Origin: Brevundimonas sp.
GTDB lineage: Bacteria > Pseudomonadota > Alphaproteobacteria > Caulobacterales > Caulobacteraceae
Direction of reading: 5' to 3'
NCBI RefSeq assembly: GCF_013912005.1
Contig: NZ_JACESB010000019.1
Location: 1 to 47,950, forward strand
DNA: 47,950 bases
Position numbers and translations under genes: made by a program. Positions 1 to 47,950 of this stretch are shown one piece after another; the stretch's first letter is position 1, and every line of letters begins with the position of its first letter. Below the pieces are notes generated by a model. The model was given only the letters and a program-made list of their open reading frames with translations. It was not told the DNA's origin and did no database searches.

Positions 1-101
1 CGCTGGACGGCAAGGGCGAGACCCAGCTGGCCCGCCCGACCGCCGACGGCGTGCGCGAGCCGCTCAACCGCCGCGCCACCATCAACATCAACTTCCGCTA
101 A
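1..101 (+). CDS. OmpA-family protein, C-terminal end (5' truncated by window)
   Basis: The frame starting at base 3 is open and ends at TAA 99-101. It encodes about 32 residues, including TADGVREPLNRRATINI. This matches the end of the OmpA C-terminal peptidoglycan-binding domain, whose usual signature is a G.D.VREPxNRRVxI motif that closes the domain. The protein would be outer-membrane or periplasmic and would anchor the envelope to peptidoglycan. Only the last helix and strand are visible, so nothing can be said about a barrel or signal peptide upstream. A strong hairpin terminator follows about 57 bases later, so the transcript probably ends here and is separate from the TonB-dependent receptor. 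Confidence 0.75.
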   Translation, partial: LDGKGETQLARPTADGVREPLNRRATININFR

Positions 102-157
102 GCCGGAAGGCGATGCGGTCCCGGCTCCGGCCGGGACCGACAGGCCGGACCTACAGA

Positions 158-189
158 GCCGCCGGTCCCGCAAGGGGCCGGCGGTTTTG
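158..189 (+). terminator. Rho-independent terminator after the OmpA-family gene
   Basis: An 11-bp GC-rich stem, ccgccggtccc (159-169) with ggggccggcgg (174-184), is closed by a GCAA (GNRA-type) loop. It contains one G-T wobble and is followed by TTTT at 185-188. This is a textbook intrinsic terminator for the partial gene upstream. Confidence 0.85.
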
Positions 190-296
190 CTTTGCGCCGG
201 GCCTCGGGCGAAGCGGGAGGGGGGTGCCCCCGGCGGCGGCGACAGGCCGCGCCAGGGCCGCCGGCGGCAGTGTGTCTCCGACGCCACCCGGTCGGC

Positions 297-325
297 CTGT
301 CATATCACTGTCACACGACTGTCGT
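297..325 (+). promoter_or_regulatory. Pho-box-like triple direct repeat upstream of the TonB-dependent receptor
   Basis: CTGTCA (297-302), CTGTCA (308-313) and CTGTCG (319-324) repeat with an exact 11-bp period. The first 18 bases, CTGTCATATCACTGTCAC, closely match the PhoB consensus (two CTGTCAT-like units separated by 4 A/T-rich bases). Three units make two overlapping boxes on one face of the helix. PhoB boxes normally replace the -35 element, but I see no convincing TATAAT-like -10 about 10 bases downstream. The site lies about 95-120 bases before the receptor start. The rest of the gap between 102 and 416 holds only the terminator and no plausible gene. The regulatory reading is inferred from motif match and spacing. 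Confidence 0.6.
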
Positions 326-416
326 CCCCCTTTCCGACGGGAGCCGTAGAGGGAGCGGGATTTCAGCCGGCGAAGGCCGGTCGCTGGGCGCGCGCGCCCT
401 TCTTCATCGGGGATAG

Positions 417-3400
417 ATGACAATGACGAACCGCAAACGCGCGTTCTGGACGACGACGGCCCTGGCCACCTCCATGCTGGCGGCGAGCGCCGTCTACGCC
501 CAGGAAACCACCGGCGCCATCCGCGGCCAGGTCACGAACGCCGACGGCTCCGCCGCCGTCGCCGCGAGCGTCACCATCGTCCACGAGCCCACCGGCACCA
601 GCGTCACCACCGTCACCGACGCGAACGGCTTCTACAGCGCCCGCGGTCTGCGGGTCGGCGGCCCCTACACCGTCACCGTGGCCGGACCGGCCGGCGGCGG
701 CGTGCGCCAGCTCGCCGGGATCGGCGTCGGCGACCCGGCCAACGGCGACGTGGTCGTCTACGGCGACGAGGCGGTCAGCATCGACGACGTGGTCGTCGTC
801 GCCAGCCGCCGCTTCTCGAACGACTTCGGCGCGGGCTCGGCCTCCAACTACGGCGCCGACACCATCCAGTCGCTGCCCTCGATCAGCCGCGACCTGAAGG
901 ACGTCGCCCGTCTCGATCCGTTCGCCACCATCGACCCGTCGAACGAGGACGCCCTGTCCTTCGCGGGCACCAACACCCGCCTGAACCAGCTGACCGTCGA
1001 CGGCATCCGCCAGAACGACGAGTTCGGCCTGAACGGCAACGGCTACCCGACGCAGCGCTCGCCGATCTCGCTGGACGCGGTGGAGGCGGTGAACGTCTCC
1101 GCGGCGCCGTTCAGCGTCATCAACAACGGCTTCATCGGCGGCTCGATCAACGCGGTCACCAAGTCGGGCGGCAACACCTTCTTCGGTTCGGCCTTCTACG
1201 AGAAGAGCGACGACAGCCTGCTCGGCGACCGGTACTACGGCTACGACCAGACGACCGGACCGGCCGGCAACCGCAACCTCGGCTACGGCCACCGCCGCGT
1301 GCTGCCGTACAACCGCGTGTTCGATGAGAAGACCTGGGGCGCGACCCTCGGCGGCCCGATCATTGAAGACACCCTGTTCTTCTTCCTGTCGTACGAGAAG
1401 TACGAGTCGGAGTTCTCGCTGAACGAAGGTCCGGCGGACGCCGGCTTCAGCAACCCGATCCCGCGCATCACCACCACCGCGGTGGAGAACTTCCGGGCCG
1501 CCGCCCAGGCGCGCTACGGCTATGACACCGGCTCCTACGTCGACGTCGCGCCGCCGGTCGAAGACGAGAAGATGCTCGCCAAGGTCGACTGGAACATCAA
1601 CGACAACCACCGCCTGGCCGTCACCTACCAGGAGACGATCGGCAACTCCTTCAACGGCTCGACCTCCTCGGCCTTCATCAACGGCGGCTCGACCAGCCAG
1701 CCGCGCCTGGCCCTGGAGTCCAGCCAGTACCTGAAGGACGAGCGCCTCACGACCTGGAACGCCCAGCTCAACTCGCAGTGGACGGACGCCTTCTCGACCG
1801 AACTGCGCGTCGGCTACAAGGAAACCGAGACCACCCAGCTGCCGGTCGGCGGCCTGTCGGTCGGTCAGGTGACGGTGAACGTGGCTGACCTGCCGGGCGT
1901 CGAAGCCGGCTCCGGCACGCCGCAGATCCAGTTCGGCGCGGACAACTTCCGCCACGACAACTACCTCTACAGCGAGAACACCAACGCCGAGCTGATCGGC
2001 CGCTACAACTGGGGCGCCCACGACTTCCTGTTCGGCCTGCGGACGGAGAAGCGCGACTTCACCAACGTCTTCGTCGCCCAGTCGCTCGGCACCTGGACCT
2101 TCTCCAGCTTCGCCAACTTCCAGGCGGGCATCGCTTCGGGCCTGATCATCCGCGGCGCCGTTGACCCGACCGGCGGCACGGTGCCGGCGCAGTTCGGCAC
2201 CGCCCGCGAGGGCGCCGTGCTCTTCGGCTACGATCTGAACTCGCTCTATGCGGAAGACACCTGGCAGCTGTCGGACGATCTGCGGGTCTCCTACGGCCTG
2301 CGCTACGACTGGTTCGCGATGGACGACCGTCCGACCCGGAACGCGTCCTTCGCCGCCCGCAACGGCTTCGACAACACGTCGAACCTCGACGGCCGCGACC
2401 TGTTCATGCCGCGCTTCGGCTTCAACTGGACCCCGGGCGAGTGGACCGTCTCGGGCGGCATCGGCCGCTTCTCGGCGATCGGCACCAACGTCCAGATCGG
2501 CAACCCCTTCGGCAACGACGGCGCCCGCATCACCAACGCGGTCTGCACCGGCCCGCTGACGGGGATCACCGACCTGTCGGTCGTCCCGGCCGGCGCCAAC
2601 TGCACCTTCACGCCGGGCAACGGCAGCGTCGTGGCCCTGGATCCCGACTTCGAGATCCCGAGCGCGTGGAAGTACAACCTGACCGTCGCGCGTGACTTCA
2701 CCCTGCCGTTCATCGAAGACTTCCGCCTGCAGGCCGACGTCCTCTACAACGACTTCGAGAACGCCCTCTACTACACCGACCTGCTGGCCAACCAGATCGG
2801 CACGGCTCCGGACGGCCGCCCGGTGTACTCGCACCCCGCGGGCCCGGTCGTGTTCGACCTGCTGCTGACCAACCTGGAAGAGGGCGGCTCCTCGTTCTCG
2901 ACGGCCTTCACGGCCCAGAAGAACTGGGACGACGGCGTGTTCCGCGGTCTGGATGTGCGGGCGACCTACACCTACACGGAAGCTGAAGACGGCAACCCGC
3001 TGACCAGCTCGCAGCCGGACTCGTCCTACGTCCGCTTCGCCTCCACCGACCACAACAACCCGGTGCTGGCGACCTCGGACTACGAGATCCGTCACCGGTT
3101 CTCGGTCAACGCCCACTGGGCCCGCGAACTGTTCGGCGACAACGAGACCTCGGTGAACCTGTTCATCCAGCGGCGCTCGGGCCTGCCCTACTCCTTCGTG
3201 TATCACAACAGCCGTTCGGGCAGCTTCGACAACGACTTCGGCAACGCCGTGCCGCAGTCCTACTCGGGCGCGCTCGGCACCTCGAACCAGCTGTTCTACG
3301 TGCCGCAGGTCGACCCGACCACGGGCCTAGTCACCGCGACCAGCGACCCGCGGATCACCTACACCGGCATCAACATGGCGGACTTCAACGCCTTCCTGCA

Positions 3401-3830
3401 GAACACCGGCCTCATCAAGTACGCCGGCTCGGTCGCTCCGCGGAACGCGTTCCGCTCCGCGGCCGTGACCACTGCGGACATCCGTCTGTCCCAGGAAATC
3501 TCGGTTCCGTACGTCCCGACCGGCAAGATCAAGCTGTACATGGACATCGAGAACTTCGGGAACCTGATCAACGATCGCTGGGGCGCGGTTGAGCAGTATC
3601 CGTTCTACCGCGGCGTCGGCACGGTCGTCCTGGCCTGCCAGACCCCCGGTGGCGCGGCGGCCTCCTGCGCGGCTCCGAACGCGGTCTTCAACTACTCGCA
3701 GTTGCAGACCCCGAACCTCGCCCTAGGCGGCCAGCCGGACGCCTCGCTCGCCGGCGAGGCCCGCCGGCCGAGCAGCCAGCTTCCTGCCTCGACCTGGCAG
3801 ATCAAGCTGGGCGCGCGGTTCGACTTCTAG
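417..3830 (+). CDS. TonB-dependent receptor, Oar-like with N-terminal carboxypeptidase-regulatory-like domain
   Basis: This 1137-residue outer-membrane receptor begins with a signal peptide (residues 1-28, cleavage near AVYA|QE). A carboxypeptidase-regulatory-like beta domain follows at about 32-115 (GAIRGQVTNADG). The plug is at about 125-250 (DVVVVASRR, then LTVDGIRQND), and a long barrel ends in RFDF with the terminal Phe typical of outer-membrane barrels. The length and domain order fit Oar/CarboxypepD_reg-type receptors rather than short siderophore receptors. ATG 417 is usable, but an in-frame ATG at 423 is better placed behind GGGGAT (409-414). The Pho-box-like site upstream suggests induction on phosphate starvation, so a phosphorus-containing ligand is possible. 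The actual substrate cannot be read from sequence. A terminator follows. Confidence 0.9.
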   Translation: MTMTNRKRAFWTTTALATSMLAASAVYAQETTGAIRGQVTNADGSAAVAASVTIVHEPTGTSVTTVTDANGFYSARGLRVGGPYTVTVAGPAGGGVRQLAGIGVGDPANGDVVVYGDEAVSIDDVVVVASRRFSNDFGAGSASNYGADTIQSLPSISRDLKDVARLDPFATIDPSNEDALSFAGTNTRLNQLTVDGIRQNDEFGLNGNGYPTQRSPISLDAVEAVNVSAAPFSVINNGFIGGSINAVTKSGGNTFFGSAFYEKSDDSLLGDRYYGYDQTTGPAGNRNLGYGHRRVLPYNRVFDEKTWGATLGGPIIEDTLFFFLSYEKYESEFSLNEGPADAGFSNPIPRITTTAVENFRAAAQARYGYDTGSYVDVAPPVEDEKMLAKVDWNINDNHRLAVTYQETIGNSFNGSTSSAFINGGSTSQPRLALESSQYLKDERLTTWNAQLNSQWTDAFSTELRVGYKETETTQLPVGGLSVGQVTVNVADLPGVEAGSGTPQIQFGADNFRHDNYLYSENTNAELIGRYNWGAHDFLFGLRTEKRDFTNVFVAQSLGTWTFSSFANFQAGIASGLIIRGAVDPTGGTVPAQFGTAREGAVLFGYDLNSLYAEDTWQLSDDLRVSYGLRYDWFAMDDRPTRNASFAARNGFDNTSNLDGRDLFMPRFGFNWTPGEWTVSGGIGRFSAIGTNVQIGNPFGNDGARITNAVCTGPLTGITDLSVVPAGANCTFTPGNGSVVALDPDFEIPSAWKYNLTVARDFTLPFIEDFRLQADVLYNDFENALYYTDLLANQIGTAPDGRPVYSHPAGPVVFDLLLTNLEEGGSSFSTAFTAQKNWDDGVFRGLDVRATYTYTEAEDGNPLTSSQPDSSYVRFASTDHNNPVLATSDYEIRHRFSVNAHWARELFGDNETSVNLFIQRRSGLPYSFVYHNSRSGSFDNDFGNAVPQSYSGALGTSNQLFYVPQVDPTTGLVTATSDPRITYTGINMADFNAFLQNTGLIKYAGSVAPRNAFRSAAVTTADIRLSQEISVPYVPTGKIKLYMDIENFGNLINDRWGAVEQYPFYRGVGTVVLACQTPGGAAASCAAPNAVFNYSQLQTPNLALGGQPDASLAGEARRPSSQLPASTWQIKLGARFDF

Positions 3831-3855
3831 AACCGGCCACAACGCCAGTAACGGA

Positions 3856-3891
3856 GGGGGGCGGTCCGGCGACGGGCCGCCCCTTCTTCTT
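3856..3891 (+). terminator. Rho-independent terminator after the TonB-dependent receptor
   Basis: The 10-bp stem ggggcggtcc (3858-3867) pairs with gggccgcccc (3874-3883), with one wobble and loop ggcgac. It is followed by the T-rich tail ttcttctt and lies 28 bases past the receptor stop codon. Confidence 0.8.
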
Positions 3892-3974
3892 GCCCGGGCC
3901 GGACTGACGCGTTGAACTCCTGGCGCGAGATGCCTATCTGGCGCGGCTCCGCCGCCGTCCGAGGATTCCCGCCG

Positions 3975-4976
3975 ATGACCCGTCCCGTCCCCGCCGAATG
4001 GGCGCCCCACCGCGCCATGTGGGTCGGCTGGCCGAGCCACGCCGAGCTGTGGGAGGACAATCTCGCCCCCGCCCGGGCCGAGGTGGAGGCCCTGGTCCGC
4101 GCCCTGGCCGGTCCCGGCCGCGAGCGCGTCCGGCTGCTGGTCGGCAAGGCCGAGGCCCTCGAGGACGCCCGCGCCCGCTTCGCCGGCGTGGCGGGCGTCG
4201 AGATCGTCGACGGCCGCTTCGGCGACATCTGGCTGCGCGACACCGGCCCGATCTTCGGGGCCGGCTCGGCGCGCGCGGCCGCCTTCCGCTTCAACGGCTG
4301 GGGCGGCAAGTACGAGCTGGAGCACGACGACACGGTGGCGGCGCAGATCGGCGCGGCCGCCGCGACGCCGCTGGACCGCCACGACTTCATCCTCGAGGGC
4401 GGCGCCCTGGATCACGACGGGGCGGGCACGATCCTGACCACCCGCCAGTGCCTGCTGAACCCCAACCGGAACGCCGGCTGGACCGAGGCCGCGGCCGAGG
4501 CGGCGCTGGCGGAGGCGCTGGGCGCCCGCAAGGTGCTGTGGCTCGGCGACGGCCTGCTGAACGACCACACCGACGGCCACGTCGACAACCTCGCCCGCTT
4601 CGTCGCCCCCGGCGTCGTCGCCTGTCCCGTCGCCTGGGGCCGCGGCGATCCGAACGACGACGTCTACGCCGAGGTCGCCCGCGCCCTCTCGGAGATGACC
4701 GACGCCGAAGGCCGGCCGATCCGCCGCCTGCCGCTTCCGTCGCCCGGCTTCGTCGGGGACGCGGACGAGCGGCCGATCCCGGCCAGCCACATGAACTTCC
4801 TGATCGCCAACGGCGCCGTCATCGTCCCCACCTACGGCGACGAAGCCGCCGCCCGCCTCGTTTGCGAAGGCCTCGCCACCGTCTTCCCCGACCGCGAGAT
4901 CATCCCCCTGCCGTCGCTCGCCATCCTCTCCGGCGGCGGCTCTTTCCACTGCATCTCCCAGCAGGAGCCGGAGTGA
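3975..4976 (+). CDS. aguA: Agmatine deiminase
   Basis: The product is a 333-residue member of the peptidyl-arginine-deiminase/agmatine-deiminase family, which hydrolyses agmatine to N-carbamoylputrescine and ammonia. Family landmarks are present: WLRDTGP (86-92), EGG (141-143), HTDGHVDN (198-205), and the catalytic cysteine C326 in GGGSFHC near the C-terminus. I chose ATG 3975, giving MTRPVPAEWAPH, because the family usually starts just before this conserved segment and GAGGA sits about 10 bases upstream. The in-frame TTG at 3912 would add 21 unsupported residues. aguB, the next enzyme, lies downstream on the same strand, but a four-helix-bundle cassette has been placed between the two. No recognisable agmatine-producing arginine decarboxylase lies in this window. 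Confidence 0.93.
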   Translation: MTRPVPAEWAPHRAMWVGWPSHAELWEDNLAPARAEVEALVRALAGPGRERVRLLVGKAEALEDARARFAGVAGVEIVDGRFGDIWLRDTGPIFGAGSARAAAFRFNGWGGKYELEHDDTVAAQIGAAAATPLDRHDFILEGGALDHDGAGTILTTRQCLLNPNRNAGWTEAAAEAALAEALGARKVLWLGDGLLNDHTDGHVDNLARFVAPGVVACPVAWGRGDPNDDVYAEVARALSEMTDAEGRPIRRLPLPSPGFVGDADERPIPASHMNFLIANGAVIVPTYGDEAAARLVCEGLATVFPDREIIPLPSLAILSGGGSFHCISQQEPE

Positions 4977-4984
4977 GCGGGGGA

Positions 4985-5015
4985 GTGAAAAGTGCTAGTG
5001 AGCAAGAGGTGAGCA
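4985..5015 (+). repeat. Left arm of 31-nt inverted repeat
   Basis: The arm begins GTGAAAAGTGCTAGTGAGC and starts 8 bases after the aguA stop. It pairs with 5384-5414 over 31 positions with one mismatch. Pairing stops cleanly at both ends of the arm. Confidence 0.9.
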
Positions 5016-5383
5016 CTGACGCGCCTCGGAGCCATCGCGATCTCAAGGTCTGGCAGATCTCCCTGGACCTGACGGAGACGCTGTACCGGGTCACGGCGGA
5101 TTGGCCGAAACACGAGCAGTTCGGCCTGATCAGCCAGGTTCGCCGCGCAGCAGTTTCGGTCCCGGCCAACATCGCAGAGGGCGCCGGCCGGCGAACGGCG
5201 GGCGAATTCATGCATTTTGTCGGCGTCGCGCGGGGTTCGCTTGCGGAGCTCGAAACCCTCCTCGCAGTGGCCCGCCGCCTCGACTACATCGAGGAGCCTG
5301 TCTTCCGGAGCCTCTCCGAGGATCTGTTCGAGCTTGGCCGCATGACCACTGGCCTGCTGCGAACACTTGAAGAACGTCGCTGA
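4985..5383 (+). CDS. Four-helix-bundle protein, 23S rRNA intervening-sequence (IVP/S23) family
   Basis: The product is about 132 residues if translation starts at GTG 4985, or 124 from GTG 5009. The core is typical of the S23/IVP family: DLKVWQISLDL, then FGLISQVRRAAVSVPANIAEG, then a GSLAELETLLAVARRLDY helix. The family forms pentameric alpha-helical bundles. It is found inside 23S rRNA intervening sequences and, as the relative Avd, with diversity-generating retroelements. Its molecular role when free-standing is not established. I see no reverse transcriptase or variable repeat nearby, so a retroelement is unlikely. The whole frame lies within a 31-nt inverted repeat, between two polyamine enzymes transcribed in the same direction. 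Confidence 0.85.
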   Translation: MKSASEQEVSTDAPRSHRDLKVWQISLDLTETLYRVTADWPKHEQFGLISQVRRAAVSVPANIAEGAGRRTAGEFMHFVGVARGSLAELETLLAVARRLDYIEEPVFRSLSEDLFELGRMTTGLLRTLEERR

Positions 5384-5414
5384 TGCTCACCCCTTGCTCA
5401 CTAGCACTTTTCAC
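5384..5414 (+). repeat. Right arm of 31-nt inverted repeat
   Basis: This is the reverse complement of 4985-5015 except at one base (5392). It starts immediately after the TGA of the four-helix-bundle gene and ends 15 bases before the aguB ATG. Confidence 0.9.
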
Positions 5415-5429
5415 CCGGACCCAGTCGCG

Positions 5430-6299
<870 letters not shown>

Positions 6300-7092
6300 C
6301 CGCCCGGCGCCGGCGGAGCGCGCCACTGGCGCAGGGCGCGGCGCTCCGCGGCGCAGGCGGGGCTGGACAGCCCCTCCGCCCGCGCCGCCGCCAGCTCGCC
6401 GCGCGCCGCCTCCAGGTCCGGGGTGAAGGCCGGCCGGGCCGCCGCGGCCGCGTAGACGGCCGCCCCCGCCGCGAGGCCGTCCTCGACGTCCGCCGGCCAG
6501 TTCATCCGGCAGACGGCGCGGCTCCAGCCGATCTCCCGCGCCGTCCGCCGCGCTGCGGCGCCGGCGTCGGGGGCGAGGGCGGCGAACAACTCCCCGTAGG
6601 CCCCGGCGACGATCGCGCCGACGGCCGGGCGCGAAGGCCCGTTCCGCACGCCGGCCGGAACCCGCTCGCACGGCTCCAGTCCCGCGACGCGGGCGAACGG
6701 CCGCGGCGGTCCCGGATCGCCGCCGCCGCCGGCCCGCGCGGCCGCCGCCGCATCGGCCGCCAGCCGGGCCATCAGCCGGGTCAGCGCCGGCCGCGGCCGC
6801 TCCGCCAGCCGCGTCCCGAGGGCGCAATCGAAATGCTGGGCGGCCCACGGCGGGCGCAGCTCGGCGTGGGCGGTGGCCAGCCACCAGCGATCCGTTCCGG
6901 GAGGGACGGCGCCGAACAGGGACAGGGCCTCCGCCTCCGCCTCGCCGGCGGCCGGAGCCCGCGCGAGCATCCGCCCGAGGCGGTCGATGTCCCCGGGAGA
7001 GAGGTAGCCCGCCGGCGCGGCCGCGTCGGGGCGCGGCCCGGGCGTCGCACAGCCGGCGAGGAGGAGGGCGGCCGCGACGGCCGCCCGCGGGA

Positions 7093-7611
7093 TCACCGTC
7101 CGCTGGACCACGACAGGACGACGTCGGTCGGCCCGTCCTCGACCGGCGTGGCGACCACATTGAGCATCTGGCCGCGACCGTCCGCCCCGTCGCCGGCGGC
7201 GTAGCCGCGCGCGCCGTCGCGGTTGAGGCTGGTGATCGACTTCAGCCCGGCCGCCTCCGCCCGCTGACGGTAGAAGGCGACCACCTCGTCCGGCGTGGCC
7301 TCGGTGGTGAACTCCAGCATGCCGCCGGGCCCCGCCGGGCTCTGTCCGGACACCGCGCCCGACTTGGCCACGCCGCCCGGATAGACGACGGCGAAGGCCG
7401 GCGCGCCGGGGGCGGCGGGCAGGGCGGGCCCGGCGGCGACCTCGGCCCCGGCGGCCGGCGCGGCCCGGCCGGGGTCAGCCGGCGGGGGCGTGGCGGCGGT
7501 CTCCGTGGCGGCGTCGGCGGCGGCCGGAGCGGCCGGCTCCTCCGCGGGCCGGTCGCATCCCGTCATGACCATGGCCGCCGACACAGCGGCGGCCGCGAAC
7601 AAGCGCTTCAT
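7093..7611 (-). CDS. Hypothetical lipoprotein with Ala/Pro-rich linker
   Basis: The product is about 172 residues from ATG 7611: MKRLFAAAAVSAAMVMTGC, a clear lipoprotein signal with the lipobox Cys at 19. A low-complexity Ala/Pro linker covers about 20-75. A compact C-terminal domain of about 90 residues follows, with FTTEATPDEVVAFYRQRAEAAGLKSITSLNRDGARGY, which looks like a small alpha/beta fold. I do not recognise the family. An upstream in-frame ATG (7662) would add 17 residues ahead of a good signal peptide and is less likely. The stop overlaps the start of the next gene as GTGA, so the two lipoproteins are probably co-translated. Confidence 0.6.
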   Translation of the reverse strand: MKRLFAAAAVSAAMVMTGCDRPAEEPAAPAAADAATETAATPPPADPGRAAPAAGAEVAAGPALPAAPGAPAFAVVYPGGVAKSGAVSGQSPAGPGGMLEFTTEATPDEVVAFYRQRAEAAGLKSITSLNRDGARGYAAGDGADGRGQMLNVVATPVEDGPTDVVLSWSSGR

Positions 7612-7692
7612 CCCGTACTCGTCCTCGAAGAGACTGTCTTTGTTGGCCTCACCGTGACGCAAGCCCGCGCCGGCGGCAAGGCGGTGCGGCGA

Positions 7693-8025
7693 TCAGCCGG
7701 TCGCGGCGTCCACGTCGTCGCCCGCTTGGCGCTCGGCGGTGTCGTTGACCGTGGTCTTGCCCTCGACGGGATCCCCGGCCGCTCCCTGGAACTCCGTCCC
7801 GGCCATGCCTTCCGTGGCGAGGCTCTCGTTGATCGCGTCCTGGTCCGGATCGTCCTCGGAGCCGGAGGCCGAGCCGCCGCGCAGCGACCCGGCGACGGTG
7901 TCGGAGCCCTGGTCGCTGCCGGACAGGGCGTCGGTCAGGGCGTCGGGGGTGCGGCCGAGGTCGGGCTTCTCGCCGACCTCCCCGGCCTCGCGGGCGTCCT
8001 CGGTCTGGGGCGGTTGCTGGCTCAT
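7693..8025 (-). CDS. Hypothetical acidic, probably disordered protein
   Basis: The product has 110 residues and is rich in Asp, Glu, Gly, Ser and Thr, with no hydrophobic core, signal peptide or membrane segment (MSQQPPQTEDAREAGEVGEKPD and similar). A good Shine-Dalgarno (AGGAG) sits about 10 bases before ATG 8025, which supports translation. I do not recognise a family. Its composition resembles small stress-related or hydrophilin-like proteins, but that is a guess. Confidence 0.5.
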   Translation of the reverse strand: MSQQPPQTEDAREAGEVGEKPDLGRTPDALTDALSGSDQGSDTVAGSLRGGSASGSEDDPDQDAINESLATEGMAGTEFQGAAGDPVEGKTTVNDTAERQAGDDVDAATG

Positions 8026-8089
8026 GACGGCGGTTCTCCTTCACGGAGGGAAGCGGCCGTCGCGGCGCGCGGTTCCCCGGCGTCGCCGC

Positions 8090-8128
8090 AAGAAGAAGGG
8101 GCCGGGAGACGATCTCCCGGCCCCCCCG
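8090..8128 (-). terminator. Rho-independent terminator after the deoxyhypusine-synthase-like gene
   Basis: A perfect 12-bp stem, ggggccgggaga (8098-8109) with tctcccggcccc (8113-8124), has a 3-base loop. Read on the minus strand it is followed by TTCTTCTT and lies just past the stop at 8130. Confidence 0.9.
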
Positions 8129-8129
8129 A

Positions 8130-9188
8130 TCAGGCCTGCTTTTCGAACAGCTTCTGCCAGCGCCGCGGCTCGCGGTTCTTCCACGCCCCGCGGTGGTAGG
8201 CGTCCGAGCCGATCAGCGGCACCACCGTGGTGGCCTCGGCGAAGACCATCTGCTCGTAGGTGGTCGAGACCTTGCCCCAGGAGGCGGCCTCCTTGAGCGT
8301 CGACGACGAGCAGGCGCCGTCGCGCACGTCGGCCACGGTGATCTGCACCGCGTACTTGTGCATGTCGGCCTCGACGCCGAGGATCTCGGCGCAGACGACG
8401 GTGTCCTGGGCGAAGTTCTTCGGCACGCCGCCGCCGACCATGAACAGGCCGGTGGTGCCCGCCGCGATCTTGATGTCGGTCAGTTCGCGGAAGTCGGCGA
8501 TGGCGTCCAGCATCATGTAGGGCTGGCCGGCCGCGGCCCGCTCCTTCTGGTGCTTGACCAGGCCGAAGCCGGCCGAGCTGTCGACGAAGGCCGGGCAGAA
8601 GATCGGCACGTCCATCTCATAGGCGGTCTGGATCAGGCTGCCTTCCTTCTTCGCGTTCCCTTCCGACAGCCACTTGCCCATCTCCCGGATGAACTCGCGC
8701 GAGGAATAGCCGCGCGGCTCCAGACGGTTGGCGATCTCCAGGATGGTGTGGTCGCAGGCCTGGAGCTCTTCCTCGTCGATGTAGGTGTCGTAGATCCGGT
8801 CGATGTAGTTGTCGCGCAGGACGTTGTCGTCGACCGGGCCCGCGGCCTGGTAGTGCTTGAAGCCGAGGGCCTCGAAGAAGTCCATGTCGACGATCGAGGC
8901 GCCGGTGGCGACGATGGCGTCGATCATGCCGAACTTCACCATGTCGCGGTACACGTGCATGCAGCCGCCGGCCGAGGTGGATCCGGCGAGGATCAGCCAC
9001 GGCGAGCAGTCCTTGTCCTCGATCGCCATGTTGAAGATGTCGGCCGCGCGGGCGGTGTCCCGCGACGAGAACGACATCTTGCGCATCGAATCGATGATCG
9101 GGCGGGCGTCGTAGGAGGTGATGTCGACGTGCTCGACGACGTTCGAGAGCAGTTCGGCCTTCATGTTGGACTGAACGGGAGCGTTCAT
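8130..9188 (-). CDS. Deoxyhypusine synthase-family protein (probable polyamine-metabolism enzyme)
   Basis: The product is 352 residues, about the size of eukaryotic and archaeal deoxyhypusine synthase. The family NAD-binding and active-site segments are recognisable, including STSAGG, GASIVDMDFFEALG and ASWGKVSTTYEQM, whose Lys corresponds to the imine-forming catalytic lysine. Bacteria lack eIF5A, and several bacterial members of the family act on free polyamines, for example as homospermidine synthases. The neighbouring ornithine decarboxylase on the same strand and the nearby aguAB genes support such a role, with putrescine as a likely substrate. The exact reaction cannot be set from sequence. 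A strong terminator follows the gene, and a hairpin separates it from the ornithine decarboxylase upstream. Confidence 0.85.
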   Translation of the reverse strand: MNAPVQSNMKAELLSNVVEHVDITSYDARPIIDSMRKMSFSSRDTARAADIFNMAIEDKDCSPWLILAGSTSAGGCMHVYRDMVKFGMIDAIVATGASIVDMDFFEALGFKHYQAAGPVDDNVLRDNYIDRIYDTYIDEEELQACDHTILEIANRLEPRGYSSREFIREMGKWLSEGNAKKEGSLIQTAYEMDVPIFCPAFVDSSAGFGLVKHQKERAAAGQPYMMLDAIADFRELTDIKIAAGTTGLFMVGGGVPKNFAQDTVVCAEILGVEADMHKYAVQITVADVRDGACSSSTLKEAASWGKVSTTYEQMVFAEATTVVPLIGSDAYHRGAWKNREPRRWQKLFEKQA

Positions 9189-9232
9189 CGGTTTGGTTTC
9201 CCTTACAGGTGAGCGCCCGTCGTCAGGAGAAG

Positions 9233-9262
9233 CAGCGGCCCGGACGGAGCGACGGGCCGCTG
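9233..9262 (-). terminator. Intergenic hairpin between the decarboxylase and the DHS-like gene
   Basis: The 10-bp perfect stem cagcggcccg (9233-9242) pairs with cgggccgctg (9253-9262) around a 10-base loop. On the minus strand the tail is only moderately T-rich (cttctcctg). It could be a partial terminator that lowers readthrough from the decarboxylase into the DHS-like gene, or it could stabilise the 3' end. Confidence 0.5.
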
Positions 9263-9290
9263 TTGTGGGATATCAGCCGAAAGCGGCGAC

Positions 9291-10553
9291 CTAGCGGCGA
9301 CGGCGCTTCTGGCCGGCCTTGCCCTTGGGGCGCGACAGCCGGACGACCTTGCGGGCCTGCTCCTCGGCCGAGGTGCGGACCGTGGGGATCGAGCGCGGGG
9401 CCAGGCCGTAGAGCGAGGCCATCGGGGCGTCCTCGACCGCGGCGATGTCGTGCTCGCCGTAGCCGTTGAAGCCCGTCGTCATGGCGACGCCATAGGCGCC
9501 CAGCATGCCGATCTCGATGAAGTCGCCTTCCTGCACGTCGGCCGGCAGCCAGAACGGACCCGGCATGTGGTCGATCGAGTCGCAGGTCGGACCGTAGAAG
9601 CGGAACGGCTTCAGGTCGCCCGAACGCTCGCCGTCCCGGACCAGCTTGGTCGGGAAAGGCCAGCGCGAGTGCGTGGCGTCGAACAGCGAGCCGTACGAGC
9701 CGTCGTTCAGGTACAGGGCGTCGCCCTTGCGCAGGTCGACCCGGCACAGCACCGACGAGGACTCGGCGACCAGCGCGCGGCCGGGCTCGCACCACAGCTC
9801 GGTGGTGTGGGTGACCGGCATCTCGGCGAAGCCGCGGTGGATGGCGTCGGCGTACTCCTGCAGGTCCGGCGGGACCATGCCCGGATAGACCGAGGGGAAG
9901 CCGCCGCCGACGTCGACGATGTCGACGATCACCCCGGCGCGCGCGATGGCGCGGCCGACCTGGGCCATGGCCGCCTCGTAGGCCGACGGCCGCATGCACT
10001 GCGAGCCGACGTGGAAGGACACGCCCATCAGCCCGTCCTTGACCGCCTGGCGGGTGGCCAGCAGCAGGGCGGGGGCCTGGTCCGGCGAGACCCCGAACTT
10101 GCCCGACAGCGAATAGGCCGCGCCGTCCGCCGACACGCCCATGCGCACGACCAGGTTCAGGTCGGGCGCGCCGCCGGTGGCGTCGAGGATCTTGGCCAGC
10201 TCGTCGTGGCTGTCGAGCGAGAAGGTGCGGACGCCGTGGTCGAAATAGGCCTTCGTGATCGCGCCGCGGCTCTTCACCGGGTGCATGAAGGCCAGGCGCG
10301 CGTCGGCGCTGACCGAACGCACCAGCTCGATCTCGGAGAGCGAGGCCACGTCGAAGGCGGTGACGCCCGCCTCGACCAGGGTCTCGATGACCCAGCGCGA
10401 GGGGTTCGCCTTCACCGCATAGAAGACGTCGGCTTTCAGATTATCCTGGAACCAGCGCGCCGCTACGGAAACCGAACGCGGCCGCACAAGGGCGACGGGA
10501 CGCTCGGGGGACCGCTCACGGACCAGGTCCAGGGGAAGCTGGTACGTGCGCAA
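9291..10553 (-). CDS. Ornithine decarboxylase, PLP fold III (alanine-racemase type)
   Basis: The product is 420 residues. The PLP-binding lysine is in FYAVKANP, and HVGSQ, the phosphate-binding VGGGFP, EPGR and the catalytic YGPTCDSID cysteine segment follow. The Cys-Asp pair favours ornithine over diaminopimelate or arginine as substrate. It would make putrescine directly from ornithine, in parallel with the AguA/AguB route. The start appears to be TTG 10553 (MRTYQLPLDL): AGGGGG lies about 9 bases upstream and no ATG occurs before the conserved core. The C-terminus is an unusual basic tail (RPKGKAGQKRRRR). It is divergent from the M16 peptidase over a 197-base gap. Confidence 0.88.
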   Translation of the reverse strand: MRTYQLPLDLVRERSPERPVALVRPRSVSVAARWFQDNLKADVFYAVKANPSRWVIETLVEAGVTAFDVASLSEIELVRSVSADARLAFMHPVKSRGAITKAYFDHGVRTFSLDSHDELAKILDATGGAPDLNLVVRMGVSADGAAYSLSGKFGVSPDQAPALLLATRQAVKDGLMGVSFHVGSQCMRPSAYEAAMAQVGRAIARAGVIVDIVDVGGGFPSVYPGMVPPDLQEYADAIHRGFAEMPVTHTTELWCEPGRALVAESSSVLCRVDLRKGDALYLNDGSYGSLFDATHSRWPFPTKLVRDGERSGDLKPFRFYGPTCDSIDHMPGPFWLPADVQEGDFIEIGMLGAYGVAMTTGFNGYGEHDIAAVEDAPMASLYGLAPRSIPTVRTSAEEQARKVVRLSRPKGKAGQKRRRR

Positions 10554-10693
10554 TTCACGTAACCCCCTGATTGTTGTTAACCCAGACCGGCGTTAGCGGC
10601 GCAGCGATACAGACCTACGGGGTCCGCCGGAGCGCGCGATATGGGGAAACCGCGCCGTCATGTAAAGCGGTTTTTTCGTGACGCAGCCGTAAC

Positions 10694-10721
10694 TTGAACG
10701 GGGTTCGTCGAGGCGTATCGT
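10694..10721 (+). promoter_or_regulatory. Possible sigma-70-type promoter for the M16 peptidase
   Basis: TTGAAC (10694-10699) is followed after 16 bases by TATCGT (10716-10721). That is a reasonable match for a housekeeping promoter 30 bases before the ATG at 10751. The evidence is motif spacing only. Confidence 0.35.
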
Positions 10722-10750
10722 TCCCGCCGCAGTCGCCCGGGGGAGTCATC

Positions 10751-13543
10751 ATGCGCCGCAACGCCTTCGCCGCCGCCTTCGCCGCCCTCGCCCTCGCCGC
10801 CGGAGCCGCCCCTGTCGCGGCCCAGGTCCCGGCGTCGGAACTGGCCCGCAGCGTCGACATCCCCTTCGAGGAGTTCACCCTCGACAACGGCCTGCGCGTG
10901 GTGGTGCACACCGACCGCAAGGCGCCGGTGGTCGCCGTGCAGGCCTGGTACAACGTCGGCTCCAAGGACGAGCCGGAAGGCCGGACCGGCTTCGCCCACC
11001 TGTTCGAGCACATCGGCCTGTTCAATCCGACCGAGAACCTCCCCGGCGGTCTGATGGAGCCCCTGCGCGCCATGGGCGCGACCGACTGGAACGGCACCAC
11101 CTGGTTCGACCGCACCAACTTCTTCCAGACCGTGCCGACGGCGGCGCTGGAGCGGGCGCTCTATATGGAGAGCGACCGCATGGGGCACCTGCTGGGCGCC
11201 CTGAACCAGGAGCGGCTCGATAACCAGCGGGGCGTGGTCCAGAACGAGAAGCGCCAGGGCGACAACCAGCCCTACGGCCTGGTCCAGTACGCGCGGCTGG
11301 AGGGGCTCTTCCCCGAGGGGCATCCGTACCGCCACTCGACCATCGGCTCGATGGCCGACCTCGACGCCGCCAGCCTCGAAGACCTGCGCCGGTGGCACCG
11401 CGACAACTACGGCCCCAACAACGCCGTGCTCGTGCTGGCCGGCGACGTCGACGCCGCCACGGCGCGGACCCTGGTCGAGCGCTACTTCGGACACATCCCC
11501 CGGGGGGCGGAGAACCGCCCCGCCGAGGCCGACATCCCGACCCTCCCGGCCCGCGTCGACCGCGTGATGCACGACCGGGTGCCGAACGTCCGCCTTTACC
11601 GGAACTGGGCCGTGCCGGGCCTCCTCGACGCCTCGGCGGCCGATCTGGACGTCGCCGCCACGGTGTTCGGCGGCCTCGCCAGCTCCCGGCTCGACAATGC
11701 GCTGGTCCGCGGCGACCAGACCGCCACCGCCGTCACCGCCGGCTACCAGCCCTTCCACCGGCTCGGCCTGTTCACCGTCTCGGTCGATGTGAAGCCGGGA
11801 GAGGACGCCGACGCCGTCTCGGCCCGGCTGGACGAGCTGATGGCCGGTTTCGTGGCCGAAGGCCCCTCCGCCGACGAGGTCGCCCGGGTCGTCGCCACCC
11901 GCATGTCGCAACGGATCCAGGCGCTGGAGCCGACCGGCGGCTTCGGCGGCAAGGCGGTGGTGCTGGCCGAGGGCGAACTCTACGCCGACGACCCCGGCTT
12001 CTACCGCCGCCAGCTGGCCGCCTACGCCGCCGTCACCCCGGACAGCGTCCGGTCGGCCATGGACCGCTGGCTGAGCCGCCCCGTGCTGGCCATCCGGGTC
12101 GAGCCCGGCGAGCGGGAGCCGTATGCGGAGGCCGCGGCGGTGCGGCCGGAACCGACTCCGCCCGAGCCGCTCGAGATCACGCCGCGGGAGCCGATGCCCG
12201 AGGTGGGGCCGATGAAGGCCCTCGACTTCCCGGCCGTCGAGCGGGCCCGCCTGTCGAACGGCGTGGAGGTGATCTACGCCCGCTCGACCACCGTCCCCAC
12301 GACGCGCATCGCGGTGGAGTTCGACGCCGGCGTCGCCGCTGACCCGGCGGACGCGCCGGGCACGCAACGCCTGATGCTCAACCTGCTCACCGAGGGCACG
12401 GAGAGCCGGACCGCCGTCGAGATCGCCGAACAGCAGGAGCGCCTCGGCGCCTCCATCAGCGCCTTCGCCTCCACCGACCGGACCACGGTCGGCCTGACCA
12501 CCGTCAGCGCCAACCTGGAGCCGTCGCTCGACCTTCTGGTCGACGTGCTGCGCAATCCCGCCTTCCGCGAGGCCGACCTCGAGCGCCGCCGGGCCCAGCA
12601 GCTCGCCGCGATCGCCCAGGAGCTCGCCGCCCCGGCCGGCATGGCCACCCGGGCCCTGCCGACGCTGCTGTACGGCGAGGCGCATCCCTACGGCCGCAGC
12701 GGTCTCGGCGCGGGCGTCGCGGCGGCGGTGGCCGGCCTCGACCGCGAGGACCTGCTGGCCTTCCACCGCACCTGGATCCGGCCCGACAACGCCCGGCTCT
12801 TCGTGGTCTCCGACCGCCCGCTCGCGGATCTGACGCCGCTGCTGGAGGCCCGGCTGGGGAGCTGGGCGGCGCCCGCCGCGCCCCGGGGGGTGAAGTCCTT
12901 CGACGCCCCGGTTCCGGCCGCCCGCTCGCGCGTGGTCCTGATCGACCGTCCGCAGTCGCCCCAGTCGATCATTCTCGGCGGCATGTTGCTGCCGGTCACC
13001 GGCCGCGACGACCTGGTCACCCTCAACGCCGCCAACGAGGCGATCGGCAGCGGCTTCCTGTCCCGGATCAACCAGGACATCCGCGAGACCCGCGGCTGGT
13101 CGTACGGCCTGTTCGGCCAGGTCAACGCGCTGGAGCACCGGAGCGGCTACAACATCTACGCCCCGGTCCAGTCCAACCGCACCGGCGAGTCGATCCAGGC
13201 GCTGATGGAGCAGTATCGCGCCTTCCTGTCCGACCGCGGCGTCACCGCGGCCGAGCGGGAGCGGATCGTGAACGGCAACGTCGGGCAGCTGCCGGGCAGC
13301 TTCGAGAGCTCGGCGGCGGTCCTCAACGCCCTGCGCAGCAACGCCCTGTTCAACCGGCCTGACGACTACTGGGAGACGCTGGGGCCGCGCTACCAGGCTC
13401 TGGACGCCGCGGCCATGGACGCCGAGGCCCGCCGGGTCTTCGGCGAGCCGCAGTTCGTCTGGGTGGTGGTGGGCGACGCCGCCGTGGTCCGGCCGCAACT
13501 CGAGGCGCTGGGCCTGCCGGTCGAGGAGCAGCCCGCCCGCTAG
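10751..13543 (+). CDS. M16-family zinc peptidase, two-domain, secreted
   Basis: The product is 930 residues with a signal peptide (1-24, ending AAPVAAQ). The first M16 domain carries the inverted zinc motif HLFEH (83-87) and a downstream Glu (E166 in VVQNEKRQ). The second half (from about residue 490, FPAVERARLSNGVEVIYARS) has the same fold without the motif, as is usual for the non-catalytic half. It is probably a periplasmic peptidase that degrades unfolded or small peptides. I chose ATG 10751 because it directly precedes the signal peptide; the in-frame ATG at 10694 would bury it. It is monocistronic as far as can be seen, and phnCDE follow after about 118 bases. Confidence 0.9.
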   Translation: MRRNAFAAAFAALALAAGAAPVAAQVPASELARSVDIPFEEFTLDNGLRVVVHTDRKAPVVAVQAWYNVGSKDEPEGRTGFAHLFEHIGLFNPTENLPGGLMEPLRAMGATDWNGTTWFDRTNFFQTVPTAALERALYMESDRMGHLLGALNQERLDNQRGVVQNEKRQGDNQPYGLVQYARLEGLFPEGHPYRHSTIGSMADLDAASLEDLRRWHRDNYGPNNAVLVLAGDVDAATARTLVERYFGHIPRGAENRPAEADIPTLPARVDRVMHDRVPNVRLYRNWAVPGLLDASAADLDVAATVFGGLASSRLDNALVRGDQTATAVTAGYQPFHRLGLFTVSVDVKPGEDADAVSARLDELMAGFVAEGPSADEVARVVATRMSQRIQALEPTGGFGGKAVVLAEGELYADDPGFYRRQLAAYAAVTPDSVRSAMDRWLSRPVLAIRVEPGEREPYAEAAAVRPEPTPPEPLEITPREPMPEVGPMKALDFPAVERARLSNGVEVIYARSTTVPTTRIAVEFDAGVAADPADAPGTQRLMLNLLTEGTESRTAVEIAEQQERLGASISAFASTDRTTVGLTTVSANLEPSLDLLVDVLRNPAFREADLERRRAQQLAAIAQELAAPAGMATRALPTLLYGEAHPYGRSGLGAGVAAAVAGLDREDLLAFHRTWIRPDNARLFVVSDRPLADLTPLLEARLGSWAAPAAPRGVKSFDAPVPAARSRVVLIDRPQSPQSIILGGMLLPVTGRDDLVTLNAANEAIGSGFLSRINQDIRETRGWSYGLFGQVNALEHRSGYNIYAPVQSNRTGESIQALMEQYRAFLSDRGVTAAERERIVNGNVGQLPGSFESSAAVLNALRSNALFNRPDDYWETLGPRYQALDAAAMDAEARRVFGEPQFVWVVVGDAAVVRPQLEALGLPVEEQPAR

Positions 13544-13661
13544 ACGGTGTGTCGCACAGCCGCCGTGCTGGACGAAAACGCTGCGAACGTGCCATTAAGA
13601 CTTGCCTCGTGGGTCCGTTCGGGCCATGCGGCGCCCCCGTGCAACCGCCCGCCGCGTGTCC

Positions 13662-14459
13662 ATGACCTCCACCGCCGCCGCCGTCGCGTCCGTCCGGGAC
13701 GTGTCCAAGACATTCGGCGCCCGCAAGGCCCTGAACGGCGTGTCCGTCGAGGTCGCCGCCGGCGAGATGGTGGCCCTGATCGGGCCCTCCGGCTCCGGCA
13801 AGTCGACCCTGCTGCGCTCGATCACCGGCCTGCAGTCGATCGATCCGGGCAAGGGCACCATCGCCGTGTTCGGCGAGGTGGTGCAGAAGGACGGCCGCGT
13901 CACCGGCCGGGTCCGCGCCGCGCGCCAGAAGCTCGGCATGATCTTCCAGCAGTTCAACCTGGTCGGCCGGCTGTCGCTGTTCTCCAACGTCATGCTCGGG
14001 GCCCTCGGCCGCATTCCGGGCTGGCAGGGCGTGCTTGGCCTGTGGCCGGCCGCCGACAAGCGCCGGGCCATGGAGGCGCTGCACCGCGTCGGCGTGGCCG
14101 ACTACGCGGCCCAGCGCGCCAACACCCTGTCGGGCGGCCAGCAGCAGCGCGGCGCCATCGCCCGCGCCCTGGTGCAGGGCGCCCGGGCCATCCTCGCCGA
14201 CGAGCCGGTCGCCTCGCTGGACCCCGTCTCCGCCCGCAAGGTGATGGAGCTGCTGGTCGAGCTGAACCAGCGCGACGGCCTCGGCGTCATCGTCACCCTG
14301 CACCAGGTCGACTACGCCATCCGCTATTGCGAGCGGGTGATCGCCCTGCAGGCCGGGAAGGTCGTCTACGACGGCCCCTCGACCGGCCTCGACACCCGCC
14401 GCCTGATCGAAATCTACGGTCCCGAATTCGAGGACGCCTTCTGGGAAACCAAGGCATGA
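13662..14459 (+). CDS. phnC: Phosphonate-type ABC transporter ATP-binding protein
   Basis: The product is about 265 residues from ATG 13662 (MTSTAAAVASVRDVSKTFG). In-frame ATGs at 13602 and 13626 are possible but add a basic tail. Walker A (GPSGSGKST), Q-loop (FQQFNLV), signature (LSGGQQQR) and Walker B (ILADEPVASLD) are all intact. PhnC-specific features include FNLVGRLSLFSNVMLGALGRIPGW. It powers import of phosphonate or a related oxyanion. The stop overlaps the phnD start as ATGA, so the three genes form a tight operon. There is no recognisable Pho box just upstream. Confidence 0.9.
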   Translation: MTSTAAAVASVRDVSKTFGARKALNGVSVEVAAGEMVALIGPSGSGKSTLLRSITGLQSIDPGKGTIAVFGEVVQKDGRVTGRVRAARQKLGMIFQQFNLVGRLSLFSNVMLGALGRIPGWQGVLGLWPAADKRRAMEALHRVGVADYAAQRANTLSGGQQQRGAIARALVQGARAILADEPVASLDPVSARKVMELLVELNQRDGLGVIVTLHQVDYAIRYCERVIALQAGKVVYDGPSTGLDTRRLIEIYGPEFEDAFWETKA

Positions 14460-15457
14460 GCTTCTCCCGCATGACCCGCCGCGCGGCGCTCGCCGCCGCC
14501 CTCGTCCTCGGCGTCGCCGCCTGCGGCGCCGGCGGCGACGACAAGAAGGCCGCCGGCGCGCCGGAAGAGATCACCTTCTCCATCCTCTCGGCCGAGGGCC
14601 AGGCCTCGTCCGGCCCGCTGTGGGCCCCGCTGCTCGAGGACATGTCGAAGGCCATCGGCGTGCCGGTGAAGCCCTTCTTCGCCGGCAACTACAACGTGCT
14701 GGTCGAGGCCATGCGCTTCGACCAGACCCAGGTGGCCTGGTTCTCGGCCAAGCCGGCCCTCGAGGCGGTCGAGCGCGCCGAGGGCGAGGTCATCGCCCGC
14801 ATCGTCGACCCCGAGGGCCGCGACAGCTACCGCTCGACCCTCATCGTCCGGACCGGTTCGGGCATCACGCTCGACGACGTGCTGGCCTGCGGCAAGCGCT
14901 ACGACTTCGGCATCGGCGACGCCCAGTCGACCTCGGGCACGCTCGCGCCGATGACCTTCCTGTTCAATCCGCGCGGCATCGTCCCGGCCCAGTGCTTCAA
15001 GACCGTGCGCTCGGCCAACCACCAGGCCAACGCCTTCGCGGTGGCCACCGGCGTGGTCGACGTCGCCACCTCGAACACCGTCAACACCGTCTTCCTGAAC
15101 CGCCAGAACCCGCAGGTCGCCGCCCAGATCCAGGAGATCTGGCAGTCGCCGCCGATCCCGGAGTCGGGCATCGTCATCCGCGAGGATCTGGACCCGGCGC
15201 TGAAGGAGAAGATCCGCAGCTTCTTCCTGACCTACGGCAAGGGCGACGGCGCGGAGGCCGAGCGCCAGCGCCAGGTGCTGGCCGGTCTGAACTACTCCGA
15301 GTTCCGCGCCGCCGACGACGGCTACCTCGACCCCGTGCGCGAGATGGTCGCCGACCAGCAGCTCGCCGACGCCCGCCAGCGCGGCGACCAGGCCGCCATC
15401 GCCGCGGCCGAGCGCGAGCTGCAGCGCCTGCGGGCCAAGCGCGAGGTCCAGCCTTGA
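14456..15457 (+). CDS. phnD: Phosphonate-type ABC transporter substrate-binding lipoprotein
   Basis: The product is 333 residues with a lipoprotein signal (ALAAALVLGVAAC, lipobox Cys 23). The mature part matches the PhnD/PBP2 family: EITFSILSAEG, FAGNYNVLVEAMRFDQTQVAWF, IGDAQSTSGTLAP and VDVATSNT. It would be anchored on the periplasmic side of the inner membrane and deliver substrate to PhnE. The C-terminal tail is charged and helical (ADARQRGDQAAIAAAERELQRL). The start overlaps the phnC stop (ATGA), and the stop overlaps the phnE start (TTGA). The ligand could be a phosphonate, phosphite or another organophosphorus compound; no C-P lyase genes lie in the window. Confidence 0.9.
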   Translation: MSFSRMTRRAALAAALVLGVAACGAGGDDKKAAGAPEEITFSILSAEGQASSGPLWAPLLEDMSKAIGVPVKPFFAGNYNVLVEAMRFDQTQVAWFSAKPALEAVERAEGEVIARIVDPEGRDSYRSTLIVRTGSGITLDDVLACGKRYDFGIGDAQSTSGTLAPMTFLFNPRGIVPAQCFKTVRSANHQANAFAVATGVVDVATSNTVNTVFLNRQNPQVAAQIQEIWQSPPIPESGIVIREDLDPALKEKIRSFFLTYGKGDGAEAERQRQVLAGLNYSEFRAADDGYLDPVREMVADQQLADARQRGDQAAIAAAERELQRLRAKREVQP

Positions 15458-16338
15458 CCGACGCCCCCGCCGCGGCCGCCGCGCCGCCCGCGACGCCGGT
15501 CCCCGCCCCGCCGGCGAAGTCCCTGTCGGCCTGGCTGATGGACGTCCTGCTGTGGGGCGGCCTGGCCTTCGTGCTGATCATCAGCTTCGGCAAGGTCGAC
15601 ATGGCCAACCTGCCGCGGCTGTTCACCGAGTCGCAGAACATCCAGCTCTACGGCCGCGACCTGCTGCGGCCCGAATGGGGCGCGATCTTCCCCGACGCCG
15701 GCAACTGGCTGGAGTCGGCGGCCCTGGTGTTCACCGACCCGAACCGCAGCCTCGCGGGCCAGATGTGGCTGACCGTCCAGATCGCCCTGTGGGGCACCTT
15801 CCTGGCGGTCTTCCTGGCGGTGCCGCTGGGCCTGATGGCGGCCCGCAACATCGCCCCGGCCTGGCTGGTCTGGCCGATCCGCCGGGTCATGGACCTGCTG
15901 CGCTCGATTCCCGACCTGGTCATGGCCACCATCTTCATCGTCGCCGTCGGCCTCGGCCCGCTGGCCGGCGTGCTGGCGCTGGCGATGAACACCGGCGGCG
16001 TGCTGGCCAAGCTGTTCTCCGAGGCGGTCGAGTCGATCGACAAGGGCCCCGTCGAGGGCGTGCGCGCCACCGGCGCCTCCAAGCTGCACGAGATCGTCTG
16101 GGGCGTGATCCCGCAGGTGGCCCCGCTGTGGACCTCCTTCGCCCTCTACCGCTTCGAGTCGAACAGCCGGGCGGCCACCGTGCTGGGCCTGATCGGCGCC
16201 GGCGGCATCGGCCAGCGCCTGTTCGAGAGCATCCAGGCCTTCAACTACCGCGAGGTGGCCGCCATCGCGATCGTCATCGTGGTCGCCGTGACCCTGATCG
16301 ACACCCTGTCCCAGGTGATGCGCAAGCGCCTGCTGTAA
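15454..16338 (+). CDS. phnE: Phosphonate-type ABC transporter permease
   Basis: The product is about 294 residues from TTG 15454, which overlaps the phnD stop as TTGA. ATG 15538 is an alternative that still keeps all membrane segments. It starts with a short Ala/Pro-rich segment, then about six membrane helices (DVLLWGGLAFVLIISF, MWLTVQIALWGTFLAVFLAVPLG and others). The EAA-type coupling loop is at EAVESIDKGPVEGVRATGA. It forms the inner-membrane channel with PhnC and PhnD. A strong bidirectional terminator separates it from the convergent thrS. Confidence 0.9.
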   Translation: MTDAPAAAAAPPATPVPAPPAKSLSAWLMDVLLWGGLAFVLIISFGKVDMANLPRLFTESQNIQLYGRDLLRPEWGAIFPDAGNWLESAALVFTDPNRSLAGQMWLTVQIALWGTFLAVFLAVPLGLMAARNIAPAWLVWPIRRVMDLLRSIPDLVMATIFIVAVGLGPLAGVLALAMNTGGVLAKLFSEAVESIDKGPVEGVRATGASKLHEIVWGVIPQVAPLWTSFALYRFESNSRAATVLGLIGAGGIGQRLFESIQAFNYREVAAIAIVIVVAVTLIDTLSQVMRKRLL

Positions 16339-16361
16339 GGCGGCGTCCGCCGTCGACGGGC

Positions 16362-16403
16362 AAGAGAAAGCCCGCCCCGCGGACGCGGGGCGGGCTCTTT
16401 CGT
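16362..16403. terminator. Bidirectional terminator between phnE and thrS
   Basis: A perfect 12-bp stem, agcccgccccgc (16369-16380) with gcggggcgggct (16385-16396), has a ggac loop. It is followed by cttt on the plus strand and by ttctctt on the minus strand. It serves the convergent phnE and thrS genes. Confidence 0.9.
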
Positions 16404-16413
16404 TTCCGCCGGA

Positions 16414-18336
16414 TCAGCGCCGCAGGTCGGGCGGCGTCGCCTCTTCGGTGAGGACCCGGATGGCCTCCTCGACCGAGACGACCTCCTGGGCCTGGGAGCC
16501 GAGCCGGCGCAGGGCGACCTTGCCCTCCTCGGCCTCCTTCTTGCCGACCACGGCGATGACCGGGACCTTGGCCACCGAGTGCTCGCGCACCTTGTAGCCG
16601 ACCTTCTCGTTGCGCAGGTCGGTCTCGACCCGCAGCCCGGCCTTGCGGAACCTCGCCGCCACCTCCTCCGCATAGCCGTCGGCGTCCGAGACGATGGTCG
16701 CCACCACCGCCTGGACAGGCGCCAGCCACAGCGGGAAGGCCCCGGCGTAGTTCTCGATCATGATGCCGATGAAGCGTTCGAACGAGCCGAGGATGGCCCG
16801 GTGCAGCATCACGGGCCGGTGCTTCTGCCCGTCCTCGCCGACGTACTCCGCGCCCAGCCGCTCGGGCAGGACATAGTCCAGCTGGATGGTGCCGCAGGTC
16901 CATTCGCGGCCGATGGCGTCCTTGACGATGAAGTCCAGCTTCGGGGCGTAGAAGGCCCCGTCGCCCGGCGTCACCACCGGCTCCGAGCCGGCGGCGCGCG
17001 CCGCCTCGGCCATCTGCGCCTCGGCCTTGTCCCAGAACGCGTCGGTGCCGGCGCGCACCTCGGGCCGCGTGCCCAGGCTGATGTAGGCGGTCTCCATGCC
17101 GAGGTCCGAGTGGACCGACCGGGCCAGTTCGATGAAGGCCGCCGTCTCCTCGACGATCTGGTCCTCGCGGCAGAAGATGTGGGCGTCGTCCTGGGTGAAG
17201 CCGCGCACCCGCATCAGGCCGTGCAGGGCGCCGGACGGCTCATAGCGGTGGCAGGCTCCGAACTCGGCCATGCGCAGCGGCAGCTCGCGATACGACCGCT
17301 GGCCCTGGTCGAAGATCTGCACATGCCCCGGGCAGTTCATCGGCTTGAGCGACAGGGTCTCGCCCTCGACGGTCTCGCAGACGAACATGTTCGGCCGGTA
17401 CTTGTCCCAGTGGCCCGAGGCCTCCCAGAACTTGCGGTCCAGCACCTGGGGCGTCTTCACCTCGACATAGCCCGCCGCCGTCAGCCGGCGGCGCATGTAG
17501 GCCTCGATCACCTGCCACAGCACCCAGCCCTTGGGGTGCCAGAACACCATGCCGCGGCCCTCTTCCTGCATGTGGAAGAGCTCCATCTGCCGGCCCAGCT
17601 TGCGGTGGTCGCGCTTCTCCGCCTCCTCGACCCGCTTCAGATAGGCGTCGAGGTCGGCCTGGCTGGCCCAGGCCGTGGCGTAGATGCGCTGCAGCTGCGG
17701 ATTGCGGTGATCGCCGCGCCAGTAGGCGCCCGCCAGCTTGGTCAGCTTGAAGGCCTTGCCGACGAACTTGGTCGACGGGAAGTGCGGTCCCCGGCACAGG
17801 TCGACCCAGTCGCCCGTCGCATAGGTGGTGATGGTCTCGTCCGCCGGCAGGTCGCGGATCAGCTCGGCCTTGAAGGTCTCGCCCTTGGACTCGAACAGGG
17901 CGATGGCCTCGTCGCGGTCCCAGACCTGGCGGACCAGCTTCTCGTCGCGGTCCACGATCTCCGCCATCTTCTTCTCGATGGCCGCGAAGTCGTCGGTCGA
18001 GAACGGCTCCTCCCGGGCGAAGTCGTAGTAGAATCCGTCCTCGATGGCCGGCCCGATGGTCACCTGGGTGCCCGGGAACAGCTCCTGCACCGCCTGGGCC
18101 AGCACGTGGGCCGCGTCGTGGCGGATGGTCTCCAGCGCCTCCGGGTCGTCGCGCATGATCAGGCGGAAGGCGCCGCCTTCCTCCAGCGGCCGGTCGAGGT
18201 CGCGCTGGCGGCCGTTCAGCTCGACCAGCGCCGCGCGCTTGGCCAGCGACGGCGAGATGGAGGCGGCGACGTCCCGGCCGGTGGCCTCGGGCGGAAACTG
18301 TCGGACGGCGCCGTCGGGGAATTTCAGTTCGATCAT
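16414..18336 (-). CDS. thrS: Threonyl-tRNA synthetase
   Basis: The product is 640 residues, the usual length. It carries an N-terminal TGS domain ([15 protein letters not shown]), the second additional editing domain ([17 protein letters not shown]), the class II catalytic core with MNCPGH and [23 protein letters not shown], and a C-terminal anticodon-binding domain. It charges tRNA-Thr in the cytoplasm. I chose ATG 18336 because MIELKFPDG is the conserved TGS start and the ATG overlaps the yidD stop as ATGA. A longer frame to 18402 would run back into yidD. Confidence 0.97.
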
Positions 18337-18590
18337 CGGTCTGTCTTTTCGCGCGGCGGCACCGGATCGTAGGTCCAGTCCAGGCCGCTGAAGGGGTGGC
18401 ATTTACAGAGGCGCCGGACTGTCAGCCATCCCCCCCGCAGCGGTCCGTGCTCGATCAGCGCGTCCCGCCCGTAGTCGGAGCAGGTCGGACGGAACCGGCA
18501 CTGCTGCCCGATCAGAGGCGACAGCGTCAGCTTGTAGCCGCGATGGGCCAGCCGGACGCCGCGTTCGTAGAGAGTTCCGCCGGATGCCAT
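18333..18590 (-). CDS. yidD: Membrane protein insertion efficiency factor YidD
   Basis: The product is 85 residues with the hallmark [19 protein letters not shown], followed by [10 protein letters not shown] and the DPVP ending. YidD is a small peripheral inner-membrane protein that assists YidC-dependent insertion. It usually sits between rnpA and yidC. Here it is upstream of thrS with an ATGA overlap, so the two are co-transcribed and coupled. Confidence 0.93.
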
Positions 18591-18635
18591 GTCGCCGCGC
18601 TTATCCCCCGGCAGACGCGCAGGGGCAACGGGCGC

Positions 18636-19106
18636 TCAGGCCGCACCGGCGAGGCTAGTTCGCGTATCCGGCCCCTTGCGCCCCAGCGCCTGCCGCATCG
18701 CGTCCAGCGTCGCCTCGATGGCCACCATGGTCGAGGCGTGGCGGGCGGGGTAGTCCGCCACCTGCTTCAGGGCGCGCAGGCCCTCGAAGCGGCCTTCCGG
18801 ACCGTCGCCGCCGGACTTCAGCATGGCCAGCATGGCGTCCCGGGCCTGGCCGATCTCGTCGAGGCTGGCCCCGATCACCGCCTCGCCCAGCACCCCGGCC
18901 GCCGCCTGGCCGAGGGCGCAGGCCTTCACGTCCTGGGCGAAGTCCGCGATCCGGCCCTCCGCGTCCAGCGCCACGTCGACGATGGCCCGGGAGCCGCACA
19001 GCTTCGCCGTCCGCTCGCCGACGCCTTCGGGCGCGGCCAGCCGGCCGGCGCGCGGCATGTTCGCCGCGAGGCCGAGAATGCGCGCGCTGTAGAGCTCGTC
19101 GATCAT
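18636..19106 (-). CDS. Iron-sulfur cluster assembly scaffold-like protein (IscU/NifU N-terminal family)
   Basis: The product is 156 residues. The IscU-like N-terminus is present (MIDELYSARILGLAANMPRAGRL), with two of the expected ligand cysteines, C37 (KLCGSR) and C63 (KACALGQAA). The third, normally ARxKCALLxW, reads YPARHASTMVAIEA with no Cys. From memory, this ARHAST form is common in an alphaproteobacterial subgroup, so it may be a lineage trait rather than damage. It may not act as a full scaffold. The gene lies upstream of yidD and thrS on the same strand with a 45-base gap. Confidence 0.8.
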   Translation of the reverse strand: MIDELYSARILGLAANMPRAGRLAAPEGVGERTAKLCGSRAIVDVALDAEGRIADFAQDVKACALGQAAAGVLGEAVIGASLDEIGQARDAMLAMLKSGGDGPEGRFEGLRALKQVADYPARHASTMVAIEATLDAMRQALGRKGPDTRTSLAGAA

Positions 19107-19149
19107 GCCGGGAAGATAGGCGCTCCCGCCCGCTCCGTGAAGGCGGGGT

Positions 19150-19959
19150 TCAGCTCCCCTGCAGGGAGTCCCAGGTGCGCGCGCTGGCCTGTTCCGCGCC
19201 GCCGATGCGCGCGCGCAGCCAGGCGAGGTTGGCGTCGGCCTGTTCCGGCGGCAGGGCCCGGCGCAGGATCTGCTCGGCCTCGGGGAGATTGCCGTTCAGG
19301 CCGAGGGCCATGGCGAGATTCAGCCGCACCTTCAGCGAGGCGTCCGGCCGCGCGGCGGCGCGCCGCAGCAGCGGCTCCGCGGCCGCGTTGTCGCCGCGCA
19401 CCATGGCCGCGACCGCCATGTTGGCCAGCACGTCGGGATTCTCCGGCGACAGCTCCAGGGCGCGGCCCCAGGCGGCGCGGGCGTCGTCGGCGCGGCGCAC
19501 CTGCTCGTAGGCGGTTCCCAGCAGCGACCAGACGCGCCAGTCGTCGGGCCGGGCGTCCCGCGCCGTCTCGAGCGCCTGGATGCCGTAGAAGGCCTGTCCG
19601 CGGGCGATGTGGCCGCGGCCCGCCTCCAGCATGGCCTCGACGTTGCCCGGCTGCACCAGCAGCACCCGCTGCGCCATCTCGGCGGCCTGGTCGTAGCGGC
19701 CGAGCTCGCGCAGCGCCTGCGCCGCCTTGACCCCGGCGACCGGATCGCGCGGGTCGATGTCCGCCTGCTCGGTCCAGAACACCGAGCGGCTCAGGGCGTC
19801 GGCGCGGTCGTAGGCGGCGCGGGTCTCGGCGTTGGCGGGCGCACGCGTCCGGGCCGGAGCGGCGGCCGGATCCGCGGCGGGCGCCTGCTGCGCCAGCGCC
19901 GGGGAGGCGAGGGCGGCGAGAACGGCGATGGTTGCGATGCGGGCGGTCGTGCGCGACAT
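19150..19959 (-). CDS. Secreted tetratricopeptide-repeat protein (TadD-like)
   Basis: The product is 269 residues with a signal peptide (MSRTTARIATIAVLAALASPALAQ). It then contains about five TPR units, for example LRELGRYDQAAEMAQRVLL, WSLLGTAYEQVRRADDARAAW and LNLAMALGLNGNLPEAEQIL. The length and secreted TPR layout resemble TadD of Flp pilus systems, but no tad genes are in the window. A periplasmic protein-interaction role is inferred. Confidence 0.8.
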   Translation of the reverse strand: MSRTTARIATIAVLAALASPALAQQAPAADPAAAPARTRAPANAETRAAYDRADALSRSVFWTEQADIDPRDPVAGVKAAQALRELGRYDQAAEMAQRVLLVQPGNVEAMLEAGRGHIARGQAFYGIQALETARDARPDDWRVWSLLGTAYEQVRRADDARAAWGRALELSPENPDVLANMAVAAMVRGDNAAAEPLLRRAAARPDASLKVRLNLAMALGLNGNLPEAEQILRRALPPEQADANLAWLRARIGGAEQASARTWDSLQGS

Positions 19960-20053
19960 GGAAGGCGCTCCGGAAGGGTCGGCCCGCAGGGTCGCCGTTC
20001 CGCGTCAACTGCTGGTTAACGAAGCCCGCGCGCCGGGCCGGAAAGTCCGTCCC

Positions 20054-21432
<1,379 letters not shown>

Positions 21433-21439
<7 letters not shown>

Positions 21440-21528
21440 GGGATGAGGGATGAGGGAAGAGGGGACAGGGGACAGGGATGAGGGATCGCCGCGCATCCCT
21501 CATCCCTCATCCCTCATCCTTCTTCTCC
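21433..21528. repeat. Heptamer array in inverted arms: GGGATGA type
   Basis: From 21433 to 21488 there are eight consecutive 7-mers: GGGATGA three times, GGGAAGA, GGGGACA twice, GGGATGA and GGGATCG. After a core of about 6 bases, the complementary orientation runs from about 21494 to 21528, with CATCCCT three times and then decayed copies. The arms can fold into a long imperfect hairpin. The first heptamer contains the stop codon of the M17 peptidase. It lies between two genes on the same strand. Confidence 0.85.
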
Positions 21529-21587
21529 GTGTTTCCGCCGATGCGAATTGACCGCGTCCGTTAACGGCCCTTTCGGCATCCCGCGGC

Positions 21588-22400
21588 ATGATGCCGTTTC
21601 AACCGGACGAGCCCTGTTTGACCGCAGCCGCCGCACAGTTTGACCCCCGCACCACCCTGGCGCGGCCCGACCTCGCCGAGCAGGCGCTGGAGGGCCTCGT
21701 GCGCGCTGCGACCTACCGCCGCGCCACCGCCATGCGCTGCACCGCGCCCGTGGCCGCCATCCATGCCGACGTCGGGGCGTCGGGCGCGCCGGTCGACGAA
21801 CTGATCTTCGGCGAGGCCTTCGAGGTGCTCGAGATCCGCGGCGACCGGGCCTGGGGCCAGGCGCGTCGGGACGGCGTGGTCGGCTGGATCGATCGCGCCG
21901 CCCTCGCCGAGGGCGCCCCGATCCCCGCCGCCCGGGTCGCGGCCGTCGGCGCCGCCCTGCCGCTGAACGCCCTCGTCGTCGAGGGCGGCGGCGACGATCT
22001 CCGGCCGGTCGGCGAGTTCGAGCGCGATCCGGTGGCCGTGGCCGAGCGCCTGCTCGGCGTGCCGCACCGTCCCGGCGGCCGCTCCTCCCGCGCCACCGAC
22101 TGCTGCGGCCTTGTGCAGCAGGCCCTCTACGCCTGCGGCCGTCCCGCCCCGCGCTACGCCGACCAGCAGGCGGAGCTCGGCGAGCCGGTGAGTCGCGCCG
22201 ATGCGCGTCGCGGCGATCTGGTCGTCTGGCTGCACGCGGGGGAGGGGCCCTGGAACGGCCACTCGGCCTTCCTGCTGGAGGGCGGGCGCGTCCTGCACGC
22301 CACCGGCCGGCACGGCGCGGTGGTCGTCGAGCCGCTCGCCGAGGCCGAGGCCCGCTACGCCGCCGACGGTTTCAGCCCGCCCCTGTTCCGCCGCCTCTGA
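21588..22400 (+). CDS. NlpC/P60-family cysteine peptidase with SH3-like domain
   Basis: The product is 270 residues (ATG 21588 or 21591). An SH3-like domain spans about 50-120 (VDELIFGEAFEVLEIRGDRAWGQ). The catalytic NlpC/P60 domain has its nucleophile at DCCGLVQQAL, where the usual DCSG reads DCCG, and its histidine at NGHSAFLLEGG. It probably cleaves peptidoglycan stem peptides. No signal peptide is visible, so the protein may be cytoplasmic and act in muropeptide recycling, as related DUF1287/YkfC-like proteins do. A terminator follows. Confidence 0.85.
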   Translation: MMPFQPDEPCLTAAAAQFDPRTTLARPDLAEQALEGLVRAATYRRATAMRCTAPVAAIHADVGASGAPVDELIFGEAFEVLEIRGDRAWGQARRDGVVGWIDRAALAEGAPIPAARVAAVGAALPLNALVVEGGGDDLRPVGEFERDPVAVAERLLGVPHRPGGRSSRATDCCGLVQQALYACGRPAPRYADQQAELGEPVSRADARRGDLVVWLHAGEGPWNGHSAFLLEGGRVLHATGRHGAVVVEPLAEAEARYAADGFSPPLFRRL

Positions 22401-22416
22401 ACCTCGCCGCCAACGA

Positions 22417-22448
22417 AAAAGGCCCCGCCGTCGCCGGCGGGGCCTTCG
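22417..22448. terminator. Bidirectional terminator between NlpC/P60 and cytochrome c genes
   Basis: A perfect 12-bp stem, aaggccccgccg (22419-22430) with cggcggggcctt (22435-22446), has loop tcgc. It is preceded by AAAAA, so on the minus strand it ends in a T-run and serves the convergent cytochrome gene well. Confidence 0.9.
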
Positions 22449-22464
22449 CGTGTTCAGCGCCGGC

Positions 22465-23217
22465 TCAGCGGGGCAGGGAGTTCTGCGCCGCGGCCTCGTC
22501 GGGCGAGCCGGGAGTGGCCTGCTGGAGCGTGGACTGCGCCGCCGGTCCGGTGATCGGCGCGCCGCCGGCCTGACCGCCCAGCTCTTCGGCCGCCTCATTG
22601 GCGCCCGGAGCCACCGGAGCCCCCTCGGCGCCCTCGGCCGGCGCCGCGGCGCCCGGCTGGCGGGCCGGATCCGGCGCCGGGATGGCGTAGCCGCCCGAGC
22701 CCTGGCTGCGCAGGTAGGCGATCAGGTTGATGCGGGTCTGCTGGTCGCGGATGCCGGCGAAGGACATCTTGGTGCCCGGCACGTGACGGCCCGGGTTGGT
22801 GATGAACTGGTCCAGCTCGTCGTAGGTCCAGTTCGGAGCCTCGGCCTTGTGGGCGCTCATGGCGTCCGAATAGGCGAAGCCGGCGGCGTGCATCACGGGG
22901 CCGCCGACGACGCCGAACAGGTTCGGGCCGATGCCGTTGGCGCCGCCCTGCGCCACATTGTGGCAGGCCTGGCAGCGGGCGAAGGCGGCCTCGCCGGCGG
23001 CGAGGTCGGCGGCCGGGAGCACCGTGCCCCAGTCCGGCGGCAGCTCGACTTCGGCGGCGCCGCCCGCGGCCTCTTCCGGCGCGTCGACGAAGTAGCCCAT
23101 CTTTTCAGGGGCTTCGGTGTGGTAGATCGCGCCCGTCAGCTGCTGGACGCCGATGATGACGAAGGCGGTCGCCAGACCGGCGCCGAGAATCTTGTTCCAC
23201 TTCAGATCGCCGCTCAT
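22465..23217 (-). CDS. Membrane-anchored class I cytochrome c
   Basis: The product is 250 residues. One N-terminal membrane anchor (ILGAGLATAFVIIGVQQLTGAIY) is followed by a cytochrome c domain with the haem motif CQACH and the axial Met in GTKMSFAG. The fold matches mitochondrial-type cytochrome c and the CycM/c552 group, which carries electrons between the bc1 complex and the terminal oxidase. The C-terminus is an unusual tail of about 75 residues, rich in Ala, Pro and Gly, of unknown role. The gene is flanked by kdsB divergently. Confidence 0.9.
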   Translation of the reverse strand: MSGDLKWNKILGAGLATAFVIIGVQQLTGAIYHTEAPEKMGYFVDAPEEAAGGAAEVELPPDWGTVLPAADLAAGEAAFARCQACHNVAQGGANGIGPNLFGVVGGPVMHAAGFAYSDAMSAHKAEAPNWTYDELDQFITNPGRHVPGTKMSFAGIRDQQTRINLIAYLRSQGSGGYAIPAPDPARQPGAAAPAEGAEGAPVAPGANEAAEELGGQAGGAPITGPAAQSTLQQATPGSPDEAAAQNSLPR

Positions 23218-23355
23218 GCGCGTCGTCGCATCCCGTCCGTTAGGGCCCGGCCGCAGGGACGGCGGGCGAATTCTTGCGTGGGCGTCTCTTACACGCTAGC
23301 GCGGCCTTCGCAACCGGCCCGGACCTGCCCGGGCGTCGCAGGCGGCGTTCGACCG

Positions 23356-24096
23356 ATGAATCCCCTGATCCTCATCCCCGCCCGCATGGCCGCGACCCGC
23401 CTCCCGGGCAAGCCGCTGGCCGACATCGGCGGCCGTCCGATGATCGTCCGGGCGTACCAGCAGGCGGCCGCCTCGGGACTGCCCGTCGCCGTCGCCGCCG
23501 GGGATGCGGAGATCGTCGCGGCGGTCGAGGCGGCCGGCGGACGGGCCGTGCTCACCGATCCCGACCTGCCCTCCGGCTCCGATCGCATCCGCGCGGCGCT
23601 CGCGGCCATCGATCCGGACGGCCGCCACGACGCGGTGATCAACCTGCAGGGCGACATGCCGTTCGCCGACCCCGGCCTGGCGCAGGCCTGCGCCGGCCTG
23701 CTGGCGGCCGAGCCCGCCTGCGACATCGCGACCCTGGTTGCGCCCGAGGCGGACGCCTCCGACCGCGCCAACCCGGACGTGGTCAAGGCCGTGCTGGCCC
23801 TGCCCGAGGGCGCCCGCCACGGCCGCGCCCTCTACTTCACCCGCTCGACCCTCTACGGCGACGGCCCGGTCTGGCGCCACATCGGCCTCTACGGCTACCG
23901 CCGCGCCGCCCTCGAACGATTCTGCGCCGCTCCCCCGTCGCCGCTGGAGCGCCGCGAAAAGCTGGAGCAGCTGCGGGCGCTGGAGATGGGGCTCCAGATC
24001 TGGGCCGCCGTCATCGACGCGGCGCCGCTGTCCGTGGACAGTCCGGCGGATCTGGCTGAAGCGAGGCAGCAGGCGGCAGGCGGCAGGCAGCCCTAG
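23356..24096 (+). CDS. kdsB: 3-deoxy-manno-octulosonate (KDO) cytidylyltransferase
   Basis: The product is 246 residues. Nucleotidyltransferase motifs are clear: LIPARMAATRLPGKPL at the N-terminus, DPDLPSGSDRI, NLQGDMPF and HIGLYGYRR. It activates KDO with CTP for lipopolysaccharide core synthesis. Together with the arabinose-5-phosphate isomerase at 41.3 kb, it gives two KDO-pathway steps in the window. The conserved protein ends at DSPADLAEA. The last eight residues or so (RQQAAGGRQP) are encoded by the heptamer repeat array and are likely an added tail. Confidence 0.95.
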   Translation: MNPLILIPARMAATRLPGKPLADIGGRPMIVRAYQQAAASGLPVAVAAGDAEIVAAVEAAGGRAVLTDPDLPSGSDRIRAALAAIDPDGRHDAVINLQGDMPFADPGLAQACAGLLAAEPACDIATLVAPEADASDRANPDVVKAVLALPEGARHGRALYFTRSTLYGDGPVWRHIGLYGYRRAALERFCAAPPSPLERREKLEQLRALEMGLQIWAAVIDAAPLSVDSPADLAEARQQAAGGRQP

Positions 24097-24158
24097 GTCC
24101 GGGCCCGGGGCGGCGCCGCACGGGCTCCATGCTGCCTGCTGCCTGCTGCCTGCTGCCT
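24064..24158. repeat. Heptamer array in inverted arms: AGGCAGC type
   Basis: Left arm: AGGCAGC, AGGCGGC, AGGCGGC, AGGCAGC (24064-24091), inside the kdsB reading frame. Right arm: GCTGCCT four times (24131-24158), the exact reverse complement of AGGCAGC. The core between the arms is 39 bases and very GC-rich. The nudC stop codon (24157-24159 on the minus strand) uses the last bases of the right arm. It sits between convergent genes. Confidence 0.85.
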
Positions 24159-25089
24159 AAAGCTCCCCCTCCTCCACCCACGCCTCCAGCAGCCGCCGCG
24201 CGATCGCGATCCGCGCCGGCGCCCTGATCTCCGGATGGGTCCCCGCCAGCACCGCCCGCGCCTCGTCCCGCGTCAGCCAGGCCACCGCCTCCAGCTCCGT
24301 CTGGTCCGGGGCGGCCTGGTCCGAATCGACCTCGCACAGCAGGCCGATCATCAGCTGCGACGGGAACGGCCACGGCTGGCTGGAATGGTAGCGCACCGCC
24401 GTCACCGTCAGTCCGGCCTCCTCCGCCACCTCCCGGGCGCAGGCCTCCTCGATCGTCTCGCCCGGCTCGAGGAAGCCGGCCAGGGCCGACATCCGCCCCG
24501 CCGGCCAGCTGGCCTGCCGCCCCAGCAGACAGACCGGCTCCGGCCCGCCGCGGTACACTGGCAGCATGATGGTCACCGGGTCGACGCGCGGAAAATGCTC
24601 GGTCCGGCAGGCCGGGCAGATCCGCTTCCAGCCCCCCGCCGCCGTCTCGCTCTCCACCCCGCAGGCGGCGCAGAAGCCGTGCCGCGCCCGCCAGTCGAAC
24701 AGGCTCTTGGCCGTCCCCGCCATGGCCGCGTCGGCCCCGGACAGCAGGGCGGCGGCCTCGCGCATCTCCATGAAGGCGCCCAGCCCGGCCAGCGGCCCGG
24801 CCGCCGGATCCAGCGAGCTCTCCACCTCGACGGCGAAGACCGGCGCTTCCTTCCAGAGCCCGAGGAACAGCTCGCGGTCGGGCACGACCGCCCGCGCATG
24901 CTCCAGCCCCAGCCACGCCAGCCGCGGTCCGTCGGCATGGTCCTCGACCAGCGGCCGGCCCTGCCAGAGCGCCATGGCCACGGCTTCGGGATTGGCCGCC
25001 TGTTCGGCCAGCCAGGCGGGATCGTTGCGCCGGTCGCCCGCCCGGTCGAGCGGATTGCCGGCGAAGGTGTTGAGGGCGGGAAGGGGCAT
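24157..25089 (-). CDS. nudC: NAD(+) diphosphatase (NADH pyrophosphatase), Nudix family
   Basis: The product is 310 residues. It has an N-terminal NudC domain, a four-cysteine zinc ribbon (FCAACG, then ICPACR), the Nudix box GFLEPGETIEEACAREVAEEAG, and the NudC-specific SQPWPFPSQLM just downstream. It hydrolyses NADH/NAD+ to NMN(H) and AMP and can remove NAD caps from RNA. The catalytic Glu residues of the Nudix box are intact. It converges on kdsB across the AGGCAGC heptamer array. Confidence 0.93.
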   Translation of the reverse strand: MPLPALNTFAGNPLDRAGDRRNDPAWLAEQAANPEAVAMALWQGRPLVEDHADGPRLAWLGLEHARAVVPDRELFLGLWKEAPVFAVEVESSLDPAAGPLAGLGAFMEMREAAALLSGADAAMAGTAKSLFDWRARHGFCAACGVESETAAGGWKRICPACRTEHFPRVDPVTIMLPVYRGGPEPVCLLGRQASWPAGRMSALAGFLEPGETIEEACAREVAEEAGLTVTAVRYHSSQPWPFPSQLMIGLLCEVDSDQAAPDQTELEAVAWLTRDEARAVLAGTHPEIRAPARIAIARRLLEAWVEEGEL

Positions 25090-25142
25090 GGACCTTTCAC
25101 TAGCCCAAGCCCTGCGCCATTGTCGCCGGCGGGGAGGGTGGA

Positions 25143-25484
25143 ATGCGATTGTCGATCTGGCTGACGACGTTCGGGCTCAACACTATCCTGCTGGGCCTGA
25201 TGGTCAGCAGTCTTTGGGAGCCCTTTGGCGTCCCGGCCGCGGTTCAGTTCCCCGTGGTGCTTGTCGCCTATGCGGTTTTTGGTCTCTTTTACCTGAGGTG
25301 CCCGGTGTGCCGGAGTTCCACGTCTGGCTGGTGGATTTGCGGTGAGGGCCTGTTTTCAATCTACTTTTTTGCGCCCTTCGCGAACCCCGGTCGATGCAAC
25401 CGTTGCGGCTTGGGCTTCCACCGACACGGATTTGGCGACGACGTGAAGGATCTTCGCCGTCGCTGGCGTCTGGATAATCCCTGA
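25143..25484 (+). CDS. Hypothetical small membrane protein with zinc-ribbon cysteines
   Basis: The product is 113 residues. Two hydrophobic segments (about 5-25 and 33-50) are followed by RCPVC (about 53-57) and CNRCG near residue 85, so a four-Cys zinc ribbon on the cytoplasmic side is plausible. An aromatic stretch (LFSIYFFAPFANPG) lies between the Cys pairs. Codon use is less GC-biased than the neighbours (ttt, ctt, gtt and similar are frequent), which hints at recent arrival or relaxed selection. I do not recognise the family. GGAGGG lies about 10 bases before the ATG. Confidence 0.6.
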   Translation: MRLSIWLTTFGLNTILLGLMVSSLWEPFGVPAAVQFPVVLVAYAVFGLFYLRCPVCRSSTSGWWICGEGLFSIYFFAPFANPGRCNRCGLGFHRHGFGDDVKDLRRRWRLDNP

Positions 25485-25520
25485 TCTTGATCTCGGCGCG
25501 CCTAACCGCGATATAGGCCT

Positions 25521-25610
25521 CGGAGATCGCGGGCGAAGGCTTCGCCAACCTGGTCAGGGCCGGAAGGCAGCAGCCACAACGAATCCCCCTTCGGGTCGCG
25601 GTCTCCACCC
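25521..25610 (+). ncRNA. ffs: Signal recognition particle RNA (4.5S, bacterial small type)
   Basis: The universally conserved core is readable at about 25551-25575: GGTCAGGGCCGGAAGGCAGC, containing the GGAA tetraloop and the asymmetric loop bound by Ffh. A closing stem pairs ggagatcgcg (25522-25531) with cgcggtctcc (25597-25606) through one wobble. The size of about 90 nt and the position just upstream of dnaX are typical of bacteria. Exact ends are estimated from the closing stem. Confidence 0.9.
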
Positions 25611-25673
25611 TTCATCCCCGACATCTTGAAGTCCCGCTCTTAGCGTCGGCGTGCGCTCACGCTATGACGGGGC

Positions 25674-27563
25674 ATGAGCCACAGCGACCCGAGTCTCGAC
25701 GGTCCCCCCTGGGACGAGGACGCCCCCGAAGGCGAGGCCCCGGAGCGCGACCCCAACACCGGGGACATGTTCGGCGCCCCCGAGCCCGCCGGCATGCGCG
25801 AGGCCGAGGCGGCCGCCGCCCCGGTCGAGGCTGCGCCCGCGGCCCCGCAGCCGGTCGCGACCGCCGCTCCGGCTCCCGGGGCGGAGGCGCCCGCCGGCGA
25901 CGGCGAGGCCTACACCGTCCTGGCCCGCAAATACCGGCCGCGCACCTTCGAGGACCTGATCGGCCAGGAGGCCATGGTGAGGACGCTCACCAACGCCTTC
26001 GCCACCGGCCGCATCGCCCACGCCTTCATGCTCACCGGCGTCCGCGGGGTGGGCAAGACCACCACCGCCCGCCTGCTGGCCCGCGCCCTGAACAACGAGA
26101 CGGACGCCATCGACCGTCCCTCGCTGGCCCTGACCGCCCACGGCCGACACGACGCCGCCATCATGGCCGGCCAGCACATGGACGTGATGGAGATGGACGC
26201 CGCCTCGCACACCGGCGTCAACGACATCCGCGACATCCTCGAGAGCGTCCGCTACGCCCCCGTCGAGGCGCGCTACAAGGTCTACGTCCTCGACGAGGTC
26301 CACATGCTGTCGACGCAGGCGTTCAACGCCCTGCTGAAGACGCTGGAGGAGCCGCCGCCGCACGCCAAATTCATCTTCGCCACCACCGAGATCCGCAAGG
26401 TCCCGGTGACCATCCTCAGCCGCTGCCAGCGTTTCGACCTGCGGCGGGTGGAGCCGGAGATCCTCGTCGACCACCTGGGCCGCATCGCCGAGCGGGAGGG
26501 CATGCGCATCGAGCCGGACGCCCTGGCCCTGATCGCCCGCGCCGCCGAGGGTTCGGTGCGCGACGGCCTGTCGCTGCTCGACCAGGCCCTCGTCCAGGCC
26601 GAAAAGGGCGAGCTGGTCCAGACCGCCACCGTCCGCGACATGCTGGGCCTCGCCGACCGCAGCCAGACCATCGCCCTGTTCGAGGCGATCATGGCCGGCC
26701 GCACCCCCGAGGCGCTGGAGCTGTTCCGCACCCTCTACGGCTACGGCGCCGACCCGGTGCAGGTCACCAACGACCTGCTCGAACACTGCCACGCCGCCTC
26801 GGTCGCCAGGATGCTGGGACCGCAGGCCACCCGCCTGCCCAACGACCAGGCGCAGAAGCTGGCCGGCCTGGGGGCGGTGATCTCGGCCGGGACCCTGTCG
26901 CGCACCTGGCAGATGCTCCTCAAGGCGCTGGACGAGGTGCGCCGCGCCCCCAGCCCCGCCGACGCGGTGGAGATGGCCATCGTCCGGCTCGCCTACGCGG
27001 CCGACCTGCCCGGGCCGGAGGAGGCCCTGAAGGCCCTGCGCGACGGCGAGCCGGTCGGCGGCGGCCCGTCGGGCCAGCTCCCGCGCGGTTCCGGCGGCGG
27101 CGGGGCCTCCGCCCAGCTGGCCGCCCGCCCGGCTCCCGCCCCGGCCGCCCTGCCGGATCCCCAGACCTTCGAGGCGGTCGTCGCCCTGATCGGCGAGAAG
27201 CGCGAGGTCGGCCTGCAGATGGACGTGCAGCGCTACGTCCGCCCGGTCGCCTTCAAGCCCGGGGCCATCACCTACGAGAGCGTCGAGGGGGCCCCGGTCG
27301 ACCTCGCCCGCAAGCTGGCCTCCCGCCTCAAGGACTGGACGGGCCGCACCTGGCTGATCGCCGCCAACGGCCAGGGCGGCGGCGAGACCATGATCGAGAT
27401 CGACCGCCGCAAGCGCGCCGAGGAGCGCGCCGCGGTCGAGGCCGACCCCTTCGTCGCCGCCGTCATGGAAGCCTTCCCCGGCGCGAAGATCGGCGAGATC
27501 CGCACCCTGGCCGCGCCGGTGGAGCTGCCGGCGATTCCGGACGAGGCGGGGGAGGAGGAGTAG
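25674..27563 (+). CDS. dnaX: DNA polymerase III subunits gamma and tau
   Basis: The product is 629 residues. An acidic, Ala/Pro-rich N-terminal extension (1-78) precedes the conserved YTVLARKYRPRTFEDLIGQ. Walker A is GVRGVGKTT (122-130), Walker B VYVLDEVHML (203-212), and the sensor/arginine-finger region runs through ILSRCQRFDLRR. The four zinc-binding cysteines expected between about 140 and 170 are absent; I recall the same in other Caulobacterales. No A-rich slippery site for frameshifting is visible. A Gly-rich stretch (about 458-481) precedes the tau-specific C-terminal region. In Caulobacter crescentus the shorter form is made by ClpXP processing, and this gene looks compatible with that. 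It loads the sliding clamp and organises the replisome. Confidence 0.95.
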   Translation: MSHSDPSLDGPPWDEDAPEGEAPERDPNTGDMFGAPEPAGMREAEAAAAPVEAAPAAPQPVATAAPAPGAEAPAGDGEAYTVLARKYRPRTFEDLIGQEAMVRTLTNAFATGRIAHAFMLTGVRGVGKTTTARLLARALNNETDAIDRPSLALTAHGRHDAAIMAGQHMDVMEMDAASHTGVNDIRDILESVRYAPVEARYKVYVLDEVHMLSTQAFNALLKTLEEPPPHAKFIFATTEIRKVPVTILSRCQRFDLRRVEPEILVDHLGRIAEREGMRIEPDALALIARAAEGSVRDGLSLLDQALVQAEKGELVQTATVRDMLGLADRSQTIALFEAIMAGRTPEALELFRTLYGYGADPVQVTNDLLEHCHAASVARMLGPQATRLPNDQAQKLAGLGAVISAGTLSRTWQMLLKALDEVRRAPSPADAVEMAIVRLAYAADLPGPEEALKALRDGEPVGGGPSGQLPRGSGGGGASAQLAARPAPAPAALPDPQTFEAVVALIGEKREVGLQMDVQRYVRPVAFKPGAITYESVEGAPVDLARKLASRLKDWTGRTWLIAANGQGGGETMIEIDRRKRAEERAAVEADPFVAAVMEAFPGAKIGEIRTLAAPVELPAIPDEAGEEE

Positions 27564-27567
27564 GGGG

Positions 27568-28005
27568 TTGGCGCTGCGGCCTTCCGAGATCCGAACCGCC
27601 CTCGTCACCGGGCTGGGCGTGCATCTCTTGGGCTCAGCCTTCTATCTTCAGGCTCTGACCTTCTCCCGGTTCTGGCAAACGGCGGTTGTGTTTGCGGTGT
27701 CGGGACTGCTGCTCGCCGTCGCGCATCGAGAACAGCCTCGACGCCGCCGCCTGCATGCGGCGCTGCGGGAGCGGGGCATCCCCTCGGCTCCCATTTCCAC
27801 CGCTGCCTATCTCGCGCTCCTGTGCCTGGCAGCGCTCATGATCGCCCTCCCGACCGCCCTTTGGTTGACGATGCGGGGCGTTCCCGAGCGACTGGATTTC
27901 TGGCTGGGTGTGGGCTGGCTGTGCTGGACCGCGCTGGCCGGCCTATTGTCATGGCTGCGCTGGAAGGAGGCGCAGATGCTGGAGCGGGGCGCCCGCGCCT
28001 TGTGA
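27568..28005 (+). CDS. Hypothetical membrane protein
   Basis: The product is 145 residues with about four predicted membrane helices (VTGLGVHLLGSAFYLQALTF, TAVVFAVSGLLLAVA, YLALLCLAALMIALPTALWL, WLGVGWLCWTALAGLLSWL) and basic loops (HREQPRRRRLHAALRERG). The start is TTG 27568, four bases after the dnaX stop, with GGAGGAGGAG upstream in the dnaX end. It may be translated from the dnaX message. I do not recognise a family. It interrupts the usual dnaX-ybaB-recR order together with the nitroreductase and the repeat cluster. Confidence 0.55.
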   Translation: MALRPSEIRTALVTGLGVHLLGSAFYLQALTFSRFWQTAVVFAVSGLLLAVAHREQPRRRRLHAALRERGIPSAPISTAAYLALLCLAALMIALPTALWLTMRGVPERLDFWLGVGWLCWTALAGLLSWLRWKEAQMLERGARAL

Positions 28006-28060
28006 AGGCGCGTGGCGCTTGCGGCGTTCGCCGACAAGACTGCACGACCAGACGCCGCCG

Positions 28061-28281
28061 CCTTGTCATCCCGGACGCCGCAAAGCGGCGATCCGGGACG
28101 CCTGACCCCACAATCCCATCCTCCCGGACGCTGCGTCAGCAGCGAGCCGGGAGACAGGTCAGGGCCGGAGCCGGGAGCAAGCCGTCTCCCGGACAGCCGC
28201 TGCGCGGCTTCCGGGAGGGTCAGCGACTTTGGGTGGGTCCCCGTCCCGGCTCTCCGCTTCGCTTCGGCCGGGATGACAAGG
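28061..28281. repeat. Cluster of four REP-type palindromes bracketed by a 14-bp inverted repeat
   Basis: The outer pair ccttgtcatcccgg (28061-28074) and ccgggatgacaagg (28268-28281) is perfect. Inside are four related hairpins built on a TCCCGG...CCGGGA arm pair: 28069-28098, 28122-28153, 28186-28217 and 28244-28273. Loops and stem lengths differ, as in BIME-like clusters. It lies between convergent genes, fills the gap from 28006 to 28290, and contains no coding frame I would believe. Confidence 0.8.
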
Positions 28282-28290
28282 GCGTGCCCC

Positions 28291-28905
28291 CTACACGATC
28301 TCCGCCGCCTCCTCGAACGCCAGCCGCGGCGAGCGGGGGAACAGGTTCTCGTCCGAGCCGTAGCCGAGGTTGACGATGAAGTTCGGCTCCACGTTCGTTC
28401 CAGCGAAGAACTCCGCCTTCACCCCCGCCGGGTCGAAGCCCGACATCGGGCCGACGTCGAGGCCCAGCGCCCGGGCGGCGATGAGGAAGTAGCCGCCCTG
28501 CAGCGAGCTGTTGCGGAAGGCCGCCTCGCGCCGGGCGGCCTCGTCGGCGAACCAGTCCTTCGCGCCCGGGGCGTGCGGGAACAGCCGGGGCAGGGTCTCG
28601 GGGAAGTCGAGGTCCATGCCGATGATCACGTTCACCGGCGCCTGCAGGGTCTTGGCCCGGTTGCCCTCGCTCATCAGCGGGGCCAGCCGCGCCTTCGCCT
28701 CGGGCGAGGTCACGAACACGAAGCGGGCCGGGGTGTTGTTCACCGCCGTCGGCCCGAACCGGGTCAGGTCATAGAGCCGGCGCAGCAGCTCTTCGGGCAC
28801 CGGCCGGTCGGTCCAGCCGTTGCGCGTGCGCGCCTCGGTGAACAGCTGGGCCAGGACCGGATCGGCCACCGGCCGGTCGCGGGAGACGGAAGCGTCGAAC
28901 GCCAT
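28291..28905 (-). CDS. Nitroreductase-family oxidoreductase, RutE-like (malonic semialdehyde reductase type)
   Basis: The product is 204 residues. It matches RutE closely over its length: [84 protein letters not shown], and the ending [14 protein letters not shown]. RutE reduces malonic semialdehyde to 3-hydroxypropionate in pyrimidine degradation, but no other rut genes are present here, so a general FMN-dependent quinone or aldehyde reductase role is also possible. A strong AGGAGGG Shine-Dalgarno precedes ATG 28905. It lies on the opposite strand to dnaX and recR. Confidence 0.85.
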
Positions 28906-29065
28906 GGGGGAACCCTCCTGATTGGAACAGCAACAACTGCAGTACCAATTAGGGCGAACGCGGCGGCGCGCCAGAGGGTCTGGAACAAATTGTGTTGCAG
29001 ATGCCCTCGAAAGGGCGGGGGCCGCCCCCCTGTCGCGCCCGCTCCGAACCGCCTATCTAGGGGGG

Positions 29066-29395
29066 ATGAAAGACCTTACCGCCCTGATGCAGCAGGCCCA
29101 GGCGATGCAGCAGCGACTGCAGGACGCCCAGGCGAAGATGGCCGAAAGCACCGCGACCGGCTCCTCCGGCGGCGGCCTCGTCACCATGGTCCTGAAGGGC
29201 CCGGGCGAGATCGCCTCGGTGACCATCGACGACAGCCTGATGGTTCCCGGCGAGGGCGAGATCCTCGCCGACCTGATCGTCGCCGCCCACGCCGACGCCA
29301 AGCGCAAGCTGGACGAGGTCAACGCCGCCCTGATGCGCGAGGCCGCCGGCCCGATGGCGGGGATGAACATCCCCGGCATGCCGAAGCTGTTCTGA
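29066..29395 (+). CDS. ybaB: Nucleoid-associated protein, YbaB/EbfC family
   Basis: The product is 109 residues: [27 protein letters not shown], then [21 protein letters not shown], and the C-terminal helical part ending in MPGMPKLF. This is the complete YbaB/EbfC fold, a DNA-binding dimer conserved next to recR and dnaX. GGGGGG lies directly before the ATG. recR follows after 10 bases. Confidence 0.93.
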
Positions 29396-29405
29396 CGAAG
29401 CGCGC

Positions 29406-30008
29406 GTGGCCGCCTCCGCCGGACCCGAGATCGAGCGGCTGATATCGCTGCTGGCGAAGCTGCCCGGCATGGGCCCGCGTTCGGCCCGGCGCGCCGCCCT
29501 GGCCCTGCTCAAGAAGCGCGAACAGCTGCTCGCGCCGCTCGCCGCCGCCCTGCAGGAGACCGCCGACAGGGTGACCTCGTGCAGCGTCTGCGGCGCGCCG
29601 GACACCCGCGACCCCTGCTCGATCTGCTCCGACGGCAGCCGCGACAACGGCCTGATCTGCGTGGTCGAGGAGGCCGGCGCCCTGTGGGCCATGGAGCGCT
29701 CGGGCGCCTTCCGCGGCAAGTACCACGTGCTGGGCGGCCTGCTGTCGGCGCTCGACGGCGTCGGCCCCGACGCCCTGCGCGTCGCGGAACTGGTCGGCCG
29801 GGTGAAGGGCGGCGAGGCGAAGGAGGTGGTCCTGGCCCTGCCCGCCACCGTCGACGGCCAGACCACCGCCCACTACCTCGCCGAACGGCTCGCCGGCTCG
29901 GGCGTGGAGATCACCTCGCTGGCGCGCGGCGTCCCGGTCGGCGGCGAGCTCGACTGGCTCGACGACGGCACTATCGTCCAGGCCCTGCGGGCGCGCCGAC
30001 CGGCCTGA
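29406..30008 (+). CDS. recR: Recombination mediator protein RecR
   Basis: The product is 200 residues from GTG 29406. It has an N-terminal helix-hairpin-helix ([17 protein letters not shown]), a zinc finger with C59, C62, C71 and C74, a TOPRIM domain ([17 protein letters not shown]) and the C-terminal Walker-B-like region ([16 protein letters not shown]). RecR acts with RecF/RecO to load RecA at gaps. It is co-transcribed with ybaB. Confidence 0.95.
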
Positions 30009-30069
30009 CCCGCCTGCGTCCGAATCTGGCGCAGCCGGGCGGCACACTGCCCGCATCGGGACCCGGTTC

Positions 30070-30101
30070 GGGACTCCCGGGACTCCCGGGACACCCTTTT
30101 T
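30070..30101 (+). repeat. Three 9-bp tandem repeats ending in a T-run
   Basis: GGGACTCCC, GGGACTCCC and GGGACACCC run from 30070 to 30096 and are followed by TTTTT (30097-30101). Each unit is a near-palindrome, so the array can fold and may act as a terminator after recR. It has a different period from the heptamer arrays. Confidence 0.7.
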
Positions 30102-30153
30102 CGCGCCGAACCAGCCATGGCCCGCCCCGCCGACTCCCGTTAAGGAACGGAGC

Positions 30154-31434
30154 ATGAACGTTGATCTGGTCGCCTTCCTCGCCGCCGCCGTCGTCGCCCT
30201 GGTCGCCCTCGCCTGGGCCCTGATGGAGCGCCGCCGCGCCGCCGCCGCCGAGACCCGGAACTGGGAGCTGCGCGAGCGCCACGCCGAGGCCGAGGCCCGC
30301 CTGCGCCTCGTCGAGGACCAGGCCGCCACCCAGGCCGAGCTGCTCCGCGCCCAGGCCCGCGAGTCGGCCAGCACGGTCGCAGAGGAGCTGCTCAAGCGCA
30401 CCGACGAGACCTTCCGCAACCGCGAGCTGATGGCCCGCGAGCGGATGGAGGCGCAGCTGAAGCCGGTGGCCGAGACGCTCAGGCGGTTCCAGGAGCATGT
30501 CGCGGCGCTTGAGAAGGCCCGCACCGAGGAGACCGGCGGGCTGAAGGAGCAGCTGGCCCAGCTGATGGCGGCTTCCAGCGCCACCCGCGACGAGGCGCGC
30601 AAGCTGACCGAGGCCCTGCGCGGCAACACCGGCCGCCGCGGCCGGTGGGGCGAACAGACCTGCCGCAACGTGCTGGAGGCCGCCGGCATGGCCGGGCGGT
30701 TCGACTTCGAGGAACAGACCTCGACCGCCGACGAGGCCGGCCGCCAGCAGCGGCCCGACTTCGTCGTCCGCCTGCCCGGCGGCGGCATGTTCGTGATCGA
30801 CGCCAAGGTGCCGCTGGCCTTCGCCGACGAGGGGGAGGGCGACGAGGAGGCCCGCGCCCGCGCCGCCTCCATGCGCACCGCCGCCAGCATGAAGACCCAC
30901 GTGCGGCAGCTGTCGTCCAAGGCCTACCAGGACCAGTTCAAGCCGAGCCCCGACTTCGTCGCCATGTTCGTGCCCGGCGACGCCTTCCTCGCCGCGGCGC
31001 TGGACCACGAGCCGGACCTGATGACCACGGCCATGGCCTCGCGGGTGGTGATCGTCACCCCCACCACCCTGTTCGCCCTGTGCAAGGCCGTGGCCTACGG
31101 CTGGCGCGCCGAGGAGCAGTCGCGCAACGCCGAGCAGGTCGCGAAGCTGGGCAAGGAGCTCTACAAGCGCCTGTCGGTGATGGGCGGTCACGCCGCCGCT
31201 GTCGGCCGCGCCCTCGACACCGCCGTGGGCAAGTACAACCAGTTCGTCGGCTCGCTCGAGAGCCAGGTCATGGTCTCGGCCCGCCGCTTCGAGGACCTGC
31301 ACGTCGACCACGAGGGCAAGCAGCTGCCGGAGCTGCCGCCGGTCGAACAGTCGCCGCGCGGCCTCACCCGGCCCGAACTGCTCGCCGCCGACAAGGCCGA
31401 GGGGCCCCGTCTCGTCGCCGGGCCCGCCGAGTAG
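30154..31434 (+). CDS. rmuC: DNA recombination protein RmuC
   Basis: The product is 426 residues. An N-terminal membrane segment (VAFLAAAVVALVALAWAL) is followed by a long coiled coil (about 25-150) and the RmuC nuclease-like core with RRGRWGEQTCRNVLEAAGM, RPDFVVRLPGGG and VIDAKVPL. The conserved Asp/Lys residues of the PD-(D/E)XK-like centre are present. It limits inversions and rearrangements at repeats. It lies on the same strand as recR, after a repeat that probably ends the recR transcript. GGAACGGAGC lies before the ATG. Confidence 0.92.
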   Translation: MNVDLVAFLAAAVVALVALAWALMERRRAAAAETRNWELRERHAEAEARLRLVEDQAATQAELLRAQARESASTVAEELLKRTDETFRNRELMARERMEAQLKPVAETLRRFQEHVAALEKARTEETGGLKEQLAQLMAASSATRDEARKLTEALRGNTGRRGRWGEQTCRNVLEAAGMAGRFDFEEQTSTADEAGRQQRPDFVVRLPGGGMFVIDAKVPLAFADEGEGDEEARARAASMRTAASMKTHVRQLSSKAYQDQFKPSPDFVAMFVPGDAFLAAALDHEPDLMTTAMASRVVIVTPTTLFALCKAVAYGWRAEEQSRNAEQVAKLGKELYKRLSVMGGHAAAVGRALDTAVGKYNQFVGSLESQVMVSARRFEDLHVDHEGKQLPELPPVEQSPRGLTRPELLAADKAEGPRLVAGPAE

Positions 31435-31494
31435 ACAAGGACGCTTGACAGCGCGCGCGGGCACCGGGTAAAGCTAGCTTGTCATTTGGACAAG
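31434..31494 (+). promoter_or_regulatory. Two operator-like dyads and a promoter before the membrane protein/XRE genes
   Basis: Dyad 1 is gacaag-gacg-cttgac (31434-31449), 5 of 6 pairs symmetric, and it overlaps a perfect TTGACA -35 at 31445-31450. Dyad 2 is cttgtc-N5-gacaag (31478-31494), perfect. A -10-like TAAAGC lies at 31469-31474, 18 bases from the -35. The two dyads share the half-site CTTG(T/A)C and would let the small XRE protein encoded downstream block its own promoter. The regulator assignment is inferred from position. Confidence 0.55.
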
Positions 31495-31508
31495 GATGTT
31501 TGCCTGCC

Positions 31509-31970
31509 ATGGCTCGAGGCCTGAAACGCGTCGCCCTCTACACCCTCCTCGGCTTCCTCGCCTTCTTCGCGCTGATGGTCGCCACCGGCTTCTTTATCGG
31601 GAGCCAGGCCGCCCGCGGCGTGGACGTGGACGCGGACCGACTGACCTTCTGGCTCGCCGCCGGCGTGGCGGTGGTCTGCATGACCGGCGCCATGGCCATC
31701 ACCGTCGGCTGGATGCGGGCCATCGACGAGGCCGCGCGCGAAGCCCACAAGTCGGCCTGGTTCTGGGGCGGCTGCGGCGGCATGGCCGTGGCCGGCGTCC
31801 TCTTCATTCTCGCCTCGACGCCCCTGGCGGCCGCCCTCCAGCCGCCCTCCTGGTTCCTCGGACGCACCGATCCGGCCGCCTATATGGCGACCGGCGCGGC
31901 GATCCTCGCCCTGCTCATGACCGCCGGCTACACCCTCGCCTGGGCGTGGTGGTGGTGGCGGCGCCGGTGA
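31509..31970 (+). CDS. Hypothetical small membrane protein, partner of XRE regulator
   Basis: The product is 153 residues from ATG 31509 with about four membrane helices (VALYTLLGFLAFFALMVATGFFIG, LTFWLAAGVAVVCMTGAMAI, WGGCGGMAVAGVLFILAST, MATGAAILALLMTAGYTLAWAWWWW), ending in WRRR. The small XRE regulator starts 11 bases later. Small membrane proteins paired with a 65-70-residue XRE protein of the MNNRLKVLRAER type are common in Proteobacteria, but their role is not established. An upstream TTG at 31479 is unlikely because it lies inside the operator. Confidence 0.7.
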   Translation: MARGLKRVALYTLLGFLAFFALMVATGFFIGSQAARGVDVDADRLTFWLAAGVAVVCMTGAMAITVGWMRAIDEAAREAHKSAWFWGGCGGMAVAGVLFILASTPLAAALQPPSWFLGRTDPAAYMATGAAILALLMTAGYTLAWAWWWWRRR

Positions 31971-31980
31971 GGGTCGTCCC

Positions 31981-32184
31981 GTGAACAACCGCCTCAAGGT
32001 GCTCCGCGCCGAACGCAACTGGAGTCAGGCCCATCTCGCCGAGGCCCTCGGCGTCTCGCGCCAGACCGTCAATGCGCTCGAGACCGGCCGCTACGACCCC
32101 TCCCTGCCGCTGGCCTTCCGCATCGCCCGGGTCTTCGGCCAGCCCATCGAATCCATCTTCCACGACGAGGATCCCGCCCCATGA
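31981..32184 (+). CDS. Small XRE-family transcriptional regulator
   Basis: The product is 67 residues from GTG 31981, a single helix-turn-helix domain: LKVLRAERNWSQAHLAEALGVSRQTVNALETGRYDPSLPLAFRIARVFG, ending ESIFHDED. The protein is only the DNA-binding domain. It probably binds the dyads upstream of its operon. The stop overlaps the start of the TraB/GumN gene as ATGA. Confidence 0.9.
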   Translation: MNNRLKVLRAERNWSQAHLAEALGVSRQTVNALETGRYDPSLPLAFRIARVFGQPIESIFHDEDPAP

Positions 32185-33155
32185 CCTTCCGTCCGCTCCG
32201 CCTCGCCGCCGGCGTGGCCCGCGCCGCCCTCGGAACGGCCCTCGGCCTCGGCCTCGCCGCCGCCATCGCCCTGCAGCCGGCCCGGGCCCTCGCCCAGACG
32301 CTCGCGCCCGCCCCCGCCGCCGAACGCCCCGCCGTGGCCCGGGCCGAAGGCGCCGGTCCGGCCCTGTGGGTGATCCGCGACGCCGACTCGACCATCTATC
32401 TGTTCGGCACGGTTCACATGCTGCGCCCGACCACGGCCTGGAGTTCGGAGCGGGTGGAGCGGGCCTTCGCCGAGGCCGACGAGCTGTGGCTGGAGATCTC
32501 CAACCCGGACGACCAGGCGGCCCTCGTGCCGCTGATCCAGCAGCACGGCGTCGACCCGACCCAGCGCCTGACGCTGAAGCTGTCGTCCGGCGAGCTGACC
32601 CTGTTCGACAACGCCGCGCGCACCATGGGCGCCAACGCCATGGCCATGGACAACCTGCGGCCGTGGCTGGCCGCCCTGACCCTGTCGATCGCGCCGCTGC
32701 AGCGCGCCGGCTACGATCCGCAGTCGGGGGTGGAGCTGATCCTCAAGGCCCGCGCCGAGGCGGCGGGCAAGCCCGTGAAGGGCTTCGAGACCATCGACCG
32801 GCAGGTGCGGATCCTCGCCGGCTTCCCCGAGGCCGACCAGATGGCCTTCCTGACCAGCACCCTGGACGCCTTCGAGGACGCCCCCGTCGAGCTGGATCGC
32901 CTCGTCGAGGCCTGGGCGCGCGGCGATGTCGCCGTGATCGAGGCGCTGGGCGTCGCCGACATGCGCGAGGAGAGCGAGGCCATCTACCAGGCCCTGCTGG
33001 TCCAGCGGAACGCAGACTGGGCCGGCCAGATCCAGCAGCTGCTGGCCGGCGAGGGCACAGCCTTCGTCGCCGTCGGCGCCGCCCACCTCGCCGGCGACGA
33101 CAGCGTCCAGCGCCTGCTGGAGCAGCGCGGCGTGAACGTCGAGACGGTGCAGTAG
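32181..33155 (+). CDS. TraB/GumN-family protein
   Basis: The product is 324 residues with an N-terminal membrane or signal segment (about 8-38). Family motifs are visible: YLFGTVHML (73-81), GYDPQSGVELIL and a C-terminal GAAHLAGDDSVQRLLEQ. The two GxxH motifs resemble those of TIKI metalloproteases, so a periplasmic metal-dependent hydrolase is plausible but unproven. The start overlaps the XRE stop (ATGA), so it forms part of a three-gene unit with the membrane protein. Confidence 0.88.
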   Translation: MTFRPLRLAAGVARAALGTALGLGLAAAIALQPARALAQTLAPAPAAERPAVARAEGAGPALWVIRDADSTIYLFGTVHMLRPTTAWSSERVERAFAEADELWLEISNPDDQAALVPLIQQHGVDPTQRLTLKLSSGELTLFDNAARTMGANAMAMDNLRPWLAALTLSIAPLQRAGYDPQSGVELILKARAEAAGKPVKGFETIDRQVRILAGFPEADQMAFLTSTLDAFEDAPVELDRLVEAWARGDVAVIEALGVADMREESEAIYQALLVQRNADWAGQIQQLLAGEGTAFVAVGAAHLAGDDSVQRLLEQRGVNVETVQ

Positions 33156-33165
33156 GGGGGGAGGC

Positions 33166-33239
33166 TGGAGCGGGCAGCGGGAATCGAACCCGCACGAAAA
33201 GCTTGGGAAGCTTTCAGGCTACCACTACATCATGCCCGC
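33166..33239 (-). tRNA. tRNA-Gly (anticodon CCC)
   Basis: On the minus strand a complete cloverleaf reads from GCGGGCA at 33239 to an encoded CCA at 33168-33166. The acceptor stem GCGGGCA/TGCCCGC is perfect, the D-loop contains AGTGGTAG, the anticodon stem AAAGC/GCTTT holds the loop TTCCCAA (anticodon CCC), and the T-arm is GCGGG-TTCGATT-CCCGC. The size is 74 nt including CCA. Confidence 0.95.
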
Positions 33240-33279
33240 GGAGCCGGACGCAGATTTAGGGCCAACGGCGGAAAGCATC

Positions 33280-33313
33280 AAGCGGGGCGGCTCCGAAAGG
33301 GCCGCCCCGTTTC
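33280..33313 (-). terminator. Hairpin terminator after the amidohydrolase gene
   Basis: A perfect 9-bp stem, cggggcggc (33283-33291) with gccgccccg (33301-33309), lies just past the stop of the minus-strand amidohydrolase and between it and the tRNA. The minus-strand tail (cttgatgcttt) is only weakly T-rich. Confidence 0.7.
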
Positions 33314-33316
33314 GCG

Positions 33317-34972
33317 TCACTCGGCGCGGTGGACGACGACCCCGTCGACCACGGTCAGGGTCGCCCTGCCGCCGAGGATGTCGGCGGGCGCGGCGGTCAT
33401 CAGGTCGACGTCGAAGGCGGTCAGGTCGGCGCGCTTGCCGACCTCGATGGTGCCCAGCTCGGCTTCGCGGAAGCTGGCGTACGCCGGCCAGAGGGTGAAC
33501 ATTTTCAACGCCGTGGCGCGGTCCACCGCCTCCAGCGGCCGCCAGTCGGGGCCCTGGAAGCCCTGCAGGTCGGCGCGGGCGATGGCGGCGTAGAACTCGA
33601 TCAGGGGGGAGCCGCGCTCGACCGGGGCGTCGGAGCCCCCGACCACGATCACTCCCCGGTCGACCAGGCTGCGCCAGGCATAGGCGCCGTCCAGCCGCGC
33701 GTCGCCGAGGCGGGCCGGGGCGAAATGCAGGTCGCCGATGGCGTGGCTGGGCTGCATCGAGGCGATGATCGGCAGGTCCTGGAACCAGTGGTAGTCGGCC
33801 GGACGCAGGATCTGGGCGTGCTCGATGCGCCAGCGCACGTCGGCGCCGTTGGGCCGCTCCGACGGGGCCACGCCCGCCAGCGCCTGCTGGTACCACTCGG
33901 CCACCGAGGCGTTGCCCCGGTCGCCGATGGCGTGGGTCGCGATCTGGATGCCCGCCCGCAGCGCCTGCTCGTACAGCGGCACGATCTCCTGCTCGCCGAT
34001 CTGCATCAGGCCGGTCGTGTCGGGGCGGTCGGCGTAGGGCGCGAACAGGGCGGCGCCGCGCGAGCCCAGGGCGCCGTCCGCGTAGTACTTCACCGCGCGG
34101 GTGATCACCCGCCCGTCGGCCACGCTGCGCGGACCCGAGGCGAACAGGGCCTGCGCCCCGTCCGGGGTGACGCTGTTGTAGACCCGCAGCGGGGCCTCGC
34201 CGGCCTCGGCCATCTGCTCCAGCAGGGGGATGTCCCGCCACGGGGCGCTCATGAAGTGGACGCCGGTCCAGCCGTACGCCGCCTCGACCCGGAAGCCGGC
34301 GCGGTAGGCCTCGCGCAGGGCCTCGGGGTCGGCCTGGGGCATCAGCTCCGCGACCAGCTGTTCGGCCGCATCGACCAGCAGGCCGGTGGGTCGGCCCTGG
34401 TCATCCTTGAGGATCTCCCCGCCGGACGGGGCCGCAGTCGAGGCGTCGATCCCGGCGGCCGCCAGGGCGGCGCTGGAGGCGACCACGGCGTGGCCGTCGG
34501 CCCGGCCCAGCAGGACGACGCGGCCCGGCGCGGCGGCGTCCAGATCGGCGGCGGTGAGGAAGCGCGCCTCGGGCCAGTGCGTCTCGATCCAGCCGCGGCC
34601 GACGATCGGCCCCTCGGGGTGAGCCTCGGCCCAGGCGGTCAGGCGGGCCATGGCCTCGGCGACCGAGGCCGAGCCTTCGAGGTTGAGGGTCAGTTCGCGC
34701 CAGCCGATCCCGTCGAGGTGGGCGTGACCGTCGGTGAAGCCGGGGAACAGGGCGGAGCCCTTCAGGTCGACGGCCTCCAGCCCGTCCGCCGCCGGCGCAT
34801 CCGCGGCCGACCCCACCCAGGCGATGCGTCCGTCGCGCACCTGCACCACCTCGGCCGTCGGGGCGGCCTCCACGCCGGTGTAGATCGGCCCGCCGCGGAT
34901 CACGAGGTTCTGGGCCTGCGCGGACGTGGCCGCCCCGGTGAGCAGGAGGGCGAGGAGCAGGGTGCGGCGCAT
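33317..34972 (-). CDS. Secreted amidohydrolase, family 3 (YtcJ-like)
   Basis: The product is 551 residues with a signal peptide (MRRTLLLALLLTGAATSAQAQ). The metal-dependent hydrolase fold is clear: ALFPGFTDGHAHLDGIG supplies two metal-binding His, KYYADGALGSRGAAL follows, then IATHAIGDRGN, WRIEHAQIL and GGSDAPVERGSPL with the late Asp. The C-terminus returns to the small beta domain (LGTIEVGKRADLTAFDVD). Members hydrolyse amide or related bonds; the substrate is unknown. AGGAA lies 8 bases before the ATG. The gene is flanked by tRNA-Gly. Confidence 0.9.
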   Translation of the reverse strand: MRRTLLLALLLTGAATSAQAQNLVIRGGPIYTGVEAAPTAEVVQVRDGRIAWVGSAADAPAADGLEAVDLKGSALFPGFTDGHAHLDGIGWRELTLNLEGSASVAEAMARLTAWAEAHPEGPIVGRGWIETHWPEARFLTAADLDAAAPGRVVLLGRADGHAVVASSAALAAAGIDASTAAPSGGEILKDDQGRPTGLLVDAAEQLVAELMPQADPEALREAYRAGFRVEAAYGWTGVHFMSAPWRDIPLLEQMAEAGEAPLRVYNSVTPDGAQALFASGPRSVADGRVITRAVKYYADGALGSRGAALFAPYADRPDTTGLMQIGEQEIVPLYEQALRAGIQIATHAIGDRGNASVAEWYQQALAGVAPSERPNGADVRWRIEHAQILRPADYHWFQDLPIIASMQPSHAIGDLHFAPARLGDARLDGAYAWRSLVDRGVIVVGGSDAPVERGSPLIEFYAAIARADLQGFQGPDWRPLEAVDRATALKMFTLWPAYASFREAELGTIEVGKRADLTAFDVDLMTAAPADILGGRATLTVVDGVVVHRAE

Positions 34973-35055
34973 CTGACGGTTCCTGAGGCTGGCGGGCTCC
35001 GGACTCGCAATATCCCGGGGGCTGCGTCAAGCTCGCGCACGAACAGGAGCCTTCC

Positions 35056-35385
35056 ATGATCCTTCCGATGCTTGCGTTGCTGGCCGCCGATGCGCCGAGC
35101 CTCGAGCAGGCCCGCACCTGTCAGGCGCACATGGAGATCATGATCCAGGAGGCGGCCCGCGACGGCGGCCACGTGGCCGGGCCGACCTGGTTCATCCGCG
35201 ACTGGTGGAGGCTGAAGGCGATCGAGGCGGGCGCGCCCGAGGATGACGGGACCGAGCTGGCGGCCGCCACGGCCGTCCTCGGCGTCATGAGCGTGACCGA
35301 GCCGAAGCAGTTCAGCGCCGGGCGGCAGGCCTGCGTCGACATCGCCGTCGAGGCCGGGGCCGTGCCGGGGATGGGCCCGGCATGA
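35056..35385 (+). CDS. Hypothetical protein upstream of DUF488 gene
   Basis: The product is 109 residues with a short hydrophobic N-terminus (MILPMLALLAADAPS), which could be a weak signal peptide, then a helical, acidic domain with two Cys (RTCQAH, RQACVD) that could pair. I do not recognise the family. AGGAG is about 10 bases before the ATG. Its stop overlaps the next start as ATGA, so it is coupled to the DUF488 gene. Confidence 0.65.
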   Translation: MILPMLALLAADAPSLEQARTCQAHMEIMIQEAARDGGHVAGPTWFIRDWWRLKAIEAGAPEDDGTELAAATAVLGVMSVTEPKQFSAGRQACVDIAVEAGAVPGMGPA

Positions 35386-35813
35386 AGCTGTTCACCATCG
35401 GCTACGAGGGCGAGCCGCAGGCGGCGGTGATCGACCGGCTGAAGGCGGCGGGCGTGAAGGTGCTGGCCGACGTGCGGGCGGTGGCCGCGTCGCGACGGGC
35501 CGGCTTCTCCAAGACGGTGCTGGGCTCCAGCCTCGCCGAGGCGGGGATCGAATACGTCCACCTGCGCGATCTCGGCACGCCCAAGGCGGGGCGGGACGCG
35601 GCGCGGGCGGGGCGGATCGGCGAGATGCGCTCGATCTTCGCCGACCACATGCAGGAGCCGCCGTCCCGGCTGGCCTTCGAACGGCTGCGCGAGATCGCGA
35701 AGGACCGGCCCACCGCCCTGCTGTGCTTCGAGGCCGAACACGCCGGCTGCCACCGCGCCGTGCTGGCCGAACGGCTGCAGGCCGAGGACGGGTTCGAGGT
35801 GGTGAACCTCTAG
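35382..35813 (+). CDS. DUF488 domain-containing protein
   Basis: The product is 143 residues. The DUF488 pattern is clear: KLFTIGYEG at the N-terminus, VLADVRAVAASRRAGFSK, a YVHLRDLGTPK segment, and LLCFEAEHAGCHRAVLAERL with conserved Cys, Glu and His. The biochemical role is not established, although related proteins have nuclease-like or nucleotide-associated folds. It is co-translated with the hypothetical gene upstream. A palindromic repeat element follows at once. Confidence 0.9.
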   Translation: MKLFTIGYEGEPQAAVIDRLKAAGVKVLADVRAVAASRRAGFSKTVLGSSLAEAGIEYVHLRDLGTPKAGRDAARAGRIGEMRSIFADHMQEPPSRLAFERLREIAKDRPTALLCFEAEHAGCHRAVLAERLQAEDGFEVVNL

Positions 35814-35815
35814 GT

Positions 35816-35965
35816 CCCCTCTCGCCTTGCGGGAGAGGGAGACCGCACGCGGCGGCGAAGCCGTTGCCCTTGTGCGGTCGGGTGAGGGGTCGCACGGTCG
35901 CCGTGTGCGCGACCCCTCATCCGACCCGCTTCGCGGGCCACCTTCTCCCGCAAGGGGAGAAGGGC
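35816..35965. repeat. Compound palindromic element (BIME-like, five hairpins)
   Basis: Between convergent genes, five inverted repeats follow each other: ctctcgcc/gggagag near 35820-35838; gaccgcac/gtgcggtc (35841-35879) with cggc-gaa-gccg inside; tgaggggtcgc/gcgacccctca near 35882-35920; acccgcttcgcgggc near 35924-35938; and ccttctccc-gcaa-ggggagaagg (35941-35963). Such clusters are widespread in alphaproteobacterial genomes. The last hairpin lies 7 bases from the FadB/FadJ-type stop and could protect or end that transcript. Confidence 0.85.
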
Positions 35966-35969
35966 AGGA

Positions 35970-38144
35970 TTACGCCGCCGCCTTCTGCCCGGCGAACTTG
36001 CCGTAGAAGGTCTCGCCCTTCGCCGCCATGTCGCGCAGCAGCTGCGGGGGCGAGAAGCGGTCGCCGTACTTCGCCGCATAGACGTCGGCCTGCTCGACGA
36101 AGGCCTTCAGCCCGATCTGGTCGATCATGGTGATCGGACCGCCGGTCCAGGGCGCGAAGCCCCAGGCCAGGATGGCCCCGACGTCGGCCTCGCGCGGGTC
36201 GTCGATGACGCCCTCTTCCCAGCAGCGGGCTACCTCGACCGCCTGGCGGTAGAGCAGGCGGCGCTTCTGGTCCTCGACCATCTCCGGCGTGGAGTCGTTG
36301 ATCGTCACCGGAGCGAGGTCCGACAGGCCGGACCACAGCTTCTTCGGCTTGCTGTCGTAGTCGTAGAAGCCCTTGCCGTTCTTGCGGCCGTAGCGGCCGA
36401 GGTCCTCGACCATGGTCTGGACGATCTTCCAGCCCGGCAGCGGCTGGTAGGCGTCCCCGAGGTCTTCCTTCGTCTGCTTCGCGATCTTGACCGACAGGTC
36501 CAGCGCCACGTCGTCGTGCATCTCCAGCGGGCCGCGCGGCATGCCGGTCATGCGGCCGATGTTGTCGATCAGGGCGGGGGCGTAGCCCTCCTCCAGCATG
36601 GCCAGACCCTCGGCGACATAGGTGCCGAAGCAGCGCGAGGTGTAGAAGCCGCGCCCGTCGTTGACGACGATCGGGGTCTTCCTGATCTTCATGACGTAGT
36701 CGAGGGACTTCGCCAGCGCTTCCTGGCCGGTCTTCTCGCCCATGATGATCTCGACCAGCATCATCTTGTCGACCGGCGAGAAGAAGTGGATGCCGATGAA
36801 GTCCTCCGGCCGCACCGAGGCTTCGGCCAGGCCGGTGATCGGCAGGGTCGAGGTGTTGGAGCCGAACACGGCGCCCGGCTCCAGCTGGGCCTCGGCCCGC
36901 TTCGTCACGTCGGCCTTGATCTCGCGGTTCTCGAACACCGCCTCGATGACGAGGTCCGAGCCCTTGATCAGGTCATAGTCGGTGGTCGCCGTCACGGAGG
37001 CGAGCAGGGCGTCGTATTTCGCCTGGTCGATCTGGCCGCGCGACAGCCGCTTCTTCAGCAGTTCGGCGACATGGGCCTTGCCCTTGTCGGCGCTCTCCTG
37101 GTCGCGGTCGATCAGGATGGTCTCGATGCCGGCCATGGCCTGCACATAGGCGATGCCCGCGCCCATCATGCCGGCGCCCAGCACGGTGACCTTCTTCGGG
37201 TCGGACTTGGGCACGCCGGCCGGGCGCACGGCGCCCTTGTCGAGCTCCTGCTTGGACAGGAACAGCGAGCGGATCATGCCCTGGGCCTGGGGCGTCATCA
37301 GGGTCTTGATGAAGTAGCGGGTCTCGATGCGCAGGGCCGCGTCCATCGGCACCTGCACGCCCTCGTAGACGGCCTTCATCAGGTTCAGCACGGCCGGGTA
37401 GTTGCCGTAGGACTGCTTGCGCAGCATGGCGTTGCCGACGAGGAAGTTCTGGATGCCGGCGGGGTGGTAGGGGCCGCCGCCCGGAAGCTTGAAGGACTTC
37501 TCGTCCCACGGCTGGACGGCCTTGCCGCCGCCCTTGATCCACGCCTTCGCCGCCTCGACCTCGCCGCCCTTCGCGACGACCTCGTGGATGATGCCCGCGC
37601 CCTTGGCGTCATTGGGGCGGAAGGACTTGCCCTCGCTCATGGCCATCATCGCCGCCTGGACGCCGATCAGGCGGGTCAGGCGCTGGGTGCCGCCGCCGCC
37701 GGGGAACAGGCCGACCTTGATCTCCGGCAGGCCCAACTGGATCTTCGGATCGTCGCCGGCGACCCGGTAGTGGCAGGCCAGGGTCAGCTCCAGGCCGCCG
37801 CCGAGGGCCAGGCCGTTGATCGCCGCGGCGACCGGCTTGCCGCAGGTCTCGAGGGCGCGCAGGGCCCCGTTCAGCCGCCAGCCGGCGTCATAGGCCGCCT
37901 GCAGGTCCGCCCCGCCGAGCATGCCCGCCGCCATGTCGCCGAGGTCCGCCCCGGCGCAGAAGCCGCTGGTCTTGCCCGAGGTCAGCACCGCGCCCTTGAT
38001 GGCGTCGTCGGTCTTCACCCGTTCGACCCACTGCGGGATCTCGGCCATGACGCCCGAGGTCAGGGTGTTCATCGACCGTCCGGGGACGTCGAAGGTGATC
38101 AGGGCGATGCCGTCGGCGTCGACGTCGATCTTGAAGTTTTCCAT
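35970..38144 (-). CDS. Multifunctional fatty-acid oxidation protein (enoyl-CoA hydratase / 3-hydroxyacyl-CoA dehydrogenase), FadB/FadJ type
   Basis: The product is 724 residues, the length of FadB/FadJ. The N-terminal crotonase half has [17 protein letters not shown] and [16 protein letters not shown] for the oxyanion hole and [19 protein letters not shown] with the catalytic Glu. The C-terminal half has the NAD-binding [27 protein letters not shown] and the 3HCDH core [16 protein letters not shown]. It hydrates enoyl-CoA and oxidises 3-hydroxyacyl-CoA. ATG 38144 (MENFKIDV) follows GAGGATTCCG. It is last in an operon with thiolase and a GNAT enzyme. Confidence 0.95.
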
Positions 38145-38158
38145 CGGAATCCTCGGCT

Positions 38159-38614
38159 CTAGCTGAGGCGGAGCGACATTTCGGACGTCGCCTGCCAGTT
38201 CATGGTTTCGTAGATCGGCCGCGCCTGGGCCGTCGGGTGAAGGATCAGGTAGTGCACGCCGCGCGCCCGGGCCTCGGCCTCGACCCGGTCCATCAGCCGG
38301 GCGGCGTGGCCCCGTCTGCGGTGGTCCGGCTCGACGAACAGGTTCAGCACGTAGCCGCGCCGGTCGCAGTCGGGGTGCTCCGGATGCGGCGGCCAGTCGA
38401 TGAACATCAGGCCCACGCTGGCGACCGCCTGCCCGTCGTGCTCGGCCACCCAGCCGCCGTACTCCCCGCTGCGAAGGCGGGACGCCAGCCACGGCCGGAA
38501 GGCCTCGGTCATCCGCTCGAGCGTCGCCCCGTCGCGGCCCGCCGCCTCGAACATCCGCCGACGATGGTCGCAGACGAGTTCGAGGTCGCCGAAGCTGACG
38601 GGGCGAAGCGTCAT
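38159..38614 (-). CDS. GNAT-family N-acetyltransferase
   Basis: The product is 151 residues. The acetyl-CoA-binding motif is [31 protein letters not shown], followed by [19 protein letters not shown]. The substrate is unknown. ATG 38614 overlaps the thiolase stop (TGATG), so the enzyme is coupled to the beta-oxidation operon between thiolase and the multifunctional protein. Its presence there is unusual, and an acyl-CoA-related substrate is a possible reading. Confidence 0.88.
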
Positions 38615-39819
38615 CAGACGCGCTCGATGACCGTCGCGGTGCCCATGCCGCCGCCGATGCACAGGGTGACCAGGGCGGTCTCCTTGTCCGAGCGCTCCAG
38701 CTCGTCCAGCACCACGCTGGTGATCATCGCCCCGGTGGCGCCCAGCGGGTGGCCCATGGCGATGGCGCCGCCGCAGACGTTGATCTTGTCGTGCGGGATG
38801 TCGAGCGCCTGCATGTAGCGCAGCACCACGGCGGCGAAGGCCTCGTTCAGCTCCCACAGGTCGATGTCGGCGGTGGTCATGCCCAGCTTGCCGAGCAGCT
38901 TCTGCGTCACGAACTCGGGCCCGGTCAGCATGATCGACGGCTCCGAGCCGATCGAGGCGGCGCCGCGGATCTTCGCGCGGGGCTTGAGGCCGAGCGCCTG
39001 GCCGGCCTCAAGCGATCCGATCAGCACCCCGGCCGAACCGTCAACGATGCCGGAGGAGTTGCCCGGCGTGTGGACGTGGTTGACCCGCTCCACCTCGGGG
39101 TAGCGCTGGTTGATCACGCTGTCGAAGGCCATCTCGCCCATCATGGCGAAGGACGGGTTCAGCGCGCCCAGCGTCTGCATGTCGGTGTTGGGGCGGATGG
39201 TCTCGTCGCGGTCCAGCTGGACGAGGCCGAGCTGGTTCTTCACCGGCACCACCGACTTCGCGAAGCGGCCCTCTTCCCAGCTGCGCGCCGCGCGCTTGTG
39301 GCTCTCAACGGAATAGGCGTCGACGTCGTCGCGGCTGAAGCCCCACTTCGAGGCGATCATGTCGGCCGAGACGCCCTGCGGCACGAAATAGGTCGAAAAG
39401 GCCGAGGACGGATCCACCGGCCAGGCGCCGCCGTCGGAGCCCATCGGCACCCGGCTCATGGCCTCGACCCCGCCGCCCACGGCGAAGTCGGCCTCGCCGG
39501 CCTTCACCTTGGCCGCGGCCATGTTCACCGCCTCGAGGCCCGAGGCGCAGAAGCGGTTGATCTGGACGCCGGCGGTGGTCTGGGCCCAGCCGGCGTTGAG
39601 CACGGCGGTACGGGCGATGTCGGCGCCCTGCTCGCCCACCGGCGAGACGCAGCCGAGGATGACGTCGTCCACCTTCGAGGTGTCCAGCCCGTTGCGGTCG
39701 CGCAGGGCCTCCAGCACCTGGGTGGCGAGGCTCAGCGCGGTGATCTCGTGCAGCGAGCCGTCCTTCTTGCCCTTGCCGCGCGGGGTGCGGACCGCATCGT
39801 AGATGTAGGCGTCGGCCAT
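38614..39819 (-). CDS. Acetyl-CoA C-acyltransferase (thiolase), FadA-like
   Basis: The product is 401 residues. Thiolase catalytic residues are all present: C91 ([12 protein letters not shown]), H357 ([10 protein letters not shown]) and C387 (TLCIGGGMG). It cleaves 3-ketoacyl-CoA with CoA. I chose ATG 39819 ([15 protein letters not shown]) because a strong AAGGAG precedes it; a longer frame to 39924 would run into the operator region. It is the first gene of the operon with the GNAT enzyme and the FadB/FadJ-type protein. Confidence 0.95.
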
Positions 39820-39883
39820 GGAGTGCTCCTTGGGCTTCGAAGGGAGGGTGCGGTTTCGAAACGCGCCTGTCAGAAACCCTACG

Positions 39884-39899
39884 TTTACGTCAACGTCAA
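39884..39899 (-). promoter_or_regulatory. LiuR-like operator upstream of the thiolase operon
   Basis: TTTACGTCAACGTCAA matches, from memory, the MerR-family LiuR motif for branched-chain and acyl-CoA degradation genes (TTTACGTnAACGTAAA) at nearly all positions. It sits about 65-80 bases before the thiolase start. A further ACGT lies just outside it. No LiuR-type regulator gene is in the window. Confidence 0.5.
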
Positions 39900-39954
39900 G
39901 TAACAAGGGGCGGCGCAGCTTCACCGCGAACGACTCTCAGCTTCGCCGTCGGGC

Positions 39955-39979
39955 GGAACGGCCGGCCGTCTTGCGCCTT
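39955..39979 (+). promoter_or_regulatory. Possible EcfG-type promoter for the hemerythrin gene
   Basis: GGAAC (39955-39959), 16 bases, then CCTT (39976-39979). The alphaproteobacterial general-stress sigma factor EcfG recognises GGAAC-N16/17-CGTT, so this is one mismatch from consensus at the right spacing. It is 31 bases before the ATG. The evidence is the motif alone. Confidence 0.35.
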
Positions 39980-40010
39980 CTGTCGCCGAACCAACCCATG
40001 GAGGCGCCGG

Positions 40011-40568
40011 ATGGCCCAGAACTACGAAGATATGGACGCCATCGCCATGCTGAAGGCGGACCACCGGGAGGTGGAGCAACTGTTCGAAAAGTTCGAGAAC
40101 ACCAACGGCAAGGCCACCAAGCAGAAGCTGGCCGAGCAGATCTGCCTCGAGCTGAAGGTGCACACCGTGATCGAGGAGGAGATCTTCTACCCCGCCTGCC
40201 GCGGCAAGATCGAGGACGACCTCGTCGACGAGGCCTATGTCGAGCACGACGCCGCCAAGCTGCTGATCAACGACATCGAGGCGGGCGGTCCCGACGAGGC
40301 CTTCTACGACGCCAAGGTCAAGGTGCTGTCGGAGATGATCGAGCACCACGTCGAGGAGGAGGAGAAGCGCTCCGAAGGCATGTTCAGCCAGGCGCGCGCC
40401 GCCGGCCTCGACATGGATGCCCTGGCCGACCAGATGCGGGCCCGCAAGCGCACCGCGACCGAGGAGTTCCAGGCCGGCAAGCCGGCGGAGACGCGCACGC
40501 TCGAGGGCGACGACGTCGAAAGCGCCCGGGCCGACGCGCCGTTCGGCGACGGGGCCCAGGTCCGCTGA
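40011..40568 (+). CDS. Hemerythrin domain-containing protein
   Basis: The product is 185 residues. The iron ligands of a bacterial hemerythrin bundle are visible: H18 (KADHREVE), H51 and E55 (VHTVIEEEIFYP), H79 (VEHDAAK), H112/H113 and E117 (IEHHVEEEE). It would bind a di-iron centre and handle O2, NO or iron. A 50-residue charged C-terminal tail follows. CAP-domain gene starts nine bases later, so the two may be one unit. Confidence 0.9.
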   Translation: MAQNYEDMDAIAMLKADHREVEQLFEKFENTNGKATKQKLAEQICLELKVHTVIEEEIFYPACRGKIEDDLVDEAYVEHDAAKLLINDIEAGGPDEAFYDAKVKVLSEMIEHHVEEEEKRSEGMFSQARAAGLDMDALADQMRARKRTATEEFQAGKPAETRTLEGDDVESARADAPFGDGAQVR

Positions 40569-40576
40569 GGCGCGCA

Positions 40577-41155
40577 ATGCGTCCCGCCCGCGCGGCGGCC
40601 GCTGCCCTGCTGCTCGGGGGCGCCGCCGCCTGCGCCGATCCCGGGCTGCTGGTGGTTCCGCCGCCGCAGCGGCCGCGGGTGGTGCAGCCGATCGCCCCGC
40701 CGCGCACGACCGCCCCGTCCAGCGAGGTCGAGCGTCGGCTGCTCGAGGCGCACAACGCCGAAAGGGCGCGGGTCGGCGTCCCGCCGCTGCGCTGGGCCGA
40801 CTCCCTTGAGGCGGAGGCCCGGGTGTGGGCGCGCGAGCTGATCGGCGGCGACACCTTCGCCCACGATCCGGCGCCGCACGGCCACGGCGAAAACCTGTGG
40901 ACCGGCTGGGGCGGCCGGGTCTGGACGCCCGAGGAGATGGTGGGGGAGTGGGCGGCCGAGCGCGCCGACTACCGGCACGGCCCGTTCCCGAACGTCAGCC
41001 GGACGGGAAACTGGGCCGAGGTGGCGCACTACACCCAGCTGGTTTGGCGCGACACCACCCACGTCGGCTGCGCCGTCGAGACCCGCGGCGACCGCTCGGT
41101 GCTGGCCTGCCGCTACGCGCCGCCGGGCAATATCGACGGGCGGACGGCGTACTGA
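40577..41155 (+). CDS. CAP-domain (SCP/PR1-like) secreted protein
   Basis: The product is 192 residues. A lipoprotein-like signal (ALLLGGAAAC, Cys near residue 19) precedes a CAP domain with LLEAHNAERARVGVPPLRW, GENLWTGWG, HYTQLVWRDTTHVGCAVE and a final VLACRYAPPGNI. CAP proteins are extracellular or periplasmic; their function in bacteria is largely unknown. It follows hemerythrin closely. After the stop a heptamer array begins. Confidence 0.9.
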   Translation: MRPARAAAAALLLGGAAACADPGLLVVPPPQRPRVVQPIAPPRTTAPSSEVERRLLEAHNAERARVGVPPLRWADSLEAEARVWARELIGGDTFAHDPAPHGHGENLWTGWGGRVWTPEEMVGEWAAERADYRHGPFPNVSRTGNWAEVAHYTQLVWRDTTHVGCAVETRGDRSVLACRYAPPGNIDGRTAY

Positions 41156-41160
41156 AGAGG

Positions 41161-41276
41161 GGGTGTCGGGCGTGGGGTGTGGGGTCTACGCGGGACGTGC
41201 CCGGCGCCCCTGGAGCTCTCCACACCCAAGACCCTAAACCCTAAACCCTAAACCCTACACCCTACGCCCCACCCCC
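41161..41276. repeat. Heptamer array in inverted arms: GGGTGTG / TAAACCC type
   Basis: Left arm: GGGTGTC, GGGCGTG, GGGTGTG, GGGTCTA (41161-41188). After a 32-base core, the right arm 41221-41276 is eight 7-mers all ending in CCC: CACACCC, AAGACCC, TAAACCC three times, TACACCC, TACGCCC and CACCCCC. The arms are imperfect complements built on GGGNNNN. The right arm ends exactly where the stop codon (41277-41279, minus strand) of the isomerase gene begins. It lies between convergent genes. Confidence 0.85.
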
Positions 41277-42269
41277 TCAGCTCACGTACCCCGCCTGCAT
41301 CAGCTCGGCGATGTGGATGATCGCGACCGGCCGCTCGTCCTCGAGGACCAGCAGGGTGGCGATCTTGTTCTGGGTCATCAGGTCGATGGCGTCGCTCATG
41401 CGGGCATCGGGGGCGACGACCTTGGGGCGCGGGCTCATGATGTCGGCGGCGGTCAGGCCGGCGGCGTTCTCGCGGCCGAAGGCGCGGCGCACGTCGCCGT
41501 CGGTGACGATGCCGGCCAGCCGGCCGTCCGGGCCGACCACGGCCGTGGCCCCCTTGCGGCCCTCGGTGATGGCGGACACGACCTCGGCGAAGGTCGCGGT
41601 GGTCGGCACGAGCGCCGGGGCCGGCGGCCGGTCGCCCATCCAGTCGCGCACGCTCTGCAGACTCATGCCCAGCTTGCCGCCGGGGTGATGCAGGCCGAAG
41701 TCCTCGGCGGTGAACCCGCGGCGGTCCATCAGCACCATGGCCAGGGCGTCGCCCATCGCCAGCGTCATCAGGGTCGAGGTGGTGGGGGCGAGGCCGTTGG
41801 GGCAGGCCTCCGCCACCTGCGGCAGGGTCAGGCAGACCGCGGACGAGCGTCCGAGGAAGCTGTTCGGCCGCTGGGTGATCCCGATCACCGGGATGCCCTC
41901 CCGCTGGCAGTAGATCAGCGGATCGCGCAGCTCGCGACTCTCGCCGGAGTTGGAGATCGCCAGCAGGGTCACGTCCTTGCGCAGCATGCCCAGGTCGCCG
42001 TGGCTCATCTCCGCCGGATGCACGAAGAAGGCGTTGGTGCCGGTGGAGGCGAGGGTGGCGGCGATCTTGCCGCCGATGTGGCCCGACTTGCCCATGCCCG
42101 TGACGACGACGTAGCCGGGCCGCGACAGAATGGTCTCGACGGCCCGCACCAGGTCGTCTCCGAGCCCCGCCTCGAGCGCCTGCAGGGCGGCGACGTTCAG
42201 GCGCACGACCTCGCGCGCGCGGTCGATCATGGCGGACGGTTCGGCGGGGAGGGGGCCAGCATCGGTCAT
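41277..42269 (-). CDS. kdsD: Arabinose-5-phosphate isomerase (KpsF/GutQ family)
   Basis: The product is 330 residues from ATG 42269 (MTDAGPLPAEPS). A SIS domain with GMGKSGHIGGKIAATLASTGT and ISNSGES is followed by two CBS domains (about 200-325). It converts ribulose-5-phosphate to arabinose-5-phosphate, the first step of KDO synthesis. The catalytic His of the family is in GLHHPGGKLG. kdsB lies 17 kb away. A longer start at TTG 42302 would add 11 residues. Confidence 0.93.
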   Translation of the reverse strand: MTDAGPLPAEPSAMIDRAREVVRLNVAALQALEAGLGDDLVRAVETILSRPGYVVVTGMGKSGHIGGKIAATLASTGTNAFFVHPAEMSHGDLGMLRKDVTLLAISNSGESRELRDPLIYCQREGIPVIGITQRPNSFLGRSSAVCLTLPQVAEACPNGLAPTTSTLMTLAMGDALAMVLMDRRGFTAEDFGLHHPGGKLGMSLQSVRDWMGDRPPAPALVPTTATFAEVVSAITEGRKGATAVVGPDGRLAGIVTDGDVRRAFGRENAAGLTAADIMSPRPKVVAPDARMSDAIDLMTQNKIATLLVLEDERPVAIIHIAELMQAGYVS

Positions 42270-42391
42270 CCCCGGGAATTGGCCTATCCACCGCGCTTGC
42301 ACAATCCGGCCGCGTCTCGCCGGTCCCGGGTCGTCATGAAAAAAGCGAAGCTTGGGTCAACCCTCCGCCGGGTTGCGCGTTAGGGACAGCC

Positions 42392-43180
42392 ATGGGGACG
42401 TCACAACCAGACACCGGCGCCGCGATCGCGGCTGTCGAAACTTCACCGCACCTGCCGCCGCCGCCTGTCCGACTCCGTCAGCCGGCGCTGTTCCTCGACC
42501 TCGACGGCGTGCTGGCGCCGCTCGCCGAGACCCCGGACGCCGTGGTTCCGCTGCCGCGCCGCACCCGGGTCCTGCGCGAGGCCGCCCGCCGCTTCGAGGG
42601 CCGGGTGGCGATCGTCAGCGGCCGCACCCTCGCCGAGATCGACCGGATTTCTGACGCCGCGCTGGACGCCGCCTCGGGCGTGCACGGCCTCGAGCGTCGC
42701 CGGGCCGACGGGTCGCTCCACCGGATCGAACCGGCCGCCGGCGTGCGCCGGGCGGTGGAGGCGTTCGAGGCCTTCGCCCGCGCCACGCCCGGCGTCATCG
42801 TCGAGGACAAGATGGTCTCCGCCGGCCTGCACTTCCGTCAGGCGAAGGCCGCCGGCGACGAGGCGATGGACCTGGCCCGAAGGCTCGCCGAGGAAACGGG
42901 GCTGGTCATGCAGCCCGGCAACCTGGTCGTCGAGCTGAAGACGCCCGGAACGGACAAGGGGACGGCCGTCGCCGCCTTCATGGAGGAGCCGCCCTTCGCC
43001 GGAGCCCGGCCGGTGATGCTGGGCGACGACCTGACGGACGAACACGGCTTCCGCGCCGCCGAGATCCTGGGCGGCTTCGGCGTGCTCGTCGGCCCGCCGC
43101 GCGAGACGGCGGCGCGCTACGCCCTGCCGGACGTCGACGCGGTGCTGGACTGGCTCGAGCGCCTGCAGGAGGCGGCATGA
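42392..43180 (+). CDS. otsB: Trehalose-6-phosphate phosphatase
   Basis: The product is 262 residues of HAD type: FLDLDGVLAPL carries the nucleophile D36 and the acid/base D38. VSGRT supplies motif II, and GDDLTDEHGF is the final Mg-binding motif. It removes the phosphate from trehalose-6-phosphate. The stop overlaps the GH15 start as ATGA, and otsA follows, so the three genes form an operon. The N-terminal 25 residues are Pro-rich and not conserved. Confidence 0.93.
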   Translation: MGTSQPDTGAAIAAVETSPHLPPPPVRLRQPALFLDLDGVLAPLAETPDAVVPLPRRTRVLREAARRFEGRVAIVSGRTLAEIDRISDAALDAASGVHGLERRRADGSLHRIEPAAGVRRAVEAFEAFARATPGVIVEDKMVSAGLHFRQAKAAGDEAMDLARRLAEETGLVMQPGNLVVELKTPGTDKGTAVAAFMEEPPFAGARPVMLGDDLTDEHGFRAAEILGGFGVLVGPPRETAARYALPDVDAVLDWLERLQEAA

Positions 43181-44961
43181 CCCCGGATCTCGACCTCGCG
43201 CCCGTCGGCAACTGCTCGATCAGCGCCCTGATCGACCGGCGCGGCCGCTACGTCTGGGCCTGCGCCCCGCGGGTGGACGGCGATCCCGTCTTCTCCGCCC
43301 TGATGGACGGAAGCGACCCCGGGCACGGCTTCTGGGACGTCGAACTGGAGGGGGTCAAGCACGTCAGCCAGGCCTACATCCGCAACACGCCCGTGCTGCG
43401 CACCGTGCTGACCGCCGAGGACGGCGCGGCGGTCGAGATCATCGACTTCGCCCCGCGCCATCCGAAGCACAGCCGGACCTACCGGCCGCTGGCCTTCGGA
43501 CGCGTGGTCCGGCCGCTCGAGGGGGCGCCGCGCATCCGCGTGCGGCTGCGGCCCTCGGCGGACTGGGGGGCGCGTCCGGCGGAGCGGACCAGCGGCTCCA
43601 ACCACATCCGCTATCTGTGCACCGACGTCACCATGCGGCTGACTACCGACTGCCCGGTCTCGCATGTGATGAACGAGCGCACCTTCCGGCTCGAGCGGCC
43701 GTACGCCTTCTTCCTCGGTCCGGACGAAGGCTACGACCAGGACGTCGGCCCCGGAGTGCAGGCGGCGCTCGACCGCACCATCGCCTACTGGCAGGACTGG
43801 GTGCGCAAGCTCTACCTGCCGCTCGACTGGCAGGAGGCGGTGATCCGCGCCGCCATCACCCTGAAGCTGTGCGCCTACGAGGAGACGGGGGCGATCGTCG
43901 CCGCCCTGACCACCTCCGTGCCGGAATTCCCGGAGAGCGGCCGCAACTGGGACTACCGCTACTGCTGGATTCGCGACGCCTACTATGTGGTGCGGGCGCT
44001 GAACCGCCTGGGCGCGGTCGACATCCTCGAGAACTATCTCGGCTACCTGCGCAATCTCGTCGACGACTCCGGCGGCGGCCACGTCCAGCCGGTGTACGGC
44101 GTCGGGCTGGAGCCGGGCATCGGCGAACGGATCATCGACACCGTCGAGGGCTACCGCGGCATGAAGCCGGTGCGCATCGGCAACCAGGCCCACGAGCACC
44201 TGCAGCACGACGTCTACGGCCAGATCGTCCTGCCGCTGGTGCAGGCCTTCTACGACCACCGGCTGATCCGCCCCGCCACCATCGACGACTTCTATGCGCT
44301 GGAGAAGGTCGGGGAACGGGCCTTCGCCATGCATGACCAGCCCGACGCCGGCCTGTGGGAGTTCCGCACCATCGCCCGGGTTCACACCTATTCCTCGGTG
44401 ATGTGCTGGGCCGCCTGCGACCGCCTCGCCAAGGCGGCGACCCACCTCGGCCTCGCCAGCCGGGCGGAGGTCTGGGCCGACCGGGCGCGCGCCATCCGCG
44501 AACGCATCGAGGCCGAGGCCTACCTCCCCGACGAGGGCCGCTTCGCCGCCAGCTACGGCAATCGCGAGCTGGACGCCTCGCTGCTGCAGCTGACGGATCT
44601 GGGCTTCCTCGATCCGCTGGACCCCCGCCAGGTCGGCACCTTCGAGGCCATCGAGCGCGAGCTGAAGAAGGGCCCCTACCTGTTCCGCTACGTCGAGCCG
44701 GACGACTTCGGGGAGCCGGAGACGGCCTTCAACTTCTGCACCTTCTGGTTCATCGAGGCGCTGCACCTGAACGGCCGCACCGAGGAGGCGCGGGCGATCT
44801 TCGAGGAGATGCTGAGCCGCCGGACCCACGCCGGCCTGCTCAGCGAGGACATTTCGCTGGGGGACAACGAGCTGTGGGGCAACTACCCGCAGACCTACTC
44901 GCTGGTCGGCATCATCAACTGCGCCGTGCTGCTCAGCCGGTCATGGACGAACGTGCGATGA
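43177..44961 (+). CDS. Glycoside hydrolase family 15 (glucoamylase/trehalase-like)
   Basis: The product is 594 residues. An N-terminal beta domain is followed by an (alpha/alpha)6 barrel with NWDYRYCWIRDAYY, the general-acid segment DAGLWEFRT and the base segment LLSEDI...LWGNYPQTYSLVG. GH15 includes glucoamylases and actinobacterial-type trehalases. Its position between otsB and otsA, with the ATGA overlap, makes a trehalose-linked role likely. It lacks a signal peptide, so the substrate is cytoplasmic. Confidence 0.92.
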   Translation: MTPDLDLAPVGNCSISALIDRRGRYVWACAPRVDGDPVFSALMDGSDPGHGFWDVELEGVKHVSQAYIRNTPVLRTVLTAEDGAAVEIIDFAPRHPKHSRTYRPLAFGRVVRPLEGAPRIRVRLRPSADWGARPAERTSGSNHIRYLCTDVTMRLTTDCPVSHVMNERTFRLERPYAFFLGPDEGYDQDVGPGVQAALDRTIAYWQDWVRKLYLPLDWQEAVIRAAITLKLCAYEETGAIVAALTTSVPEFPESGRNWDYRYCWIRDAYYVVRALNRLGAVDILENYLGYLRNLVDDSGGGHVQPVYGVGLEPGIGERIIDTVEGYRGMKPVRIGNQAHEHLQHDVYGQIVLPLVQAFYDHRLIRPATIDDFYALEKVGERAFAMHDQPDAGLWEFRTIARVHTYSSVMCWAACDRLAKAATHLGLASRAEVWADRARAIRERIEAEAYLPDEGRFAASYGNRELDASLLQLTDLGFLDPLDPRQVGTFEAIERELKKGPYLFRYVEPDDFGEPETAFNFCTFWFIEALHLNGRTEEARAIFEEMLSRRTHAGLLSEDISLGDNELWGNYPQTYSLVGIINCAVLLSRSWTNVR

Positions 44962-45016
44962 TCGCGCTCACGAAATCGCGCTGGGCCCGAACGCCGTCCG
45001 CAACGGTTTACACGCC

Positions 45017-46441
45017 ATGAGCCGCCTGATCGTCGTCTCCAACCGCGTGTCCGCGCCGAAGGATCCGGCCGCCGGCTCGGCCGGCGGACTGGCCATGGCG
45101 CTGTCGGCGGCGCTGCGGAAATACGACGGCCTGTGGTTCGGCTGGTCGGGCGAGACGGTCGAGACCTTCGTCCCCGAGGCCAAGATCGAGGACCGGGCGG
45201 GGGTCACCGTCGCCCTGGTCGACCTCGAGGCCCAGGACGTCGAGGAGTACTACAACGGCTACGCCAACAAGACCCTGTGGCCGCTGTTCCACCACCGCAT
45301 CGACCTGACCGAGTACGAGCGGTCCTATGGCGAGGGGTACGAGCGCACCAACGCCCGCTTCGCCGAGGTGCTGGCCCCGCTGATCCAGCCCGACGACATC
45401 GTCTGGATCCATGACTACCACATGATCCCGCTGGCCCGGGACCTGAGGCGGCTGGGCGTCCGCAACCGGATCGGCTTCTTCCTGCACACGCCGTGGCCGG
45501 CCCGGCAGCTGCTGGTGACGCTGCCGTATCACCGGCGCCTGGTCGAATCGATGTTCGACTACGATCTGCTCGGCTTCCACACGCGCGAGTGGCTGGACCT
45601 GTTCCGCGACTATGTGGCCTCGGAGCCGAGCGTGAACGGCCGTCTGCTGCCCAACGACGGGCTGGAGGCGTTCGGGCGCACCGTGCAGACCGGCGTCTTC
45701 CCGATCGGCATCGACGTCGACGGCTTCCTCGCCGCGCGCAACTCCACCCTCGGCGCGCGCACCTACGACCGGATGGCGGCCTCGGCCGCCTTCCGGTCGA
45801 TGATCGTCGGCGTCGACCGTCTCGACTACTCCAAGGGCCTGGAGCAGCGCATGCTCGGCTACGAGCAGTTCCTCGCCGACAATCCGGACATGCGCGGCGA
45901 GGTCTTCCTGCTGCAGGTGACGCCGATCAGCCGCGACGACGTCGACGCCTACCAGGACATCCGGGCGCGGCTGGACGCCCTCGCGGGTCGGATCAACGGC
46001 GCCTTCGCCGACATGGACTGGCAGCCGATCCGCTACCTGAACCGCACCTACCGCCGCGACCAGCTGGCCGGCATCTACCGGGCGGCCCGGGTCGGACTGG
46101 TGACGCCGCTGCGCGACGGCATGAACCTGGTGGCGAAGGAGTATGTCGCCGCCCAGAACCCCGACGATCCGGGCGTGCTCATCCTGTCCCGCTTCGCGGG
46201 CGCCGCCGAGCAGATGGGCGAGGCCCTGCTGGTGAACCCGTTCAGCCGCGAGGAGCTGTCGGACGCCATCAAGCGGGCCCTCACCATGCCGCTGGAGGAG
46301 CGCAAGCGGAAATGGGCGTCCCTGATGCAGGTGGTGCGCGACAGCGATGTCGGGCTGTGGCGGGACGAGTTCGTCGCCTGCCTGCGCGCCGCGGAGCGCC
46401 CCGGCGATGGCGACGGCGCCGCCGCCGCCCACGCCGCCTGA
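45017..46441 (+). CDS. otsA: Trehalose-6-phosphate synthase
   Basis: The product is 474 residues, GT20 family. RLIVVSNRVS opens the N-terminal domain, then GGLAMAL, WIHDYHMIPLARDLR, FFLHTPWPA, GVDRLDYSKGLEQR and TPLRDGMNLVAKEYVA. It joins UDP-glucose and glucose-6-phosphate. It follows GH15 after 55 bases and lies three bases from the convergent glutathione transferase stop. A 15-residue Gly/Asp/Ala-rich tail follows the conserved end. Confidence 0.96.
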   Translation: MSRLIVVSNRVSAPKDPAAGSAGGLAMALSAALRKYDGLWFGWSGETVETFVPEAKIEDRAGVTVALVDLEAQDVEEYYNGYANKTLWPLFHHRIDLTEYERSYGEGYERTNARFAEVLAPLIQPDDIVWIHDYHMIPLARDLRRLGVRNRIGFFLHTPWPARQLLVTLPYHRRLVESMFDYDLLGFHTREWLDLFRDYVASEPSVNGRLLPNDGLEAFGRTVQTGVFPIGIDVDGFLAARNSTLGARTYDRMAASAAFRSMIVGVDRLDYSKGLEQRMLGYEQFLADNPDMRGEVFLLQVTPISRDDVDAYQDIRARLDALAGRINGAFADMDWQPIRYLNRTYRRDQLAGIYRAARVGLVTPLRDGMNLVAKEYVAAQNPDDPGVLILSRFAGAAEQMGEALLVNPFSREELSDAIKRALTMPLEERKRKWASLMQVVRDSDVGLWRDEFVACLRAAERPGDGDGAAAAHAA

Positions 46442-46444
46442 ACC

Positions 46445-47062
46445 TCACGCCACTTCCGCCAGCGGCGGCGCGGCCCCGTCCTTCGCCGCCGCCCGCAGGC
46501 TCGCCGGCCGGGCGGAGATGCGGGCCAGCCAGTCGTCCATGGCCCGGCTCTCGGGTCCGTACTCGCGGGCCCACAGCATCGCCGAACCGACCATCACGTC
46601 CACCGCGGTGAACCGGTGGCCCATCAGGTAGGGCCCGTGCTCCAGCGCGCCCAGCAGGCGGGCGTTGACCGCCTCGTACCGGGCCCGGGCGACCGGATCG
46701 GCCTCGGTCTCGCCGCGGATCCGGCTCCAGTAGGCCGGCTCCATCTCCCCCGCCGTCCACGCCAGCCAGGTGAGGTAGGCGGCCCGCTCCGGGGAGCCGA
46801 CGGGAGCCCCCAGCCCCGCCGCCGGAAACAGGTCGGTCAGGTACAGGGCGATCGCCGCCGACTCCGTGACCAGCGCGGCGTCGTGCAGCAGGGCGGGGAC
46901 CTTGCCGTCCGGATGAGGATTGGCCGGATCGCGACGGCCGGTGCGCGAAACGGCGCGGAAGATCTCCACATAGTCGATCTCGTACGGCGCGCCGGTCTCC
47001 TCGAGCAGCCAGACGATCCGTCCGGACCGCGACTGCGGGGCGTGAAACAGGGTCAGCATCAT
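46445..47062 (-). CDS. Glutathione S-transferase-family protein
   Basis: The product is 205 residues. The thioredoxin-like N-terminus is present (LTLFHAPQSRSGRIVWLLEETGAPYEI, then GKVPALL and TESAAIALYLTDLFP). The C-terminal all-helical domain is at about 85-200 (GPYLMGHRFTAVDVMVGSAMLWA). The active-site serine is probably in APQSRSGR. It would conjugate or reduce with glutathione. It is divergent from a WYL regulator over a palindrome and probably under its control. Confidence 0.9.
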   Translation of the reverse strand: MMLTLFHAPQSRSGRIVWLLEETGAPYEIDYVEIFRAVSRTGRRDPANPHPDGKVPALLHDAALVTESAAIALYLTDLFPAAGLGAPVGSPERAAYLTWLAWTAGEMEPAYWSRIRGETEADPVARARYEAVNARLLGALEHGPYLMGHRFTAVDVMVGSAMLWAREYGPESRAMDDWLARISARPASLRAAAKDGAAPPLAEVA

Positions 47063-47110
47063 CTTTCCTCCGGCTCCCGGCGGCCCCTCGCCGCCGGCCG
47101 GGGTTGACTA

Positions 47111-47140
47111 CTGACAGCCTGCTGACAGCATGCTGTCAGC
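47111..47140. promoter_or_regulatory. Perfect 20-bp palindrome with an extra half-site, GST/WYL-regulator intergenic region
   Basis: GCTGACAGCATGCTGTCAGC (47121-47140) is perfectly palindromic, and a further CTGACAG lies at 47111-47117, 11 bases from the second CTGACAG. TTGACT precedes it at 47104. The 11-bp spacing of TGACAG also fits a Pho box on the minus strand (facing the GST gene), though the spacer lacks A/T. The simplest reading is an operator for the divergent WYL regulator. Confidence 0.6.
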
Positions 47141-47162
47141 AACCGTGCGCAAGGGTGGCGGC

Positions 47163-47933
47163 ATGAGACGCGCGGACCGGCTTTTCCAGATCATCCAGGT
47201 GCTGCGACGCGCCTCCCGTCCGGTGACGGCGGAGGCGATCGCCCTCGAACTGGAAACCTCGAAGCGCTCCATCTACCGGGACATCGCCACCCTGATCGGG
47301 CAGCGGGTGCCGATCCGCGGCGAGGCCGGCGTCGGCTATGTGCTGGAGGGCGGCTTCGACATGCCGCCGCTGATGCTGACCTCGGACGAGGTCGAGGCGG
47401 CGGTGCTCGGGGCGCAGTGGGTGGCGGGGCGGGGCGATCCCGCCCTCGCGCGGGCCGCCCGCGACCTGATCGCCAAGATCGCGGCGACCGTGCCCGAGCG
47501 GCTGCGTCCGGTCCTGCTCGAACCCGCCGTGGCGAGTCCGCCCGTCTGGGACGACCACAGGCCCGAAATCCTGGACATGGCGCGGGTGCGCGGGTGGATC
47601 CACGCGGGCCGCAAGCTGGAGCTTCTCTACCGCGACGAACAGGAGCGGGAGTCGCGGCGGGTCGTCTGGCCCTTCCTCGTGGGCTATCGCGAGACCACCC
47701 GCCTGCTGGTCGGGTGGTGCGAGATGCGCGAGGACTTCCGGACCTTCCGCACCGATCGGGTGGTGGAAGCCGGGTTTCTCGACGCGCGCTATCCGGTCCG
47801 TCCGGCGGCGCTGCGCGCCCGGTGGGCCGCGAAGATGGAGGCGGAGCGCGCCGCCTGGGTCGCCGCCGGGCGTCCGCCGCCGCCGGAGCGGGAGCGCGCC
47901 CGCGAAGGCTGCCCCCCCGTCCGCCCCCGCTAG
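47163..47933 (+). CDS. YafY-type (HTH_11 plus WYL domain) transcriptional regulator
   Basis: The product is 256 residues from ATG 47163. An N-terminal winged helix (RRADRLFQIIQVLRRASRPVTAEAIALELETSKRSIYRDIATL) is followed by a WYL domain at about 130-220, where the signature reads WPFLVGYRETTRLLVGWCEMREDFRTFRTDR. WYL domains sense ligands, often nucleic acid in origin, and control genes nearby. The palindrome just upstream is its probable binding site, with the divergent GST gene as a target. ATG 47130 lies in the palindrome and is less likely. Confidence 0.9.
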   Translation: MRRADRLFQIIQVLRRASRPVTAEAIALELETSKRSIYRDIATLIGQRVPIRGEAGVGYVLEGGFDMPPLMLTSDEVEAAVLGAQWVAGRGDPALARAARDLIAKIAATVPERLRPVLLEPAVASPPVWDDHRPEILDMARVRGWIHAGRKLELLYRDEQERESRRVVWPFLVGYRETTRLLVGWCEMREDFRTFRTDRVVEAGFLDARYPVRPAALRARWAAKMEAERAAWVAAGRPPPPERERAREGCPPVRPR

Positions 47934-47950
47934 TAGATCTCGAACAGCCC
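47930..47950 (-). CDS. Possible C-terminal end of a convergent gene (window edge)
   Basis: On the minus strand the last bases read GLFEIY-stop, with the TAG at 47932-47930 overlapping the regulator's TAG through CTAG. GLFEIY or NLFEIY is a common ending of VOC (glyoxalase/bleomycin-resistance) proteins, but six residues cannot settle it. Confidence 0.3.
   Translation of the reverse strand, partial: GLFEIY

Follow-up and report, generated by a model that had tools for sequence, protein, structure and literature searches.

An IVP gene enclosed by inverted arms at an aguA-aguB junction of Brevundimonas points to a family of elements that are or once were mobile

The cassette between aguA and aguB

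The window analyzed here is a 47,950-nt stretch of a Brevundimonas sp. contig (NZ_JACESB010000019.1, positions 1 to 47,950). On its plus strand an aguA-like agmatine deiminase gene (3975..4976; PF04371, E 1e-106) is followed by a gene for a four-helix-bundle protein of the PF05635/TIGR02436 family (4985..5383, plus strand, assigned by profile matches and translation; hereafter the IVP gene) and then by aguB, coding for N-carbamoylputrescine amidase (5430..6299, plus strand). A preliminary description of this DNA had named the neighbors aguA and aguB, and the profile searches agree: the AguB product scores 460.7 bits against TIGR03381, over the cut-off, and the aguA-like product matches PF04371 while scoring 236.9 against TIGR03380, under the equivalog cut-off of 381.8. 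The same description had an inverted repeat of 31 nt enclosing exactly one reading frame, with start codons in the left arm and the stop codon touching the right one. This layout was recovered in full by an inverted-repeat search, which places a left arm with a GTGAGCA-type, only roughly heptameric end at 4985..5015 (plus strand) and a right arm at 5384..5414 (minus strand) that pairs with the left one at 30 of 31 positions (97% complementary; spacing 368 nt). These arms are the sole inverted repeat reported across 4700-5700. Both candidate start codons, GTG 4985 and GTG 5009, are in frame and lie inside the left arm, and the stop codon (5381-5383) abuts the right arm at 5384. The predicted RNA fold of the cassette pairs both arms (z -4.14), and 0 of 100 shuffles were equally stable.

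The IVP protein matches PF05635 with an E-value of 1.6e-36 (125.2 bits; curated cut-off 33.8) and TIGR02436 with an E-value of 1.1e-34 (118.9 bits; curated cut-off 24), which confirms its proposed membership in the family of proteins encoded by 23S rRNA intervening sequences (IVSs). As in those IVSs, a stem surrounds an IVP gene; the site lies between aguA and aguB instead of within an rRNA gene. The only gene enclosed by the cassette matched PF05635 and related four-helix models and no transposase model, Y1/HUH included, and to our knowledge no catalytic domain is known for PF05635. Solved relatives of the protein are XCC0516 (2gsc) and 2rld. Some polar residues, R45, S49 and E79 among them, are invariant in 65 IVP sequences, an invariance that stems partly from the NIAEG pattern by which loci were found.

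Gene-less copies of the arms

Further copies of the arm, for which the preliminary description proposed a search, are indeed present: its first 21 nt match the 2.89-Mb genome 18 times at up to three mismatches, with two of the matches being the cassette itself, and the reversed pattern gives 0. Twelve arm-bearing places besides the cassette have no gene between the arms, and eight of these span 86-88 nt (as cut by hand), with the arms alike and the loops unlike. The genome also codes for two more PF05635 proteins, the genes of which have ends of other types, AGGTTCT and GTAGGAA. Arrays of the AGGTTCT type occur dispersed over the genome, at seven places including the gene (33 overlapping matches; control 0), whereas GTAGGAA yields 2 matches, each at the gene itself, and no gene-less copy (reversed control 10). 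In REPIN/RAYT systems a short palindromic repeat, inverted on the two sides of a single gene, is also dispersed gene-less in the genome. Comparable gene-less hairpins with matching ends are found for two of the three IVP genes of this genome, those of the GTGAGCA and AGGTTCT types, and not for the GTAGGAA type.

The window contains three further gene-less heptamer hairpins, none assigned to a strand: a GATGAGG type at 21426..21527 (fold -65.0 kcal/mol), a GGCRGCA type at 24061..24164 (fold -85.3 kcal/mol) and a GGGTGTA/GGGTTTA type at 41157..41276. Each of the three borders on one or two stop codons of genes with Pfam matches. The TGA stop of a peptidase M17 gene (19832..21439) falls in the first heptamer of the first hairpin; the second lies where a cytidylyltransferase gene (plus strand, ending at 24096) and a NUDIX gene (minus strand, ending at 24157) converge; and the third separates the stop codon of a CAP-domain gene (plus strand, ending at 41155) from that of a SIS-CBS gene (minus strand, ending at 41277). 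The heptamers of the third resemble those at the site S2 IVP genes of relatives. The first two hairpins differ in type from the ends of all three IVP genes found in the genome. The right arm of the third (41231-41276) reads (CCCTAAA)n, which is also the plant telomere heptamer; this likeness is probably a matter of chance within the heptamer family.

Occupied and empty junctions in relatives

In a survey of 61 Brevundimonas genomes, PF05635 matches were detected in 32, with 0-7 per genome; 54 matches were listed and 49 analyzed, with five fragments or contig-edge matches left out. The preliminary description had also suggested a search for aguA-aguB loci lacking the cassette, and these prove to be common: of the 58 genomes in which the junction was assessed, 41 have it empty, 16 have an IVP cassette and one (G029) has another insert. 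Empty junctions leave 2-11 nt between the last aligned aguA residue and the aguB start, counting the stop codon. Orthologous sites are therefore both occupied and empty at aguA-aguB, as in transposable elements. The G029 insert contains an open frame of 124 aa, in a genome with no PF05635 match. The 16 occupied junctions are of three heptamer types, namely GTGAGYA (5), GTGATTA (4) and GTGGCGA (7). The site label changes three times on the tree, with at least two changes forced by well-supported branches, and a single clade for the 16 agu-site cassettes is rejected by a modest margin (p-AU 0.027).

Other sites are likewise shared: nine shared sites hold 41 of the 49 Brevundimonas loci (32 genomes), so that 41 of 49 gene copies lie at a site common to another species, and eight sites are single. 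No recent within-genome jump was found among 19 loci compared, of which the sole identical pair (L319 and L320) shows no difference along its entire 1924 nt. Movement of the IVP gene thus looks rare. No target-site duplication could be defined in the junctions and loci compared. The idea in the preliminary description that the cassette may be a mobile unit is supported by the dispersed arms, the occupied and empty junctions and the several heptamer types at the one site, as well as by the 23S rRNA insert of like build described below.

IVP genes also recur at what seems to be one junction in four xanthomonad-type genomes (L167, L169, L192, L221), with differing heptamers, which gives a second recurrent site. 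In Xanthomonas vasicola (L169) the gene lies between AccB-like and AccC genes (Pfam), neighbors that we presume to be present also at the Luteimonas and two Rhodanobacter loci. Several alphaproteobacterial loci (L058, L061, L062, L069, L074) have IVP genes at an apparent nuoC-nuoD junction, Pfam-checked in L062 only.

The sites of gene-less hairpins vary in a similar manner. The source genome has a hairpin at a MurG-like/FtsW junction, which among nine relatives is without it in six (G010, G032, G044, G021, G003, G017) and holds other sequence in three (G006, G012, G014). At a FabG-like/FabD-like junction the source genome has a GTGAGCA-type hairpin and G012 one of another heptamer type; among eight relatives the hairpin is absent in G010 and G003, and G017 and G044 have longer inserts. 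Other palindromic repeats (CCTTCTCCC, CGTCATCCTCGGGCTTGACC) occupy this junction in G021 (L271), G014 (L272) and G032 (L273). A third hairpin junction, beside the gene for ribosomal L15, holds other sequence in G010 and G006.

Together the gene-end positions and shared sites raise the possibility of a domesticated regulatory or nucleoid role, in which an IVP ring would bind gene-end hairpins as a mark for transcription ends or mRNA stability and movement would have occurred only long ago. The three further window hairpins adjoining stops of Pfam-matched genes, the retention of the same sites across species and the invariant polar residues R45, S49 and E79 (part of the invariance coming from locus finding) would fit such a role. 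However, the same junction may be occupied or not between close relatives and the IVP gene is present in only 32 of the 61 genus genomes; this patchy presence argues against a needed function, and we hold such a role to be very improbable.

Inverted ends of fixed period and free spelling

We next consider IVP loci from three sources, namely this genome, the genus and a phylum survey of 249 genomes, 44 of which had a PF05635 match (41 above the cut-off); the 28 new loci from the phylum are the best of a longer list. Tandem self-matches of at least 85% were detected in 22 of 60 left flanks and 32 of 60 right flanks, every one of them with a period of 7. Control windows from the same loci gave 1 of 60 (period 7) and 0 of 56, and shuffles 0 of 120. 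Furthermore, the inverted match between the two flanks exceeded the best of 56 controls in 48 of the 58 loci used (two with short flanks were omitted) and did not in the other 10. A locus matched its own right flank better than that of every other locus in only 16 of 58 cases, because heptamer types are shared between loci.

A wider set, made up of the best 80 of 588 loci from named genomes of many phyla, all obtained via one NIAEG-type pattern, behaves similarly: inverted flanks exceeded the best of 68 controls in 52 of the 79 analyzable loci (one with short flanks was omitted) and did not in 27. Combining both sets, inverted flanks stand above every control in 100 of 137 IVP loci, a count in which same-site loci and near-twins (e.g. 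L066 and L067) are not independent and the wider-set locus L166 is the same locus as L130. In the wider set the right-flank periods are 7 in 26 loci, 8 in seven, 9 in one and 13 in one, and the left-flank periods are 7 in 14, 8 in five, 4 in two, 9 in one and 10 in one; control windows gave a period of 7 in five and 12 in one. These data support the conclusion that IVP ends keep a period, not a sequence, in most of the examined loci though not in all. A period of 8 is seen at the IVP gene ends of L156, L161, L187, L193, L196 and L225, and one of 9 at L165. Two loci titled Methanophagales, i.e. archaea (L164, L201), hold IVP genes with no evident inverted arms (scores 9 and 10).

Of 88 unique heptamers, 51 contain a stop codon when read on the gene strand, compared to 38.0 in shuffles (0 of 1000 as high), with related heptamers not being independent. 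Given that seven is not a multiple of three, a few repeats give stops in all frames, and such stops may help an insert to close a host reading frame.

Heptamer spelling and protein lineage

Heptamers were called in 130 of 155 loci, two of them runs of N, leaving 128 for comparison with the proteins. Heptamer classes, binned after the protein tree had been seen, require 10 changes on it compared to 34.1 when shuffled (0 of 200 as low). In Mantel tests protein and heptamer distances correlate overall (r 0.34, 128 loci), inside the genus (r 0.63, 46 Brevundimonas loci) and outside it (r 0.20, 82 loci), with 0 of 2000 permutations reaching the observed value in each; in the wider set alone, i.e. 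the best 80 of 588 loci, the correlation is weak (r 0.10, 93 of 2000). For near proteins the heptamers differ on average by 1.07 mismatches at the same site and 1.48 at different sites, and for far proteins by 1.94 and 3.01 respectively, indicating that lineage weighs most and site has some effect. Thus, heptamer spelling largely tracks protein lineage and not the insertion site. This tie could come from joint inheritance without recognition.

The arrays also go with the gene at the level of genomes. Matches to the three heptamer types were found in 28 of 32 IVP-bearing Brevundimonas genomes versus 10 of 29 others (p 2e-5), in a test that ignores shared ancestry; these counts, like the per-type counts that follow, include the cassettes' own arms, the removal of which could, judging from the matches listed, change the status of G050 only. 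GTGGCGA gives 14-69 matches in the seven genomes bearing the corresponding gene, with 23 of 54 others non-zero (median 0; p 2e-4). GTGAGYA gives 21, 11, 10, 1 and 2 in its five gene-bearing genomes, with 12 of 56 others non-zero (p 3e-5); the counts of 1 and 2 (G004 and G016, two of the five) are the cassette's own arms alone. When the types were swapped, GTGGCGA arrays in GTGAGYA-gene genomes gave p 0.03 and GTGAGYA arrays in GTGGCGA-gene genomes p 0.15; since GTGGCGA arrays are raised with the GTGAGYA gene too, arrays and cognate genes are not strictly coupled. Across the 61 genomes the arm pattern has 83 matches versus 8 for the reversed pattern, a control that is uninformative for GTGATTA, the pattern of which is its own reverse. 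Strict period-7 arrays were found in unselected 20-kb stretches, 40 kb from each of 20 genomes, in 2 of 10 IVP genomes and 0 of 10 others, an underpowered comparison with a detector that would miss the GTGAGCA type; one further match is a run of N.

Could the hairpins simply be independent repeats, arising by slippage or template switching, with the IVP genes as host genes or passengers that neither recognize nor move them? The arrays in 10 of the 29 genomes that lack an IVP match and the absence of any recent jump of the gene in the 19 loci compared are compatible with such an origin, and G-rich heptamers are treated as simple repeats in the accessible text of PMC4692102. Against it stand the inverted flanks above every control in 100 of 137 IVP loci, the spelling that goes with protein lineage across sites, and the greater frequency of arrays in IVP-bearing genomes (28/32 versus 10/29). 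We therefore regard independent repeats as an unlikely account.

Relationship to rRNA intervening sequences and other known systems

In one genome (G277) the IVP gene lies in a stretch that matches the bacterial LSU rRNA model over all 1924 nt, with arms of AGGAATC-like heptamers (L319); this is a site within an rRNA gene, as in 23S rRNA IVSs. The identity of L319 and L320 over that whole length fits two rrn copies. A scan of 157 loci for 23S motifs gave two matches, both to one motif. This 23S insert is built like the agu cassette, which suggests that the rRNA IVSs are one of the places where a wider element lands. Such a build in a genuine 23S rRNA insert, along with the dispersed arm copies, also lends support to the original characterization of the agu cassette as IVS-like and outside rRNA.

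As far as the accessible text of PMC4990558 (Warrier et al.) goes, the Coxiella 23S IVS resembles the agu cassette in its IVP-family protein, its single gene in a stem and its heptamers, with GACAGAT tandem heptamers that lie upstream of the IVS gene start and are treated there as local to this position. The same text describes a Xanthomonas IVP-family protein as a homopentameric ring. Unlike an rRNA IVS, the agu cassette sits between protein genes and has gene-less copies dispersed. RNA excision, hypothetical for the agu cassette, is a known trait of the rRNA IVS.

A second connection is to the G-rich heptamer arrays, GGGAATC in Xanthomonas and GGGGA(T/C)T in Nostoc, described by Rehm et al. 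(PMC4692102). The accessible text counts 70 inverted pairs in one genome and 75 in another, gives their function as unknown, and ties them to G-quadruplexes and generally not to mobile elements. Like the IVP ends, they often form convergent inverted pairs by gene ends; they are linked there to no particular protein gene, whereas the IVP heptamers flank one. We found arms of GGGAATC, GTGATTC and GGGATTC types at the X. vasicola, Luteimonas and two Rhodanobacter IVP loci. The X. vasicola gene (L169) has GGGAATC-type arms, with 130+132 overlapping matches in its genome, and two more of these genomes have 78+75 and 20+20; the reversed control is 0 in each case. Among the open-licence papers listed by our searches, we found no prior link of IVP/S23p genes to heptamer ends outside rRNA beyond PMC4990558 and PMC4692102.

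The IVP family is related to the accessory protein Avd of diversity-generating retroelements (DGRs), according to the accessible text of PMC10053308. Avd models match our IVP protein below cut-off (NF033474, 5.3e-06; bAvd, 7.6e-05), and the score of 26.7 bits falls short of the 80 set for an Avd equivalog. Unlike a DGR, the IVP cassette contains no reverse transcriptase, template or variable repeat, the profile scan having covered the cassette and its two neighbors. The cassette shares with REPIN/RAYT systems a gene between inverted repeats that are also dispersed gene-less. RAYTs belong to the HUH/Y1-type transposases and recognize conserved REP tags as part of their systems; unlike them, the IVP protein is a four-helix bundle, and its ends are set by period instead of sequence.

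RNA excision or a DNA-level element

The preliminary description had offered as an alternative that the cassette is cut out of the agu transcript, separating aguA from aguB expression. Here the arms would pair in the transcript and RNase III would cut the stem, parting the aguA and aguB mRNAs as in 23S IVSs. The strong predicted stem around the IVP gene, the 23S rRNA insert of the same build in G277 and the RNase III excision of the Coxiella IVS, reported in the accessible text of PMC4990558, are all in keeping with this. However, stems kept for pairing of the gene-strand RNA should have mismatches that lean to G.U, and none of this is seen: in the 96 of 155 loci used, 86 arm mismatches are wobble-type versus 108 non-wobble transitions (p 0.13), and by locus the comparison is 26 versus 28 with 42 ties. 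In 7 of the 16 occupied loci, all seven of the GTGGCGA type, the stretch from the right arm to the conserved N-terminal part of AguB contains no ATG, GTG or TTG, and the nearest start is an ATG overlapping the IVP stop (ATGA), so that the right arm encodes an N-terminal extension of AguB. Cutting of the stem in these seven loci would sever aguB from its start. An ATG follows the right arm in eight other occupied loci, including that of the source genome, and L044 was assigned to neither group. The dispersal of gene-less hairpins also speaks against an RNA module, which we consider quite unlikely, and transcript excision at agu thus finds no support in these data. Given the absence of wobble bias, the dispersed hairpins and the position of the aguB start, a DNA-level element is favored over an mRNA-excision module, though not proven.

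A proposed two-part element

In light of the above observations, we propose, as an on-balance probable reading, that the cassette represents a two-part, REPIN/RAYT-like class of elements, in which the IVP protein would recognize its own heptamer ends; both this recognition and present mobility we infer. Such an element would consist of one IVP gene between two inverted arrays of short tandem repeats, usually heptamers. The IVP ring protein might bind the arms of its own lineage as DNA and, along with host replication or recombination, place gene-bearing and gene-less copies, with insertion presumably occurring at gene junctions, which tolerate it. This scheme would resemble a RAYT gene with its dispersed REPINs, only without a known transposase fold. 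The copy between aguA and aguB is probably tolerated as a part of the operon in the source strain. A more far-reaching version, which we put forward tentatively as a possibility, is that of a phylum-spanning class with ends defined by period (seven, sometimes eight or nine) and not by sequence, in which each subunit of an IVP ring would read one repeat of the heptamer "barcode" particular to its lineage, and the ring would mobilize both itself and gene-less hairpins; the rRNA IVSs and the xanthomonad G-rich heptamers would then be two faces of the same system.

The data support an inverted end of fixed period and free spelling as common to most of the examined IVP genes, in both mRNA and rRNA settings, and the agu cassette and its relatives point to a so far overlooked family of elements that either move or did so in the past. 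This joins three loose ends, namely the orphan genes annotated as "four helix bundle protein", the origin and movement of rRNA IVSs, and the G-rich heptamer repeats, into one prediction that can be tested: the heptamer bound by an IVP protein should be that of its lineage. If true, this would represent a mode of recognition in which the ends hold their period while their spelling drifts along with the protein.
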